Assembly: GCA_001563335.1 (NCBI GenBank)
Contig: LRSL01000117.1
Coordinates: forward strand, 1 to 64,000
DNA from: Candidatus Thorarchaeota archaeon SMTZ1-45
GTDB taxonomy: Archaea > Asgardarchaeota > Thorarchaeia > Thorarchaeales > Thorarchaeaceae
Length of the DNA: 64,000 nt
Reading direction: 5' to 3'
Under the pieces are notes generated by a model that saw only the letters and a list, made by a program, of their open reading frames with translations, was not told where the DNA came from and searched no databases. This document shows, one piece after another, positions 1-64,000 of the stretch. Numbering within the stretch: position 1 is the first letter of the stretch; each line of letters begins with the position of its first letter. A program made the position numbers and the translations under genes.

Positions 1-151
1 CTTCTAGCTCGAATTCTCTATGAAGTCTAATGTGCACTTAAATTACACTGAACGATAGGCAAAAGTTGCCATCTCATAAGACGGTTGTCAATCGTTGCCG
101 ATTGGAATTTTATTAAAAGCGTTGACGAAGAGCTTCCATGTGGTGCATTCA

Positions 152-1117
152 ATGACGAACGACTGCAAAGACCTCCAAGAGAAAATCCTCAAACTGAAGA
201 AGGAGCGCAAGGCACTCATTCTTGCTCATAATTATCAAATCATCGAGATTCAAGAAATTGCTGATTTTGTAGGTGACTCCCTGCAACTGGCTCGAAAATC
301 TGCTGAAGTCCACGGGTATGAAATGATTATCTTCGCAGGCGTAAAGTTCATGGCTGAGATGGCTGCCATTCTATCACCTGATGTCCCAGTTTACATCCCT
401 GACCCTAACGCTTTATGCCCACTTGCTAGTTATATTGATGCAGAGAAAATTCGCCAGAAGAAAAGGGAGTACCCTGGTGTACCAGTCGTTGTCTATGTAA
501 ACACTACTGCAGAGGCTAAATCAGAGGCTGATTATATCTGCACATCTGGTAGTGCTGTTGAGGTCGTTGAATCTCTTGGAGTTGATCGAGTTATTTTCGG
601 GCCTGATGCGAATCTTGCAGAATATGTCAGATCTCACACAAATGTAGAAATAATTGACATCGATCAGAGAGGTCATTGTTATGTCCACAATATGTTTGAT
701 CTCAACATGCTGATTGAACTTAAAGAGAAGTACCCTGATGCTGTTGCCATTGCGCATCCTGAATGCCTTATTGAAGTTCAGGAAGCAGCTGATTTGGTAG
801 GGTCAACCGGAATGATGGTTCGCACTGTTGCAGAGTCAGATGCGAAGGTGTTCATAATTGCCACAGAGATGGGATTGCTCCACCAGCTACAAAAACACCA
901 TCCTGACAAGAAAATCATCCCCATGTACGAAGGTGCAGTTTGTCGACAGATGAAGAAGCACACTCTCGAGAAGTTATTAGATGTCCTTGAGAATCTTCCA
1001 TCTGAAAATATAGTTACAGTTCCTGATCAGTATGCTCCTCACATTCGTGGGATTCTCGAGCGGATGAACAAGGTCAAAGGTCAAGGTCCTGCGGTTGCAA
1101 TTGAAGCAGAATCTTAG
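152..1117 (+). CDS. nadA: Quinolinate synthase NadA
   Basis: Condenses iminoaspartate with dihydroxyacetone phosphate to quinolinate in de novo NAD synthesis, using a [4Fe-4S] cluster. The 321-residue protein has the family opening LILAHNYQ, and the three cluster cysteines are visible in NALCPLA (C89), GHCYVH (C176) and GAVCRQMKK (C264). Their spacing of 87 and 88 residues matches the family. An in-frame TTG at 95 would add 19 residues that do not look conserved, so the ATG at 152 is preferred. No nadB or nadC is visible nearby. The stop codon overlaps by 4 nt the end of a convergent pseudogene. Confident identification. Confidence 0.95.
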   Translation: MTNDCKDLQEKILKLKKERKALILAHNYQIIEIQEIADFVGDSLQLARKSAEVHGYEMIIFAGVKFMAEMAAILSPDVPVYIPDPNALCPLASYIDAEKIRQKKREYPGVPVVVYVNTTAEAKSEADYICTSGSAVEVVESLGVDRVIFGPDANLAEYVRSHTNVEIIDIDQRGHCYVHNMFDLNMLIELKEKYPDAVAIAHPECLIEVQEAADLVGSTGMMVRTVAESDAKVFIIATEMGLLHQLQKHHPDKKIIPMYEGAVCRQMKKHTLEKLLDVLENLPSENIVTVPDQYAPHIRGILERMNKVKGQGPAVAIEAES

Positions 1118-1992
1118 TAGCTTCCAGTTCTCAGTTTGACATAAGCAGTAATGACCACAGCTATGATAATACCTCCAACAATTAACAGCACATCGATTAT
1201 TATTGGAGGGTCAGATTAATCAGTCCAATCAGAGTATTCAAAGAATTCTCCAGAGAAGTCGATGCTGTTTATCTCAAAATCTGAGTCGATAGGAAAGTCC
1301 CACAGAGTAGTTGTTCCTGTAGTATTTGTCGTGATCGTTAGAGATTCATTTGGATGAAATGATTTTCGTAAGAATTCCCTTTCTTCCATGACATGCATTT
1401 TAATAGTTACGTGAGTTTCATTCTGAAAAGTACTGGCTGATCCAATGATTTAATGAAATGATAATCCTTCCCCATATTGCAATTGCAAAACTTCAGTTTT
1501 GATGGTTATGACATTAAGTTCATCTGAACGCATCCGGGCTGAGAAAAGACTGAGATCTGTGTCCTCAACCCATGTTCCACCAAAACTGGTAGTGTTATTT
1601 TCAAATCCAAAATAGATCAGATTCTCCCAAGATACTATACTATATGATAATGGAGTTGCACTCAGAGTAACTACCCACCCAATCTCTTGGTCAACCGGTC
1701 CTCTTCACCAATGTTGTGGATAGACGAAAGTAAGAGAAACATTTTGTGTTACTTCTGAAACAATACCATATTTCCTTATTACGTTTCCATGAATTCCATC
1801 GGACTCGCTGTATAATATACGTATCTTCACATCTGCCTGTAGCATGATCACTGCTGAATCATTAGTGAATGATTCGCCAATCTACAGGTCTATGATGTTT
1901 GCTACATTTGTTTCACAATAAACTGGTTGATATTTAGCTATCAATAGAATTCCAATACAAACAACTGTGATTTTTGGTTAAATCTTCTCCAT
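1114..1992 (-). pseudogene. Stop-interrupted gene for a membrane-anchored surface protein
   Basis: A single reading frame of 293 codons runs from ATG at 1992 to TAA at 1116-1114 without any frameshift, but five in-frame stops break it: TAA 1980-1978, TAG 1884-1882, TGA 1707-1705, TAA 1452-1450 and TAA 1218-1216. Read through, it gives an N-terminal hydrophobic segment (ITVVCIGILLIA), a beta-rich Thr/Asn-rich ectodomain with NXS/T sequons, and a C-terminal membrane helix (IIIDVLLIVGGIIIAVVI) followed by a short basic tail. This layout resembles the intact anchored protein at 15743-16834. All three stop types occur, so simple decay by point mutation is the best explanation. It accounts for most of the apparent gap after nadA. 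Confidence 0.75.
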
Positions 1993-2124
1993 ATCAGTTT
2001 TCTACTTGCATAGCAGTGTCTAATTGTGATACGAATCCTCTTGTGTTCCAATGCACCTATTCGAAATCTAAGAATGATAAGGTCTATATCCCTTGTCGAT
2101 TTAGCATGTGACGGGAAATGGGAG

Positions 2125-4602
2125 ATGAGTTTCGCCAACTGGCTGGTTAAAAGACCAAGAATCGATTATTTGATCATATTACTATTGTTCCTCTTTATCA
2201 GTTCGAACCATGTGTTCGAGAATACCTTACTCCGTCCAACAGGGACAGTAGATGTCACCTATGGGTCTGCAATTCCTCAAGAAACTAACTATACGATTAC
2301 AAACGTGGTTGAACCCTCTGTCACCGCTGCTGTCATCTTCAATCATTCATTTAGAGATGCAATATTCTTCAGAGTCCCCTTTGAGAGTCTTAGTTGGATT
2401 AGATTAGATCTAACTCTTAGAGCTGAGTCAAATGATACAGTTGTCAATTATAGAATGAGGGTAGAAGATTTAGAGGAAGAAATGTATCTTTCGATAGGTA
2501 CTGATGCTGAAACATTCAGTTTCAATCCCAACATTACTGGTATAGTTCCATCTACAACAACAATATGGTTAGAGGATATCCACGTGTCCATTGATACAAC
2601 GGGGAATGTACTTGCAGCACTTGTGGTGCATACTCAATACTCAGAACCAGTGTGTCCTGTCACCATCGACTTTCAATCGACTGATGGATTCAGTCTCTTT
2701 AAGAATGAATACACAAAACAAATGTATTACTATTATAGACCTAATCTGGAAATAGAGGGTGAAAACAGCAGCTATAGTACCGAGACGTATCCATGTATAG
2801 TCAATCAAACATATTATATGAAACCAGGTAACTATAGCTGCAGTGCTGGATGGGGCTATCGGGGACACTATCAAGAATTCAACATAAGAGCTGTTGCAGA
2901 CGAAGCAACCTATATCATTGTTCGAATGCAAGCTGTTCGCTTGGATATTTCAACCAACACAGATATACCATTAGTCAAGCTCACAATAGATCATTACTCC
3001 GATTGGGTATACCGTGAATTGTTCTTTGAATCAGCACCTCCTGAATTCCTTTACATACCTGGATTCTCATATGAAACTAGATTATATTTTGAACTTGCGA
3101 CCCCCGAATTCCTTTCCCGGCACATCGATCATTATGAGGATGTCCGCGCAGAGATTCAGTTTGAGTATAATTCAACAAACCATGTACACCTCGATGTTGA
3201 GATGCCATACCTCCGTGTATCCAACATTGTCGTCACACCTCACGACTTCATAAGAATTGTTCTCGCAGTATTGGGTTTCTTCGCTACAGTGTTACGATTA
3301 GGATTCTACTTCAATGATCTAAAACCTCGAACTTTGTGGCGTGACAAGCGATTGATTCCTGCAGTCATTCTTCTCGCGATTGCTGTACTTCCCTGGTTTT
3401 CAAGCGTGCGAAACGTTGGATTTGGATATGGCGTCAACAAACAGGTCACTATGCACGCGTTGGGTCCCTTTCCACTTGTCTTGGCTTCGATTGGAGGTGA
3501 AACCTCCCTTGTTGTTCTACCTGCTAATGGATTTGCATGGGCAGTCGCATCACTCTTCCTGTTCTGGATACCTCTACTCTTAGTGATGTTTCGGTATTCG
3601 ACACCTAGCACTGTTGACTATGATATGGAAGCAATACTCATACTCTTTAGCCCGTTCCTATTCATCTTGATGCTGGGGTATGACCTTCCGAATATCTTCT
3701 ATTCCTCTATCATGGTGTTGAGTTACCTTAACTATGTTCTATTTTCAATCCCCCTTATCTGGGCTCTCGTTATTATGATATTGTGGACTAGTGGAAAATA
3801 TAGATACGGTATACTTGAAAACCAATTGAAACATGATTTTGAAATATCATTAATGCAAGAGACTGACGAAGTTACAAGGCCAAAGGAACTTGAAGGTAAG
3901 GAAGTCCCCTTTCAAGAACCAACACTGATAGTAAGACTTGTATTTCGAATATTGGCTATGCTAGTACTTGCTATCCCAACAGTCCTTGGTTTTGAGTATA
4001 GATACGATTACTATGTTTCTGCATACCGTCTTGAAGGCATCTTTTTCGATAACCCTCTAGCTGGATTTGTTAACACTTTTGCAGCTTCTTTCAATCCAGC
4101 TGGTGCTGGTTTGACACTCCTTCTTTTTGTAGTATCATACTATTGGTTTACTGCAGCAATCGTCCATGAAATTAGAGTGAAATCTCGTAACCTACTGAAT
4201 TTCATCCTAGTGATTGTCTGGGCTATTATACCCTTTGTTGCATTTGGTGGTCTTGCTCTTGTGAGTTCAACATATCGCGTGACAGCTTGGTTGTGCGTGA
4301 GTTTTCCATCAATGTTACTGTCACTGTTTGCAATTTGGAAGGCATATCAATACGTGATCAGTGAGATAAGGATTAGCACATCATTATTGTGGATTGTATT
4401 ATCAATAGTTGGAATCTTGCCGGGTTGGTTGATATTGTCCACACTTGCTGAGTTACAATTTGCTAAACTCACGTATACTCTGGTGAGTTGGATTCCCATA
4501 CCAATAATATCCATCATGTTACTGATTCTCATCTGGCCAATATCCACTTGGGGAAGGCGAGAAATGAAGAGATTAGAACAATCAACCACTCAACCTTCAT
4601 GA
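2125..4602 (+). CDS. Large polytopic membrane protein with ectodomain, function unknown
   Basis: About 825 residues from the ATG at 2125 (MSFANWLVKRPRID). An open GTG start lies upstream at 2026, but the stretch before 2125 looks non-coding. One N-terminal membrane helix (YLIILLLFLFISS) is followed by roughly 370 residues of extracytoplasmic, beta-rich sequence with several NXS/T sequons. The second half has about ten or eleven membrane helices, with a charged cytoplasmic loop near the middle (EVTRPKELEGKEVPF). No catalytic motif was recognised. The ectodomain-plus-polytopic layout would fit a transporter, a glycosyl-transfer enzyme or a sensor, but this is not resolved. The next gene on the other strand ends only 33 bases away. 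Confidence 0.75.
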   Translation: MSFANWLVKRPRIDYLIILLLFLFISSNHVFENTLLRPTGTVDVTYGSAIPQETNYTITNVVEPSVTAAVIFNHSFRDAIFFRVPFESLSWIRLDLTLRAESNDTVVNYRMRVEDLEEEMYLSIGTDAETFSFNPNITGIVPSTTTIWLEDIHVSIDTTGNVLAALVVHTQYSEPVCPVTIDFQSTDGFSLFKNEYTKQMYYYYRPNLEIEGENSSYSTETYPCIVNQTYYMKPGNYSCSAGWGYRGHYQEFNIRAVADEATYIIVRMQAVRLDISTNTDIPLVKLTIDHYSDWVYRELFFESAPPEFLYIPGFSYETRLYFELATPEFLSRHIDHYEDVRAEIQFEYNSTNHVHLDVEMPYLRVSNIVVTPHDFIRIVLAVLGFFATVLRLGFYFNDLKPRTLWRDKRLIPAVILLAIAVLPWFSSVRNVGFGYGVNKQVTMHALGPFPLVLASIGGETSLVVLPANGFAWAVASLFLFWIPLLLVMFRYSTPSTVDYDMEAILILFSPFLFILMLGYDLPNIFYSSIMVLSYLNYVLFSIPLIWALVIMILWTSGKYRYGILENQLKHDFEISLMQETDEVTRPKELEGKEVPFQEPTLIVRLVFRILAMLVLAIPTVLGFEYRYDYYVSAYRLEGIFFDNPLAGFVNTFAASFNPAGAGLTLLLFVVSYYWFTAAIVHEIRVKSRNLLNFILVIVWAIIPFVAFGGLALVSSTYRVTAWLCVSFPSMLLSLFAIWKAYQYVISEIRISTSLLWIVLSIVGILPGWLILSTLAELQFAKLTYTLVSWIPIPIISIMLLILIWPISTWGRREMKRLEQSTTQPS

Positions 4603-4635
4603 TAAGAAAAAGTGATTTTCTGATGTTCGGGGATT

Positions 4636-5313
4636 TCAATCATCATAGGGAAATTCCACATAATCAGATTCTACTATCTCAAGTATGTCTGACAATCTCT
4701 CGACCATCTGACCATCATGACCAGCTTTCCTGAAATCTTGAAAATCGAACAAGCCAACCACACCAATGAATTGGCAGAAATCCTTAGACCGCTCATAGTC
4801 TTTCAAAGAATCCCCTACAAACAGCATGTCACCAAAATCAATGTTGTACTTGGAGCTAATGTGTTTTAAATGGTCCGCCCCTTTTTCGAACCCGGGTTTA
4901 TATCCAACTATAGCCTTGAACAGTTCGAGAATACCTCTTCTCCTGAAGTACTCTTCAATGGTTGGCTGAAAGGTGGATGATGATACAAATACATCAAATC
5001 CACGCCTAGTGAGTTCTCTTACTGTTAACTCTGCATCAGGAAACAGTTCTTGTTCATAGATTCGCTCAATCTTCAACTGCTCAAACTCTTTGATAGCTTC
5101 CTCATTCCTTGGGTCATCTAGGAAATTCATTTTGATTTGATGTTCATAGGGAAGGCCTGTTGTACTGACATACTTCTCTGTAGCATCATCCTTCGAAACA
5201 CCGAAATGATTCATCATGATCTCTACACCAATCTTCTGAAGGAAAGGCATACTGTCAGCCAATGTTCCATCAAAGTCAAAGACAATTGCTTTACAAAAGA
5301 CTAGCTCTGTCAT
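4636..5313 (-). CDS. HAD-superfamily phosphatase (phosphoglycolate phosphatase-like)
   Basis: A 225-residue haloacid dehalogenase-fold hydrolase. Motif I is VFDFDGTLADS (nucleophile D13, acid D15), motif II is VSSST, motif III is the Lys of GYKPGFEKG, and motif IV is LFVGDSLKDYERS. A helical cap of about 80 residues follows motif I, as in the beta-phosphoglucomutase/phosphoglycolate phosphatase group. Substrate cannot be deduced. It lies 54 bases downstream of the pyrophosphatase gene on the same strand, so the two may be co-transcribed. Confidence 0.85.
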   Translation of the reverse strand: MTELVFCKAIVFDFDGTLADSMPFLQKIGVEIMMNHFGVSKDDATEKYVSTTGLPYEHQIKMNFLDDPRNEEAIKEFEQLKIERIYEQELFPDAELTVRELTRRGFDVFVSSSTFQPTIEEYFRRRGILELFKAIVGYKPGFEKGADHLKHISSKYNIDFGDMLFVGDSLKDYERSKDFCQFIGVVGLFDFQDFRKAGHDGQMVERLSDILEIVESDYVEFPYDD

Positions 5314-5367
5314 GAGAGATCCACTCTTAGCTGCTTCTGGTCATTCTATTGAAAATCCTGGGGTAAT

Positions 5368-5895
5368 CTAGGAAGACTTTCCCTTCTTGTAGTCATCTAT
5401 GCAACGTTTTATGGTCTGAAACGTGTCACTCAGCTCTCGGAATTTCTTTATCTCTGTGTGACCACCTTCCTGGATTTTGTATGTTGCATAGAAGTGCTGA
5501 AGTTCATCCATCCTGCTCCGTGGGAGGTCAATGATGCTCTTCACATCTCGATAGTATGGTTCATTCATTGGAACTGCAATTATTTTGTCATCTATCTTAC
5601 CAGCGTCATCCATTTCCATGATACCTATTGGTCTCGCGTGAACTACACACGAAGTAAAAGTCGGTTCAGAGATTAGAAGAACTACATCAAGAGGGTCTCC
5701 ATCATGGTCCAATGTTTGTGGGATAAATCCATAATCAAATGGAGCAAAAGTGTAGAGCACTCTGTCCAGTTTAAAGAGGTTGAGTTTCGCATCATACTCA
5801 TACTTGTTCTTACTTGCTCTCGTTAGTTCGACAATAACATAGATCTCACTGGGTGGGTCTGGACCTGGTGGAATATCGTGCAAGTAGTTTGTCAT
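5368..5895 (-). CDS. ppa: Inorganic pyrophosphatase, family I
   Basis: Cytosolic Mg-dependent hydrolysis of pyrophosphate, driving biosynthetic reactions. The 175-residue length is typical of the soluble family I enzyme. Visible signatures are KYEYD near the N-terminus, FDYGFIPQTL, the metal-binding core DGDPLD, DDAGKIDDKIIAVP and a C-terminal helix with FYATYK. It starts with ATG at 5895 and is followed on the same strand by the HAD phosphatase. Confident. Confidence 0.95.
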   Translation of the reverse strand: MTNYLHDIPPGPDPPSEIYVIVELTRASKNKYEYDAKLNLFKLDRVLYTFAPFDYGFIPQTLDHDGDPLDVVLLISEPTFTSCVVHARPIGIMEMDDAGKIDDKIIAVPMNEPYYRDVKSIIDLPRSRMDELQHFYATYKIQEGGHTEIKKFRELSDTFQTIKRCIDDYKKGKSS

Positions 5896-6012
5896 CGTAT
5901 CATCGCCATCTAGTCAAAGGTATGCTTCTTATTGAGCTTTCTCACTCAAGACAACAAGTCTATATGAGAGCTCACAACTAGGAAAATATGCACGGAATCG
6001 GAGGGAACAACA

Positions 6013-6555
6013 CTGTCTGATGATGAAGAGCTTCTTGATGTAGGATCAATGTTCAGAGGAACCGCCACAATAACTCTTGTTGCTGAGATTGTATCAGCAA
6101 TAATGTTACTCGGTTCCACAACTGCATACTTTCTAAGGGGTTATGTTGCTATCATCGAGCCTGATGTCGCGATTTTTCTTTTATTAGTTGGCGCTATGCT
6201 TACTCTTTTCATTTTCCTAGGTGCGATAGGCTTCTTCATACGATTCAACCGTCGGATAGGTCGGATAGTGATTGCAGAGGGTGTTGGCGAGGTCGATCTC
6301 AATAGACCTGGAGTGAAGACAGTAGTCATCATTTATGGGCTTGCAGTTGGTTTCATCCTAATATTGGGCATTTATGGGTACTATCTTGTTTGGGTATATT
6401 TCCTTGCAGTACAGGCTGCAACATCCCTTAGCTTCTTTGGAATCTCTCTGTCAGTTGGCATTTTTCTCATTGCGCTATTAGTACAGATAGTGCTCACGGT
6501 AATAGGGCGAACTGCAACAACAATAATCCGAAAGGTTCTTGCTGAAGACATTTGA
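6013..6555 (+). CDS. Small four-helix membrane protein, possible CTG start
   Basis: A hypothetical integral membrane protein with four predicted helices (around IVSAIMLLGSTTAYFL, FLLLVGAMLTLFIFLGAIGFF, VVIIYGLAVGFILILGIYGYY and LSVGIFLIALLVQIVLTVI). The first ATG is at 6049, but a GGAGGG Shine-Dalgarno (6000-6005) sits 7 nt before an in-frame CTG at 6013, which would add an acidic cytoplasmic leader (SDDEELLDVGS). There is no ATG, GTG or TTG codon upstream in the open frame. If the CTG is wrong, the protein begins at 6049 with 168 residues. Function unknown. The cation exchanger gene starts 65 bases downstream on the same strand. Confidence 0.7.
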   Translation: MSDDEELLDVGSMFRGTATITLVAEIVSAIMLLGSTTAYFLRGYVAIIEPDVAIFLLLVGAMLTLFIFLGAIGFFIRFNRRIGRIVIAEGVGEVDLNRPGVKTVVIIYGLAVGFILILGIYGYYLVWVYFLAVQAATSLSFFGISLSVGIFLIALLVQIVLTVIGRTATTIIRKVLAEDI

Positions 6556-6620
6556 TAATTCGTCATCCATATAGGAGAAGTTTAATTATGTGACTTCCCA
6601 GCTTCAGAGGAGGTGCTAGA

Positions 6621-7793
6621 ATGGTGAAAATACATCTCTGGCAATGGTCATATATTATTGGACTGGCGATTGTAGTCCCTATTTTACTCCTAGATTTTCT
6701 TGGGATACACCTAATTCCTGAAAATATCGTACCCTACCTTGAATTGTTAGGAGGCATTTTACTAATTGCTGGAGCTTGCGAAGCATTCGTTCTGTCAGTA
6801 GAAGGAATCGCACATAATATGCACCTTACAGATTATGTTTCTGGAATCTATGCGAGTATTGCGAGCACAATTCCTGAGCTCTGTGTGCTTCTCTTCCTAA
6901 TTCTGGCTGGGCAGTATGAAATGGCTTGGATTCTCGCCCTAGCAACTATATTCATGAACTCTCTTGTGTTTGCACTCTACACACTCATTCTTCCAAAAGA
7001 TGACCATGGCAACTATGAACTACCTGCAGCTATCATGTGGGTGGGCTCAGACTTGCTCGCAATGGGAGCAGTGATTTCACTGTCCGTGGGTCTTTCTATG
7101 ATGCTTGTACACTTATTTCCAGTCACACCAACTGGTGGTGAAATTCGACAGTATCTTGATGCTGGAGAGTTGATACTCTTCGGTATATGCTTGGTTGTAG
7201 TATTCATTGCGTATTTGTATCGAATCACGAAGTACTACGGTCGGTGTGATCCGACATCTGAAGATCCCTACCTTGCTTGTGAAACAGAGCACGAGGTCAT
7301 GCCTAAACAGACAGTCATTGTTTTCGTTATTTTAGCATCCATCGGTGCACTGTTAGGAGGGGAGGCGCTCTCCTCTTTTGCACACTTTGCTATCAATGAG
7401 ATAGGTCTACCAATTATACACGCAGCATTACTCTTGGTAATCTTTGGTGGCACACCTGAATATATCATCGTAGCAAGTAGTCATAGAAAGAACGAGCTCG
7501 AAATTGCCCTCTCCAACGCATTTGGAGGTATTGTCCAAGTCTTTTTCGTCATCTTTGGATTGACAATGATATTCTCAGGTATCATTGGATATATCGACCC
7601 ATTACTTCTTGGAATCGATATACTACCTATAGATGTCTATTCAGTTGTCTTGTTATTGTTCGCATTTCCAACTATGTTCATACTGCGAATAATGATAACA
7701 GATGACTCAAAGATCAACGCACTAGAGTCTGTGGCAATGATTGCAGTCTTTGTGATGATGCTCTATATACTCCTCGTTTATGGTGGAATTTGA
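6621..7793 (+). CDS. Sodium/calcium exchanger family membrane protein
   Basis: A 390-residue cation/Ca2+ antiporter-like protein with about ten or eleven helices and two inverted repeats. The first repeat has the signature-like ASIASTIPELCVL; the second has FGGTPEYIIVASSHRKNELE and ALSNAFGG. Acidic residues in both repeats (E in STIPEL, E in GGTPEY) fit ion binding. The first motif is STIPE rather than the usual GTSxPE, so ion selectivity is uncertain. A strong Shine-Dalgarno (GGAGGT, 6609-6614) lies 6 nt before the ATG. Confidence 0.82.
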   Translation: MVKIHLWQWSYIIGLAIVVPILLLDFLGIHLIPENIVPYLELLGGILLIAGACEAFVLSVEGIAHNMHLTDYVSGIYASIASTIPELCVLLFLILAGQYEMAWILALATIFMNSLVFALYTLILPKDDHGNYELPAAIMWVGSDLLAMGAVISLSVGLSMMLVHLFPVTPTGGEIRQYLDAGELILFGICLVVVFIAYLYRITKYYGRCDPTSEDPYLACETEHEVMPKQTVIVFVILASIGALLGGEALSSFAHFAINEIGLPIIHAALLLVIFGGTPEYIIVASSHRKNELEIALSNAFGGIVQVFFVIFGLTMIFSGIIGYIDPLLLGIDILPIDVYSVVLLLFAFPTMFILRIMITDDSKINALESVAMIAVFVMMLYILLVYGGI

Positions 7794-7819
7794 TTAACTC
7801 TGCAAATGTTGAGGATGCA

Positions 7820-8056
7820 CTAGTAGTGACGGTACTCTCCCAGAGTCTGAACCTTGATGATGCATTCGATGCAGACGAACTCGTCAGCCTCCTCTGTTTT
7901 ACCATGCTTTATACCGACAACATCTTCTCCAACAAATGCAATTTGTCCCTCTGCGACAATCATCATTCCTGGTCCATAGAATCTCATTCGTTCTCCCGAC
8001 TTTGCAGCCTTGAGTAAAACACTCCGCAGCGTTGCTTCTTTCTCGAAGTCCGACAT
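7820..8056 (-). CDS. Small beta-rich hypothetical protein
   Basis: A 78-residue soluble protein starting at ATG 8056, preceded by AAGGAGAT. It has a short N-terminal helix (EATLRSVLLKAAKSG), then several predicted strands (RMRFYGPGMMIV, QIAFVGEDVVGIKH, EFVCIECIIKVQTL). The size and the helix-then-strands order resemble Sm/Hfq-like folds, but no Sm motif could be confirmed. It is convergent with the cation exchanger. Treat the function as unknown. Confidence 0.6.
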   Translation of the reverse strand: MSDFEKEATLRSVLLKAAKSGERMRFYGPGMMIVAEGQIAFVGEDVVGIKHGKTEEADEFVCIECIIKVQTLGEYRHY

Positions 8057-8146
8057 AATATAGTATATCTCCTTCTTCAGAAATAAGCCTTAGCAAAGAA
8101 ATGAGATGAGGCGCACCTCAGGGTTGAGATGCTCCACTTCTGAATC

Positions 8147-9334
8147 CTAGATGATTCCGACCTGCTTTCCGACCTTCTCATATGCTGCTAGAGCTTGGTC
8201 GAGCTGGTCCTTGGTCAGACCAGAGTTCATCATGTTTCGAATCCGAGCCTTGTCACGTGCAACCATCGGGAACACGATTGGTAGAGCAAGGATTCCCTCC
8301 TTGTAGAGACCATCGCTCAGTGCGACTGCCTTTGAACTCTCGCCGCACATTGCAGGAATGATGGGTGTCTGGCTGTTACCTGTGTCAAAGCCCATCTGCT
8401 GGAGACCTTTGATGAAGTACTCACGGTTATCCCAAAGTGTCTTGACATGTTCCTCCTCGGTTTCGAGGACATCGATAGCCGCTATACACGCAGCTGCGGT
8501 CGCAGGTGGGTGTGAGGCACTGAGGAGCCAGGATCGACTCTTGTTCAATGCATAGTTCACCATGTCGCGACTTCCTGATACGTGACCACCCATGACCCCA
8601 AACGCCTTTGAGAATGTCCCCATCTCGAAATGGACATCCTTGTGGGAGAGGTTGAAGTGTGAAACAATTCCACGGCCTCCCTTTCCAAGGACAGCTTCGC
8701 CGTGGGCATCATCGACATAAATCATTGCTCCGTGTGGTTTAGCAGCCTTCACAATGCCATCCAGAGGTGCGATATCTCCATCCATGCTGAACACTCCATC
8801 GGTGATAACGAGCATCTTCACTGGGTTTTCTTTCTCGGCTTCCGTCAATACCCTCTCTAGGTCTGCAACATCATTGTGCTTGTACACAAAACGTGTCGCC
8901 TTTGTCAGACGAACACCATCGATAATGCTTCCATGATTCAACTCATCTGAGATGATGGCATCCCCTTTGTCGACAAGTTGTGGGATTAATCCTTCATTGG
9001 TAGTGAAACCTGCGCTGTAGGTCAGTGAGGATTCAGCACCCTTGAACTTGGCTAGTCTTCGTTCAAGCTCCAAATGTAAATCCATGGTTCCTGCGATAGC
9101 TCTGACTGAGCCTGAACCAACACCATGGGTCTTGATGGCTTGAAGAGCGGCTTCTTTCATCTTAGGATGGTTACTCAGGTTGAGGTAGTTGTTGCTGCAA
9201 AGCATGATTACCTCCTTCCCATCAATCTTTGCACGAGGGGTTGAAGGACCTTGTAACTCCCTGATTTTCCAGTCAAAATTCTGTTCTACTAGTTTATTAT
9301 ACTCGTCTCTCATCCAACCTGTGGGATCTCTCAT
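8147..9334 (-). CDS. kbl: 2-amino-3-ketobutyrate CoA ligase (glycine C-acetyltransferase)
   Basis: PLP enzyme of the alpha-oxoamine synthase family, interconverting 2-amino-3-ketobutyrate plus CoA with glycine plus acetyl-CoA in threonine breakdown. From the ATG at 9334 the protein has 395 residues, close to the bacterial enzyme. The PLP site lies in GTFSKAFGVMGGHVSG, the PLP-binding Asp/His region in VDDAHGEAVLG, and the N-terminal substrate region in SNNYLNLSNHP. A TTG at 9373 would add 13 residues but lacks a ribosome site; GGTG precedes 9334. Biotin-pathway KAPA synthase is the main alternative, but no bio genes are near, and no threonine dehydrogenase is visible either. Confidence 0.88.
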   Translation of the reverse strand: MRDPTGWMRDEYNKLVEQNFDWKIRELQGPSTPRAKIDGKEVIMLCSNNYLNLSNHPKMKEAALQAIKTHGVGSGSVRAIAGTMDLHLELERRLAKFKGAESSLTYSAGFTTNEGLIPQLVDKGDAIISDELNHGSIIDGVRLTKATRFVYKHNDVADLERVLTEAEKENPVKMLVITDGVFSMDGDIAPLDGIVKAAKPHGAMIYVDDAHGEAVLGKGGRGIVSHFNLSHKDVHFEMGTFSKAFGVMGGHVSGSRDMVNYALNKSRSWLLSASHPPATAAACIAAIDVLETEEEHVKTLWDNREYFIKGLQQMGFDTGNSQTPIIPAMCGESSKAVALSDGLYKEGILALPIVFPMVARDKARIRNMMNSGLTKDQLDQALAAYEKVGKQVGII

Positions 9335-9410
9335 AGTATTCACCGTAAATCCAAACGGTATAGTGCCCCTCAATTATGGGCCATACACACTCCCGCGCCG
9401 CGAATTTTCG

Positions 9411-9420
9411 ACTATATATG
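9411..9420 (-). promoter_or_regulatory. TATA-like box upstream of kbl
   Basis: On the minus strand the sequence CATATATAGT, preceded by a purine-rich BRE-like stretch (CGAAACGAAGG), lies about 75-85 bases upstream of the kbl ATG. It looks like an archaeal TATA/BRE element and would give a leader of roughly 50 bases. No experimental support is possible from sequence alone. Confidence 0.45.
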
Positions 9421-9449
9421 ACCTTCGTTTCGTACTTTTTCAAACAGAT

Positions 9450-10688
9450 TCAGATTTTGAGAACTGTTCGAGGCATTAACCTCGCCACTATTTCACACAT
9501 TTGGAGGTCCAGAGTGCGTCTTACAACTTCTCTGCCCCTATATGTATATTCCAACTCCCGTGGATTTGAAAAGACCTTTCTTGATTCATGACCGGTTGCC
9601 ATGTCAGTAATATAATAACGTGTCCCGTTGCTCGCTTCAATGACTTGTTCAATTCCAAGAATTGATTGAAACTTATATCCTCCCCCATGAGGTAAAATAT
9701 TGGTATTCAGTAGTCTATGTTTTACATTGTGTTTCTCAGCGCGCCTTGTGAAACCCAAATGCTCTATTATATCCTCATTGAAATTCGGATGACCGCGAAC
9801 TAGATATGCTGGTAAATCCGCTCGAAGTGCAATTGGCAGAAGGTCATCATTATCTTTGCCATGAATATCTTGACAACCAAGAAGATGTTCATTCATATTT
9901 CTCAATCCTTGGTGTATTGGATTGCATATCTCTGTGAATTCACCAAAGATTGCTTCTGCAGCTTTCAAACGTTTCTTCATACTAAGTTCACAAGCAAAGT
10001 CATTCAATTGAAGGTACTCAGATGCATTCTCATCTATAACAACCCATGTCTTTCCAAAAGGCGTATCGATCTCTTCAGACATATCATTTAGTTTCTTACT
10101 TCTGTGGCGATATAACCCAAAGCCAAATTTAGTATCATTGTCTCCTTTAAGTTCCGGTACTGAACCATGTATGATGAAAACATAGTCGTATTCAGAGTCT
10201 GCAGAATTATCCACTGGTTTGTATCTAAATAAGTCGATGAAGTGGTTGCTGACTGCAAAATCCCACTCTATTGGAATTCCATCAATGATTTCATCTGTAC
10301 TAAGAACAGTACTGATATTTTCAATAAGCGCGTGCATAGGGGGTAATGTTTCCAATCCCCCCACAAGCATCCCACAGGCATTAGGCATAGCATCTAGAAA
10401 CACTAACTTTTGCTTTCCATCCCCCCAGGATAACTTTCCACCATAACCAAGCCCACTTTGCCACCTTCGAACGTTACGAGTGACAGTCGCATCTGGTGCA
10501 CTAACAAAAGTAGCATCAGGTTCTAGTGAGTGTTGATTTTGCACCCAATGAAACTTAGCAAGTCCATATTTCATGTTTGTAACACACAAAGCATTTGCAG
10601 AATCCTGTAAACCACTTGAGAAAATATGATCCTTCGCTCTCTCCAACATTTGACTTCTTGTTAAATTTTTGAAGCTAGTCATAGACAT
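9450..10688 (-). CDS. Unrecognised 412-residue protein
   Basis: A soluble protein with no signal peptide or membrane helix that I do not recognise. Notable stretches are YGGKLSWGDGKQKLVF and DAMPNACGMLVGG near residues 100-130, YVFIIHGSVPELKG in the middle, GLRNMNEHLLGCQDIHG, and ILPHGGGYKFQS towards the C-terminus. Conserved-looking His, Asp and Gly-rich turns suggest an enzyme, but no known nucleotide-binding loop is seen. An upstream HD-domain phosphohydrolase gene ends 33 bases before this start on the same strand, suggesting a shared transcript and possibly a nucleotide- or RNA-related role (inference only). Confidence 0.65.
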   Translation of the reverse strand: MSMTSFKNLTRSQMLERAKDHIFSSGLQDSANALCVTNMKYGLAKFHWVQNQHSLEPDATFVSAPDATVTRNVRRWQSGLGYGGKLSWGDGKQKLVFLDAMPNACGMLVGGLETLPPMHALIENISTVLSTDEIIDGIPIEWDFAVSNHFIDLFRYKPVDNSADSEYDYVFIIHGSVPELKGDNDTKFGFGLYRHRSKKLNDMSEEIDTPFGKTWVVIDENASEYLQLNDFACELSMKKRLKAAEAIFGEFTEICNPIHQGLRNMNEHLLGCQDIHGKDNDDLLPIALRADLPAYLVRGHPNFNEDIIEHLGFTRRAEKHNVKHRLLNTNILPHGGGYKFQSILGIEQVIEASNGTRYYITDMATGHESRKVFSNPRELEYTYRGREVVRRTLDLQMCEIVARLMPRTVLKI

Positions 10689-10721
10689 TCTCCACTCTTA
10701 GTTTTTTTCAGATAACTTATT

Positions 10722-11378
10722 TTACGAGGTCTTTACGAGTCCCTCTTGGTCGAATAAATGCCTAATCGATGCCATCCGCGATTGTAAACGGTCTTCGATA
10801 ATTAGTAGGAATTCAAGAAGCTCGTGGTGCAAATTGTCGCCTAATTTTCTACTATAATCAAAGTTCAGCTTTGCATAATCAAACTTGCGTTTTTCCATAT
10901 ATTTTGTCAGAATATTCTCCATGCTTCCTGTTTTCCCAACAAACCCTCTTAGAAGTCCCATTAAACCGAGTCGATCCAGTGTATCCGCATCGTATACAAT
11001 TCTCTCTTCTGTTGTAACTGGAGGAATCTTTGATGTTGGGGTATGTCTTATTACCACTCGAGCTACTGCATCACGAATTTTTGGGTTAACCTGAAGCCCA
11101 TCAAGATATTCTTCAGCTAAGGTGCCGCCAAGAAGACCATGTATATGATCAAAAGCACGATTTGTCTTTCCAATATCATGCAGTAAGGCTCCAGCGAAGC
11201 AGATGAAGGGATCTACTTTCTCCTCTATGTTTTTAGCTATCTCAATGGTATAACGACAGACTGTAAAAACGTGGGAGTAGTCATGACTGTCACTTACTGC
11301 ATGTGCTTCCCTGACGAATTCCTGCATTTGGAGTAACATCTGGAGCTCTTTATCTGTTAACAACCGTGCGAAGACCAT
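10722..11378 (-). CDS. HD-domain metal-dependent phosphohydrolase
   Basis: A 218-residue protein of the HD superfamily. The ligands are seen in SHDYSHVFTV (first His region), ALLHDIGK (HD pair), HGLLGG, VIRHTP and YDADTLDRLG (distal Asp). This set is typical of small archaeal and bacterial HD hydrolases acting on nucleotides or phosphate esters; the substrate is unknown. The start is taken at ATG 11378 (MVFARLL); a TTG three codons upstream is possible. It precedes the unrecognised 412-residue gene on the same strand by 33 bases. Confidence 0.82.
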   Translation of the reverse strand: MVFARLLTDKELQMLLQMQEFVREAHAVSDSHDYSHVFTVCRYTIEIAKNIEEKVDPFICFAGALLHDIGKTNRAFDHIHGLLGGTLAEEYLDGLQVNPKIRDAVARVVIRHTPTSKIPPVTTEERIVYDADTLDRLGLMGLLRGFVGKTGSMENILTKYMEKRKFDYAKLNFDYSRKLGDNLHHELLEFLLIIEDRLQSRMASIRHLFDQEGLVKTS

Positions 11379-11461
11379 TTTACTCAAAACAATACTGGTA
11401 ATAAATGAGTTAAAGGCATCGCATACTAATGGAGGACTGTTAAGACAATCTGTCAGAACTA

Positions 11462-12331
11462 TTAACTATGTTTGATGAATGTACCTTCACGATATTCTCG
11501 AAAAGCTAAGTCAAGTTCTTCTCTATTGTTCATAACAATTGGTCCGTACCAAGCGATAGGTTCTCCAATTGGCATCCCTGAAACTAACAAGAATCGAAGC
11601 CGCTTATCTTTTGCTTTGGCAACTACTCGTTCTCCATCCTCGAACAGTACCAGATGCTCAGATTTGATGAGTCTGTCCATATTCTCATCAAAGTATCCCT
11701 CACCCTCGAATACATACACAAACACTGTGTGTCCTTTCTTCACAGAATGAGTAAATTCTTTGCTAGGAGGGACAATCACATCCATGTATTCTGGATCCGT
11801 TACAATCTCACTTACTGGTCCGCATGTGCCATCCAATTTTCCACAGATGATTCTCACACTCGAACCATCTTCTCTGACAATCTCGGGTATTTCTGATGAT
11901 TTAATGTCCTGATATCTTGGATGCATCATCTTGCTTGAGCTGGGAAGATTTGCCCATAGCTGAAAGCCCATCATAATATCATCAGAACGATGTGGCATCT
12001 CTTGGTGGATTATTCCACTTCCAGCAGTCATCCATTGTAAGTCGCCAGATTCGATAGATCCACTATTTCCTAGGCTATCCTCATGCTTCACCTGACCTTC
12101 AATCATATAGGTGATTGTTTCAATCCCTCGATGAGGGTGCCATGGAAACCCCTTCATATAGTCGTCGGGATTTTCTGAACCAAAATGGTCTAGCAGCAGA
12201 AAAGGATCCATTAGCTCTTTTTCATGGTAGCCGAATACACGCTTAAGTCGAACCCCAGCACCTTCGATGGTTGGCTTTGCTTTCATAATTGTCTTAATTC
12301 TACGAGTCTTAACCACTACTATATTCTCCAT
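11462..12331 (-). CDS. Pirin-family cupin protein
   Basis: A 289-residue double-cupin protein. The metal-site motif HPHRGIETITY is clear, followed by the conserved GSIESGDLQWMTAGSGIIHQE block with the second His and Glu. The C-terminal cupin half (FVYVFEGEGYF) lacks obvious metal ligands, as is usual. Some pirins have quercetin 2,3-dioxygenase activity, others act in transcription; which applies here is unknown. It starts at ATG 12331 and stands alone between the HD hydrolase and the zinc-ribbon gene. Confidence 0.88.
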   Translation of the reverse strand: MENIVVVKTRRIKTIMKAKPTIEGAGVRLKRVFGYHEKELMDPFLLLDHFGSENPDDYMKGFPWHPHRGIETITYMIEGQVKHEDSLGNSGSIESGDLQWMTAGSGIIHQEMPHRSDDIMMGFQLWANLPSSSKMMHPRYQDIKSSEIPEIVREDGSSVRIICGKLDGTCGPVSEIVTDPEYMDVIVPPSKEFTHSVKKGHTVFVYVFEGEGYFDENMDRLIKSEHLVLFEDGERVVAKAKDKRLRFLLVSGMPIGEPIAWYGPIVMNNREELDLAFREYREGTFIKHS

Positions 12332-12408
12332 CGAGAATTCATTTTGAATATCAAGGACTTCACAATTGTGAATTTAAGTATTTTATAAGTGGCAACACAT
12401 GAATACCA

Positions 12409-12633
12409 TCACTTGATGATCTTTCTTATCTCATTTTGATGTGTGAATATTATCATTGTGTAACCACAATCAAGGCAGACAAAAGCAACCTGCTTGATAT
12501 GGGTCTTCCAATCGACCTGTAAGTTCGCGTCGAACAATATGTACGGACCATTCAGGTTCCTACCTCCACAGTTTAGACAAATTTTTGGACCCGCTATTGT
12601 TATATCTTCTTCCATGTCAGATTTTTGCTCCAT
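12409..12633 (-). CDS. Small zinc-ribbon protein
   Basis: A 74-residue protein with two CxxC knuckles, ICLNCGG near the N-terminus and FVCLDCGYT near the C-terminus, about 30 residues apart. This fits one treble-clef or zinc-ribbon domain. The ATG at 12633 is preceded by GAGGTGG a few bases upstream, so it is preferred to the longer reading that would overlap the YhhN gene. It directly follows the YhhN-family gene by 10 bases and is likely co-transcribed. Function unknown. Confidence 0.7.
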   Translation of the reverse strand: MEQKSDMEEDITIAGPKICLNCGGRNLNGPYILFDANLQVDWKTHIKQVAFVCLDCGYTMIIFTHQNEIRKIIK

Positions 12634-12643
12634 TTTATCCACC

Positions 12644-13384
12644 TCACGTGTTACCTCCAAAGAAAGATGAGAGGTGAATTGACAATTGACCAAGAAGGTA
12701 GGTAACACCAACAGCTTCCATATCGCTGAGAAAACCTGGATGTGTCAATCTATAACCTATGATGTAGTCAGATATGAAGAATAAGATAAATCCCAGAAAT
12801 AGACAGATACTAAATAATTGAGGAAATTCATCAAATCTCTTTGAAAGACTGAATGCTACGACTGAGATGAGTAGAAGTCCATAGCCAAATATCCCAGCAC
12901 TAATCACCATATCTGTTGGATCATAAATCGTGAAGACAAACAAGATAATTACAACAACAATGCAGAGGACCCAAATACCTAGGTTTCTTGTTATTAACCT
13001 AGGTTTTTCATTACGAAGAATCAAAGGTGAACGGTCTTTGAGAGCCAACAAATAGAATACATGTCCTAGTGTAAACATCAAGATTCCGTTGATAAGACTC
13101 TCTTCTGGAATTATGTAGAATACTTCGGCCATGAGAAGGTCTCCAATGAAACAGATAAACATTGCAATGAACATGAAAAGGACAAATCGTGACCAATTTG
13201 CATCCCCTCTTTTGTCCACGAAATTAACCAAAGCTATGACAACAATCATTGCTGAGCCTGAAAGAAAGATCCAATTTGGCTTGGGTTCACCAACAATAAC
13301 AACGAGAAGAAGAGTTGTGATCAGAACTGCAATTACAATCAATACCCGTAGTATACCAATTGGTGTTTTCAACGAACTTTCCAT
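12644..13384 (-). CDS. YhhN/TMEM86-family membrane protein (lysoplasmalogenase-like)
   Basis: A membrane protein of about 246 residues with roughly eight helices. Family landmarks are visible: IGDLLMAE, the MFTLGHVFYLLAL segment, FFISDYIIG and the final VTYLLGQLSIH. In this family the two Asp residues of the GD and SD motifs are thought to be catalytic, hydrolysing the vinyl-ether bond of lysoplasmalogens in the eukaryotic member. Archaeal substrates are unknown. The ATG at 13384 follows GAGGTGA at a spacing of about 8 nt, so the longer in-frame extension to 13426 is not favoured. Confidence 0.75.
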   Translation of the reverse strand: MESSLKTPIGILRVLIVIAVLITTLLLVVIVGEPKPNWIFLSGSAMIVVIALVNFVDKRGDANWSRFVLFMFIAMFICFIGDLLMAEVFYIIPEESLINGILMFTLGHVFYLLALKDRSPLILRNEKPRLITRNLGIWVLCIVVVIILFVFTIYDPTDMVISAGIFGYGLLLISVVAFSLSKRFDEFPQLFSICLFLGFILFFISDYIIGYRLTHPGFLSDMEAVGVTYLLGQLSIHLSSFFGGNT

Positions 13385-13503
13385 CCAAAACTCACCTCGA
13401 TGAGATGTCCATAGATTGAATATCATTCAAATGTTAAGGATTCCGGAATGATTTGTTAGGTTAGAAATCATGTTTATCAGGAACGCCAAACAGACAATAC
13501 ATC

Positions 13504-14073
13504 ATGTATTCCGGAAAACTTGTTCGTCTTCGAGCTCTTGAAACATCCGATCTAGAAAATATCACGAAGTTTTACAATACACTTGAGCTTAGACGATTTT
13601 TGGGTCCCCCCTTAGTGAGGTCCAGAGAATATATGGAAGAATGGATTGAGCAAGTTGCCAAATGGGACCCTTGGAAAGATGGACACCTACTGATGGCTAT
13701 AGAGGAGAGAAGGATTGGTGAGTTCTTAGGAATCGCTCGTTTTGAAGATGTCCGACTACCACATAATCGTGCAGAAATTGGTATATCAATATATGACCCT
13801 AGTAAGCGAGGAAAAGGGTATGGAACTGACGCGACACTTGTTACGCTATGGATTGGATTCAATATACTTGGATTAAACAGCATCTATCTCGATACAATGG
13901 AAGATAATGAACGGTCAATCCATGTGTATGAAAAGATTGGTTTCAAGAAGGTTGGCATTTTAAGAGAAACTGAATACATAGATGGGTCTTACAAGGGACT
14001 TCTAATCATGGACATCCTTAGAAAAGAGTTTCAGGAGAAATATCCTTTGAATTCCATTTTGGATTTCCATTAG
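13504..14073 (+). CDS. GNAT N-acetyltransferase, RimJ/RimL type
   Basis: A 189-residue acetyltransferase with the typical N-terminus VRLRALETSDLENI, the strand EIGISIYDPSKRGKGYGTDA carrying the acetyl-CoA pyrophosphate loop (RGKGYG), and the C-terminal NERSIHVYEKIGFKKVG. This subgroup acetylates protein N-termini or small amines. The target is not deducible. It starts at ATG 13504 without an obvious ribosome site, possibly leaderless. Confidence 0.88.
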   Translation: MYSGKLVRLRALETSDLENITKFYNTLELRRFLGPPLVRSREYMEEWIEQVAKWDPWKDGHLLMAIEERRIGEFLGIARFEDVRLPHNRAEIGISIYDPSKRGKGYGTDATLVTLWIGFNILGLNSIYLDTMEDNERSIHVYEKIGFKKVGILRETEYIDGSYKGLLIMDILRKEFQEKYPLNSILDFH

Positions 14074-14138
14074 TTATTCTCCGGTACATTCAAATCATTT
14101 CGACTCGAATGAGAATCTGCGTAAGGAGGTAGTTAGCC

Positions 14139-15746
14139 ATTATTCCACCTAGCAACCCATCTTCTGATTTTGATGTACAAATGTATCTAGATATTCTTAG
14201 AGAAGACCCTCCTTTAAGGAGATATGTGTCAAGAGGAGATACGCCAGATGATGTTGATATCCCTGGTCCTCATCAAGAGGCTGATCGTGCTATCTTTCGT
14301 GTGGCAAGATTCACGATGAAAGATCGCACACCCCGATTTCAACCGATACTTGGTGCAGCTGGAATGGGGAAGACACATCTCTATTGGGTTATAAAAGAAC
14401 AAGAAGGTCTTTTCGCAGCAGGTAAATTTCTTGCTGTATATGTTCCATCACCACCGTTTCCAGTTCGAATACCACTCCATTTTCATGCCTGTATTGTCGA
14501 CGAAGGCGGAGATGAGCTGTTCGAAGACACTGTTGATATGCTATTAACAAAGTTTGGAGGCGTGAAAGGAGTAACACATGAGGTTTACGATTACAACTAT
14601 GCAATGGAACGGCTTCTTGTAGACTATCCAGGAATCTCAGCGGATGCTGCCAAGGCTCTCCTTAGATACAGACTAGATCCAGCAACTAGAGACCTTTCAC
14701 GTAGGTGGCTGCTTGGCGATACTTTGAGTGAAACTGAGCTAGAGCGACTAGGAGTTCGTACATTCCTTGAAGAAGATGATGTTACATTTGCCATGCTTAA
14801 GATTTTGACTGAGGGTTCATCGAGACCTATCGTTTTGTTTGTTGATGAGATGGAAGGACCATTCAATGCTTATGGCGAGGAGGCCGAACGTCACTTCTTA
14901 GAAATCCTAAAACGCCTCTACAATGAAACAAAAAATGTCATTATTGTCGCATCTTGTTTAACGGAGATTTGGGACCGAATATACGCTCTAGCTGATGGTC
15001 CAACAAAATCAAGGATGGAAGCCCCCATTCACCTAAAACCATTCACAAAGGAAGATGTATCTGCCTTTGTTTCTGAAACCATGGCCAAGTATTGGGAACT
15101 TCAGAACATCGAGCCCCCTCCTGATCCGTTATTTCCATTTATAGAAAGAGATATTGAAGCCGCATTTTCTAAAAGTGAGGGGAATCCTCGAGAGGCAATT
15201 CGTTTTCTAATTCCTAGATTGGATGAGATTGTGTTTGAAAAGAAAGAAGCAGAGATTGTGCCGCAAGAAGACTATGTTATCAAGCTAACAGCATCAGTCG
15301 TTCTTAATTCAATTGTACAAGCAATAACCCTTGCGGCAAATCCTCTTGGAATCGAAGTTGAACTTAAGGTTTCGGGAGCTGGAACACAAAAACAAGAAGC
15401 AACAATCCTTAACCTGACGAAGGAGGGTATAACTCAATCTATTGGTATTGATTTGCCCAATGTAAAAGAGTGGGATCGAAGTGGAGGCGTCGCTGCTTAC
15501 TATTCTGCAAATCGTCTTAAGACTGTCTTGGACACAAATACTGCCAAAGCTGCTGTGATTGCAGTTCCAACATCCACAAAAGGTACTAAGTTTGAAGCCA
15601 TAATTGAGGAGCTTGGAAGTGCACTGCTAACACTTCGGTTTGATGAGGACACCGCAACTTCATTTGTGCGTGAAACTAGTGAAGGTACTCTTCCACACGG
15701 ATACGCAGAGTCCTTCACTGGACTTGTCGACGGATTGTTTAGCTAG
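14139..15746 (+). CDS. AAA/STAND-like ATPase with uncharacterised C-terminal domain, possible ATT start
   Basis: P-loop ATPase: Walker A is GAAGMGKTH, Walker B is IVLFVDEMEG, and a sensor-1-like strand is VIIVASCLTEIWDRI, followed by a lid region with NPREAIRFLIPRL. This resembles Orc1/Cdc6-related or STAND ATPases. Residues after about 380 form an alpha/beta domain (ASVVLNSIVQAITLAANPL, AAVIAVPTS, LGSALLTLRFD) that I cannot assign; it could be nuclease- or receptor-like. The first ATG is at 14181, but a perfect GGAGGT at 14125-14130 stands 8 nt before an in-frame ATT at 14139, and a stop precedes it. The ATT start gives 535 residues, the ATG start 521. Confidence 0.75.
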   Translation: MIPPSNPSSDFDVQMYLDILREDPPLRRYVSRGDTPDDVDIPGPHQEADRAIFRVARFTMKDRTPRFQPILGAAGMGKTHLYWVIKEQEGLFAAGKFLAVYVPSPPFPVRIPLHFHACIVDEGGDELFEDTVDMLLTKFGGVKGVTHEVYDYNYAMERLLVDYPGISADAAKALLRYRLDPATRDLSRRWLLGDTLSETELERLGVRTFLEEDDVTFAMLKILTEGSSRPIVLFVDEMEGPFNAYGEEAERHFLEILKRLYNETKNVIIVASCLTEIWDRIYALADGPTKSRMEAPIHLKPFTKEDVSAFVSETMAKYWELQNIEPPPDPLFPFIERDIEAAFSKSEGNPREAIRFLIPRLDEIVFEKKEAEIVPQEDYVIKLTASVVLNSIVQAITLAANPLGIEVELKVSGAGTQKQEATILNLTKEGITQSIGIDLPNVKEWDRSGGVAAYYSANRLKTVLDTNTAKAAVIAVPTSTKGTKFEAIIEELGSALLTLRFDEDTATSFVRETSEGTLPHGYAESFTGLVDGLFS

Positions 15747-16834
15747 TGGTATCTTCTTCGATAATACCAGATTGAAAACATCAAAATTGAAACAGATGTC
15801 CCTCCCACACCCAGGATCCAATAGAAGGTTTCTCGTCTGATTTGCTCATATTCCAGACATGGGTCTGTAAATGAGAATCTCACAGATATTATACCATCAG
15901 GATTTTCCGCAAAAAGGTCTGTTTCAAAATTAATTTCTTCATCTCCAAAGGTATCAAAAATAACATAGAGATCTGGTCTATAGTATCCTAAATCAATCCA
16001 GAAATTATACCTATGCTCACTCTCACAAGTGAAATATCCTCCACAGGAATAATTTGAGATGGTCCAAAGATAGAGTACTTCTTTGTCCTCTACTCCATAA
16101 TCCTCAAAGTCAATGATGAAGCCTGTGATTGATGGATACAGTTCTAAATATGGAATACCTAGTAAGGCAACAAACAATTCGCATGTATTGCCTTTGTTAT
16201 AAATCATGAAATAGAATTCATCGGTCATACTATATGGTAAGAACTCCACCACAACTCTTGTGTCACCACTGCTCTCTAGCCTATATAGGTAAGGACTCGT
16301 ACTCTCAAAGTACGTAATAGAAACTGTGTTGTCTTTTGGGTCATCCACATCCTCCAGGTTGAAGAGATTCGTATATTGGAAATCAATTTCATCTATGGAA
16401 GAGAAGGTGATATTGTATACTGCATTATCTACAGGATCAAGATTCCTTACTGCTGTAACGTACTTGGTCTGACCAGTACCTTCAAAGACACACCTGCAGG
16501 TGTAGTTGTTTTCTGTTCCACAAGTAGTGATGTATTCATAGTTATAGGAGAAATCAGTGTAGTTGTAGATGCTGATTGTGAGTTCTGGCCAACCAGTAGA
16601 GCCTTCAAATTCTAGAGCTGTAATGTTAATTTCAAGCTGAAGACTATTCATTCCTCGTATCCAAATAACGAAGAATTGTGTTGTGCCTCCGGCAATACCT
16701 TCCATGTCGTAATCAACTATAGTGATGCTTGTAGCTTGCACTTCTTGAAAATTGAGTAAGCTAAATGGATTAAAAACTAGGAAAAGGGCTAGAAAGATTG
16801 CTACGACTCGTTTTGTCTCAATCATCATAGTCAT
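15743..16834 (-). CDS. Secreted, C-terminally membrane-anchored protein, function unknown
   Basis: About 363 residues. A signal peptide (VVAIFLALFLVFNPFSLL) is followed by a beta-rich ectodomain with Cys pairs and NXS/T sequons. The C-terminus is a membrane helix (WILGVGGTSVSILMFSIWYY) ending in a basic tail (RRRYH). Start chosen at ATG 16834; GTG at 16852 or nearby ATGs are alternatives. The gene follows the signal peptidase gene by a few tens of bases, so it may be co-expressed with its processing enzyme. It overlaps the convergent ATPase gene by 4 nt. Confidence 0.72.
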   Translation of the reverse strand: MTMMIETKRVVAIFLALFLVFNPFSLLNFQEVQATSITIVDYDMEGIAGGTTQFFVIWIRGMNSLQLEINITALEFEGSTGWPELTISIYNYTDFSYNYEYITTCGTENNYTCRCVFEGTGQTKYVTAVRNLDPVDNAVYNITFSSIDEIDFQYTNLFNLEDVDDPKDNTVSITYFESTSPYLYRLESSGDTRVVVEFLPYSMTDEFYFMIYNKGNTCELFVALLGIPYLELYPSITGFIIDFEDYGVEDKEVLYLWTISNYSCGGYFTCESEHRYNFWIDLGYYRPDLYVIFDTFGDEEINFETDLFAENPDGIISVRFSFTDPCLEYEQIRRETFYWILGVGGTSVSILMFSIWYYRRRYH

Positions 16835-16888
16835 CAAGACATTACAAACCACAATTTAGACATTGAGTGAGTTGCTTTACAGTACTGG

Positions 16889-17437
16889 CTAAGTCCCAGG
16901 CTCAATATCTTGATCATCCCTTTTTGCCCAGACTTCAGGTATAATCAAGATTAATACTAGGAGAATGAGGACAACAGGCAATACTCCAGGAGTTTGTAAG
17001 AAGAGAGTGATGTTTCCAATCCAGGGAATCGCAAAGACTACAACTCCAACTATGTCATCATATGTCCGATAGTATGGGTCTTGGCGATCGTTGTTATCTC
17101 CCTGCGTATAGTATCTGTATTCTCCATCAACATTTTCAATTTGGATGACTCTGTGCACAACAGGCGCTTCAGTATGCCAATCAGCATTATAGACAATGAT
17201 GTCCCCTACATAGATTTCGTTTGGTGCTCGTGATTGCAGGACAAGAAGATGTCCTCGCTCCAAGTTAGGATACATCGAATCACTTGTTACAACCACAAGT
17301 GGCGTTGGATTTCCCATTGCAACCATGAATATCCCGTAGCCACCAAGAGTAATCCCCACAACTAATAAAATAAAGAAACCAGTCTTCCCATATTCTGGCC
17401 ACTTGTCCCACTTGAGTTTCTGACGAATTCTCTCCAA
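16889..17437 (-). CDS. Signal peptidase I, archaeal/ER type
   Basis: Membrane protease that removes signal peptides. A 182-residue protein with an N-terminal membrane helix, the nucleophile Ser in VTSDSMYP, the catalytic His in VVHRVIQIE (His rather than the bacterial Lys, as in Sec11-type enzymes), the conserved GDNND, and a C-terminal membrane helix. The start is a TTG at 17437. Its neighbours are a 156-residue soluble protein upstream and an anchored secreted protein downstream, all on the same strand. Confidence 0.92.
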   Translation of the reverse strand: MERIRQKLKWDKWPEYGKTGFFILLVVGITLGGYGIFMVAMGNPTPLVVVTSDSMYPNLERGHLLVLQSRAPNEIYVGDIIVYNADWHTEAPVVHRVIQIENVDGEYRYYTQGDNNDRQDPYYRTYDDIVGVVVFAIPWIGNITLFLQTPGVLPVVLILLVLILIIPEVWAKRDDQDIEPGT

Positions 17438-17494
17438 TATTCTTTCGCCTTCTAAGTTTTGGATTATGGAGATTTAATAAAATTGACGAACTAA

Positions 17495-17965
17495 TCATGA
17501 CCATTTCTTTGTAGCGGAGCCAATTAAACCGAGAACATCTACCGCCTCGCCCTTGAGATCTGGTTTCCATTTTCGTACTTCTTTTACATGATCTGCCCCA
17601 GCTGCTGAGATCAGAAAACGCTCAAGGATTCTGAGATTTTGCTCATCCATCTCCGCTGCCTTCATTGCATCTCTTCCCGAAGGATAGCCACTTTTTGGTG
17701 TTTCAGAGGTAGCATTCAGATACCAAAAGTTTCTGATGATTTTGATTGCAATAATCCTTGCTGGGCATGGTTGTATCTTTTCTTCAAATAAGACTGTATC
17801 ACCAGTTCGGATTTCGCTATCTGCAGGACGCAATTCTCCATCCATATCATAGATCTTTTCGTTGAACTCGAATAATACCTTCTTAGCTGCTTTTCTAAGA
17901 ATATCGAGAGAAGTATCTACGATTATTCCCTCTTCAGTTTCCATGGTGTCACAATGTTCGTCCAT
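17495..17965 (-). CDS. Hypothetical soluble protein
   Basis: A 156-residue acidic protein with no signal or membrane segment. It has an N-terminal helix (SLDILRKAAKKVLFEF), a central strand region with a possible SH3-like turn (GDTVLFEEKIQP), and a C-terminal helical part. It lies 57 bases upstream of the signal peptidase gene on the same strand. Not recognised. Confidence 0.6.
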   Translation of the reverse strand: MDEHCDTMETEEGIIVDTSLDILRKAAKKVLFEFNEKIYDMDGELRPADSEIRTGDTVLFEEKIQPCPARIIAIKIIRNFWYLNATSETPKSGYPSGRDAMKAAEMDEQNLRILERFLISAAGADHVKEVRKWKPDLKGEAVDVLGLIGSATKKWS

Positions 17966-18077
17966 ATCAGTATCATTATGGATTTACATCTGTTTAATCT
18001 TTGCCTATTGAGTAAGGAATCGTCTTCACCTTACTTCTTAAAAGCCAGTTATCCAAGATTGAGGAAGTGAGCTCGTC

Positions 18078-19463
18078 ATGAGGATACATACTGTAAAATC
18101 AGCGGGGCTTGCCGCTCTCTCTTATTTCATAAGCTCTGGAAACGAAGCAATAGTCATCGACCCACGTAGGGATGCAAACATCTACAAACACCTCGCTGAT
18201 GAAGATGAATCAGAGATCGTATATATCTTTGAAACTCACAGAAATGAGGACTATGTAACAGGTTCTCTAGAATTAAAGAATATAGTTCCTGAAGCTCGAA
18301 TAGGACACTCAAATCAAACAAACTTCAAGTATGGCGATGACAATGTTGCAGACGATGAATCTTTCACCATTGGAAATATGAAGGTCACATGTGTACAAAC
18401 ACCCGGGCACACAGATGACAGTATCTGCTATATCGTTGCAGACCTTTCAGTCGGTTCTGATCCTATTGTAGCATTCACTGGTGACACCTTGTTTGTGAAT
18501 GAAGTTGGACGAACAGATTTAGTTGATATCAAGAAACATGAATTAATGTCAAGAAAATTATACAACAGCCTTCATGAGAAACTTCTACCAATTGGAGATG
18601 GTGTTATTATCCACCCTGGACATGGAGCTGGATCTGTGTGCGGTGGGGATATTAGTAACCGAGAGTTCTCAACAATTGGTTTTGAGAGAGCAAACAACAT
18701 CTGGTTGAGAATGGCTGAAGACGAATTTGTGGAGTCCAAACTTCGCCAACAGCTCACCCTAGCTTCATATTTCAAACACTGTGAACATTTGAATACAATT
18801 GGTCCACCAATTTTGGCGGATCTCCCCGAGCCCAATGAGCTTGACGTTGAAAAATTCAGCAATCTATTGAAAGATGATAACCACCGAGCTATTGATACAC
18901 GCTCTTCAGCCGAGTTCCTTGAAAGTCATATACCTGGCTCGATAAGCTTGAGTATCACAAACATGGGACGATTAGCAGGACTGTCTTTACGTCCTGAACA
19001 CACATTCTCTATCATCTTGAGAAATGACTATGAAGATCTTTCTCTAGCATCAACAATGCTTCATCGTATTGGTTTTGATAAAATAGTTGGATATCTAAAA
19101 AGTGGACTTGAGCAATGGGTTGCTAGTGGTCGTCAAACAGACTCCATTGAGGAATTGTCTCTAGATGAGTTTGGAGCTAGACAGACAAGACGTGAGGTGA
19201 AGGTGATTGATGTTAGAGAACCTCATGAGTTTGATATAGAACATATCGAGGATTCTCTCTCTTTCCCTCTCACAAAGCTGGAAGAGGCTGTTAAGAATCC
19301 TGCATTCAAGGGTCCGATAACAACTATTTGTCCTAGTGGTTTCAGGAGTACGACAGCAGCTAGTATTCTAAAGCGTCAAGGTGTTAAAGAAATTACAGTT
19401 AGCTTGGATGGGTTAAAGGCTTGGAAAGCTTTTGACTTTCCTCTAGAAGATAGACGAGACTGA
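18078..19463 (+). CDS. Metallo-beta-lactamase fold protein fused to two rhodanese domains, altered metal motif
   Basis: 461 residues: an MBL-fold domain (about 1-230) related to persulfide dioxygenases and glyoxalase II, then two rhodanese domains (about 260-350 and 370-460). The usual HxHxDH motif reads H54-R-N56-E-D58-Y59, so two His ligands are lost, while the later PGHTDDS, FTGDTLF and HPGHGAGS ligands remain. Rhodanese 1 has no catalytic Cys (ILRNDYEDL), whereas rhodanese 2 has it in TICPSGFRST. Likely involved in sulfane-sulfur handling, but dioxygenase activity is doubtful. It is followed without a gap by a gamma-glutamyltransferase-family gene, which could link it to glutathione-like thiol turnover (inference). 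Confidence 0.8.
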   Translation: MRIHTVKSAGLAALSYFISSGNEAIVIDPRRDANIYKHLADEDESEIVYIFETHRNEDYVTGSLELKNIVPEARIGHSNQTNFKYGDDNVADDESFTIGNMKVTCVQTPGHTDDSICYIVADLSVGSDPIVAFTGDTLFVNEVGRTDLVDIKKHELMSRKLYNSLHEKLLPIGDGVIIHPGHGAGSVCGGDISNREFSTIGFERANNIWLRMAEDEFVESKLRQQLTLASYFKHCEHLNTIGPPILADLPEPNELDVEKFSNLLKDDNHRAIDTRSSAEFLESHIPGSISLSITNMGRLAGLSLRPEHTFSIILRNDYEDLSLASTMLHRIGFDKIVGYLKSGLEQWVASGRQTDSIEELSLDEFGARQTRREVKVIDVREPHEFDIEHIEDSLSFPLTKLEEAVKNPAFKGPITTICPSGFRSTTAASILKRQGVKEITVSLDGLKAWKAFDFPLEDRRD

Positions 19464-21065
19464 ATGGAGCGGATAAATCTGTACTGGGAAAGACCAACTT
19501 GCCGTTCTGATGTAATCGCTCGGGACGGAGTTGTTGCTTCTTCACAACCTCTTGCAACACAAGCAGGATTGGAAATAATACGAAAGGGTGGCAATGCAGT
19601 GGATGCTGCAGTAGCTGTAGCAGCTGTGCTTGATGTTGTTGAACCCTTCAGTACAGGTTGTGGTGGCGATGCTTTCGTGCTTATTCATTTGTCTGGTAGC
19701 TCTCGACCTTTGAGCTATAATGGGTCTGGTCGTTCTGGATCTCTTGTTTCTCTCCAAGAACTCCTTGACCTGGGTTGGACAAGCATTCCTGCTCGTGGTG
19801 GACCGCCTGTGACTGTTCCAGGAGCACTACATCTGTGGTGTTACGTTGTAGAGAAACATGGTGCGCTTGAGATGAAGGATATTCTTGCTCCAGCTATACA
19901 CTATGCTCGGAATGGATTCCCAGTTTCACCAATCATTGCTCAGGATTGGAGAGGAATCATTAGGGTGTTGAAGAATGATTCAGCTCGTGAGATTTATGCA
20001 CCCAATGGAAAGGTTCCAATCAAGGGTCAAGTTATGAATAACCCGGACTTAGCGAATACATTCGAGAGAATCATAGAGGATGGTCCTTCAGCCTTCTATT
20101 CAGGGAAAATTGCCGAGTCAATTGTCAATACTGTCCAAAAACATGGTGGGTTCCTGACAATGGAGGATTTGGCTGCACACAAAACAACGCTGACAAAACC
20201 AATCTCAGTTTCTTATCGCGGTATTGATGTGTTCGAACATCCTCCTAATAGTCAGGGGTTTGCTGCACTCTCCATGTTGAATATAATGGAAACCTTTGAC
20301 TTTTCTGAATTCACTCCCCTCAGTACTGAGAGATACCATCTAATGATTGAAGCAAAGAAACTAGCTTACGCAGATTTGCATCAACATAATGCTGACCCAA
20401 CGTTCTATGATATTCCCTTGAAAAAGCTTCTTTCCAAATCATATGCAAGGAACAGGGCAAAAATGATTGATGCAAATCACGCTATGACTGTCTATGCTCC
20501 AGGTCTTCTACTGGGTCAGGACACTGCATATTTTGCTACAGCTGACCGAGCGGGAAATGCAGTTTCTTTCATTAACAGTCTATACATGGGCATAGGAAGC
20601 GGCCTTGTTGCTCCTGGGACTGGGATTAAACTTCAAAACAGAGGACATCTTTTCTCCCTAGATTCAGAGCATCCAAACTGTTATGCACCAAAGAAATTAC
20701 CTTTCCATACAATCATCCCAAGTGCGTTATACAAGGATGGGAAGTTGATGGGCGTGTATGGGATCATGGGTGGTGCACACCAAGCTCAAGCCCATGGTCA
20801 GTTTGTGAGTAATGTGGTTGACTATGGGATGAGTCCACAGGACGCCCTTGACTATCCAAGATTCGACCATGACCACTCAACTAATAAAGTGGGGCTAGAG
20901 AATGGAATTTCTCCTCAGATACAGGGTGAACTCAGGAAACGTGGTCACATTCTTATTCATGAAACTTCCTCCTATTTTGGTGGTGGTCAGGCTATCTTCA
21001 GACTTGATGAAGCTTGGATTGCTGGATCAGATTTTAGAAAGGATGGACAGGCTGCTGGTTTTTAA
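19464..21065 (+). CDS. Gamma-glutamyltransferase-family Ntn hydrolase
   Basis: A 533-residue member of the gamma-glutamyltranspeptidase family, which self-cleaves at a Thr. The N-terminal block QPLATQAGLEIIRKGGNAVDAA and the GCGGDAF motif are clear. The presumed nucleophile is T354 in GQDTAYFATADRAGNAVS. The DTxxF context, INSLYMGIGSG, LQNRG and PFHTIIPSA resemble the oxamate amidohydrolase-like branch rather than classical GGT (TTH motif). No signal peptide is present, so it is probably cytosolic. Its ATG immediately follows the stop of the rhodanese gene (TGAATG), and aspartase follows 40 bases on: a three-gene operon. Confidence 0.85.
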   Translation: MERINLYWERPTCRSDVIARDGVVASSQPLATQAGLEIIRKGGNAVDAAVAVAAVLDVVEPFSTGCGGDAFVLIHLSGSSRPLSYNGSGRSGSLVSLQELLDLGWTSIPARGGPPVTVPGALHLWCYVVEKHGALEMKDILAPAIHYARNGFPVSPIIAQDWRGIIRVLKNDSAREIYAPNGKVPIKGQVMNNPDLANTFERIIEDGPSAFYSGKIAESIVNTVQKHGGFLTMEDLAAHKTTLTKPISVSYRGIDVFEHPPNSQGFAALSMLNIMETFDFSEFTPLSTERYHLMIEAKKLAYADLHQHNADPTFYDIPLKKLLSKSYARNRAKMIDANHAMTVYAPGLLLGQDTAYFATADRAGNAVSFINSLYMGIGSGLVAPGTGIKLQNRGHLFSLDSEHPNCYAPKKLPFHTIIPSALYKDGKLMGVYGIMGGAHQAQAHGQFVSNVVDYGMSPQDALDYPRFDHDHSTNKVGLENGISPQIQGELRKRGHILIHETSSYFGGGQAIFRLDEAWIAGSDFRKDGQAAGF

Positions 21066-21105
21066 GAATCTAATAATTATGTGAAACTGATAGAGCATTG
21101 TGGTG

Positions 21106-22566
21106 ATGTACATGAATCAGGAAGAGATACAATTTCGTGAGGAGAGTGACTTGTTGGGCACTAGACTGGTCCCAAGAAACGCTTACTGGGGAATTCAGAC
21201 ACTACGAGCGCAGGAGAATTTTGGCGTTTCTCTTGTCCGTTTATTCAACTATTCGACGTTAGTTCAATCTATGGTGATGGTTAAGAAGGCTTGCACGCAA
21301 GCGAACCACAACCTTGGACATCTCATTGATGAGTATGCTGAAGCAATCATACAAGCTTGTGATGAAATCATTGCTGGAAATCTTGAAGATCAATTTGTTG
21401 TTGATATGCTTCAAGGAGGTGCTGGAACATCTACAAATATGTGTGCGAATGAAGTAATAGCTTCTCGAGCCAATGAGATTCTGGGTGAACCTAGAAACAC
21501 CCTGAGTCCAATATCTGCACTTGATCATGTAAATCTCTCCCAATCAACAAACGATGTCTATCCAACAGCAATCAAAATCGCTACAATCTATGGCCTTCGA
21601 GATTTATCAAACAATCTTCGGAGTCTTATCGACGCACTTGATGAGAAAGCTGACGAGTTCAAAGACATCCTAAAGCTAGGTCGTACTGAGATGCAGGATG
21701 CAGTTCCTATTACTCTTGGTCAAGAATTTGGAGCTTGGTCAGGAGCTTTAAAGAGAGACCTTCAGAGAATTGGCTGGGCTATAGACATTCTAAAGACACA
21801 CAATATTGGAGCAACAGCAATCGGGACTTCACTTAATGCTGATCCAGAATATATAGAACTTGCCGAGAAATACCTTAGAGAGATTACAGGAATTACAGAG
21901 CTTACAACATCAGAGAACCTTGTTGATGATACTCAAAACTCCGATGAGTTCGTTCATGCCTCTGGTTTGCTTAGAGTCATAGCAACAAATCTCTCGAAGA
22001 TTGCTGGAGACCTTATTCTACTCTCCTCTGGACCAATTGGTGGATTCCATGAAATTATACTTCCTCCAGTGCAACCGGGTTCGTCAATAATGCCAGGAAA
22101 AATCAACCCAGTGATTCCAGAAATGGTTACTCAGGTGGCTTTTCAGGTAATAGGCCATGATCTCGTTATTTCATTGGCTGCGCAATCTGGGCAACTTGAA
22201 CTCAATGCTTTTGAGCCTGTAATTGCCTACAACTTCTTCCAAGCTCTAAAAGTGTTGAAGAATTCAATCCCAATATTCACAGAGAAATGCGTGAAAGGAA
22301 TCAAACCGAATCATCTTGGGTTGGACATAGTTCATAGAAGCGTAGGCCTCGTCACAGCATTAAATCCAGTTATTGGATATAAGGCGACTTCTCAAGTGGC
22401 AAAGAAGGCATTAGATACTGGTCGACCAATCCGTGAAATAATCTTAGAAGAAGGTATATTGGATGCGGACTGGCTGGATGTTTTGCTTTCACCAAGAAGA
22501 ATGACTCAAGCTGGTATTGCAGGACACGAGCACAAGAAATCGCAGGATCATGATGATTCTAAGTAA
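21106..22566 (+). CDS. aspA: Aspartate ammonia-lyase (aspartase)
   Basis: Fumarase/aspartase superfamily enzyme of about 486 residues, converting aspartate to fumarate and ammonia. The class signature GSSIMPGKINPVIPE, the GRTEMQDAVPITLGQEF block and QGGAGTSTNMCANEV are visible. The DAVP and NPVIPE forms favour aspartase over fumarase (DATP, NPTQCE). Start uncertain among GTG 21100, ATG 21106 and ATG 21112. It is the third gene of the rhodanese/GGT-family run and is convergent with the Na/Pi transporter. Confidence 0.85.
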   Translation: MYMNQEEIQFREESDLLGTRLVPRNAYWGIQTLRAQENFGVSLVRLFNYSTLVQSMVMVKKACTQANHNLGHLIDEYAEAIIQACDEIIAGNLEDQFVVDMLQGGAGTSTNMCANEVIASRANEILGEPRNTLSPISALDHVNLSQSTNDVYPTAIKIATIYGLRDLSNNLRSLIDALDEKADEFKDILKLGRTEMQDAVPITLGQEFGAWSGALKRDLQRIGWAIDILKTHNIGATAIGTSLNADPEYIELAEKYLREITGITELTTSENLVDDTQNSDEFVHASGLLRVIATNLSKIAGDLILLSSGPIGGFHEIILPPVQPGSSIMPGKINPVIPEMVTQVAFQVIGHDLVISLAAQSGQLELNAFEPVIAYNFFQALKVLKNSIPIFTEKCVKGIKPNHLGLDIVHRSVGLVTALNPVIGYKATSQVAKKALDTGRPIREIILEEGILDADWLDVLLSPRRMTQAGIAGHEHKKSQDHDDSK

Positions 22567-22575
22567 TAATGTTCA

Positions 22576-24201
22576 TCACGTATCCATTATCACATCATAT
22601 GCTATGTTGTCAGCATGGTCACCAATTCTTTCCAAATTTCTCAGCGTTTCGACAAACACAGTGTCTGCTTGAGGGTCACATATTCCCCTTCTGACACGTT
22701 CAACGTGGGATGCTTTCAATCTCCTCTCCAGAACATCAACTTGGTCTTCGAGCCTCTCTGCAACTTTCGCGAGGTCCTTATTCCTAGTCTTTAGAGAGTT
22801 GATAGCTGTTGTATAGGTTTCTTCCACAAGTTCAAACATTTCTGTTATGTCATCAGTTCCCTGTTGAGAGAAAGTGATTCCATTCTTCAACTTATCAAGC
22901 ACAAACTCAGCGATGTTCGAAGCAAGGTCTCCCACACGCTCAATGTCAGTGAGTATCGCCAGTAACTTTATTCGCCAAATTGTGTCTTCATGATTAAGCT
23001 CTTCTTCTCTGATTTTATCAATGAAATCTTCAGTACTCCTGCATCTCTCATCTACTTCTTCTTCAAGATTCATAACCTTTCTTGCATCTTCAAGGTCCTT
23101 CTTTAGAAGAGCAGTCTTGCTCAATGTGATCATTTCGATGGTTTTCTCTGCAGTACGGAGTGTTTCACGCTCAGACTCAAGAAGTGCAGCTTGGGGCAAA
23201 TGTAACATCTCATCATCAAAGTAGTGTCTGCCAATGACCTCTCCTTTCTTGTCAGGAATCAACTTTTCGCAGAATCGAACTAACAAACCCACAAAAGGAA
23301 TGAAAATCAAACTCACAATCACGTTGAATATTGTGTGAGCATTTGCTAGCTGGCGAGGAATATTTGTTAGATCCGGGTCTGTTAATTTCACTAAATCCGT
23401 AAAGCTTCCTAAGAATGGAAGAAAAATCACGACGCCTACAACATTAATCATAGTTTGAGCCATAGCAGTACGTTTTGCGGGAGAAGTGGCACCTATCGCT
23501 GCAAATAGCTCTAGGAAACAAGTTCCTATGTTGGCTCCCATCACAAGCGCAATCCCCGGGCCTAAATCGATTGCACCTGCTCTTCCCATTGCAATTACTA
23601 GACTTGTTGTAGCAGAGCTACTTTGAGTTACTCCTGCTATAAGTGCACCAATCATGATGCCTACTATTGGATTTGCTCCATATTCATTAATGAGTGTTCT
23701 AAAAAACGGATAATCTGATGTTAGATCTTCACCACCCATCTTCATGAAATCCATTGCCAAAAATAGGAGGCCAAGACTGAAAATAACAGTACCTGTAAGC
23801 TGAATCTTCTCATTCTTTGAGAACATTTTCATGAAGAATCCGATTGCCACAAGAGGCCAAAATGCCATACCAATATCAAAGGACACAAGCTGTGCTGTTA
23901 CAGTAGTTCCGATCTCAGATCCAAGCATGACATTCACTGATTGTCTAAATGTCATCATGCCTGCATTTACAAAACCAATCAAAGTAAGAACAGTGATACT
24001 CGAACTTTGCGTCATGAATGTTGCAGCAGTGCCTGCTCCCATTCCTTTGACTGGATTATTACTGACTTTTTCCAGAATTCGAACAACTCGTTTACCTGAA
24101 ATCTTCCCGAGTGTTTCTCGAAGAAGAGTTACACCATACATAAAAAGGGCAAGCCCGCCAATGATGTTGAAAGCAATCGTCAGTTCTTCCCACATTGCCA
24201 A
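22576..24201 (-). CDS. Na/Pi-cotransporter family protein with PhoU-like domain
   Basis: A 541-residue transporter of the Na+/phosphate (NptA/PNaS) family. The two inverted repeats carry the hallmark QSSS motifs: ATFMTQSSSITVLTL and IAGVTQSSSATTSLV, each followed by GSEIGTTVT or GANIGTC. About eight helices are followed from residue 330 by a cytoplasmic helical region resembling PhoU (two repeats with DIERVGDLASNIAE and NLERIGDHADNIA). The start is TTG 24201 or ATG 24195. Confidence 0.9.
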   Translation of the reverse strand: MAMWEELTIAFNIIGGLALFMYGVTLLRETLGKISGKRVVRILEKVSNNPVKGMGAGTAATFMTQSSSITVLTLIGFVNAGMMTFRQSVNVMLGSEIGTTVTAQLVSFDIGMAFWPLVAIGFFMKMFSKNEKIQLTGTVIFSLGLLFLAMDFMKMGGEDLTSDYPFFRTLINEYGANPIVGIMIGALIAGVTQSSSATTSLVIAMGRAGAIDLGPGIALVMGANIGTCFLELFAAIGATSPAKRTAMAQTMINVVGVVIFLPFLGSFTDLVKLTDPDLTNIPRQLANAHTIFNVIVSLIFIPFVGLLVRFCEKLIPDKKGEVIGRHYFDDEMLHLPQAALLESERETLRTAEKTIEMITLSKTALLKKDLEDARKVMNLEEEVDERCRSTEDFIDKIREEELNHEDTIWRIKLLAILTDIERVGDLASNIAEFVLDKLKNGITFSQQGTDDITEMFELVEETYTTAINSLKTRNKDLAKVAERLEDQVDVLERRLKASHVERVRRGICDPQADTVFVETLRNLERIGDHADNIAYDVIMDT

Positions 24202-24272
24202 CGGGTGTGCTACCCCTCATATGCTACATATGAATCTTGTGAGCAATCAATTATGGTTCAAAAAGATTTGAT

Positions 24273-24295
24273 GCTCCGAGAAGATCTTCCGGAGC
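24273..24295 (-). terminator. Hairpin terminator after the NIF3-like gene
   Basis: On the minus strand, downstream of the NIF3-like stop at 24310, the arms GCTCCG/CGGAGC enclose the palindrome GAAGATCTTC with one unpaired base, then a T-rich stretch (AAATCTTTTT). This fits an intrinsic-type terminator separating it from the Na/Pi transporter gene. Confidence 0.55.
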
Positions 24296-24309
24296 TCAAG
24301 TTTGGAATA

Positions 24310-25263
24310 CTAACTTCTCCTATGGCGTGTGAAACCTGAGCATGCATAGGACTTGATGCCTTCTTTTTCAAGTTCGTCAAGAATCAAGTTCATCCCGATT
24401 GAATCCGAGCTATCATGCCCTGCAATTACAACATAGAGGCCTTCGTCTTCACATGCTTTCTTGAGGTTTTCAGGCATATGCATTGTAACTATTGTACTTA
24501 CTCCTGCACTTGCTAATTTTGGAATTGATTTTGGCCCTGCAGAGGTCCCCCCGGTGAAGAAGACAAACTTTTCTCCTACACTCCCGTTAGAGTTACCAAC
24601 TAGAATCTCTGGTCCTGCGCCAACTTTCTCCGCTTCTTGGTATTCAGGAATCTCAAGGAGCGAGTTCACCAGGTCGCCCAAGGTTTGGGGATTATTCTCC
24701 TTAAGATACTTGTTTAGAAATTGATAGCCAAGTGAGTCTGCTGGGGTATGTGCGCACATGAATGGCATGTCAATCAACCTTGCAGCATCTATTGATTGTG
24801 TGTGGTTTCTTGCTTTGAAGTTGAAATGCACCTCTTTCATTCTTGTAGCCATTGCTGACTCTGCTTGAGCGATAGGTACACCTACAGCAGCCCACTGCTC
24901 CGGCTGAATGTTCATGACATAATCTAATTTTGACATCCCAATCCCGTGTGGATGATGAGCAAGAACCAGATCCACTTCTTCGCCCTTCTGTGTGAGGGTG
25001 TCTGCAAGAAGAATCTCACCTGTTCCTATGTCAATACCGCAGAGTAAACTAGTTACTTCTCTATCTTTATCTCCATATAGAAGTCTGCAGTCTGTATACG
25101 GATTCCAGATGACGTCTTTATCTGCTAGTTCCTTTTTTTTCCCCTCAAGCTTTTCTAGATCCTTTTTCGACTTTTCCAGAATCTGATTGACCCTTTCCCT
25201 CCCTCTAGGATCAGCATCAATTCCCATTTCCACTATCTTTCGATAAATATCACCTAGTTTCAT
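24310..25263 (-). CDS. NIF3-like dinuclear metal-centre protein
   Basis: A 317-residue protein of the NIF3/YbgI family. The metal-site motifs are visible: LVLAHHPHG (His pair), CAHTPAD in the middle, and VIAGHDSSDSIGMN near the C-terminus. An additional charged N-terminal coiled-coil segment (about residues 20-50, KSKKDLEKLEGKKKELADK) is unusual compared with the short forms. Function in the family is poorly defined; GTP cyclohydrolase-like roles are sometimes suggested. Starts at ATG 25263. Confidence 0.82.
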   Translation of the reverse strand: MKLGDIYRKIVEMGIDADPRGRERVNQILEKSKKDLEKLEGKKKELADKDVIWNPYTDCRLLYGDKDREVTSLLCGIDIGTGEILLADTLTQKGEEVDLVLAHHPHGIGMSKLDYVMNIQPEQWAAVGVPIAQAESAMATRMKEVHFNFKARNHTQSIDAARLIDMPFMCAHTPADSLGYQFLNKYLKENNPQTLGDLVNSLLEIPEYQEAEKVGAGPEILVGNSNGSVGEKFVFFTGGTSAGPKSIPKLASAGVSTIVTMHMPENLKKACEDEGLYVVIAGHDSSDSIGMNLILDELEKEGIKSYACSGFTRHRRS

Positions 25264-25346
25264 GTTTTTGAAATAATTTATCTCCGGTTTGAACCTTTCG
25301 AAAAACGCTAGAATGGGCCCGAGTTAATCAGATACATGTGTTTTGC

Positions 25347-26366
25347 CTAATATCCACGTTCAAGGTCTACTATGTTCAGAAAATCTGTTCGTCCTTGCGT
25401 AAATCGAGTGATGTTTTCTATCACCTCATCCCAACGTTCAAGATCATCCATTGGTGATGCTCCTCGGTGTGGTGATAGGACAACATTGTCAAGTTCATGG
25501 AATGGGTAATGAAATGGGTATCTTCTGTCCTCTTCACCTGGTTCTGGTTGATACTCATACCAAACATCAATTGCAGCGCCTGCAATAATTCTCTCAGACA
25601 ATACCTTGAACAGCGCGTATTCATCTATTACAGGACCTCGAGAAATGTTCACAACAAGTCCATCGTTCCCCAAAAGTTCCAGTTCTTTTAAACCAATTAA
25701 TCCTAGGGTTTCTGGAGTTTGTGGTACAGCAACTATTAGTGTGTCAATCTCACGAAGGAACTCACTTAGTTGAGATGCTTTATATTTTATTGCAGTTGTT
25801 GGAAGATCCTCTGTTTTTCCTTGCCAGCTGTTTCTACAAATGAAGAAATCAACGTTGAATCCAGAAAGGAATCTGTGCACTTTTTGATTTACAGCTCCAT
25901 AACCAAGGAAACCGATATTTCGGTATCTCAAAGGTTTGGACTTGCCATAGTTATCGCCTCTTCTCCAGAGACCATCAACCATCCAATTATGGTGCCGGAT
26001 GATTTTGTTTGTTAAAGCAAGTAGCAAAGCCACTGCATGTTGAGCAGTGAAATAGGTGTTACCATGTCCATTGACAAGAACTACATCTCTTTTCTCAACT
26101 AGCTCTTTAAATGGTTCAATATGGTGTTGAACACCAACTCCTGGATTAATGAATAGACTAAGATTCTCAGCTGAATAAAGAAACTCTCTAGTTGGACGCC
26201 ATCCAACGACAATATCAGCTTTTGGAGCATGCCTAAGATACACTTCTTCTGTTTCTTCCTCTGGAAATATCAAATTCAGATTCTTGAGGTTGTCAAGACC
26301 TCTCCGGAGATAGTCTTCTAATTCTTTTTGTGGCTTCCAGATAAAAAGAACATTAATTACTCTCAT
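25347..26366 (-). CDS. D-2-hydroxyacid dehydrogenase, NAD(P)-dependent
   Basis: A 339-residue protein of the D-isomer-specific 2-hydroxyacid dehydrogenase family. The dinucleotide fold carries IGFLGYGAVNQKV, the catalytic Arg is in VNISRGPVIDE, the Glu region is DVWYEYQP, and the catalytic His is in VLSPHRGA. The substrate is not deducible; the catalytic domain is more divergent than the cofactor domain. ATG 26366 is preceded by AGGGTGG. Gene stands alone. Confidence 0.85.
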   Translation of the reverse strand: MRVINVLFIWKPQKELEDYLRRGLDNLKNLNLIFPEEETEEVYLRHAPKADIVVGWRPTREFLYSAENLSLFINPGVGVQHHIEPFKELVEKRDVVLVNGHGNTYFTAQHAVALLLALTNKIIRHHNWMVDGLWRRGDNYGKSKPLRYRNIGFLGYGAVNQKVHRFLSGFNVDFFICRNSWQGKTEDLPTTAIKYKASQLSEFLREIDTLIVAVPQTPETLGLIGLKELELLGNDGLVVNISRGPVIDEYALFKVLSERIIAGAAIDVWYEYQPEPGEEDRRYPFHYPFHELDNVVLSPHRGASPMDDLERWDEVIENITRFTQGRTDFLNIVDLERGY

Positions 26367-26487
26367 GAAGAAAATCCACCCTAAGTCACCTTAATAGCTC
26401 TTCTGCATCTATTATTTTTGAGCCATGGCAAAAAAGTCAGCTTTTCTTTCCAATGATTAAATAATGATTACAAATTATAACTATCAA

Positions 26488-26500
26488 TTACAAAAAGTAA
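26488..26500. promoter_or_regulatory. Palindrome TTAC-N5-GTAA (distal site)
   Basis: TTAC AAAAA GTAA lies about 130 bases upstream of the nuclease-like gene in a very AT-rich intergenic region. The same TTAC-N5-GTAA form recurs at 26575-26587. Two matching dyads before one gene suggest an operator for a dimeric repressor. The AT-rich background makes chance occurrence possible. Confidence 0.4.
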
Positions 26501-26574
26501 CTCAAACTACTATTATTTTAAACATCAAGTAATCATTAGAATTATTATGAATTAAGTGTATTATATACCAATTA

Positions 26575-26587
26575 TTACATCTTGTAA
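26575..26587. promoter_or_regulatory. Palindrome TTACA-TCT-TGTAA (proximal site)
   Basis: A perfect 5-bp dyad with a 3-nt centre, 33 bases before the ATG at 26620. It has the TTAC-N5-GTAA layout of the site at 26488-26500, 87 bp upstream. A further TTACAA half-site follows at about 26598. Probable operator or promoter-overlapping site. Confidence 0.45.
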
Positions 26588-26619
26588 CCATCACTTATTA
26601 CAAGAGGAGGAGAGATTGT

Positions 26620-27432
26620 ATGGGAAAAGCATTCTCTGTGGTATCATGGAATGTGAAACATTTCAAGTCCCCGAAAGCAAGAGCAAATAGAGCTGTGTCT
26701 TTTCTTAAGTCGCAGGACGCTGATATCATTGCACTTTATGAGCTATTTGGAAAGGATGTCTTTGCTGAAATGGTGAAGGAGTTTCCTGGGTATTCATTTT
26801 ATATAACTGAGGGAAAAAGCTCCCAAGAGATTCTCCTTGGTGTCCGAAATAATCTTGATGCATTCATTACTCAGAAGCTTGAGTTCTCATCTGGAACGAC
26901 TCATATTAGTCCAGGCCTCTTAGCGACAATTATCCATGATGGAAGTCTATATCCAATGCTCTTTATGAACTTGAATAGTGCACCAACGACTCAAGGAATG
27001 GGGCTTCGCCACGAAATGATGGAAAGAGCATTCAAGTATCGCCAACGTTTAGACAAACTTGCATGGGAAGTTGGAGACCCTAAAGTAAACTATATCTTCC
27101 TTGGAGATCTCGAAACTATGGGTATGAACCATCCCTATGGTAGGAGTATTGATGCTTACACTGAGCTTCGCAAGTGGGATGATGAAGAGTGTAAAAAATA
27201 CAACATGCGTCGACTACGAAAGTCACATGACCTTACTTACAGAAGTTGCGATGGCAAACAAGAGGGTGACTATGACCATGTCTATGTGGCAGAGCACCTA
27301 AGTTTTACAAAGTTTGGCGATGCTGAAGTAGATGTAAGAGGCTGGGTAACAGAACCTGAAGACTCACAAAAAGAATGGCGTGAGAAGTACTCCCCGCACT
27401 CTTTGATATACTTTGAAGTTCACAAGGTTTGA
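26620..27432 (+). CDS. Endonuclease/exonuclease/phosphatase-fold protein
   Basis: A 270-residue protein of the DNase I-like superfamily. Landmarks are VSWNVKHFK near the N-terminus (Asn in the active site), DADIIALYEL (metal-binding Glu position), FLGDLETMG (Asp pair region), and a C-terminal DYDHVYVAEH followed by SPHSLIYFE (Asp/His). Substrates in this fold range from DNA to phospholipids and phosphoesters, so the target is open. ATG 26620 is preceded by GGAGGA at 8 nt. Paired palindromes upstream suggest regulation. Confidence 0.75.
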   Translation: MGKAFSVVSWNVKHFKSPKARANRAVSFLKSQDADIIALYELFGKDVFAEMVKEFPGYSFYITEGKSSQEILLGVRNNLDAFITQKLEFSSGTTHISPGLLATIIHDGSLYPMLFMNLNSAPTTQGMGLRHEMMERAFKYRQRLDKLAWEVGDPKVNYIFLGDLETMGMNHPYGRSIDAYTELRKWDDEECKKYNMRRLRKSHDLTYRSCDGKQEGDYDHVYVAEHLSFTKFGDAEVDVRGWVTEPEDSQKEWREKYSPHSLIYFEVHKV

Positions 27433-27449
27433 GGACAAAATAAAGGAAA

Positions 27450-27466
27450 GGGAGCTATCAGCTCCC
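27450..27466. terminator. Hairpin between convergent genes
   Basis: GGGAGCT-ATC-AGCTCCC forms a perfect 7-bp stem with a 3-nt loop between the stop of the nuclease-like gene and the end of the convergent small membrane protein gene. It lacks a clear T-tract but is well placed to end both transcripts. Confidence 0.5.
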
Positions 27467-27487
27467 ATCCAATACGAGATTAAATGA

Positions 27488-27841
27488 CTATCTTGCGAAT
27501 TCCCATTGTCGACTTCTTGAAATGGCATCACGTTTTCGCTCTACCTTTTCGACATAATAGTCAGATTCACGAGATTTGTCAAATAGCGATTTCTTTTCAA
27601 GAGACTCCTCATACTTTGAGTGCATCCAATCAAGCAGATACACCTCTGATGGTAGAATTAAAATCACTAACCCGGGGATCCATAATAGCGGTAACAGTAG
27701 TGTCACTGCAAGAAGCATACCTCCAATTATCCACAAATGTTTTGATAGAGTCAACCCTTGACCTAGTTGCGAATAAGAGATTTGCTTGATTCTTGCTGAC
27801 AGTTCAAGAATAAGCCTCTTGTTATGCTTTTTTTCTTGCAT
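27488..27841 (-). CDS. Small membrane protein, function unknown
   Basis: A 117-residue protein with a basic N-terminus, one long or two closely spaced membrane helices (LWIIGGMLLAVTLLLPLLWIPGLVILIL written here in parts: LWIIGGMLLAVTLL and LWIPGLVILIL), and a charged C-terminal tail rich in Lys, Arg and Glu. Starts at ATG 27841. A dyad (ATTACA-N7-TGTAAT) lies about 70 bases upstream. Not recognised. Confidence 0.6.
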   Translation of the reverse strand: MQEKKHNKRLILELSARIKQISYSQLGQGLTLSKHLWIIGGMLLAVTLLLPLLWIPGLVILILPSEVYLLDWMHSKYEESLEKKSLFDKSRESDYYVEKVERKRDAISRSRQWEFAR

Positions 27842-27912
27842 CTGATTTCACAGCCTCTCTCTCTGGTACTATTGCGGTTTTCGTCGCAATCATTTTTTTT
27901 GAGATATATACT

Positions 27913-27931
27913 ATTACACAAATAATGTAAT
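27913..27931. promoter_or_regulatory. Dyad ATTACA-N7-TGTAAT
   Basis: A 6-bp inverted repeat with a 7-nt spacer, about 70 bases upstream of the small membrane protein start and about 120 upstream of the divergent MFS gene. It shares its half-site with the palindromes before the nuclease-like gene, though the spacing differs. A possible operator in a divergent promoter region. Confidence 0.35.
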
Positions 27932-28052
27932 AAGTATTACTATTACATGATACATTCCTATGAGCGGCAACGAACTTCTTCTCTCTTATAAGAAAGCTAA
28001 AACTACGCACAGGCGAAATAAGAAAAGTACCTTTTCTTGAGATATTATAAGC

Positions 28053-29294
28053 ATGTCAATCTCTCCTACAAAATTACGGTATATTGAAAAAATTCATCTC
28101 ATTAGTCGTGATGCTCGATTCACAATTGCCTCCTGGGCATTGTGGGCTTTCGGATTTGGGATAAACGACGTTTTATTCAACTTATATCTCCTTGAGGCTG
28201 GTTTTGGCGAGGACTTCCTAGGATTCTTCCTCTCAATCGCTATGTTTCTGGCTGGCAGCCTCGCAATTCTTGCAGGAATGGTTGCAGATCGATACTCCCG
28301 TAAAAGGATCCTTCTTATGGGTAGCGTAATTATGCTGTTTGCGATACTAATTCAGTACTCTTCTTTGAATCCAATTCACCTCTTAACTTCTCAACTTCTC
28401 TATGGTATCGGCTTTGGATTTAGTGGTGTTTGTTGGCAGCCCTATACAGTAAGTGTCACAACTCGGGAAGAACGGGTACATGTATTCAGTGTTCGTTTTG
28501 CTCTGTACTTAGTAGCAAGTCTTTTGGGGTCTCTTACTGGTGGTGTCTTGCCAACAGTATGGACTAATCTTGGTTTTGCAGTAAATCTTCTCACAGCATA
28601 CAGATTATCACTATGGACTGCTCTGATTCCTCTTACATTTGGAGTACTAATAATCATCCCCATGTCAACAGACCGAGTCCAAAACAATCATCGGTTTGGT
28701 TTCGGAAACATCCATAATCGTGCATTCATAGGTAAGTACGCCTTAGCATGGTCAGTTTCCGGATTAGGCGCTGGCTTGTTTGTGCAGTTCTTCAATGTCT
28801 ACTTCAATCTCGCATTCAATGTTGATGAAATGACAATTGGATTCATCTTTGCAATCAATACACTTGTAATGGCCGCTGGGAATTTTGCATCACCAGCAAT
28901 TGTGGATCGCATAGGCAAACTTGGTACCATCATATGGTTCCAGACACTATCAATTCCTTTTCTTGTAACTCTCTCTTGGTCACCTGTCCTGTCCATAGCA
29001 GTCATCGGGTATGTAGGTCGTGCTTTATTCATGAACATCGCATGGCCAGTAATGGATGTCTTCTATATGGAGGGACTAGAAAAGGAGGAACGGTCAACTG
29101 CAATGGGCGTGATCAATATGGGTGACTCTCTAAGCCGAGCAGTAGGTCTTAATATTGGTGGTTGGCTACTTGCCTCCGGATTTCTTAGATTACCTTTCGC
29201 TTTTGCAGCTATATTATATTCTGGCAGCATTGTGCTGTTCTATTGGTTCTTTGGAAGAGCTGATAAAGAACCTATGATAGAAAGTCAGGTTTGA
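28053..29294 (+). CDS. Major facilitator superfamily transporter
   Basis: A 413-residue carrier with about twelve helices in two halves. The loop between helices 2 and 3 carries the MFS-type motif GMVADRYSRKRILL, and the second half has an equivalent VDRIGKLG. The substrate is unknown. It starts at ATG 28053, divergent from the small membrane protein. A GC-rich hairpin follows its stop. Confidence 0.87.
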   Translation: MSISPTKLRYIEKIHLISRDARFTIASWALWAFGFGINDVLFNLYLLEAGFGEDFLGFFLSIAMFLAGSLAILAGMVADRYSRKRILLMGSVIMLFAILIQYSSLNPIHLLTSQLLYGIGFGFSGVCWQPYTVSVTTREERVHVFSVRFALYLVASLLGSLTGGVLPTVWTNLGFAVNLLTAYRLSLWTALIPLTFGVLIIIPMSTDRVQNNHRFGFGNIHNRAFIGKYALAWSVSGLGAGLFVQFFNVYFNLAFNVDEMTIGFIFAINTLVMAAGNFASPAIVDRIGKLGTIIWFQTLSIPFLVTLSWSPVLSIAVIGYVGRALFMNIAWPVMDVFYMEGLEKEERSTAMGVINMGDSLSRAVGLNIGGWLLASGFLRLPFAFAAILYSGSIVLFYWFFGRADKEPMIESQV

Positions 29295-29306
29295 CAACTC
29301 TTAGTA

Positions 29307-29335
29307 GGAGGGGTAGACCTTCCATCAACCCCTCC
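29307..29335 (+). terminator. Hairpin terminator after the MFS gene
   Basis: GGAGGGGT and ACCCCTCC form an 8-bp stem with a 13-nt loop, starting 12 bases after the MFS stop codon. The T-tract is weak. Probably a transcription end for the MFS gene. Confidence 0.5.
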
Positions 29336-29374
29336 GTGATTTACTCTAGAGAATAGTGCTTACTGTTGTCTGAA

Positions 29375-29851
29375 TTAGCTTATCTGGAGGTAACATACGA
29401 TGAACATTCCACCTGCATCGAAGCCAAGAGTGCCAATTGTGTGTATTTGTCGTCCATCAAGGTTTGACCAATCATCGGAAGTGTCTGTGATATGTCCGTT
29501 TATCACGGATTGGCCTATATCATAGACGAATATTCTTTTGTGGGTCCCTCGAATATCTACTATGCCTTCATATAAGTCAAAGTCTATCCACCATTCTCCT
29601 CAGAATCTATTTACTCCTCCTAGATCTATCGCGTCGTGGTTATCCCAATAGATTGTACCTACCTCATCATCATGGGTCGTTATGACTCCAGTCCACTCAA
29701 CTGGATTTACTTGACTCCGAGTTCAGTAAATCTTACTCTGCCATCTGTATACTGAGAATCCTTTCTTTGCATCCACAGGCACCGCAGAAACCAGAGCCAC
29801 TAGGAAGATTATACTGATTACAGCAACACCTATTCTCTTTGACATACTCAT
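29375..29851 (-). pseudogene. Secreted-protein gene interrupted by two in-frame TGA codons
   Basis: A continuous frame runs from ATG 29851 to TAA 29377-29375 (158 codons) with only two interruptions, both TGA (29725-29723 and 29602-29600), and no frameshift. A Shine-Dalgarno (GAGGTG at 29866-29861) precedes the ATG by about 9 nt. The product begins with a signal peptide (RIGVAVISIIFLVALVSAVP) and continues as a Trp- and Asp-rich domain (IYWDNHDAIDLGG, GEWWIDFDLYEG, IHTIGTLGFDAGGMF). Both TGA sites sit where Trp would be plausible (IY*TR and RF*GEWW). Likely a recent pseudogene; recoding is the less likely alternative. No homologue recognised. Confidence 0.65.
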
Positions 29852-30166
29852 TACATTTCTCACCTCCCTACACGTGAGTGCCCTATAGTGTAACATAGCT
29901 AACTAATAAGACTCTCATTTAATTGAATAAGCTCGCACATTACAAAAATCGTGATAAACCACAGAATTGATGAGGTGTGGCCAGGACGCGGCAGAGCTCA
30001 ATGTGGTAGGAGGGGGGGAGTTATGTAAATGAGGGCATGTTACGAAAACTAGGCCCTACCGATTCTCTGACCACATATTTTCTTAGGAGCTCTGGCCTAT
30101 TAAGCTTGTTCTTCTGAGAAGAAAAGTACACCGTTATGCATGTTCACGCCAATCGCTATTCTCTGA
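29852..30166. other. Intergenic stretch, no gene seen
   Basis: About 315 bases between the interrupted secreted-protein gene and the histidine kinase stop. It is AT-rich near the first gene, with a G-run (AGGAGGGGGGGAG) near 30010. I find no convincing reading frame, tRNA or hairpin here. Confidence 0.5.
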
Positions 30167-33142
30167 CTATGAAATAGGAATTTCAACTTCGAATGTTGTT
30201 TCTCTCTCTTGCAGCAGTCTAATCTTCCAGCCATGTGCTTCAACGAGACGCTTGACAATAGCTAAACCAAATCCTTGACCAATCTTGCTGGTAGTAAAAC
30301 CACGCAAGAAGATCTTAGCACGCTGAGGCTCTGGGATTTTTTCTCCATCATTCCTTACCTTGATTTTAAATAAACCATCAGTCTTTGAAGCATTAACTTC
30401 TATCCTGTTTGGTTTCCCATGTCGGATTGCATTGTCGAAGAGGTTACGAAAGATTTGAGCAACTTTCCTTCTGTCTGCACTCACAACTGGCAGCTTATCT
30501 TGCGTATAGTCTACGCTATTTGGGATGATTGATTTTGCTACTTCCTCTACCAGAGAAGATAGATCAACATTCATGGTTTCCTCGATTATCAGACCAGCAT
30601 CTGCGAGAGCCACTGAATGGTCTAACATTTCACCTGTTTCCTTCAACAAGATCCGTAATCTTGTGAGATAGTCGAAATCCTGTTCTTCTTGAACGAGCTC
30701 AATGAATCCGTACATATTATGAAAGATGTTTTTTAGGTCATGACTCATAGAGTGCGCGAAATCGCTAAGTTCTTCCTTCTGCTTCTTGAGCATCTCAAGA
30801 GCATTTTTCTGCTCAGTGATATCTGCCATTACACCTTCAATGTAGCCTTTTTCTGACCAGAGGCTGAGAGAAAAACGCATCCAACGCAGCTCACCATTTT
30901 TCGTTGACACAGGTAGTTCAGTGACAAACCGCTGTTGCACTCGAAGTTTCTCCTTCAGAAATTCCCACTCATTTGGCTGTTTGAGAATGTCAATAACAAA
31001 ACTTGAGCTGTCGATCATTAAGCCTTCCTTTTCAAATCCCAATATACTTGCAAACTGGTCATTGCATTCAAGTATCAATCCATCAGAAATTCTAGCTCTA
31101 AATAATCCTACCAAAGCATTGTTGTACAATTCTTTGTAGCTTTCTCTACTCTCTATTAATGCCTGTTCAGCGAGAGTTCTATCAGTCACATTTTGTACAT
31201 GAATTATGAAACCTTGAAGGTCTTCTTCTTTCCCATATTTTATGGGTGAATATACGCATTCAATATGAATTATCCCACTCTTGGTAGTATTGTAAAGGTC
31301 ATTATCTTTAACTATCGAGAAATCAAACTTATACTGAGCAAACGCTAACTCTCCTCTGCGAAGACTCTCTTTTGCATATTCAGGAGTGTTAGGATCTGCA
31401 AACAAATCGAAGCCAACGAATTCCTCCAATGACTCTACTCCGAATAGGTCAAGTGCAGCCTTGTTTGCTCTAACGAGTATTCCATCCGAATCAAATAGTT
31501 CGATGCATATAGGCGACTCCTCAAAAATGGTACGGAACATCTCTTCATTTGCACGTAAAGCAGATTCAGTCAGTTTACGCTCAGTTATGTCTGTAGCATG
31601 CATGACATATCCTCTAGACATGCCATTTTCATCCAGAAGTGATGACAAAGTGACATCCATATATACGACATCGTTACGAGATGTCTGAAGGATGCCCTTG
31701 GCTTTAACATACTCAAAATCCCATTTATACATAAATCGATAGACATTGCCATTGCGAATATTTTCCAAGACATCGTCAGGCAAATTCGACTCTTCAAATA
31801 GATTAAGCCTAAAAGCATCTTCCTTGCTCTCTAAGCCAAGTAAATCAAGACCTGCTTTGTTAATGTCTAATAGAAATCCCTCCGAGTCGAAAATGCCCAC
31901 TGCTCCAGGTGCGTGATCAAATACTCCTTGCCACCACTTCTCTCGGATTTTCTCAGTTTCAGTCACAACATCCATTTTGATTTCACTGGCAGAACAGAGA
32001 ATCGCAGTGACTTTTCCATCTTCATCGGTCATGACTCTATCTTGACAGATAATCTTCTTTTCTACACCTTCTGGTGTAATGATCACCATCTCACAGGATC
32101 CACCTGGTCCACCGCCAATAAGAGATGAGAGATACTGTGCAGCGGTTTCTCGACTATCTTCAGGGATAAACGATTCAATCCAGTTTCTACCTACAATATC
32201 TTTCTCTTCGCAGTTGAGAAGTTCACCTCCCTTTTGGTTTATCATTGTTATATTGAACTTAGGATCTAGAGCCAGAATCATTGTGCCAGCAAGGTCGAGA
32301 TACCTTTGCGCTTTATCTCGTTCTTCTCTAAGTAGTATTTCTTGCTGAACTCTCGTGGTTATATCTTGGACTGTCCCCATCATGCGAACCGCATTTCCAT
32401 CCTCATTAAACGTAACTTCAGCTTCTTCGTGAACGAAACGTATCACTCCATCAGGAAGTACAATCCTATGGTCTATGCTATACTTCTGATTGTCATGAAT
32501 AGCTTTGTTAACTGATTCACGGACAAAATCTCTATCATCAGAATGAACTGAGTCGAGAAATGCATCATAGGTTGCTTCAAACTCTTGTGGGGCTAATCCG
32601 AATATCCGATAAATCTCATCTGACCATGCGATGTTATCCTCGATAATATCCCAATCCCAATGGCCTAAATGAGCAATACTTTGAGCTTCAGCAAGCTTAG
32701 CTTCACTCTCACGAAGTCTCCGCTCAGACTCAACGAGTGCTCTCTCGGTTCTACGCTTTTTTACAGATGTATGGATGTAATATGATAGCTCAGCATACAA
32801 CCCTTCGATCTCAGATGAACTTTTTCGAATATAATAGTCCGCCCCAAGATTGAGTGCTTGAATTGCGATTTCCTCTCGACTTTTCCCAGTGAAGATGATG
32901 ATGGGGATATCAAACTCGTTTACTCTGACTTGTTCAAGAATATCAAGACCTGTAGGTTGGTCTTCACCAAGATCGATATCGCATACAGCAGCATCGAATT
33001 TACCTTCTAAAAGAAGATTCATCGCTTCCTCAGGTTTTTCCACAGGCACAATCTCATATTCTGAACTTTGCCGCTTCAAGAACTGCTCACTAAGTTCGAG
33101 ATGCACTGGGTCGTCGTCTACCATAAGAACTCGGATGACCAT
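30167..33142 (-). CDS. Histidine kinase with N-terminal receiver and several PAS domains
   Basis: About 991 residues, soluble. An N-terminal receiver domain has the acidic patch MVDDDP and phosphoacceptor Asp in AAVCDIDLGE. Five or so PAS/PAC modules follow, the first with AHLGHWDWDIIEDNIAWSDE. A HisKA-like helix holds the phospho-His in SMSHDLKNIFHNMYGF, then a HATPase domain has the N-box FDNAIRHG and G-boxes (GEKIPEP, GQGFGLAIVK). Such kinases with receiver first are common in archaea and often act without a DNA-binding partner. No response regulator is adjacent. Start taken at ATG 33142 (MVIRVLMVDDD); a longer reading from 33160 is possible. Confidence 0.9.
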   Translation of the reverse strand: MVIRVLMVDDDPVHLELSEQFLKRQSSEYEIVPVEKPEEAMNLLLEGKFDAAVCDIDLGEDQPTGLDILEQVRVNEFDIPIIIFTGKSREEIAIQALNLGADYYIRKSSSEIEGLYAELSYYIHTSVKKRRTERALVESERRLRESEAKLAEAQSIAHLGHWDWDIIEDNIAWSDEIYRIFGLAPQEFEATYDAFLDSVHSDDRDFVRESVNKAIHDNQKYSIDHRIVLPDGVIRFVHEEAEVTFNEDGNAVRMMGTVQDITTRVQQEILLREERDKAQRYLDLAGTMILALDPKFNITMINQKGGELLNCEEKDIVGRNWIESFIPEDSRETAAQYLSSLIGGGPGGSCEMVIITPEGVEKKIICQDRVMTDEDGKVTAILCSASEIKMDVVTETEKIREKWWQGVFDHAPGAVGIFDSEGFLLDINKAGLDLLGLESKEDAFRLNLFEESNLPDDVLENIRNGNVYRFMYKWDFEYVKAKGILQTSRNDVVYMDVTLSSLLDENGMSRGYVMHATDITERKLTESALRANEEMFRTIFEESPICIELFDSDGILVRANKAALDLFGVESLEEFVGFDLFADPNTPEYAKESLRRGELAFAQYKFDFSIVKDNDLYNTTKSGIIHIECVYSPIKYGKEEDLQGFIIHVQNVTDRTLAEQALIESRESYKELYNNALVGLFRARISDGLILECNDQFASILGFEKEGLMIDSSSFVIDILKQPNEWEFLKEKLRVQQRFVTELPVSTKNGELRWMRFSLSLWSEKGYIEGVMADITEQKNALEMLKKQKEELSDFAHSMSHDLKNIFHNMYGFIELVQEEQDFDYLTRLRILLKETGEMLDHSVALADAGLIIEETMNVDLSSLVEEVAKSIIPNSVDYTQDKLPVVSADRRKVAQIFRNLFDNAIRHGKPNRIEVNASKTDGLFKIKVRNDGEKIPEPQRAKIFLRGFTTSKIGQGFGLAIVKRLVEAHGWKIRLLQERETTFEVEIPIS

Positions 33143-33280
33143 CTTAATACACAGCCCCATTTTGAAATAATCAACTACCTTCTTATTATCTTTGACAAAA
33201 TAGAGAATTAGGGGGAAACATCTGCAAACCTTATATCGGTCTAGATACTCTGTCGTGTATACTTAGGGAGGTAACTCTTA

Positions 33281-34669
33281 TTGGGAATCCCATTGTTTGA
33301 TGGTATCGGTGTCTTCTTCAGAAAACGGAGATACCTTGCTTATTTCATTGTGTTTGTAGCCACTACCTTTCTTGGTCTATTCATGTCATGGTTGATGAGT
33401 ACCTATGCAGGCACACCTGTTGAGGCGACTCTTGTCTACTTCTTTGCTTACATTGGCTCAGCGGGTACAATCTATTTCGCTTTTGGATCTTTAATCACTG
33501 GCATAGGTATTGATAGACTGTGGATTACTAGACGTGGTAGAGGTAGAACCACAGAACTGAAAGGAGTAAGTTGGATGGCTGTGTCTTTTGCCATCTCTGT
33601 ATTTCTTTCAATTCTAACAGGTCCAACGACCATGCTCTTCTTTGCTATTTTCTGTTGGGTTGGTTGGATAGCTTTTCAGGGTTATCTATCCACTCGAACA
33701 AGCTTGAGGCTTGCTACAATTGCAGAACCTAAGAAGGGAGGTGTCCTTTTAGGCACAGGGAGTTTCATTCTTCTTCTCATTGGGCTTGTCTTGATTGGTG
33801 CAGAAGCCTTACTCGCTTTATATCTAGTCCCGAATGATATCCTTGGTATTGGCACCCTTATCAATGGCATTTTTACTGACGCGACGAACAATATAATGCT
33901 GCAATACAACTTTCTGATCGTGGCTTATGCTATGATGGGACTTTTCGCGCTCGTCATGTTATTATCATTCATCAGGAATATTGGCAAGGGCGCCGCATTG
34001 AACATTGCCTTGCTAACCAATTTCATTGCAATATATGCAGGATACTTTCTGGTTAATGTGATGAGAAGGGGTGGCATATTTGGCATGACTCCTGTAGACA
34101 TTGCTATGTCTCTCTTCTTCCTAGCATATGCCTTAAGTGGAATAGGACGAACAGCCACAGAAGCAGCTGAGAAACCGGGTGGACGTTCAGGTGATTTCGG
34201 ACCTCTTGCTACATTCTTCCTTGCAAGTGGTTACTTCTTCGTGGATAGTATAATCGCAGTAGCTTCCAATCCTTCCACTCAGATATGGGACTGGTTCCAA
34301 GCAGGCATTCTAGCTGATCCACGCTTTCTCTTCCTCTTCAGAGATGTAGCTAAATTGATCGCCTTCCCACTAGCAGCAATCTTTACTGCAGTCTACTATC
34401 TACGTTATGAACGAACAGAACGGATAGTAAGTAGAGCACGCGAGGCTGGTGAAACATTTGCTCCAGATGAAGTTGATAAAGAGATTGCAGATAGAACTCC
34501 AGATCCCGGCGAAGCATGGCCAAGTGAGAGAGCTGAGGGAATCAAGGAAGGAAAACCTGGTCATGATCTGTCAGCGCCAGACACTCGTAGGTTGTCCGTT
34601 GATGACAGTCGGCGTCTTGGTAAACCTAAACGTCTTGGTGAAGAAGACGAGGATGATGAAGGCAACTAG
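33281..34669 (+). CDS. Polytopic membrane protein with charged C-terminal tail, TTG start
   Basis: A 462-residue protein with about ten membrane helices (for example AYFIVFVATTFLGLFMSWL, FILLLIGLVLIGAEALLALYL, LIAFPLAAIFTAVYYL) and a hydrophilic tail of about 80 residues, rich in Glu, Asp and Arg and ending EEDEDDEGN. The TTG at 33281 is supported by GGAGGT (33267-33272) 8 nt upstream. No transport or enzyme motif recognised. A hairpin terminator follows. Confidence 0.72.
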   Translation: MGIPLFDGIGVFFRKRRYLAYFIVFVATTFLGLFMSWLMSTYAGTPVEATLVYFFAYIGSAGTIYFAFGSLITGIGIDRLWITRRGRGRTTELKGVSWMAVSFAISVFLSILTGPTTMLFFAIFCWVGWIAFQGYLSTRTSLRLATIAEPKKGGVLLGTGSFILLLIGLVLIGAEALLALYLVPNDILGIGTLINGIFTDATNNIMLQYNFLIVAYAMMGLFALVMLLSFIRNIGKGAALNIALLTNFIAIYAGYFLVNVMRRGGIFGMTPVDIAMSLFFLAYALSGIGRTATEAAEKPGGRSGDFGPLATFFLASGYFFVDSIIAVASNPSTQIWDWFQAGILADPRFLFLFRDVAKLIAFPLAAIFTAVYYLRYERTERIVSRAREAGETFAPDEVDKEIADRTPDPGEAWPSERAEGIKEGKPGHDLSAPDTRRLSVDDSRRLGKPKRLGEEDEDDEGN

Positions 34670-34680
34670 TACATTGGGAT

Positions 34681-34699
34681 GAGGGTCTCTACGACCCTC
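34681..34699 (+). terminator. Hairpin terminator
   Basis: GAGGGTC-TCTAC-GACCCTC, a 7-bp stem with a 5-nt loop, 11 bases after the stop of the polytopic membrane protein gene. It is followed by pyrimidine-rich sequence and TTTATTTT, as in intrinsic-type terminators. Confidence 0.65.
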
Positions 34700-34753
34700 T
34701 CTTTCCATTGTTTATTTTAGTAAAAATCATGTAGGGTGATACGTGGACTCAGT

Positions 34754-34903
34754 CTAGAGGACCATTGTAACAAACATTAGAATTGTGAACAAGATAGAAA
34801 CTAATGCGCAATTCACGCAGAGTCCTTCTTCAATCTCTTTCTTATCGCGTTTGCTTAATTTCTGAGATTCGGCAACTTCCTCTTCCTTGTTTTCATTAGT
34901 CAT
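34754..34903 (-). CDS. 49-residue single-span membrane microprotein
   Basis: A small gene with a strong Shine-Dalgarno (AGGAGG at 34916-34911) 7 nt before the ATG at 34903. The product has a very acidic/basic first half (ENKEEEV, KLSKRDKKEIEEG), then two Cys (LCVNCA) and a C-terminal membrane helix (LVSILFTILMFVTMVL). It ends with TAG at 34756-34754. The CVNC pair could bind a metal or form a disulfide. Its neighbours are the convergent polytopic membrane protein and a GNAT gene ending upstream. Function unknown; translation is well supported. Confidence 0.65.
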   Translation of the reverse strand: MTNENKEEEVAESQKLSKRDKKEIEEGLCVNCALVSILFTILMFVTMVL

Positions 34904-34971
34904 ATGGTGGCCTCCTGAATGTTGATTGTTATTCTCAAGCAGTATTAAAGGTACTTGTTTTCTTCAGCCTT

Positions 34972-35469
34972 CTAAATTGGCAACTTCTTTTCAAGCTCAA
35001 TTTCATCAGTTATTTCTATTCCATCAAACCCAAGCAGAGGAATTTCCGGTTTCAATTTTCGAGATTTCTTGATTGCTCCTTGGTATACTGCCTTTATTTT
35101 GAATCCCACTGCTTGATAGAATTCCAATGCTGGAGTGTTGTCATTTGTTGTGATGACCCATACCCGAGAACATCCATTATCAGCTGCTATGTTTACAGCT
35201 TGATTCACCAAGTGTCTACCTATTCCCTCTCTTTGTATTAGAGCATTCAAGGTCACTATTTCGAGCATTTTCCTATCAATATTGTAGGTGAGTAAGCCTA
35301 TCCTCTGTTCATCTTTTTCAGCGATTAATCCTGGTAATGAATCTGCGTTATGTACAACCCCTCTAGTAACTACTCTGCATGAGTCCCAACTTTCTGTGAG
35401 AATTTCTCTGATCCACTCGATGTCAGATTCTTCTATTTCACGAATATAGTATTGTTTCGTTTCTTTCAG
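34972..35469 (-). CDS. GNAT acetyltransferase, probable CTG start
   Basis: About 165 residues from a CTG at 35469. The GNAT core is visible: strand YYIREIEESDIEWI, the acetyl-CoA loop QREGIGRHLV, and NDNTPALEFYQAVGFKIK. The CTG is placed 7 nt after GGAGGG (35482-35477), whereas the in-frame GTG at 35514 and the TTG at 35496 lack a ribosome site. This start leaves the conserved first strand intact. It is divergent from a second GNAT that appears to start with ATT. Substrate unknown. Confidence 0.82.
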   Translation of the reverse strand: MKETKQYYIREIEESDIEWIREILTESWDSCRVVTRGVVHNADSLPGLIAEKDEQRIGLLTYNIDRKMLEIVTLNALIQREGIGRHLVNQAVNIAADNGCSRVWVITTNDNTPALEFYQAVGFKIKAVYQGAIKKSRKLKPEIPLLGFDGIEITDEIELEKKLPI

Positions 35470-35590
35470 AGTTTGTCCCTCCCCTATGGAACTCAAGCTT
35501 GATGATAAAACCACTGTGTCTACGCCCCAAATGATTTATGTTAACACGTTCTATACCATAAATGCACCATTCTAATAGGAGGTATCTCCA

Positions 35591-36091
35591 ATTTACAACT
35601 ACGCAGAAGTTGTCATACGAAAAGCCGCACTGGGCGAAGTAGATGTAATCAAGGAGATTGTTAAAGAGGCATACCAACCTATAATGAAAAAATTGTCACG
35701 AACACCTGCAGCATTAGAAGAAGGATTGGGCAAAATTTCGCGCCATATACAAATGGGCAATCAGTACGTGGCTCTTGTTGGAGACACTGTTGTTGGAACG
35801 ATGAGGGTCAGCCTCCATGGCCAAGTTGGAGTAATTGCTAGAGTTGCTGTTCGTCAGAAGTATCGAGGACGAAGAATAGGTACAATGCTAGTTGATTATG
35901 CTGAAAATTTGTTGAGCCACATGAATGCAAAGCGGATAGAGATTGAAGTATACGGTGCTGTTGAAGATCAAATCTCATTCTACGAGCGTGCAGGGTATAT
36001 TGAAATCAAGCGAATTGAACGCCTTGGTGAAGAGATTGTAGTAATGCAAAAAGAATTGACTGAGGAACTTTTAGAAGACGAAGAGGAATAG
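35591..36091 (+). CDS. GNAT acetyltransferase, probable ATT start
   Basis: About 166 residues when begun at ATT 35591, which follows GGAGGT (35578-35583) by 7 nt. The first ATG in frame is at 35684, but starting there would delete the conserved first strand and helix of the GNAT fold (VVIRKAALGEVDVIKEIV). The acetyl-CoA loop is RQKYRGRRIGTMLV and the C-terminal motif is QISFYERAGYIEIK. The tail is acidic (ELLEDEEE). Convergent with larB, which ends 2 bases away. Substrate unknown. Confidence 0.8.
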   Translation: MYNYAEVVIRKAALGEVDVIKEIVKEAYQPIMKKLSRTPAALEEGLGKISRHIQMGNQYVALVGDTVVGTMRVSLHGQVGVIARVAVRQKYRGRRIGTMLVDYAENLLSHMNAKRIEIEVYGAVEDQISFYERAGYIEIKRIERLGEEIVVMQKELTEELLEDEEE

Positions 36092-36093
36092 AC

Positions 36094-36879
36094 TCACTTT
36101 TTTTTCTTTGCACACCTTTTAGCAATTAAAGCTGCTACAGAGCCTGCACCCAAACCATTCCCAATATTAACAACTGAAAGACCTGGTGCACATGTCTGTA
36201 ACATTGAAGCTAATGCTGTTTCACCCTTGCCACCATGGCCATATCCAGTTGGAACAGGCACACCAATAACAGGTAAATCGATCAATGATGCGACTACTGT
36301 TGGTAATGCACCCTCCATTCCTGCGAACACCACAACTGCATCAACATCTTCATCTATTATCTTCTGGATAGGTTCAATCAATCTGTGAATACCAGCGACA
36401 CCAACATCATAGAATGTCAATACACCTACACCCATTAATCGAGCGATTGCTTCTGCTTCACGTGCATAGATGACATCCGAAGTTCCTGCAGTAAGAATTG
36501 CAATCTTTCCATTCTTTGGTGGCTCTGACCAGGATTTTGAATACACAAAGACTGTAAGATGGTTGTCAGAACCTAGTTCTTCAATTATAAGACTTGGATG
36601 TGCTTGTTTTATACCATCTAATTTGTCCTGATCCATTCTAGTGAGTAGAACAACACCATTTTTCTCAACCAGAGTCTGCACAATTCGCACAATACTCTCA
36701 GTTGTCTTTGTTTCAGCAAGTACGACCTCTGGGACACCAGTACGTTCCTGTCTATTTACATCTATTAAACCGATGTCTCCAATTCTCGCAAGAGCTAGGG
36801 CTCTAAGTTCTTTTTCTGCATCATCGATAGAAATTTTCCCAGATGCCAAGTCTTCAAGTATTTCACGTGTGGATGTCAT
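36094..36879 (-). CDS. larB: LarB, nickel-pincer cofactor biosynthesis carboxylase
   Basis: LarB carboxylates and hydrolyses nicotinic acid adenine dinucleotide in the first step of making the nickel-pincer nucleotide of lactate racemase-type enzymes. The 261-residue length is usual. The N-terminal MTSTREILEDLASGKIS, the PurE-like core AILTAGTSDVIYAREAE, VVFAGMEGALPTVVASL and PVIGVPVPTGYGHGGKG are typical. No larA, larC or larE is visible. It lies 44 bases downstream of a radical SAM gene on the same strand, so the two are probably co-transcribed. Confidence 0.93.
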   Translation of the reverse strand: MTSTREILEDLASGKISIDDAEKELRALALARIGDIGLIDVNRQERTGVPEVVLAETKTTESIVRIVQTLVEKNGVVLLTRMDQDKLDGIKQAHPSLIIEELGSDNHLTVFVYSKSWSEPPKNGKIAILTAGTSDVIYAREAEAIARLMGVGVLTFYDVGVAGIHRLIEPIQKIIDEDVDAVVVFAGMEGALPTVVASLIDLPVIGVPVPTGYGHGGKGETALASMLQTCAPGLSVVNIGNGLGAGSVAALIAKRCAKKKK

Positions 36880-36923
36880 CGTATTCCTGACAGGTTAGCT
36901 ACTTCTTCTTTTATGTGCGTTTC

Positions 36924-38006
36924 TTAAGGGACAATCTCGCAACCATTGTTATACTTCGGGTAATTAAGCGCATCAATTGATATAATGCCTTCTGCTATGA
37001 TTTCCCTAACTTCTTCGACATGTTTCCTTAATGAGTCAAAGAGATGTTGAGAAACTTGACAAACCTTATTAAAACCTTCATCACCCCAAAGCCTTTGTCT
37101 GTTTGCGAAAAGACATCGTCCTCCACACAATCCATAATCGTCGCAAGATGGACAAGGTTCAACAACACTCATAGAGTCCTTCAATTGTTGAGGATTTGAA
37201 TCCCATATATTACCAACAATTGAAAACTCCCAATCAGGAGATATTGGACACACCCCTATCTTACCATCAACATGAATTGCAAATGTGTCTAAACCAGAAC
37301 CACACCTTAGTTTGGAGGTTTCTCCTGTTATGAGGCTATACATAAGCGGCATAAATGGAACAATCCCCTCCACAGTACCTGATTTCATATTTCCTACCCA
37401 CTCTTCCACAAGTTGAGTAATTCCAGGATTATAGATTTCATTAGTCCACCTATCAAAATCCTGCCAATTGTCTTCTGCATCCCAGATGACATTAAGCTGC
37501 CAATGTACGTGGTCAAAAGAAGGATTTTCGAGATCGATTAGATGTCTAACATCTTTGTAGATGTCTGTCTGTTCTGAAACAGCCATTCTAGCAACAATGT
37601 TTCCTTTATAGCCAAGCTTGCGAAGCCATTTGACATTCTTGATTACTTTTTTGTAGACTCCCTTAGAGCGATATCCATCTGTTGTTTCTTCTGTTCCATC
37701 GATAGATACAAGGATTGAGTGGAATCTCTTGATGTATGCTTCACGGATCTTATCTAGATGGAGCCCATTGGTCTGAAGCATGAATCTTTCCTTTGGAAAG
37801 TGGTCCATCAGTTCAACGATTAAAGGAACCCTAAGTGTAGGCTCACCGCCATAAAGCATGAGCTGTACATCCTTGTCCTTCTTGAGAAAGGTTGCTAGAT
37901 CATTCATCGAATACTGAATCTCAGTATCTGGTCCAATCTCTTCGCCTCCATGACAATAGAAGCAATTGAGATTACACCTTCTAGTTAGGACCAGATGATA
38001 GTTCAA
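36924..38006 (-). CDS. Radical SAM/SPASM enzyme
   Basis: A 360-residue protein with the radical SAM cysteines C11, C15 and C18 (RRCNLNCFYC), the MLYGGEPTL glycine motif, and a C-terminal SPASM-type auxiliary-cluster region (LRCGSG, IGVCPIS, PCPSCDDYGLCGGRC, KVCQ). Such enzymes usually modify peptides or mature other enzymes. The N-terminus MNYHLVLTRRCNL recalls an archaeal putative peptide-modifying family, but no precursor peptide gene was found next to it. The start is TTG 38006, preceded by GGAGAG. larB follows. Confidence 0.85.
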   Translation of the reverse strand: MNYHLVLTRRCNLNCFYCHGGEEIGPDTEIQYSMNDLATFLKKDKDVQLMLYGGEPTLRVPLIVELMDHFPKERFMLQTNGLHLDKIREAYIKRFHSILVSIDGTEETTDGYRSKGVYKKVIKNVKWLRKLGYKGNIVARMAVSEQTDIYKDVRHLIDLENPSFDHVHWQLNVIWDAEDNWQDFDRWTNEIYNPGITQLVEEWVGNMKSGTVEGIVPFMPLMYSLITGETSKLRCGSGLDTFAIHVDGKIGVCPISPDWEFSIVGNIWDSNPQQLKDSMSVVEPCPSCDDYGLCGGRCLFANRQRLWGDEGFNKVCQVSQHLFDSLRKHVEEVREIIAEGIISIDALNYPKYNNGCEIVP

Positions 38007-38138
38007 ATGTGATACTCTCCATGCTCTAATATCAGATGAAAAGAGTAGATTGCATAAACATTCCCATCAATACTCGATGTCTATTCACAGCTAATATTGA
38101 CCTGAACAAGAAGAAGAATTTCTTGATATTTGCACAGC

Positions 38139-38591
38139 TTATGCGAATTTTAACTTCCAAAGTCGATAAGTTTCAAACCAAGCAAAAATGGCACCTATAA
38201 TACCAACGCCAAGTCCAATATAACGATCAAATAGCCCTAATGGAATATTCAGTGTCATAATAAAATACGCTAAAGTGTAGACTGAGAAAAAGATTGCCAC
38301 AAATGAATATCTTGGCAACAAAACTCCTCGGAAGGCAATGAAATTCTGAAGTACTCCGACCTTCACTAGTTTCTTTAGTTCATATGTATTATCAGATTTT
38401 TTCTCTATAAGTTCAAGTGACTCTAACTTTGCTAAATGGTGACTTGCTACTGATGGACTGGACATGCTAATCGCTCTTTGAACCTCTCTAACGCCAACTG
38501 AGGAATTCTGCGATAACATATACCAATATACTCTTAGAGTATTGCCTCGGAGTTCTGGTTCTAAATTACGCTCATCCTTTGTTGAGCTCAT
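38139..38591 (-). CDS. Membrane-anchored winged-helix transcription regulator
   Basis: A 150-residue protein: an N-terminal winged-helix domain (LRVYWYMLSQNSSVGVREVQ, recognition helix SPSVASHHLAKLESLELI) followed by two membrane helices (YSFVAIFFSVYTLAYFIM and YIGLGVGIIGAIFAWF). One-component regulators of this kind, anchored in the membrane, are widespread in archaea. Its target is unknown; the divergent neighbour is the DUF3160 gene at 38738. Confidence 0.8.
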   Translation of the reverse strand: MSSTKDERNLEPELRGNTLRVYWYMLSQNSSVGVREVQRAISMSSPSVASHHLAKLESLELIEKKSDNTYELKKLVKVGVLQNFIAFRGVLLPRYSFVAIFFSVYTLAYFIMTLNIPLGLFDRYIGLGVGIIGAIFAWFETYRLWKLKFA

Positions 38592-38737
38592 TCACCACGC
38601 CATTTTCTTGTCATATAATTAGGATTAATGTCTTATCATCTCATGTCATTGTTCTAGTTTTAGTACCAGATGAATAAAGCTCATCATAGGGTGTTCTATT
38701 CCATGGTACTAAGTAGAGTTGAAGCTAACTGTATATT

Positions 38738-40963
38738 ATGCTTTCAAAATTCTTGAGGTACTCACTCGACACAGAAACGAGGAAGAAAATGATTGCTGGA
38801 GGTATTGCATCCTCACTTCTAGCCATGAGTCTTGTAGTCACTCTGGGCGTAATTGGTGGTTGGAATTTAGACAGGTATACTCACACAGGTCATCCGAATA
38901 GTCCAATCTTTACCATTGATTACACAGTATCGAATGATTTTGCAGACTATATACCATATTCTGAAGAGTTCACTGTAAATGTGCCTTGGTATACGATTTC
39001 TCCAGGTTTATCTAATGTCATAAATCTCAATGATTTTCCACATCTGACAAGTGATCAACGCTCAATGATTGAGGTAAATGGATTCACAGCCACTCCAAGC
39101 GAGTATAATCAGATATATGAAATCCTCCTGGAGAACAAAGACGAGGACATTCCTAGTTTCGTTAGCTCGGATGCAGTATTGCATGCGTTTCATGTCCTAT
39201 ATGATCTTGCTCTCAGAGAAACTGAAGTGTATACCTTTTGGGACTTGTTAGGAAATCTCACATCATCATTGGTTCACAGCTCATATGTGCAATATGAAGC
39301 TGCACCTGATGGTCGATGGAAGGATGCTGCTTTGAGAAATGTCATGTTCTTCTCAGTAGCTCAATACCTACTGGACAATCAAACAGTCCTTTACCCGGAG
39401 GTAATTAATGAGGTTAATACTGTTCTTTCTCTGATTGCATCCCATTCCGATATTTCTGATGCTTGGTTCCAGAATTATAGAGAGGATTTCAGTCAGTACG
39501 TTCCCCGTGGTCATTATACACGTACTGATAGACTGAAACAATTCTTCATGGCAATGATGTGGTATGGACGCATTGCATTTCGATTACAGCCTGGAACAAC
39601 ACCTCTCGAACAAGAAAAAGGGCTGAATGAAACAGCTCAGGCTGTTTTAATGACTCTCGCTCTTCAAGATGATGTAGAAGGTTTCGTGTCTGGAACCAAA
39701 GGTTACGCTGTTTGGGAGGCAATCTATGAACCAACACGATTCTTTGTTGGTGATGCAGATGATCTACTTCCAAAAGAATATGACCAATTAATTGATGAAG
39801 TATTTGGTACGATTACTTCACTCAACGATCTGGATGATGATATTCTGCTATCCGACTTCATTGATTCTGCGCTTGCACTTCGTCCACCTCGAATTCTCTC
39901 ATCGGTAATTAATGACACTCAGAGTATCATAAGTACAAAAGGTCTAAGATTCATGGGACAACGCTTTGTTCCTGATAGTTATTTCTTGAGTCAGTTGGTC
40001 TACGATAATGTCGGAACACGAATCGTTCCAAGAACTTTACCAAAAGGACTAGATGTCATGGCGTCTCTTGGGTCGAATCGTGCATGGGAATTACTTGATA
40101 ATCAGAAGGACTACTATCGATATATTGATCAAATGGAATTCTTGTGGGACTCAGTTGAGAACATGAGCGCCTCAGAATGGACTCACAATCTATACTATCT
40201 GTGGTTGTATTCTCTACTCCCACTTCTTAATGACCCTGGTGATGGATATCCAATGTTTATGCAGAGTGAAGCTTGGGTGGATAAGCAGCTTATGACTAGC
40301 TTGGCCTCCTGGGCAGAACTCAGACACGACACAATTCTATATGCCAAACAATCCTATACTGTGGTTCCTACCGCAGTAACACCACCAGCAGAAAGGGTCG
40401 TTGGATATGTCGAGCCTGTTCCTCGGGTCTATGGCCGCTTGGCAACATTGTGTGATATGATGATTGAGGGGCTTATCGTTCGTAATATTATGTCGGAACG
40501 ACTTCTTCCTAAATTAAGCCTGCTTCAAAGCTTTCTACTAGATCTCAAAGCAATCTCTGAAAAGGAGCTTTCCGGACAGCTTCTGACTGATGATGAAGTG
40601 TATCTTATAAAGAACAGCGGTCGATACATAGAACAAATTTCATCAATAAGTGATTTTGAAGATCTAACATCAGCGGCTGATGAGCGGATGGCTGTCATTG
40701 CTGATGTACATACATACCCTCACCCTGACAATCCAATAGTTCTTGAAGAAGCTGTAGGAAATCCAATGCTCATCTATGTTGCTGTTGAAATTGAAGGGCG
40801 AATTGTCCTGACTCGTGGAGGTATCTTTTCATACTATGAATTTGAGCAACCTCTGGATAATCGACTCACAGATGAAGCATGGCAAGAGATGATAGATTTG
40901 GGGATAGTCCCCTCAATGCCACTTTGGGTTGGCACCTTCGTTGCAGATAATGAGCTTGGTTAG
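38738..40963 (+). CDS. DUF3160-family surface protein
   Basis: A 741-residue protein with an N-terminal membrane anchor or signal (IASSLLAMSLVVTLGVIGG) and a long extracytoplasmic region. Family landmarks are the block PSFVSSDAVLHAFHVLYD and the following helical domain; the C-terminal part has HTYPHPDNPIVLEEAVGNP and RGGIFSYYEF. DUF3160 has no established function. The next gene, a C39-like protein, follows immediately and the two are likely co-expressed at the cell surface. Confidence 0.8.
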   Translation: MLSKFLRYSLDTETRKKMIAGGIASSLLAMSLVVTLGVIGGWNLDRYTHTGHPNSPIFTIDYTVSNDFADYIPYSEEFTVNVPWYTISPGLSNVINLNDFPHLTSDQRSMIEVNGFTATPSEYNQIYEILLENKDEDIPSFVSSDAVLHAFHVLYDLALRETEVYTFWDLLGNLTSSLVHSSYVQYEAAPDGRWKDAALRNVMFFSVAQYLLDNQTVLYPEVINEVNTVLSLIASHSDISDAWFQNYREDFSQYVPRGHYTRTDRLKQFFMAMMWYGRIAFRLQPGTTPLEQEKGLNETAQAVLMTLALQDDVEGFVSGTKGYAVWEAIYEPTRFFVGDADDLLPKEYDQLIDEVFGTITSLNDLDDDILLSDFIDSALALRPPRILSSVINDTQSIISTKGLRFMGQRFVPDSYFLSQLVYDNVGTRIVPRTLPKGLDVMASLGSNRAWELLDNQKDYYRYIDQMEFLWDSVENMSASEWTHNLYYLWLYSLLPLLNDPGDGYPMFMQSEAWVDKQLMTSLASWAELRHDTILYAKQSYTVVPTAVTPPAERVVGYVEPVPRVYGRLATLCDMMIEGLIVRNIMSERLLPKLSLLQSFLLDLKAISEKELSGQLLTDDEVYLIKNSGRYIEQISSISDFEDLTSAADERMAVIADVHTYPHPDNPIVLEEAVGNPMLIYVAVEIEGRIVLTRGGIFSYYEFEQPLDNRLTDEAWQEMIDLGIVPSMPLWVGTFVADNELG

Positions 40964-41018
40964 GAATGAAGATCCTTATCGACATCCTTATGATTTGTTG
41001 AACCTGTACTCAAATGAG

Positions 41019-42512
41019 ATGGCATTTGTGAAGACATACTCTCTTGCTATAGCTATCATTGTTTCGCTTCTAGTCTTGCCTATTGTTCTGCAAGAACCGA
41101 CAGATGTGTTTGAAAATCAATCATCAATCATACTGGCTGATGATGTACTTCTTCCCGCTGAGGATTATGTTTGGCAAGAGATCAATGGATTCTGTGCATG
41201 GGCTTCAACCACAATGGCTATGCGGTATGCAGGTGTTGACCTTACAATGTACGATGTCTTCGCTGCATCAACAATTGGTTTTTCCTTTGCATACTTTCGG
41301 TTTGATGATACACTACTCATATTTCCAGGTGCTCTGTATACTCAAGCTGAGCCAACGCAGTTTCTTGCAGACCTATATGGGGTTAATTATACACTCTATG
41401 TTGGTGCTGCGATCCCCAACCTGGAACAGAATGTTCAGGTTTGGGAGAGTGAAGGTATACAGGTTGGCATTCTAGATGACCAAACTGATGCCTTTAATCT
41501 GATGCGACAAACAATTGATCAGGGATATCCACTCCTCATTAGTGTTGATCCTATCTATCTTCCAGCCTTTGATTACAATTACTTCAGAGAAGGAGAACTC
41601 ACTGGTGGCGCTCACGGAGTACTCATTGTAGGTTATAACGATGACGAAACTTCTGTAACTATTCTTGACCCTGGTGTCGGATCCTTCGGAGAGTATTATG
41701 GCTATCCTGACGATGGCCGTGGCAATTACACAACAATTACATATACCGCGCTGATTGATGCATGGTCGAGTAGATACTATATCGCAAGCACGTTTCTACC
41801 AGGTACTCTGCCTTCTATCACTATTGATGAACGACTTGGACCTATGATACGCGACAAACTTCTTGGTGTTGGTTCAATCTATTCTCCCAACAGTCCAAAT
41901 GCATTTATTGGAAAATTCGGAGAAGTAGGATTCCGTCAGATGAGCGAAGACATCACTGCTGATGGACTGAAATCATTTCTGAGTGTCTTTGATGGTGTTG
42001 AAGATGAAATTAGCTTCAAAGCATCACTTCTATATTTCATTGGTTTAGGTCTTGAAGCACAGGTCACTCTTCAATATCTATCATATCGTACTGCATTAGC
42101 CAGTTTACCCGCTTTAATGTCTAATAGAAACCTCACTGATTTTGTAGCAGCGGGTGAAATGTCTCTTCCTGCATTTGCTAATATTGCTGATAACTCCTCA
42201 TTGATCTTCCCTGGAAATATCTCACAAGCAACTGGTTTCATTGCATCTACATTTCTTGAGATAGCTCAATCCTTCAATTCAACCGGTGATATCGATGCCG
42301 CACTTGCTCCATACCAGAACACTCTTGATACACTCTCAAACAATCTCTTAACCATAGCAGACTCATGGCGTGATGCAGGAAATGCCCTTGCAGTAATATG
42401 GCCAAATGATTTCCTCACTCAGTATGGACCTGTACTCGCGTTTGCTGGGGGTGGTGTTGCAGTACTCATTATGGTTGTGATTTGGTGGATGCGTCGTAAG
42501 CCATCACAATAG
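41019..42512 (+). CDS. Secreted, C-terminally anchored C39-like peptidase-fold protein
   Basis: A signal peptide (SLAIAIIVSLLVLPIVL) is followed by a papain-like C39-type domain: Cys in EINGFCAWASTTMAMRYAG, His in TGGAHGVLIVGYNDD and Asp in VTILDPGVG, a complete triad. A long helical region (about residues 270-465) and a C-terminal membrane helix (LAFAGGGVAVLIMVVIWW) ending in RRKPSQ follow. Start is uncertain: ATG 41019 sits right before the signal peptide, but ATG 40950 would overlap the DUF3160 gene by 14 nt. Probably a surface protease or amidase acting with its DUF3160 neighbour (inference). Confidence 0.78.
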   Translation: MAFVKTYSLAIAIIVSLLVLPIVLQEPTDVFENQSSIILADDVLLPAEDYVWQEINGFCAWASTTMAMRYAGVDLTMYDVFAASTIGFSFAYFRFDDTLLIFPGALYTQAEPTQFLADLYGVNYTLYVGAAIPNLEQNVQVWESEGIQVGILDDQTDAFNLMRQTIDQGYPLLISVDPIYLPAFDYNYFREGELTGGAHGVLIVGYNDDETSVTILDPGVGSFGEYYGYPDDGRGNYTTITYTALIDAWSSRYYIASTFLPGTLPSITIDERLGPMIRDKLLGVGSIYSPNSPNAFIGKFGEVGFRQMSEDITADGLKSFLSVFDGVEDEISFKASLLYFIGLGLEAQVTLQYLSYRTALASLPALMSNRNLTDFVAAGEMSLPAFANIADNSSLIFPGNISQATGFIASTFLEIAQSFNSTGDIDAALAPYQNTLDTLSNNLLTIADSWRDAGNALAVIWPNDFLTQYGPVLAFAGGGVAVLIMVVIWWMRRKPSQ

Positions 42513-42520
42513 TTGATGAG

Positions 42521-44611
42521 TCACACAATCTCAATTCCTAACATCTTCAGGAGTTGTTTGGTATCGTTTGTCGGTAACTTGCAATTGTAATCAATACATA
42601 CATGAGCAGTTGCCTTTCCACCAACTGCATCGTGGAACCTAGTAAACGGAGCAAGTCGGGTGATTGCTTTAGACTGATGCTCGGTCCCCTTTAACATAAT
42701 CACTTTGTTAGGAATGTATTGTGCTCGAATCGAACTCAGCAACTTCTGTGTATCTGACTTTTCTGGATCTCCTGCTATGACAATTTCATACGATTGACCT
42801 TGAGCGAATTCCAAGGCGGTCAGCATCATTGAGAAACCGGATGGTGCTCGAGCAAAGAAACCAGAGAATGCTCTGATTGTCGTAGCTGCTTTCTCTTCTA
42901 GATCCGAGTTTCCGAGAAAACGTGCGAGACGAACAAGATTCAAAGACGCTACTGAATTCCCAGAAGGCATCGCACCGTCATAGGCATCCTTCTTTCTCAC
43001 TAGCAGCTCTTCAGAATTGTTACTTGTGAAGAATAATCCTCCTTCTTTATCATCCCAGAAATTCTCTATCATTTCAAAGGTCAGATCTTTTGCCTTTTCC
43101 AAATAGTCTGGCTTGAACGTGGCTTCATATGACTCCAATAGTGCCCAGACCAGATACGCATAATCATCAAGAAATGCACCTATTGCCACCTCTCCATCTT
43201 TATATCTGTGGAATAGACCTTGATTTTCATTGTACATTGTTTCAAGAATGAATTTGAGTGCTCCTTCAGCAGCTACAATAAATCTAGAATCATTTATGAT
43301 GACACTAGCTTTCGATAAAGCAGCAATCATAAATCCGTTCCAATCCGTGAGGATTTTGTCATCTTTACTGGGTTTAACTCTCTTTTCCCTATGTATGAAC
43401 AGTTTTGCTCTAGCCTCTTCAAGTGTGGTGACGACAGTTTCTGATTCCACACTCAACTCTTCTGCAATTACTTCTATTGAGTCTGTCAGATGTGGGATGT
43501 TCAGTCCAGTCCTCTTTCGTGTTGCCTCGTCTTCGAAGTTGCCTTCCATGTTTATGTTGAATGAGCGTAAGAAAATCGTTGCTTCATCATCATCCAATAC
43601 GTCTTCTATTTCACTCTGAGTCCAAGTGTAGAATTTTCCTTCTTCTCCTTCTGAATCCGCATCTTCCGCTGAGTAGAACGCTCCTTCCGCACTCGTCATG
43701 TTTCTTCTTATATACTCGAAGATTTCTCTCACTACATCCGCATATCCTTCCTTTTTCGTAATCTGATATGCCTCTGTATACGCCATCATTAGACTTGCTT
43801 GATCATAAATCATCTTCTCAAAGTGTGGAAGAAGCCATTTAGCATCAGTTGAATATCTATGAAATCCATATCCGATATGGTCATACAGTCCTCCCTTACG
43901 CATCTCTTGCAAAGTCTTCTCAACAATATGAAGCGCCTGCTCATCACCTGTTCTCTTCCAATACCGAAGTATCAGCAAGAGGTTGTGAGGAGAAGGGAAC
44001 TTTGGTGCTGAACCAAATCCACCCCTCTCTTCATCAAATCGCTTTGATAATTGCGAGAATGCATCATCAATAGCAGAGAGTGTGAGATCATCCATTATCC
44101 CAGTTCCGCTAGATTCAGCAAGTCCACTTTCAATTCGATTAATTACATCATTGATATTGGCTTTGTCAGTTTCCCATATCTTTCGGATTCGAGGGATGAG
44201 CTCCTTCATTCCAAGCATACCATAACGACTCTCCTTGGGAATGTAGGTTGCTGCATAGAATGGTTTCTTGTCTGGAGTCATGATGATTGTAAGAGGCCAA
44301 CCACCTCTGCCTGTAATCATTTGAGCCACTTCCATATAGACTCCATCAATGTCAGGACGCTCCTCCCGATCAACCTTGATGTTAATGAATGCCTCATTCA
44401 TCAATCTGGCAACTTCGACGTCCTCAAATGACTCATGGGCCATGACATGGCACCAATGACATGTACTGTACCCTATGGATAGAAAGATAGGCTTGTTTTC
44501 TCTGGTTGCAGCTTCAAAGGCCTTGTCCCCCCATGAATACCAATCAACAGGGTTCTTCGCATGTTGAAGCAAATATGGACTCTTCTCTTTGGCTAATCGG
44601 TTTCTTGTCAT
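42521..44611 (-). CDS. DUF255 thioredoxin-domain protein (YyaL/SSP411 family)
   Basis: A 696-residue cytosolic protein. The N-terminal thioredoxin-like domain has the family motif [17 protein letters not shown], preceded by [22 protein letters not shown] long (alpha/alpha) barrel related to glycoside hydrolase and epimerase folds follows ([34 protein letters not shown]). The biochemical role of this widely conserved family is not settled. ATG 44611 is preferred to a slightly longer reading. Confidence 0.9.
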
Positions 44612-44748
44612 TGCTACCACTCAATTAGTTATTTAACTATTGTTACTTCTATTTATCTTTCTCTTTATAGAACTTGCGGAATTGGAACGAGAATTTACTT
44701 AGAACTAATTATAGATAAACAAACAAGAATATCATCAGAGTCGTGAGG

Positions 44749-45426
44749 ATGGTGAGCTCGGTCGAACTAGTAGAAGAACCCCACGAAAATAGTCGACTTC
44801 AACGACTAAAACTGAGAATAGTAAGTCTAGTTGGCTATGTAATACCATTTCTTGCATCTATTCCTCCCATGTTTGGTTGGGCTGGGTTGATGACCGTTCC
44901 TCTCATTTTCTTCATAATCGTTATGGGTGGTCGATTTCCTGAGCTGCCAGTGTCAATTCCCTATCTCTTCTTAGGCGGAACCATTTTGGATGCATTTGTG
45001 GTCATTCTGGGGCTTGTTATTCTACTACTTTCAATTGTAGTTCTATGGAGAAACAAATCGAAAGGACTTGTCACACACAATCTATACAGAATCGTCAGAC
45101 ATCCTCAATACCTCGGTTTGATCCTATTCACAGCTGGACTTACAAGTCGAAGTGTATGGATTCTAATGCATACATTTGGTGTAGGTTGGTTAAATGTCCA
45201 AGAAACAATCATGGTCTGGATAGTAATGGTTGCTGTTTACATTTGTCTTGCATCAATTGAGGAGCTCCATTTATCAAGAACATTTAGTGATTCGTGGTCA
45301 GAATATAGAAAACGCGTGGGGTTCTTTATTCCATCTCCTGTAAGGTTGCCACGAGCTGTTGAGATTGTGTTGGCAATTGCTATTCCAATCATTCTTCTTT
45401 ATGGACTAATTTTCTTCAGCTTATGA
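44749..45426 (+). CDS. Isoprenylcysteine carboxyl methyltransferase-like membrane protein
   Basis: A membrane protein of about 225 residues with five or six helices and the ICMT/PEMT-type motif in its second half: LYRIVRHPQYLGLILFTAG, then EELHLSRTFSDSWSEYRKRVGFFIP, which together bind S-adenosylmethionine in this superfamily. The substrate may be a lipid or a small thiol, not necessarily a prenylated protein. GTG 44743 or ATG 44749 start. Confidence 0.78.
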   Translation: MVSSVELVEEPHENSRLQRLKLRIVSLVGYVIPFLASIPPMFGWAGLMTVPLIFFIIVMGGRFPELPVSIPYLFLGGTILDAFVVILGLVILLLSIVVLWRNKSKGLVTHNLYRIVRHPQYLGLILFTAGLTSRSVWILMHTFGVGWLNVQETIMVWIVMVAVYICLASIEELHLSRTFSDSWSEYRKRVGFFIPSPVRLPRAVEIVLAIAIPIILLYGLIFFSL

Positions 45427-45446
45427 TATTACAAGATCGTTGCAGA

Positions 45447-46358
45447 TTAAACTGCTACAAGTTTTCCATTTTCTTCCTCAATAAGACCATTTCCTAACAA
45501 TGAGGCTACATGATGTTCAATCATCCAGGTTTCAAACTGCAAAAAAACTGGATTTGTCAGTGAAGGATAAATGATTGGATTTGCTGTGATCTCAGGAATT
45601 GTTTTTGCACCTTCAAGAATAGCTGATAACACAAGGTCTTCTCGCATTCCTATTTGTCTGGAATAAGCAGTTAATCGATCTTTGTAGTCGAGAACAAGCG
45701 GGTCCTTCAGGTGCCCACTTATAATGCCATCATAACTACCATATCGAAGTTTCCTGATTGAACTCTCGAAATCTGATATTGATGAATTAGGATGACCGTA
45801 ATAAGGTCCGAATTCTGTAAGATCGATATCCGAAGTAAAAACAAGATTTGGTTCAAGAAGCTCGATACACATGTGGTCTGGAAGATGACCTGGCGTATAG
45901 AGGGTTCTTAGTGTGACTTCTCCTAAGTTGAATTTGTCACCATCGCATAACACCTCATCCACTCTTCCTTCATCTAGTGCCCCATACATCCTTTCATCCA
46001 CGAACCGTTCCCATAGTTTTCGAACAGGATTGCCCTTATCAAAACCAAGGAACCGTTTCATTTCCTCCTTGTTGTTGAACAAAGGTGCTGTGATTTCATT
46101 AGCTGCAATTCTGCAATTGGAGAGTCGGTTAAGTCTCATCGCATGAGTGATATGATCCGGGTGAATGTGACTAAGAATAATTGTCCCGATGTCCTTTAGC
46201 TGGATATCTTGAGTCATTAGAAATCTACGAAGGTCCTCTACTACGCAACCTGGATCAATAATGACAATCTCATCTGCAATGATTACGACTGTGTTGCACT
46301 TTGGAAAAGCGCCTCCAATGACCACATACATATTGTCAGCTAGTTTGGAATATGACAT
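45447..46358 (-). CDS. Metallo-beta-lactamase-fold hydrolase
   Basis: A 303-residue protein with the complete binuclear zinc motif ILSHIHPDHITHA, the third His in TPGHLPDHMC, the bridging Asp in FTSDIDLTEFG, and the final His in ISGHLKDP. A C-terminal helical part (about 230-303) is of the winged-helix type seen in LACTB2-like enzymes. Substrate unknown. ATG 46358 is preferred over an upstream TTG. Confidence 0.85.
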   Translation of the reverse strand: MSYSKLADNMYVVIGGAFPKCNTVVIIADEIVIIDPGCVVEDLRRFLMTQDIQLKDIGTIILSHIHPDHITHAMRLNRLSNCRIAANEITAPLFNNKEEMKRFLGFDKGNPVRKLWERFVDERMYGALDEGRVDEVLCDGDKFNLGEVTLRTLYTPGHLPDHMCIELLEPNLVFTSDIDLTEFGPYYGHPNSSISDFESSIRKLRYGSYDGIISGHLKDPLVLDYKDRLTAYSRQIGMREDLVLSAILEGAKTIPEITANPIIYPSLTNPVFLQFETWMIEHHVASLLGNGLIEEENGKLVAV

Positions 46359-46438
46359 TCTTCCTCGTCCTCGTCCTGACAAAGTGAAATAGTCAGATAT
46401 CCAAAATGTTTGGATAATCTGTAAACTAATCGGAAGAC

Positions 46439-46828
46439 CTACATTCCTGTTGGTCTAACCTTCATTTCTGCTTCAGCGCGTCTTGCATTTCGCCATGTAC
46501 CTAGAGAGCTATACATTACTGGAAATGCAAATGCCAACACAAGGAACAGGAGTAACATTACATTTACAACATCAACCCTCTGAGGTCCAAGAGGGGATGC
46601 CAACGCATCTAACCATAATCCTGTCATTAGGAATAATGATGCAGGAATCATTAAAATGAACAGCAAGAAGAACGTAAAGAATGCTCTCCCTGGAGAATGC
46701 TGAATAAACCTCGCAAAACCTCCCAGAAAGCGGTGTTTTTGCCACCTGATACCTTCATGGACAATCCAAAAGAGGAAAAATACAACTAGTATGATGACGA
46801 ATGGGATTAGCAAGATCTCTGTCCACAT
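46439..46828 (-). CDS. Small membrane protein
   Basis: A 129-residue protein with three predicted membrane helices (LLIPFVIILVVFFLFWIV, FFTFFLLFILMIPASLFLM, VMLLLFLVLAFAFPVMY) and a basic C-terminal tail. It has no recognised motif. It lies between the DNA ligase and the metallo-beta-lactamase gene, all on the same strand. Confidence 0.6.
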   Translation of the reverse strand: MWTEILLIPFVIILVVFFLFWIVHEGIRWQKHRFLGGFARFIQHSPGRAFFTFFLLFILMIPASLFLMTGLWLDALASPLGPQRVDVVNVMLLLFLVLAFAFPVMYSSLGTWRNARRAEAEMKVRPTGM

Positions 46829-46921
46829 AATAGGGTACTCCCTATGTGTATGTTCCCTTCCCCGTCAGGTTGTCCCTATAAACGCTACGGTTAATGTAGA
46901 ATGTTCCTATATGAACTTGTT

Positions 46922-48595
46922 TCAACGAGCTTTGAATCGAAACTGCTTTTCATAGAGTTGTTTCAATTCATCTAATGTCATTGCATCTATTGGTCCCTTG
47001 TCCTCTCGAATTCGGTTTATCCTAGCAAATCGTAATGCCATTCCAGACACATAAGTTGGGCTCTCTTGAATTTCTGAAGCGATAACTTCAACCACAATCT
47101 CAGGTTTTACTTCCACAATATGCCTATGAGATTCAACCTTTAACTCCAATAGCTTCTGAGTTATCTCCTGAAATTCCTTGTCAGTAAATCCTTTGTAGGT
47201 CTTTCCTACAACAAGGAACTCACCAGACTCATCATCCCTCACTGCAAGATGATAGTCAGAGAGCCAATCCTTACGTCTTCCATGTCCCCATTCTGCTGCA
47301 ACAATAACTAAGTCTAGAGTGTCTAGGGTATGTTTTATTTTGAACCAGTATTTTCCACGTATACCTGGAGTATATGGTGAATCTAATTCCTTTGCGACCA
47401 AACCTTCATGTCCAAGTTTCTTACTCTTCTTAAAGAAGGTCTGAACAGTTGCAACATCATTGGTAACAATTCGTTCAACCAACATTTCTATGGGCATTAT
47501 CTCTTCCAGTTTGTTTCTTCTTTCAAAATAAGGTCTATCTACAAGTTGAACATCTTCTATTAGTATCACATCAAAAAGAACAAGCAGAAGACGAGTATCT
47601 TTGAAAGCCTCTTCAATATCACGAGTTCGACCAAACCTTTTCATTACTGCTTGAAAGGGGAATGGTTTGCCTTCACTATCAACTGCAAGCACTTCCCCAT
47701 CAAGAATTATCTTGTTTGCCTTAGTCTTCTTTCGAACAACACTTACGATTTCAGGAAGACTCTCTGTCACATCACTTAATCTTCTTGAGAATATTCGAAC
47801 TTCATTTCTTTCCTTGTGTATCTGGACTCTTGCTCCATCTAATTTGAGTTCAAATGAATACTCTTTTGGTTGATTTTCAAACAACGTTTCAATGTCTTGA
47901 ACTGGACTAGCTAACATAGGTTTGATTCCACGCATTAATTGAACAGAAATTACCTGTAATGCTTTTGCTCCCCCTACTGATGCGAGTCTTGCCACTTCCC
48001 CCAGATTGCCATTAAAGCTCCACGCTCTCCTGACAAGCGCTGCATCTATATCGAATCCGACTGAGATGGCATCAGCCAGTAGTCCTTCTGAAAGTCCTGT
48101 TCGCATATCCTCAAGCACTATTGCGGTCAAATATCTTGCTTCTCTCGGTGATGCCTCCATCAGTAAGCTAGTTAGTAGAGACTGTTTTTCCTTAAGAGAA
48201 CCTCTGCCTTGAGCATTAGCAATTTTATCAAAGGTCTGACTGACAGATGCAAGTGATAGTGGTTCAGAGAATAGTGTTGACTGACGTGACTTTTTCGAGG
48301 TAGTTAGGATTTTTGCAACTGCCTCACCTGTATCCCCCTCGTAAGCTTGAGAGAGTGCTTTGTCATTAATATCTACAACACTCTTCAATGCATTAAGCAA
48401 TCCTCTCCATGATATGTTGAGAGTGCGTTGATCACTCTCCGCAAACACTTTTCCACTCAAGAAGAGTGCAGCTATACTCACCTCCTCTGATTGCAGCCTA
48501 CGAAGGAATTTTCCTACTAGGTTTATTTTCTCAGTCCTTTTGCGGGTTCTACTTACTTTATCAAGTACATCCGCAAGATAGACAAATTCTGTCAT
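46922..48595 (-). CDS. lig: ATP-dependent DNA ligase
   Basis: Seals nicks in replication and repair. A 557-residue protein with an N-terminal DNA-binding domain (YLADVLDKVSRTRKR, IVLEDMRTGLSEG), the adenylation motif ELKLDGARVQIHK (nucleophile Lys about residue 251), RIFSRRL, LDGEVLAVD, GLVAKELDSPY, and motif V YWFKIKHTLDTLDLV. A C-terminal OB domain ends with LRFARINRIREDKGPID. This is the usual archaeal layout. ATG 48595 (MTEFVYLADV) is chosen over the TTG at 48652. A surface-protein gene is divergent. Confidence 0.95.
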   Translation of the reverse strand: MTEFVYLADVLDKVSRTRKRTEKINLVGKFLRRLQSEEVSIAALFLSGKVFAESDQRTLNISWRGLLNALKSVVDINDKALSQAYEGDTGEAVAKILTTSKKSRQSTLFSEPLSLASVSQTFDKIANAQGRGSLKEKQSLLTSLLMEASPREARYLTAIVLEDMRTGLSEGLLADAISVGFDIDAALVRRAWSFNGNLGEVARLASVGGAKALQVISVQLMRGIKPMLASPVQDIETLFENQPKEYSFELKLDGARVQIHKERNEVRIFSRRLSDVTESLPEIVSVVRKKTKANKIILDGEVLAVDSEGKPFPFQAVMKRFGRTRDIEEAFKDTRLLLVLFDVILIEDVQLVDRPYFERRNKLEEIMPIEMLVERIVTNDVATVQTFFKKSKKLGHEGLVAKELDSPYTPGIRGKYWFKIKHTLDTLDLVIVAAEWGHGRRKDWLSDYHLAVRDDESGEFLVVGKTYKGFTDKEFQEITQKLLELKVESHRHIVEVKPEIVVEVIASEIQESPTYVSGMALRFARINRIREDKGPIDAMTLDELKQLYEKQFRFKAR

Positions 48596-48652
48596 TTTTG
48601 TTGCACCACAATCTCCAATTACATAGTTCGTTACATCTATATTCTGTGACAA

Positions 48653-49264
48653 ATGTTTAGACTTTGGTTGAAATCGATGGGTAGTATTTGGTTTAGCAAG
48701 AAAGCATTTCTCTACTTCGGTGGAGCTGCAATCATATTGATTGGTGGAGCAATAGTGTTAATGGCTCCATATCATTACGTTAACTACGCAGTTATTGAAA
48801 ATGACCACCGATCATTCTCAATATGGGACAGTGAAGGATACTACCCACAGCTTGAAGTTTCAGTGCAATTAAGGGTTTCAAATTCCACTACAGTTGAAAT
48901 CGGAATTATTTTAATTGAAAATACCACTCTTGATGTGGTACTAGTTAATTTGACTCTAGATCAAGATAATATTATAGAAACCCCTGATGCATTATTTCTA
49001 CAAGGTAGTACTATTGTTGATATCCCATTCGGTAATTATACAGCAATCATTGATCAAATCAATGGAGCAGGAATGATTGATCTTGGCTTCAACCAAGTAA
49101 GTAACTCACGATTATTCATTATTGCTGGAGGGTCAATGAATATTATCGGTTTAATTATGGGAATATCTGGATACTTCGTTCCCGGTACATTCTTGCCTAC
49201 TGATACTGATACAATTGTTGAGTGGGGATATGAGGAACAAGAAGAAGTAGATTCTTCTCGATGA
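48653..49264 (+). CDS. Two-span membrane protein with glycosylated loop
   Basis: A 203-residue protein with one membrane helix near each end (FLYFGGAAIILIGGAIVLM and LFIIAGGSMNIIGLIMGISGYF) and about 110 residues of beta-rich sequence between them that carries several NXT sequons. An acidic C-terminal tail follows. No known family recognised; it resembles other anchored surface proteins in the window. Start ATG 48653, or ATG 48677. Confidence 0.62.
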   Translation: MFRLWLKSMGSIWFSKKAFLYFGGAAIILIGGAIVLMAPYHYVNYAVIENDHRSFSIWDSEGYYPQLEVSVQLRVSNSTTVEIGIILIENTTLDVVLVNLTLDQDNIIETPDALFLQGSTIVDIPFGNYTAIIDQINGAGMIDLGFNQVSNSRLFIIAGGSMNIIGLIMGISGYFVPGTFLPTDTDTIVEWGYEEQEEVDSSR

Positions 49265-49377
49265 GTAGAATTGTGATTTGACGGTAGATTTTCTACCCGA
49301 GTAAGTGTTACGCTAGAATAGTCCACGTAGTACACAGGCTCTTCTATAATTTATAGACTGTCTTCTTGTTGAGCGCA

Positions 49378-49611
49378 ATGGAAACTGAAGAGATGAAATG
49401 GTTACTGAAAGGGAAGATTGTGACTGACTTCAGGGGTTTCCCATTAGGTAGAGTCAAAAAAGTCTGGTTTGATGAAGAAAACGGGCCTCTTGTAATCGTT
49501 GAACGTGAGGACAAATTTGATGAAAAGCAGTCTTGGGAAGCAATTCCACTGAGGGCTGTTGATTCTGTTTCAGAACATGTTCGTCTTAAACCACCAGCCC
49601 TTGCGGAATGA
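49378..49611 (+). CDS. Small PRC-barrel-like protein
   Basis: A 77-residue protein with the strand pattern LKGKIVTDFRGFPLGRVKKVWFDEENGPLVIVE split here as GKIVTDFRGFPLG and RVKKVWFDEENG, followed by AIPLRAVDSVSEHVRL. This order and the charged surface fit a PRC-barrel domain, found in RNA-processing and photosynthetic proteins. ATG 49378 is preferred over a TTG at 49366. Followed by a redox protein gene on the same strand. Confidence 0.6.
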   Translation: METEEMKWLLKGKIVTDFRGFPLGRVKKVWFDEENGPLVIVEREDKFDEKQSWEAIPLRAVDSVSEHVRLKPPALAE

Positions 49612-49651
49612 TGTTAATACATGTGTGAAAACAACTTTGGAGTCCAAGTAT

Positions 49652-49987
49652 ATGATTCAGAAAAATAAAGTAGTGACTCGCGCTAATCAGCAATCAATCT
49701 CCAGTGAGTCTGATTCATTGAAGATAAATGTCTTCACAAGTTCTTCTTGCACTTTTTGCAATGATGCACTTACTGCTGCAAAAAAAGTTGCTAAGAAATT
49801 CCATCACTTTGATTTCCCTATTGAGGTAATAGAAACCTCAGTTGAAGAACAACCAGAGATAATCGAAGCTCTCAATGTTGTAGCTCTGCCTTTGATTCGT
49901 ATTGGTGGTGCGCAAATTATTGGCCTACCAACAGTAGAGGAAATTGAATTAATGCTACACCGGAATGTCGTATCTGGCAAAGACTAG
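49652..49987 (+). CDS. Thioredoxin/glutaredoxin-fold protein
   Basis: A protein of about 111 residues. The redox motif is TSSSCTFCNDAL (CxxC), followed by the cis-Pro region VVALPLIRIGG and a C-terminal GLPTVEEIELML helix. This is the thioredoxin-fold used in small archaeal glutaredoxin-like proteins. The N-terminus is uncertain: ATG 49652 is used here. It overlaps the convergent amidohydrolase gene by 4 nt. Confidence 0.8.
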   Translation: MIQKNKVVTRANQQSISSESDSLKINVFTSSSCTFCNDALTAAKKVAKKFHHFDFPIEVIETSVEEQPEIIEALNVVALPLIRIGGAQIIGLPTVEEIELMLHRNVVSGKD

Positions 49988-50742
49988 AAGAATGATAAAC
50001 CAAGAATTACCCAAGCGTTCTCTTTCATAATTAGTCTGCTTGTTTCAACATCGAGATCAATCATATTTAATGCTGCCATAAGATCCGGATATTGACTATG
50101 ATATCCTGAACCAAACACAAGTTTTCGCGCACCAAAATCCTGCAATACAGCATCAAGGAATACACGAAGTGGAGACTCAACGATTTTGAAGAATGTTGTT
50201 GATAATTCTAACCAAATGTTTGGACGCGACATTAGAGGGATAAGTTGTGGGAACCCAAATAGTCCCCCCATATTCAGAACAACAAACTTTCCCTCTTGAT
50301 GGAGGGTGGATATTCTATCAAGGAATGTTATAGTTTCACTAGTCATTATGTCATTATGGATGTATATTGGTAGGTCCTTCCTAACGGCTTCGTAAACAAG
50401 CGATTCAGCAGCGGGATCTTGAGGATGGTATGATTTCTCATCAAGCAAAAGAGCCTTACAGCCTTTGTCAATGAAGTCATGAAGTTTTTCTTTAGCTTGA
50501 TTTATTGGTCTAGGAATAATCGAACAAGCAGAGTACAAACGGTCTGGGTAGATTTCAGTAGCTTGCAAATATAGATCTGTGCTAATCTCTGGCTCGTGTG
50601 GTGCAAGTACTGCTTTGTCGATACCAAAAGTATCCATTCTCGAAACCAGTATATCTACATGCTCAATATAGTTGTCTAAGGTAATCTCTGTTACTTCTGT
50701 TCGACCTATGCCGAGATGTGTGTGAATATCGGTGGTCATCAA
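49984..50742 (-). CDS. Amidohydrolase-family TIM-barrel protein
   Basis: A 252-residue protein of the amidohydrolase-2 group. The metal-binding TDIHTHLG opens the barrel, then come PIYIHNDIMTSETI (third His) and KLVFGSGYHSQYPD near the end, where the usual catalytic Asp position (GSDxP) reads GSGYHSQYP. The last change makes activity uncertain. Substrate unknown. Confidence 0.75.
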   Translation of the reverse strand: MMTTDIHTHLGIGRTEVTEITLDNYIEHVDILVSRMDTFGIDKAVLAPHEPEISTDLYLQATEIYPDRLYSACSIIPRPINQAKEKLHDFIDKGCKALLLDEKSYHPQDPAAESLVYEAVRKDLPIYIHNDIMTSETITFLDRISTLHQEGKFVVLNMGGLFGFPQLIPLMSRPNIWLELSTTFFKIVESPLRVFLDAVLQDFGARKLVFGSGYHSQYPDLMAALNMIDLDVETSRLIMKENAWVILGLSFF

Positions 50743-50853
50743 ACATCATTGTCTGGGTTCACTAAATCGCTTTTCTATTGATTTGTTATGAATATCTGTC
50801 ACCAACAGCACCTCTAAATACCGAATTGAACAATCTTGTTCTAGCTGATTAAT

Positions 50854-51477
50854 GTGAGCGACAATGACATGCCAAAGAATTTGGAGAGAAGTCTTCGATA
50901 CATATCTCAGAGTATCAACAATGATCAGTTCATGCTCATGGAATATCTAGGTCCTGTGGTAGATGGTTGTAGAGCAGCTCTTAATGTCAGCATTGAGAAA
51001 GCTCGAGTCCTTCATAAAATCACAGAAGAGGAGTTTGAAGAGCATATTAATTCAGTATCAGACTCATTCAGGGATCTAACTATTTGTCTTAGGGCATCAG
51101 ATACTCAGGACGAATACTCAATCGTATTCAATAGAGGAAAAACAACTGTATATGACGAATGTGTTGAACCTGATGTTCTCATTATTGCTGATAATGAAAC
51201 GCTCATTTCAATTTGTGATAGTGATCCTAAGTTAGCACCAAATGAAGTTCTTGGGAATAGATTGAAGGTGTCTGGGAAGGACAATTTGAATATTGTTGAA
51301 GGTCTCGGTTTCCTTTGCTATCCATCTCTTCTTAGAGTCGCCAAATCTGGAGTGGATCCTTCTTCACTATTAAGCGAAGATGCTGATTCGGTAATAATGG
51401 CTGCAGCATCTGATTTAGTTGTGAAGATGATTAGAAAGTGGATTGATATTTCACTCTCAGAAATACACGATGCATAG
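50854..51477 (+). CDS. Hypothetical protein, possibly SCP2-like
   Basis: A 207-residue soluble protein beginning with GTG 50854 (ATG 50869 possible). The middle part DLTICLRASDTQDEYSIVF, TVYDECVEPDVLIIADNETL and VLGNRLKVSGK follows the strand-helix pattern of SCP2-type sterol-carrier domains. Helices flank it. The assignment is tentative. It is convergent with the histone-deacetylase-family gene, 3 bases apart. Confidence 0.55.
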   Translation: MSDNDMPKNLERSLRYISQSINNDQFMLMEYLGPVVDGCRAALNVSIEKARVLHKITEEEFEEHINSVSDSFRDLTICLRASDTQDEYSIVFNRGKTTVYDECVEPDVLIIADNETLISICDSDPKLAPNEVLGNRLKVSGKDNLNIVEGLGFLCYPSLLRVAKSGVDPSSLLSEDADSVIMAAASDLVVKMIRKWIDISLSEIHDA

Positions 51478-51480
51478 CTT

Positions 51481-52695
51481 CTATAGACCGTGATATGGAA
51501 ACACTAATTCTTTCACTCGACGAAGTGCTCTCTCGAGGTCCAAAACAATATCTTCTCTTGAGAAGTACATTTGAACAACTTCATTCTTATCTCGCATGAA
51601 TTCTGGTATGTCTTTGTAACCCATTTCGTTACATGTTTCTCTAAACTCGTCAGGCATTTTATTTGGTATATCCTCATCTAGCATAACAGCGAGAAACAGA
51701 GTCCAAAGACGTGCAACGTTGACTGGATGGTACCCACCTCCACCGACAGCAAGCCAACCAAGTTTACATATCTCAGTTGAGATTTCTCGAAGCTTTCCTA
51801 CTACTGTTTCATATCCATGTGAGGTGTATGTTAAATGTGCGAGAGGATCCAAATAATGTCCGTCAACCCCCATTTGGGTCACAAGAAGGTCTGGTTTGAA
51901 GGATTCAAAAAGTGGAACAACAACATCATCGAACACCCGTAATAGTTCTGGTGTTCCAGCTCCAGGAATCAAAGGGACATTCACAGAATAACCAATGCCC
52001 TCAGCAGCACCAGTTTCGTAGATAAATCCTGTTCCAGGAAAGAGTGTCTGTCCAGTTTGGTGTACAGAAATCGTCAGTACATCCTTAGACCTATAGAATG
52101 CATTTTGAACGCCATCACCATGATGCGCATCGAAGTCAAAATACAAAACCTTGCTATTTTGTTTCTTGTGGAGCATTTTGATTGCAATTACAATGTCATT
52201 ATATATACAAAAACCAGATGCTGCGTTTTTGTGTGCGTGATGAAGACCACCTGAGATGCAGAATGCATTAGATGCCCCATCCATTATTGCTCTAATTGCA
52301 TCAAGAGTAGCACCAACATATCTTGCACCTGTTTCATGTATTTGAGGAAAGATAGGATTGTCTGCTGTCCCAAGCCCATAATGAGGATAAGCGTTGTTGT
52401 TCGTCCCACTATCCACAACAGCATTAATGAATTCTGAAGAATGGAACAATTCAAGTTCCTCTCTTGAGGCAAAAGCTGGCTTTAGTTCTTTCACTTTATC
52501 TAGCAATCCAAGCTGTTGTGAAAGCAAATAAGTTAGTTTGAGCCTATCTGGTTTTAAGGGATGATCTCTTCTGAACTCGTATTCAAGAAGTGCGTTTGAA
52601 TAAGGATAGACAAGCTTACCTCTCATCAATATCAATCCTTCAGCAGAACAATACATCATCCCTTCTAAGTCTGTGGTTGCGGAAATAAATTCCAA
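51481..52695 (-). CDS. Histone deacetylase/AcuC-family hydrolase
   Basis: A 404-residue zinc-dependent deacetylase. Active-site elements are all present: His pair in GGLHHAHK, metal ligands in YFDFDAHHGDGVQ, the Asp in GVDGHYLDP and the Tyr in GGGGYHP. This matches class I HDAC, AcuC and acetylpolyamine hydrolase relatives. In archaea these may act on acetylated lysines or polyamines. Three GNAT acetyltransferases lie elsewhere in the window, but no direct link is shown. The start could be ATG 52695 or a later Met. Confidence 0.88.
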   Translation of the reverse strand: MEFISATTDLEGMMYCSAEGLILMRGKLVYPYSNALLEYEFRRDHPLKPDRLKLTYLLSQQLGLLDKVKELKPAFASREELELFHSSEFINAVVDSGTNNNAYPHYGLGTADNPIFPQIHETGARYVGATLDAIRAIMDGASNAFCISGGLHHAHKNAASGFCIYNDIVIAIKMLHKKQNSKVLYFDFDAHHGDGVQNAFYRSKDVLTISVHQTGQTLFPGTGFIYETGAAEGIGYSVNVPLIPGAGTPELLRVFDDVVVPLFESFKPDLLVTQMGVDGHYLDPLAHLTYTSHGYETVVGKLREISTEICKLGWLAVGGGGYHPVNVARLWTLFLAVMLDEDIPNKMPDEFRETCNEMGYKDIPEFMRDKNEVVQMYFSREDIVLDLERALRRVKELVFPYHGL

Positions 52696-52746
52696 ATTCT
52701 ATTTGTTTTCAAAGCTCTGGTCTTATACCTATTAGATGTCTGACAA

Positions 52747-54915
52747 TTAATCCAGGAATTTGGTCAACCCTCTGGAAAAGGTTGCCTTTGCTTCACTGAG
52801 AGGTATTACAAATTTTCCAAAATCTGCCACAGGATCTGATGTAGTTAGCCCCAGTTCACATGTTGAGATGCCATGTTTGTCAAGTAACTCAAGGAACTCT
52901 GGTTGTTTACTTTCCGTGACTTCCGCTAAATAACGAGAAGCGGTTTCTGAAAAAAGTGCCTGAGCTAAGCTGTTTACTGTGCCAGGAACGTAGTCCATAT
53001 TCAACTTAAACCCATATTCACTATCTACCACCATTTTCATTAGAGCAACAGCGACTCCTCCTCTACCAACATTATTGCAGGATCGTATGAAACCCCGTTC
53101 GTGAGCCTCAAGGATGACATTCATTGCTCGCTTCTCCCAATTAGGTTGATATTTCGGAGGTTCTCCTTTAACTTCACCAATGGTCAATCGTTGAAACTCA
53201 CTACCGTTCAATTCTGGTAGAGTTTCTCCAATTAGGAAGATATTTGCCCAGGGTGTGACAAGGTTTCGTTTAATAGGCGTGAAGCCGCGATTAAACATTC
53301 CTGCAATCATTATCTGAGGCGTTGGATTTATTCTCTTTATTTTTCCATCAATCTCAGATTCGTTATACAATGATACGTTGCCAGCTACGATTGGGAGGTC
53401 AAAGTCATTAGAGAATCTTCCAAGTCCTCTTAGAGCTTCCACAAACTGAGCGTAAGACTCAGGTCTTTCGGGATTGCCAAAATTAAGGCAGTTAGCAATG
53501 AATAATGGCTTTGCTCCCATTGATACAATATTTCTGAGTGACTCAGCAGCTGAATTTGCAGCACCTGTTTGAGGATCAAGCCTGCACCAGAATGAATTGC
53601 AATCACTTGTAAAAGCAAGAAGCCTTCCATTCGGGAACTCTAATACACCTGCATTTTGTCCCAAGTCCACGACAGTATTTGTTTGTACATGTTGGTCATA
53701 CTGACTGAACACCCATGAACGGTCACAAATATTGATTGATTCAAGCATGTTCAGTAGAGCTTTTTTATAATCTTCAGGCTCTTTGAACCAACTCAGAGAG
53801 TCAGTCTGAGCAGGTATTTTTCCTTCAACTCTTTCAGGAATTGGGAAACCATCCACTAGTAGACTGATCGGGAGTCGGGCAATCACCTCTCCTTGATACT
53901 TTGCAGTGTAATGACCATCATTGGTTACATTTCCAATTATTGCATAAGGTGTATCATTCTTTTCGAGTAATGTTATCACACGTTCCATATTTGAAGGAGA
54001 TATAATAGCAAGCATTCTTTCTTGAGACTCAGAGATAATAATCTCTGAGAGTTCCATATCCTTCTCCCTAAGTGGTATTTTTTCTAGATCTATTTCTACT
54101 CCCGTCCCTCCTGCTTTGGCGAGTTCTCCAGCAGCTGATACCAATCCTCCCCCACCAAAATCCTGTAGGCCATCTAGAAGTTCCTCTTCAATGAGTTCAG
54201 TCAGAGTATCAATCAAGACCTTCTTTGCTAGGGGGTCGCCAATCTGAATTGCACCACGACTTTCCCTAGTATCATCTGAAAGTGTTTCTGATGCAAAACT
54301 GACACCTCCTATACCGTCTGGTCCTGTTGTAGCACCAAACATTACGAGATTATGTCCTGGAGTTCTAGCACTGCTTCTAACAACTTTCTCTGGTCTCACA
54401 AATCCGATACATACCACATTAACCAAGCAATTTTCATCGTATGAGTCATCGAACTCGATTTCCCCACCAACAACTGGAATTCCAACACCATTCCCATAAT
54501 CGGATATTCCTCGAACTATGTTCTCAAGAAGATAGGCATTATGAGGTTTCTCTGGGTTTCCAAGCCGCAAACAGTTCATCAAACCCACTGCCTTGCATCC
54601 TTGTGAAATGACATCTCTTACAATTCCTCCAACACCAGTTGCTGCTCCGTTGTATGGATTAACCTGACTTGGATGATTGTGGGACTCCATAGCAACTCCA
54701 ACATAATATCCTCCTCCAATGTCTACAAGCCCTGCTCCTTCTCCAATGCCTAGAATGACATTTTCTCCAGAGGTTTTGAAAAGATAAAACCATCTTTTAC
54801 TACTCTTATAGCTACAATGTTCTGACCAAAGGACGTCGAGCATAGCAAGTTCTGTCTTGGAAAGCTCCCTACCCAAGACTTTCTTTGCATGCTGTAATTC
54901 ATCCTTTGTAATCAT
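52747..54915 (-). CDS. purL: Phosphoribosylformylglycinamidine synthase subunit PurL
   Basis: The FGAM synthetase subunit that uses ATP and ammonia to convert FGAR to FGAM. A 722-residue small-type PurL with the motifs SEHCSYKSSKRW, MESHNHPSQVNPYNGAATGVGG, GDPLAKK, and a second half with GGVAVALMKM. Its ATG overlaps the purQ stop by 4 nt (translational coupling). It is the last gene of the operon purP1-purP2-purC/S-purQ-purL. Confidence 0.96.
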   Translation of the reverse strand: MITKDELQHAKKVLGRELSKTELAMLDVLWSEHCSYKSSKRWFYLFKTSGENVILGIGEGAGLVDIGGGYYVGVAMESHNHPSQVNPYNGAATGVGGIVRDVISQGCKAVGLMNCLRLGNPEKPHNAYLLENIVRGISDYGNGVGIPVVGGEIEFDDSYDENCLVNVVCIGFVRPEKVVRSSARTPGHNLVMFGATTGPDGIGGVSFASETLSDDTRESRGAIQIGDPLAKKVLIDTLTELIEEELLDGLQDFGGGGLVSAAGELAKAGGTGVEIDLEKIPLREKDMELSEIIISESQERMLAIISPSNMERVITLLEKNDTPYAIIGNVTNDGHYTAKYQGEVIARLPISLLVDGFPIPERVEGKIPAQTDSLSWFKEPEDYKKALLNMLESINICDRSWVFSQYDQHVQTNTVVDLGQNAGVLEFPNGRLLAFTSDCNSFWCRLDPQTGAANSAAESLRNIVSMGAKPLFIANCLNFGNPERPESYAQFVEALRGLGRFSNDFDLPIVAGNVSLYNESEIDGKIKRINPTPQIMIAGMFNRGFTPIKRNLVTPWANIFLIGETLPELNGSEFQRLTIGEVKGEPPKYQPNWEKRAMNVILEAHERGFIRSCNNVGRGGVAVALMKMVVDSEYGFKLNMDYVPGTVNSLAQALFSETASRYLAEVTESKQPEFLELLDKHGISTCELGLTTSDPVADFGKFVIPLSEAKATFSRGLTKFLD

Positions 54916-55604
54916 TTAGTAGCCCTCACAAAGTTATCCAAAATTTGTAGTCCATCAGAGGATCCTAAAACCGGTCTTGATGCTCTTTCAGGATATGGCA
55001 TCATTCCAAGAACGTTCCCCTTTTGATTTGTAATTCCTGCGATATTTTCAATTGATCCATTTGGATTAGCATCTGTTGTTATTTCACCTTGAGCATCACA
55101 ATATCTGAATGGAATTCGACCCTCATGGTTCAATGCATCAAGATGTTCATTTTGACAGTAATAATTGCCCTCAGCATGAGCTATAGGTACTCGTATAACT
55201 GCACCTTCTATATTCTCAATGAATACAGATGGACTTTCACTTACACGAACATAGACCCATTTACATACAAAACGGGCGGAGTAATTGGGTAGAAGTGCTC
55301 CTGGCAGGAGTCCTGTTTCGGTCAGTATTTGAAAGCCATTGGAGATTCCAATAACTGGTTTCCCATCTTCTGCAAGATCTCTAATACCTTCAGTTATGAC
55401 TTCCATTGACGCGACTGCTCCGGCTCTCAAATAATCCCCATAGGAAAAACCTCCAGGTATCACGATACCATCTGCGTCTTTTAATCCTGCAAGCCCTTTT
55501 CTACTCGGAACAAGGTAAGGTTTTGCCTCGGGAATCTGGTTGAGTGCTCGTAGAACATCGTTCTCACTGTTAGTTCCAGGAAACCTAATCACTGCGATTG
55601 ACAC
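54912..55604 (-). CDS. purQ: PurQ-like glutaminase subunit with Ser for the catalytic Cys
   Basis: A 230-residue protein of the class I glutamine amidotransferase type that feeds ammonia to PurL. The VIRFPGTNSENDV opening and VIPGGFSYGDYLRAG are typical. The nucleophile motif, normally GICNGFQ, reads GISNGFQ: S88 encoded by TCC at 55343-55341. The His and Glu of the triad (PIAHAEGNYY) remain. Glutaminase activity is therefore expected to be lost or severely reduced, unless the base is a sequencing error. The start is GTG 55604, sharing one base with the purC/S stop. Confidence 0.9.
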   Translation of the reverse strand: MSIAVIRFPGTNSENDVLRALNQIPEAKPYLVPSRKGLAGLKDADGIVIPGGFSYGDYLRAGAVASMEVITEGIRDLAEDGKPVIGISNGFQILTETGLLPGALLPNYSARFVCKWVYVRVSESPSVFIENIEGAVIRVPIAHAEGNYYCQNEHLDALNHEGRIPFRYCDAQGEITTDANPNGSIENIAGITNQKGNVLGMMPYPERASRPVLGSSDGLQILDNFVRATK

Positions 55605-56569
55605 TATTTGAAATTCACCTCTTGCTTTTCGGATATTGGATTTGACAAGAGCTTGATGTTCATAATTTTGAGGTGATTAAGTACTTCAGACGTAATGGGT
55701 TTCCTAAGAAAGATATTGAATACTTTTCCCACTCTCACATCCTCAGCTTCTCCAAATCCTAGTCTAACTAATGCTCTCTTGGTTACCTCTCCTGGGGGAT
55801 TCCTGATTCCATCTTTGGGATTTACTAAGACTTGCACCATCTCTTTCCGAACATTTACTTCCTCTGGTTTGGTTTGGGTTATTACCTCGATGAGTTTCGA
55901 GTAAACCTCGAATATTCCTCCTTTCTCCTTTCCAAATACATCCCTATCTCTCGAATCTGAAGAAGTATCCCATATTCTCATTGTATCCCCTGATAGCTCA
56001 TCCGCCAAAACAATATGCCCATCTTTTGTATAACCAAACTCAAGCTTGAAGTCAACCAGCGTGAGACCCTGTTGCTTCAATAACGCAGTTAAGTAATAGT
56101 TCGTAGAATGGGTTACAGACTGCATGAATTGTAGAATCTCATTTTTCACAAGCCCCAGACTAGTAATTGCATTTTCTATAATCAAAGGATTATTCAGTTT
56201 GTCATCTTTTAAAAAGAATTCAATAATAGGTGATTCAAGAACTGTACCCTCTTCTACTCCATAACGGGTACAAAATGATCCTGCTGCAATGTTTCGGCAC
56301 ACGATCCCTATAGGAAATACATTCACTTTTCTACAGAGTAATCTAGGACCATCAAGCGCTTTCAAAAAGTGTGTGTCTATACCCTTGCCCTCAAGATATC
56401 CGAGAAGATATTCGGTCATCCTGCAAGCCAGATTCCCTTTCCCTTCAATCTCTTCTTGTCTCTTTCTATCTCCTCCCATTACAATATCTGTAAATTCGAT
56501 AATCACATTATCAGTTGATTTAGGGTCTTGGTAGATTCTCTTCACTTTTCCTTCATGAATAAGGTCCAT
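55604..56569 (-). CDS. purC/purS: PurC-PurS fusion: SAICAR synthetase joined to the FGAM synthetase S subunit
   Basis: A 321-residue fusion. Residues 1-235 are SAICAR synthetase (PurC): LIHEGKVKRIYQD, KVNVFPIGIVCRNIAAGS, LVDFKLEFG and DELSGDTMRIWD. Residues about 244-321 are PurS, normally a separate 80-residue protein: MVQVLVNPKDGIRNPPG, VTKRALVRLGFGEAEDVRVGK and IKLLSNPISE. PurS is the small partner that holds PurQ and PurL together, so this protein joins two steps of the pathway. No separate purS lies between purC and purQ. Starts at ATG 56569. Confidence 0.9.
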   Translation of the reverse strand: MDLIHEGKVKRIYQDPKSTDNVIIEFTDIVMGGDRKRQEEIEGKGNLACRMTEYLLGYLEGKGIDTHFLKALDGPRLLCRKVNVFPIGIVCRNIAAGSFCTRYGVEEGTVLESPIIEFFLKDDKLNNPLIIENAITSLGLVKNEILQFMQSVTHSTNYYLTALLKQQGLTLVDFKLEFGYTKDGHIVLADELSGDTMRIWDTSSDSRDRDVFGKEKGGIFEVYSKLIEVITQTKPEEVNVRKEMVQVLVNPKDGIRNPPGEVTKRALVRLGFGEAEDVRVGKVFNIFLRKPITSEVLNHLKIMNIKLLSNPISEKQEVNFK

Positions 56570-56617
56570 GATTTCCTCTCCTTGCTTTCTTTATGAGGGT
56601 TGGTGGACTAAATAACT

Positions 56618-57691
56618 TCATGTTGACACCTCATCAAGACACTTCTCTTCTGCTGCTGCCTTAATATCAAGCATACAAAGATCTAGCGGGCTTTGAATAT
56701 CAGCTTTGAACTTGAGGGACAGTCTTCTCATTTCAGGACTAGTTGGTCCGACACATGGTGCTCCTGGAACTCTTGGACTGAGATCAAAGACAACGAATTC
56801 TGATGATTCTGTAATTGCTCCTTGAAGGGAGAAGAGACCTATCATTTTTGGTGGAAAGTATTCCTTGATTCCTTTCAGCAGAAGCGCTGCAGTTTCATAT
56901 ACCAGCGGTTTCTTACTTTCTCTCATTGTGACTCCTTTGTGCCCAATCTCCTCATTTACCACAGCGATTTCGAGCTTCAGTTGCTCCTTGGCTGGTAGAT
57001 TGAGTAATCCCGAGAGATTAGTTTGGATTCGGTCATCAAAACCCACGAAATCAAAATCACCTAAAACATGAGCCATGCCATATGCTTGGAAATTTGCATT
57101 AAAGCGTGGTGCAATCACAAACTCTTCGATGGTTGCCTCCTCAAGATCCTCTTCTGAGATTATCCCAGCTTTGAGTAATTTCTTGCTCTCTATTTCATAG
57201 TCTGATTGTGAATTTGCGAAAAAGAAGGCTCGCTCAAGCTGATTGTTTTTTTGCTGAACTTTGATAATTGCCAAGCTATCAATCGAGTCCGGAGTGAATG
57301 ATTTTGGGGTCCTAATACCTGATTGTTTTAGAAGCCAGCATTGATCTTTTGGCTGGCCTCTATCTTCAACTCTTAGTACATGCCGATTTCCATATAGTGG
57401 AATTCGAAACTCGTTTTCAATTCCATCATATCCTACATAGACTGAGAACGATCTATTTGGAATCCAAAGTGTGTTTAATTCTTCTAACCTCTTTTGAATG
57501 TCCTCTTGAAGTATATCTTTGAAGCTTTCAAGTATAATGAACTCATCATAGAGATGTCTGTTGAATTGAGTATAGAGATGTTCTCTTCCTCTCTGGCAAA
57601 CTATGACTGTACGAAATCCATTTGCTTTTGCTGCCATACCAATTTCTTCAGCACTATGTGAACCAATCATTCCGATGATGGGTAGTTTCAT
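56618..57691 (-). CDS. purP2: PurP paralogue (PurP2-like ATP-grasp protein)
   Basis: A 357-residue ATP-grasp protein related to formate-dependent FAICAR synthetase PurP. It shares the layout IIGMIGSHSAEEIGMAAKANG, the ATP-grasp core, and the C-terminal PPKMIGLFSLQGAITESSEFVVFDLSPRVPG (in parts). It lacks the GARGGRGYF-type loop of true PurP (VQQKNNQLERAFFF instead), so its chemistry is probably different. It lies between purP1 and purC/S, 14 bases after purP1. A role in the last IMP-forming step or as a partner subunit is inference. Confidence 0.75.
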   Translation of the reverse strand: MKLPIIGMIGSHSAEEIGMAAKANGFRTVIVCQRGREHLYTQFNRHLYDEFIILESFKDILQEDIQKRLEELNTLWIPNRSFSVYVGYDGIENEFRIPLYGNRHVLRVEDRGQPKDQCWLLKQSGIRTPKSFTPDSIDSLAIIKVQQKNNQLERAFFFANSQSDYEIESKKLLKAGIISEEDLEEATIEEFVIAPRFNANFQAYGMAHVLGDFDFVGFDDRIQTNLSGLLNLPAKEQLKLEIAVVNEEIGHKGVTMRESKKPLVYETAALLLKGIKEYFPPKMIGLFSLQGAITESSEFVVFDLSPRVPGAPCVGPTSPEMRRLSLKFKADIQSPLDLCMLDIKAAAEEKCLDEVST

Positions 57692-57705
57692 CTATCTCAC
57701 CTCCA

Positions 57706-58659
57706 TTACTTCAATACTTCATCAAGTTGATTTTGTTCTATGAGCTCACGAATCTCTATCGCAATCCTCCTGCCCATCCAAACTGGCTCTCCATGTTGAA
57801 GATATGAATAGGGTGATGATGGAATCCAAACATTTGTACCTGCAACAATCCTTCCACTGAATTCAAAGGTGTAGATTTGTTGTTCTCTATCAATTACTGT
57901 TTCAATACAAAATGGTCCTGGTATCTTCTGATTGCATAGACGATGAAATGCTTCAACAAAGGCAACACCCATATCAAAATACTCAGCTAATATGGATTCT
58001 CTCAAGACAAGAGGCAAGTTACCAATCACAGTAAAAGTAGGTTCATCATTAAATCGTAGACTAGAGTCTATATCAGTTTCATATCTAATGTCTGCACTAA
58101 AAACCTCAGTTCTATTCCTAGTCAGTGAGTTGAAATAGGTAACGAAAACCTTTGTTCCAACTATATATTCTTGTAAAATATAATCCACTGATGGGTTCAT
58201 CTTCTCTTTAGCCCAATCAGTATTTTTTGCTACAAAATATCCTCTACCTCCTGCAGCGCCATGAGTCTTTGCGATTACAGGGCCATTTATTTCACCCAAT
58301 GATGAGTATTCCTTTGGAACAGTGAATCCAGCTTCCACCATTAGTTTAGATTTCAATTTTCGGTTTTCTTCCCATCTCAGGAGTTCTTTGTTACCAAATA
58401 ATCTCAAGTCTGAATTGAGTAACTTTTGAGCACCAATGTAGGTCACAAAAGAACCATGAGGAATTAATACTACATCCGAGAGGTCCATCTCCAAGATTTG
58501 CTCAAATGAATCGACTTCAACAATCGAGTCTTCCAAACCAAATGATTTGTAGAACGGAATGCGATTGGGACGACAATAAAGTTGGGTATGAAACCCTTCA
58601 GCTTTTGCCCCTGAAATAATGTTAAGAGCGCTATGACTAGCGATGGTTCCAATCTTCAT
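57706..58659 (-). CDS. purP1: FAICAR synthetase PurP (formate-dependent)
   Basis: Archaeal ATP-grasp enzyme converting AICAR and formate to FAICAR, replacing the formyl-folate step of PurH. 317 residues with GTIASHSALNIISGAKAEGF, PHGSFVTYIGAQ, GNKELLRWEENRKLK, the ATP loop HGAAGGRGYFVAK, and the C-terminal EFSGRIVAGTNVW, SPYSYLQHGEP. These match the archaeal family closely. It is the first gene of the purine operon, with a plausible promoter region in the 195 bases upstream. A short fragment reading near 58703-58790 is not called. Confidence 0.9.
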   Translation of the reverse strand: MKIGTIASHSALNIISGAKAEGFHTQLYCRPNRIPFYKSFGLEDSIVEVDSFEQILEMDLSDVVLIPHGSFVTYIGAQKLLNSDLRLFGNKELLRWEENRKLKSKLMVEAGFTVPKEYSSLGEINGPVIAKTHGAAGGRGYFVAKNTDWAKEKMNPSVDYILQEYIVGTKVFVTYFNSLTRNRTEVFSADIRYETDIDSSLRFNDEPTFTVIGNLPLVLRESILAEYFDMGVAFVEAFHRLCNQKIPGPFCIETVIDREQQIYTFEFSGRIVAGTNVWIPSSPYSYLQHGEPVWMGRRIAIEIRELIEQNQLDEVLK

Positions 58660-58854
58660 TCCAAGAAATCCCTCTCACAGTGTCTGAAATTAGTTACTGT
58701 TCCTACTTCTTGAACCTTGTCACAGATTCTCTAAGCACACCAAGTACAACAAAAATCTCTTCACCAAGTCCATTACGAGCATGAACCTGTTCCTATTTTA
58801 CCTTGTTTTGTTATGTGCTCTTAGTTATGTATTTTTTCACAATTGCATTCTACA

Positions 58855-59403
58855 TCAGAAGAACTCTCGTAAAATGACACCAACAACGGTCCCAAGAAAT
58901 GTAGCCACTACCATCATGATAAAGTATACCATTGAGAGGGCTAATGCACTTAGGATGAAAGCATCAATTCCTAATTCTGGCACATACAAACCTGGAGAGG
59001 CAAGAAAAATGATAAAGAAAATCATGAAAAAGAAGGCTCCAATGACACTTGAGATTAGAGCTTTTCCAGCTTCAGCCGATGTTAGTCCAATGGGTATAGC
59101 AACAATTATTGGGATGAAAAACAAGTATGTGGCTGAACTCTCGAATCTTGCCGTGATTATAAATGAATATATTGTGGTGTCAATTAACCCAACTAATGCT
59201 GGAACTAATAACATTATCAAAAGGTCTTTCCTTCTTTCAGTCATTGATACTCCTAAAACCTTGACAATTGGTTGAGGTCTCCCATCTTTTTCGATATATT
59301 CTGGTTCTTCTCTAGTCGGAAGTGGTCTTAGAAACCCTTTCTTCTCTTCTGGTTCTTCTTCCTTTTCCGGAGCCTCAACTCTATACTTTTCCTCGTTTGC
59401 CAT
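58855..59403 (-). CDS. Four-helix membrane protein with acidic N-terminal region
   Basis: About 182 residues. The first 60 are hydrophilic and Glu/Pro-rich (EAPEKEEEPEEKKGFLRP), then four membrane helices follow (LLIMLLVPALVGLIDTTIYS, YLFFIPIIVAIPIGLTS, IGAFFFMIFFIIFLASPGL, FIMMVVATFLGTVVGVIL). No motif recognised. ATG 59403 is used; GTG 59412 is possible. Confidence 0.65.
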   Translation of the reverse strand: MANEEKYRVEAPEKEEEPEEKKGFLRPLPTREEPEYIEKDGRPQPIVKVLGVSMTERRKDLLIMLLVPALVGLIDTTIYSFIITARFESSATYLFFIPIIVAIPIGLTSAEAGKALISSVIGAFFFMIFFIIFLASPGLYVPELGIDAFILSALALSMVYFIMMVVATFLGTVVGVILREFF

Positions 59404-59546
59404 GAAGACCACACTGCTTTGCCAGAGAGTCTAGTCGCGGAATAAAGTCTTTGCATAACGCAACAAAACGAGATATTAAAATCGGAATGCAACCACAACT
59501 CCTATCTGTAGTTACATATACTCATCTTATAATCGGAGATACTGCG

Positions 59547-60677
59547 ATGGTTGAAGATCGAACGGTTGATAAATTTGGAACAGAAGATGATGTGTCTGAG
59601 GCTTCACTGACAAGACGCAGAAAAATTGAACATATCGAGATTTGTCTTGATGAAGAGGTCCAATGTCAACGGTCTACAATGTTCGAGGACATTGAATTTG
59701 TCCACAATGCATTACCCGAGATAAACAAGGACAAAATCGATCTTACAACCAACTTCTTTGGTTTACGAGCTAGTGCGCCATTGGTCATCGCAGCAATGAC
59801 AGGTGGACATCCTAAGACTAAGAACATCAATCAACGATTAGCGAGTGCAGCAGAAGAACTAGGGTTACCTATAGGTGTTGGTAGTCAGAGAGCTGCAGTA
59901 GAAGACCCATCGCTTGCAGACACATTCACAATAGTAAGAGAGTCTGCACCATCTGTCCCAGTAATTGCAAACATTGGAGCTACACATGTTGATGTAGCTC
60001 CAGAGGCAGTAGAAATGATTGATGCAGATATTCTCGCCATTCATCTTAACCCATTACAAGAAGCAATCCAACCAGAGGGTGACTGCAACTCGATTGGTGC
60101 TTTAGAGAGCATTGCTTCCATTGTTGAATCGGTTGATGTTCCTGTCATTGTCAAAGAAACTGGAGCTGGAATTTCGAGTGATGTAGCAAAGCGTCTAGAA
60201 GAAGTCGGTGTCGTGGGTGTCGATGTTGGAGGCGTGGGCGGAACCAGTTGGGCTGGGGTAGAATATTTCCGCGCACAGAAAGAAGATGATGACCTAAAAG
60301 CTCAGCTTGGTCTTGAGTTTTGGGATTGGGGTATTCCTACAGCTTTGAGTGTACTAATGGTCTTAGATTCAACTGAGCTGGATGTTATTGCTACTGGGGG
60401 AATTCGTAGCGGTCTTGATATTGCGAAAGCGCTGGCACTTGGGGCAACTGCTGCTGGTGTTGCACATCCACTTCTGCGACAAGCAGTTCATGGTTCTTCT
60501 CTTGATGTTGTGGTTGAGCTTGAGCGGTTCCTTGAAGGACTCACAGTTGCCATGTATCTCACGGGGTCTGAGAAGGTTGAGGACTTGTCCTCAAAACAGC
60601 TAATCCTGAGTGGTAAGCTTGTTGAATCACTCAAATCGCTTGGAATCGATTACCAAAAAGTTGCACGTGGAATTTGA
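59547..60677 (+). CDS. fni: Isopentenyl-diphosphate delta-isomerase, type 2
   Basis: FMN- and NADPH-dependent interconversion of isopentenyl and dimethylallyl diphosphate, the isomerase step before archaeal lipid synthesis. 376 residues from ATG 59547, which follows CGGAGAT by about 8 nt. Motifs are TRRRKIEHIEICLDE, APLVIAAMTGGHPKT, GVGSQRAAVEDP, AIHLNPLQEAIQPEGDCN, VIVKETGAGIS, GVDVGGVGGTSWAGVE and ATGGIRSGLDIAKALALGA. All expected substrate- and FMN-binding parts are present. Confidence 0.96.
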   Translation: MVEDRTVDKFGTEDDVSEASLTRRRKIEHIEICLDEEVQCQRSTMFEDIEFVHNALPEINKDKIDLTTNFFGLRASAPLVIAAMTGGHPKTKNINQRLASAAEELGLPIGVGSQRAAVEDPSLADTFTIVRESAPSVPVIANIGATHVDVAPEAVEMIDADILAIHLNPLQEAIQPEGDCNSIGALESIASIVESVDVPVIVKETGAGISSDVAKRLEEVGVVGVDVGGVGGTSWAGVEYFRAQKEDDDLKAQLGLEFWDWGIPTALSVLMVLDSTELDVIATGGIRSGLDIAKALALGATAAGVAHPLLRQAVHGSSLDVVVELERFLEGLTVAMYLTGSEKVEDLSSKQLILSGKLVESLKSLGIDYQKVARGI

Positions 60678-60678
60678 A

Positions 60679-62085
60679 CTAGGCTGCTCCAATCCGTTTC
60701 AGATATTTCGAACGTATTTGGATTCCATTTAGCATTTGAACTGCTTCTTCAATTGTGTCACCCACTGCAATACCATTCAACTCAAATCCCCGAATAATAA
60801 CTTCATACTTCTCAAGATTTGGAACATAAGCAACAACAGTTTTGTTGTGACGTTTTGCTACATTTGCCACACGAGCTCCTATCTGAAGAGAAATGCCTGG
60901 AGCATAGGGCAACAAGAGCAATAGTGCTGCGTCAATGTTTTTGAATTCAAGCATCTTGTCAAGGACTCTTTCATAATCAATATCAGATGCGCTTCCTGTC
61001 AGATCACAAGGATTTCTGAATGATGCGATGCCCTGGTAAGCTGGAGTCATTGCCGCTCGCATAGATGCTTGCTGCTCCTTGTTGAACAGAGGCATCAAGA
61101 GACCATATTGTGAGGCTTCGTCACTAGCTATTACTCCATGTCCACCACTGACAGTCAATGTCCCAACTCTGGGTCCTTGCATAAACTTAGGTTTGAAAGA
61201 GAAAACCTTCGCATAGGCCATTACTTCATCCTCATCCAACGCGTGAATGATCCCATACTGGTTGAAAGCAGCATTAGTCACAGCGTGGTCTCCTGCAAGT
61301 GATGATGTATGGCTTTGAGTTGCGCGATGACCGGCCTCTGATTCACCACCCTTAAGAACAATTACTGGTTTCTTAGGTACTATCTTTTTACATACTTCGA
61401 CAAACTGTCTTCCCTCACCTTGGGCAAATCCTTCAATATATGCAAGTATAACATCAACTTGATTTTCCCTACCAAAGTACTCAACAAAGTCAGTCACCTT
61501 TGTCTGTGCAGCATTGCCAATGGATATTGCTGCAGCTATTCCCACATCCCTACCTGCAAACTCCTCAAGCCTTTCTATTAACCATCCTCCACTTTGTGAA
61601 ATAATTGCAACATTTCCCTTTCTAGGTCGAGCAACACGCTCCGAGGGTAGGAAGAATGTGTCAAGAACATCTGGCACAAAGACACCGATGCAATTTGGTC
61701 CAACCATTGAGATTTCATATTTGCTTGCAACCTCCACAATCTCTGACTGAATACTTGCACCAGATTCTCCAACTTCACTAAAACCACCAGAAACAACAAT
61801 TACAGACTTGATATTCTTCTCTCCACACTCAGTTAACACTCCTGGCACATATTTTGCAGGAACTGAAATCACCACAAGTTCGATATCATCCGGAGCTGCT
61901 GTGATTGATTTGTGAACTGCAACCCCTTCAACAGTTCCTCCTTTGGGATTAATAGGATAAGTCGGAAGGCCATTTTCAAAGGCAAGTTTCCGGAAAATTA
62001 CATTGCCTGGACTGAAGGGATTGGATGTTGAAACACCAACCACTGCAGTCACCTTGGGATTAAGCATTGTCTTGAGACCAGTCAT
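60679..62085 (-). CDS. ADP-forming acyl-CoA synthetase, alpha subunit
   Basis: A 468-residue protein of the acetyl-CoA synthetase (ADP-forming) alpha family, which makes ATP from acyl-CoA, ADP and phosphate. It has the CoA-binding Rossmann part (AVVGVSTSNPFSPGNVIF, YPINPKGGTVEG), the succinyl-CoA ligase-like domain (AIISQSGGWLIE), and the phospho-His in TQSHTSSLAGD. No beta subunit (ATP-grasp) gene is visible next to it. ATG 62085 follows GAGGGTGAGAG. Confidence 0.88.
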   Translation of the reverse strand: MTGLKTMLNPKVTAVVGVSTSNPFSPGNVIFRKLAFENGLPTYPINPKGGTVEGVAVHKSITAAPDDIELVVISVPAKYVPGVLTECGEKNIKSVIVVSGGFSEVGESGASIQSEIVEVASKYEISMVGPNCIGVFVPDVLDTFFLPSERVARPRKGNVAIISQSGGWLIERLEEFAGRDVGIAAAISIGNAAQTKVTDFVEYFGRENQVDVILAYIEGFAQGEGRQFVEVCKKIVPKKPVIVLKGGESEAGHRATQSHTSSLAGDHAVTNAAFNQYGIIHALDEDEVMAYAKVFSFKPKFMQGPRVGTLTVSGGHGVIASDEASQYGLLMPLFNKEQQASMRAAMTPAYQGIASFRNPCDLTGSASDIDYERVLDKMLEFKNIDAALLLLLPYAPGISLQIGARVANVAKRHNKTVVAYVPNLEKYEVIIRGFELNGIAVGDTIEEAVQMLNGIQIRSKYLKRIGAA

Positions 62086-62177
62086 CTCTCACCCTCATGT
62101 GTCTTTGAACTGAGTTGCTAATATCCCTTATATGGGCTATGTATACGAATGTATTGGATATTCTTGCCTTGATTGAT

Positions 62178-63248
62178 TCAGGGTTTCATTTGAGCTAGAA
62201 TCTCTCTTGGCCTCGGTTCAGCTAATATGGCATGCTGAAGTTTACTCAGCAGTTTTGCTATCTCCGCGTGAATGACCTGACGTGCTGGGTCAGAACCTGA
62301 CTCAGCATTTTGAATGGCTTCCTCAACCTCTTGGTTCAATCTTTTTATAATTCGCTTTTCAAGTTCAGGTCCTCCCCATCCAAAGCCATCAAATGCGGTC
62401 TGAGCTTCAAGGATCTTTTCTTTGACATCAAGCTTATCCTCTTTCAGAACTGGCTCAATTCCTTGGAAATATTTAGCAACAGCTCTCTCAATTCGTTCCA
62501 TCTCTGAACCATTCAGATAGTTCTCTTGTTGACGATGTTTCATGAGATCCTGCAATAGTCTTGCACCCGGTGCTTCTGTTAATAGTCCTTTAGCTATCTT
62601 GACCAAGACTCGAGCTGGAAGTTCTACCACATCTCCAAAATAGGGTGAATCAGATCTATATCGATGAATTTCTCTCAGAGATTCAAGCCAGAATGTCGGA
62701 AGGAGAATATGACATCTTTTCGAATATTGCTGAATTAGTCTTTGACTCTGACCAATAAGACCAAATAGGTCATCTTCAACATCGACTTTACGATATGGTT
62801 CGACAGGTTTTGGTTGCTCCTCACCAACTAGTGGTACCAATTCAGAGTCAGAAGATCCTGCTGCTGTTCCTCCAGTAGGCACTTTTTGTCCAGCTGGAAC
62901 CTCACTCCCTTCAAGAAGAGATAGTATCTCCTGAGTTGCAGTCCCAGATTCCATCTGCCTAGCCTTATTCGATAATTTGGGTAGAAGACTCTCAATCTGT
63001 GAAAGGCGTTTCACAATTAAGCTCATGATATTCTGTGTGGAGGGTGGAATTCCTTTCATTGTGGTGGCTTCCTCCATCCATTTGCGTGTTCTCAGAAGAC
63101 CTTGAGTCAAAGAGTCGACTCTATCAGGATCGAGAGTTTCTTCAACTTGTGTGCTCAGAAGAAAGTGGATGAGTGTTGAATTCAGGGTGACAATAAGAAG
63201 AAGTCTATCTATGAGGTCTTCATATTGGAATGATGAGGAGTCAGACAT
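62178..63248 (-). CDS. Helical hypothetical protein, partner of the upstream tubulin-like gene
   Basis: A 356-residue largely helical soluble protein with no signal peptide. A Gly/Ser/Pro-rich linker (VPTGGTAAGSSDSELVP) at about residues 125-145 separates two helical domains. GGTGGTGA precedes ATG 63248. It follows the putative tubulin/FtsZ-like gene by 16 bases, so the two are probably co-expressed and may act together in cytoskeletal or division functions. Not recognised. Confidence 0.62.
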   Translation of the reverse strand: MSDSSSFQYEDLIDRLLLIVTLNSTLIHFLLSTQVEETLDPDRVDSLTQGLLRTRKWMEEATTMKGIPPSTQNIMSLIVKRLSQIESLLPKLSNKARQMESGTATQEILSLLEGSEVPAGQKVPTGGTAAGSSDSELVPLVGEEQPKPVEPYRKVDVEDDLFGLIGQSQRLIQQYSKRCHILLPTFWLESLREIHRYRSDSPYFGDVVELPARVLVKIAKGLLTEAPGARLLQDLMKHRQQENYLNGSEMERIERAVAKYFQGIEPVLKEDKLDVKEKILEAQTAFDGFGWGGPELEKRIIKRLNQEVEEAIQNAESGSDPARQVIHAEIAKLLSKLQHAILAEPRPREILAQMKP

Positions 63249-63264
63249 TATGTCACCACCAGTC

Positions 63265-64000
63265 CTATTCCATTGTATCACCTGGAGTCATGTAGTAGCT
63301 GAATAGCTCACGAAAGTCGTTTATTGCATCTACTAGCTCTTTTCGAGTCGTGCCTTTCGATCTCATGAACCAACCCTGTTTGAGGGGTGAGGCTCCGCTA
63401 TGTAAATTAACCAGTTGGGTAGCTTCGTTGATGATTTGGACAAGTTCAGGAATCTTAGGTAACCCAAGTAGAAGAAGAAGGTTCGTCCTAGGATCTTCTT
63501 CATGATATTGCACATAGCATGGGGTTATTGCAGCTCCAGGTGCAATGAACTTGTCTAGTGCCTCTTTCACATGCATGCCAAATTCTGCCTTTGCAATGTG
63601 TCTTGGTCCAGAAAGGACATAATACACACTCTCTGCATTTGGCTCATCACCAACATCTGCATAGGAACACTCCTTTACTGCATAGTCAATCATTGTTCTG
63701 AGCTGTTTTGGCATACTACCTGCGTCAGGTATGAGACCTATATCTGTATAGAGCGCAGGAACCACAACAGGGTCTAACTTTCTCGCATAGTCTGCAAGAT
63801 CAGTTGTTGGGAAAACGTCTTTCGATTTTTCCCAAACACCTGGTGAGAGCATTGCCTCAACAACATCCAGAGCAAGTGGGTTGACCAGCTCAACAAATGC
63901 TTGTTCAGTTCTTGCCTCTAAATCAGAACTCTCATCCAAAGTTGAAGGCACCATGGTTTCAATTGAGTCAATGTCCGCTATGTCGACTTCAAGCTCCCTC
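63265..64000 (-). CDS. Partial CDS: C-terminal part of a possible tubulin/FtsZ-like protein
   Basis: The reading frame enters from beyond the right edge and runs to the stop at 63265; about 245 residues are visible, starting RELEVDIADIDS. Features recalling the C-terminal domain of tubulin/FtsZ GTPases are SMPKQLRTMIDYAVKEC, SVYYVLSGPRHIAKAEFGM, ITPCYVQYHEEDPRTNLLLLLGL and the terminal helices. The GTP-binding half would lie outside the window, so the call is tentative. It precedes a helical protein gene on the same strand. Confidence 0.45.
   Translation of the reverse strand, partial: RELEVDIADIDSIETMVPSTLDESSDLEARTEQAFVELVNPLALDVVEAMLSPGVWEKSKDVFPTTDLADYARKLDPVVVPALYTDIGLIPDAGSMPKQLRTMIDYAVKECSYADVGDEPNAESVYYVLSGPRHIAKAEFGMHVKEALDKFIAPGAAITPCYVQYHEEDPRTNLLLLLGLPKIPELVQIINEATQLVNLHSGASPLKQGWFMRSKGTTRKELVDAINDFRELFSYYMTPGDTME

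Follow-up and report, generated by a model that had tools for sequence, protein, structure and literature searches.

A three-gene cluster of Asgard archaea encodes a divergent tubulin-superfamily protein between two predicted helical partners

Proteins of the tubulin/FtsZ superfamily assemble head to tail in a GTP-driven manner and hydrolyze the nucleotide at the subunit interface, where the acidic residues of the T7 loop act in trans and only in the polymer; their usual T4 loop reads GGGTGxG, with Ser, Ala or Thr at x. As far as the available parts of the sources go, a CetZ-like paralogue (Asg.Tub) occurs in Heimdallarchaeia and Lokiarchaeia next to genes that mostly have coiled-coil regions, and two coiled-coil genes flank OdinTubulin (PMC9871819), while AtubA, AtubB and AtubC and the Heim tubulins have been described more recently (PMC13394414, PMC13371889), the gene context of AtubA/B/C being seemingly not conserved between groups (PMC13394414). 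Asgard tubulins are placed in few Asgard genomes in the accessible text of a 2026 review (PMC12993045) and are given a broad occurrence in that of PMC13394414. An Asgard-specific family, fam15271 or 'integrin beta 4-like', is reported in the available portion of PMC9258230 always to adjoin tubulin/FtsZ in five Asgard genomes, with its module assigned there to four Thorarchaeota and two Heimdallarchaeota genomes. The string 'Thorarchae' is absent from the text of PMC13394414, PMC13371889, PMC9871819, PMC12583498 and PMC9856176, and no description of the gene Z reported here with both its partners, U and H, was found in the open-access literature, preprints being outside the scope of the search.

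The window, that is, the whole stretch of 64,000 nucleotides analysed here, belongs to an Asgard genome of Thorarchaeota type and ends inside a minus-strand frame (63265..64000) that forms the C-terminal part of Z, a tubulin-superfamily gene. The frame has 244 open codons up to the window edge (63265-63999) and is still open, at 302 codons in all, where the contig (C117) stops at 64173, 173 bp beyond the window. Searching this genome with PF00091 gave three places, namely two FtsZ-type genes, one of them truncated at a contig end, and, at the left end of contig C21, a fragment (locus L075; MFGSSPP...FAIGIGECGSN...FTSLGGGTGCGGTPAL...LPFEGQSSEALN) that scores 66.8 bits. Because its final 36 bp match the end of C117 exactly, this fragment is the missing N-terminal half of Z, which contains IGIGECGSN and FTSLGGGTGCGG. 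The glycine-rich loop that the first-pass annotation had expected further upstream as GGGTG(T/S)G is thus found on C21, but reads GGGTGCG. The two peptides in which that annotation had seen a resemblance to tubulin/FtsZ, YVLSGPRHIAKAEFG and LLLLLGLPKIPEL, are present in the frame at 63577-63621 and 63442-63480.

Z is a real gene and not an artefact. The frame is matched in 41 of 59 genomes, its own included, the other 40 matches having 42-97% identity and no internal stops, and across 302 codons it differs from the orthologue at locus L033 at 16, 11 and 145 first, second and third codon positions, respectively. A scan of genome contigs with a single-protein query, which reaches close relatives only, gave 31 orthologous loci in records titled Thorarchaeota (28), Lokiarchaeota (2) and 'archaeon' (1), in agreement with the archaeal origin that had been supposed for the window.

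Searched alone, the C-terminal part of Z has no match in Pfam. Three full-length orthologues all exceed the PF00091 cut-off of 33 bits, at 70.0, 68.1 and 70.0 bits (E 4.3e-19, 1.7e-18 and 4.1e-19), and a profile of 18 Z sequences retrieved from the PDB sequences 4b46, a CetZ, as its best match (E 1.4e-13), followed by the CetZ 3zid (1.7e-7) and then by tubulins. An AlphaFold2 model from an 18-sequence alignment (pLDDT 79.2, pTM 0.81) has a tubulin fold, with a low-confidence stretch before helix H7 at residues about 210-250. Foldseek placed CetZ2 at the top (E 4.4e-19), and VIA-align, in which rows that differ by no more than 1 in Z-score count as tied, matched the model to OdinTubulin (Z-score 36.0, 358 residues aligned, rmsd 2.6), CetZ2 (35.5, 326, 2.8), BtubB (34.7, 356, 3.0) and AtubB (33.9, 358, 3.0). 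The listed tubulins superpose on the model as far as residue 455-457, and three CetZ as far as 418-429, the CetZ chains being themselves shorter (330-360 residues); Z therefore comprises both superfamily domains and, after them, final helices positioned like those of tubulin. These C-terminal helices (GWFMRSKGTTRKELVDAINDFRELFSYY; 63292..63375, minus strand) lie on the end of tubulin (H11-H12) in the model. Sequence and modelled structure together place Z in the superfamily, as the first-pass annotation had cautiously proposed from the C-terminal half, and the fold prediction it had suggested for the complete protein agrees with OdinTubulin over the entire length and with CetZ over nearly all of it. 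The divergence from ordinary FtsZ remarked on in the same annotation is borne out by scores of 30.8 and 30.6 bits against the TIGR00065 equivalog cut-off of 295.2. Up to E 10, neither FtsZ_C nor Tubulin_C is listed for any of the three orthologues, and their scores against PF13809 (Tubulin_2; FtsZl-1/FtsZl-2), 18.5, 16.2 and 17.9 bits, lie under its cut-off of 27.

Active-site residues were compared in an alignment of 20 Z, 22 FtsZ, 7 CetZ and 3 tubulins, with residue numbers following L033. The residues tested in T1, T4, T5 and T6 are identical in all 20 Z; D60, which comes after N58, is Asp in 16 and Asn in four. As Cys replaces the usual Ser, Ala or Thr, the narrow T4 pattern is not matched by Z, and the combination of GGGTGCG with the D..D pattern of T7 recurs in 35 of 35 distinct full-length sequences. 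Two cysteines, C30 in T1 and C133 in T4, are each invariant (20/20); Cys occurs at neither column in any of the 22 FtsZ, and at that of C30 in one of seven CetZ. The T7 loop and H8 (FPTTDLADYARKL; 63775..63813, minus strand) contain D287 and D290, likewise invariant among the aligned Z, in columns that hold the two acids of NxDxxD in all 22 FtsZ and D and E/D in CetZ. The T7 register is taken from the sequence alignment together with the predicted helix order, and H8 of the model begins at 288, which fits a T7 loop at 284-287. The Asn of the FtsZ NxD aligns to N260 of Z, 27 residues ahead of D287, a column match that we take to be an alignment artefact. N260, itself invariant, belongs to NPLALD (63865..63882, minus strand) in the long helix before T7, which by helix order is the core helix H7, and is likely the guanine-contacting Asn. 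A reading of VNPLALD as a degenerate T7 loop without a catalytic acid was dropped, since helix order and alignment put T7 at FPTTDLAD, and an inactive GTPase was dropped because both acids are invariant there. As the tested GTP-binding residues and both T7 acids are invariant, Z is probably an active GTPase.

The free tree was built without artubulins, TubZ, BtubAB, Asg.Tub, Halo.Tub, the loci L148 and L149, and the non-haloarchaeal CetZ except one partial sequence, 3zid, and with this sampling all 20 Z group as a single clade (100/100), its stem 2.03 changes per site long, outside both the FtsZ clade and the CetZ clade. The same tree joins Z to the tubulins (96/89, with a long-branch warning), and the three Asgard tubulins form a clade that excludes it (100/100). 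Approximately unbiased (AU) tests rejected neither the grouping of Z with CetZ (p 0.313) nor that with FtsZ (p 0.477). Z is therefore a separate deep lineage whose nearest kin may lie with any of these groups; judged by its sequence, it is neither of FtsZ1/FtsZ2 type nor an alpha/beta tubulin. Of the two loci set aside from the tree, L148:1458-2804 (genome G054) has a superfamily gene that is divergent and in which the T4 loop is altered to LGSGGTGVG, next to a gene whose protein looks hydrophobic by eye, and L149:1524-3288 (G055), on a 3.3-kb contig, has two overlapping convergent superfamily frames with GGGTGNG beside a helical-looking frame, a frame pair that may be an assembly artefact.

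Z is accompanied by two further genes, H after it and U directly before it. The helical gene next to the window's Z, which had been put forward as a possible accessory factor, is real and conserved in that position: among 39 loci (truncated L062 and L072 being omitted from this count), H was seen after Z in 38 and U before Z in 35; in the four loci where U is missing, the contig end cuts through Z. Measured by first start codon, the U-Z gap is at most 28 bp in 34 of 35 loci, the exception being L055 (513 bp), and the Z-H gap is at most 26 bp in 37 of 38. The cluster is present in seven Asgard family groups and stays constant as the remaining flanking genes vary between families; eight further loci (families f9, f12, f13, f20 and f21) have Z and H in every case and U in all save L083, where it was not detected. 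Across 227 genomes of the phylum, Z was found in 72 and H in 68, always together with Z, in counts that omit weak Z matches in G051, G214 and G089, which are other superfamily members; in the four Z genomes without H, the listed Z match is an incomplete one. The two share a contig in 64 genomes and lie within 500 bp on one strand in 63 of these, H being 8.2 kb from Z in the exception, G025. FtsZ-type genes coexist with Z, not only the two of its own genome: within the family to which the window belongs, 34 of 37 genomes show three PF00091 matches.

Further searches turned up neighbours and additional copies. A second Z copy exists in three f20 genomes, G104 (L162:6423-11180), G094 and G098, and in G104 this copy is preceded by a U-like gene (E 4.8e-61), with H not detected in the 13 kb examined. 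A CoA-binding/succinyl-CoA ligase-like gene comes after H in the window (60679-62085, minus strand); 30 of 39 loci have a relative on the downstream side of H, but those of f6, f9 and f12 do not. At 58855-59412 (minus strand) the window encodes a protein of 185 residues that looks hydrophobic by eye and for which Pfam gave nothing up to E 0.01. A viral or plasmid origin was considered and rejected: no relative was seen in viral contigs, where 98 stretches were checked with two peptide patterns, and tblastn of Z against plasmids gave three records, all with E >0.1, one of them a haloarchaeal gene of the tubulin/FtsZ family.

H (62178..63248, minus strand) begins 16 bp after the Z stop, its start at 63248 being taken from an orthologue profile (the first GTG is at 63281). 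Its model (pLDDT 81.3 and pTM 0.59 overall) predicts a three-helix bundle at 9-112 and, beyond a disordered linker, a domain at 163-353 that is entirely helical and confidently modelled. No convincing relative was found in Pfam, NCBIfam, PHROGs or the PDB sequences and folds; the best Pfam match, PK_C (E 0.00064, two of 18 members), is taken as chance. A known fold was sought with the whole-H model and no convincing match was found, the best Foldseek E being 0.21 and the best VIA-align rows (Z-score 9.0) being generic bundles, with only residues 3-107 spanned by at least one fifth of the rows. U, which in this genome is on another contig than the window, is about 900-1150 residues long, with 4-7% Pro plus Gly and 30-35% charged residues in eight members, and from its sequence is a helical protein. 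It has no convincing relative in Pfam, NCBIfam, PHROGs or the PDB sequences; weak scattered matches in single or few members (best Pfam E 0.00032; best NCBIfam E 0.00015, one of 17 members) are taken as chance in so long a helical protein. A transmembrane anchor was sought by Kyte-Doolittle hydropathy, and no 19-residue window exceeded 1.59 in eight members each of U, Z and H. As convincing known homologues were not found, the roles of U and H are read from their linkage to Z.

We suggest that U-Z-H is, with fair probability, a dedicated system of filaments that has two partners private to it and stands beside the FtsZ division proteins. With its loops intact and T7 acids that act in trans, Z is predicted to assemble head to tail, driven by GTP: its subunits would bind GTP and join into protofilaments, in which the T7 acids of one subunit would complete the GTPase site of the next and so permit turnover. 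As they are nearly always encoded with Z, U and H are best read as filament-binding partners, and they (H with its helical bundle, disordered linker and helical domain) would probably cross-link, anchor or regulate the filaments through direct contact. A cytoskeletal role other than core division is likelier, because FtsZ-type genes coexist with Z and many Asgard genomes have PF00091 genes without it, so that U-Z-H would work beside the division proteins and not instead of them.

Other readings have to be weighed against this one. Z could be a third division-type FtsZ in an FtsZ1/FtsZ2 ring, with U or H as a membrane anchor in place of SepF, as the retention of both catalytic acids, the occurrence alongside FtsZ-type genes and the unrejected Z+FtsZ clade would allow; we hold this to be unlikely, given that Z falls far under the TIGR00065 cut-off, has no FtsZ_C match and is not placed within the FtsZ clade by the free tree, and that PF00091 genes without Z are common (58 of 59 genomes against 41 of 59, though a few of the 18 genomes without Z are fragmentary). 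A descent from CetZ, as a cytoskeleton of cell shape or motility with U and H as lineage-specific regulators, accords with the best PDB sequence match, with a profile alignment of 352 columns to CetZ against 157 to FtsZ and 134 to three tubulins, and with the AU test, but the free tree, for all its long-branch warning, puts Z with the tubulins, and only the tubulins superpose through the last helices (a difference to which the shorter CetZ chains may contribute), so that this origin seems similarly improbable. Finally, the invariant pocket cysteines, which no FtsZ in the alignment shares, and the stretch before H7, which by direct count is longer than that of FtsZ and could alter assembly, might suit a GTPase that does not polymerise but serves as a switch or scaffold, the actual structural element being formed by U and H; as the T7 acids act in trans and need a polymer to do so, their invariance argues for assembly, and we consider such a switch quite improbable.

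Returning to the filament system with private partners, U-Z-H is a conserved and mostly undescribed tubulin-superfamily cluster of the Asgard archaea, of which prior partial notices exist. These concern a gene that is specific to Asgard archaea and adjoins tubulin/FtsZ, and the CetZ-like paralogues of the same archaea, either of which may correspond to members of the cluster. By its description in the available portion of PMC9258230, fam15271 may be U or H; among Pfam matches, no integrin family appears in the first 25 of 46 families for U or in all 15 for H. Z reaches 72 of 227 genomes with two co-conserved partners that have no known relatives, and its hosts are the archaea closest to eukaryotes, whose tubulins bear on the origin of the eukaryotic cytoskeleton. 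Expression of the three genes would open a prokaryotic relative of tubulin, together with its built-in associated proteins, to direct test. A bolder idea, which we regard as doubtful, is that U-Z-H is a third Asgard cytoskeletal system near the base of tubulin that kept the C-terminal helices and has its own long helical filament-binding proteins, with the helical-tubulin-helical cluster of Odinarchaeota as a relative; if so, tubulin would have reached the Asgard ancestor together with associated proteins of its own, ahead of the origin of alpha/beta tubulin.

Among the known systems, archaeal FtsZ1 and FtsZ2 share with Z the GTP-binding loops and the NxDxxD-type T7 acids, whereas Z falls below the TIGR00065 cut-off, lacks FtsZ_C and occurs in addition to two FtsZ-type genes. 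Asg.Tub, compared by its description in the available part of PMC9871819, is like Z a CetZ-like or tubulin-like Asgard paralogue, but is reported there for Heimdallarchaeia and Lokiarchaeia. OdinTubulin and AtubA/AtubB (7evb/7evl, 9f6t, 9tqj) have the fold in common with Z through the last helices, and Z differs in having no Tubulin_C match and in its separate clade. OdinTubulin, like Z, lies between two helical genes on one strand, encoding 539 and 484 residues at distances of 35 and 17 bp (L175:5536-9940), a layout also present in a second genome (L176:2143-6564). Homology of these flanks to U and H was considered and rejected, as the hhalign probabilities (0.11 for U with the upstream gene, 0.014 for H with the downstream gene) do not go beyond the cross-controls (0.023 for U with the downstream gene, 0.21 for H with the upstream gene), and the U HMM gave E 0.023 on the Odin upstream gene and a better 0.0012 on an unrelated 104-residue frame. 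The best sequence match of Z remains CetZ (Haloferax CetZ1/CetZ2, 4b46/4b45; Methanosaeta 3zid), with which it shares the GTPase domain and the pair of T7 acids (D and E/D), and from which it is set apart by the Cys of its GGGTGCG loop, the superposition of its C-terminal helices on tubulin, two linked partner genes and, in the free tree, a clade of its own.
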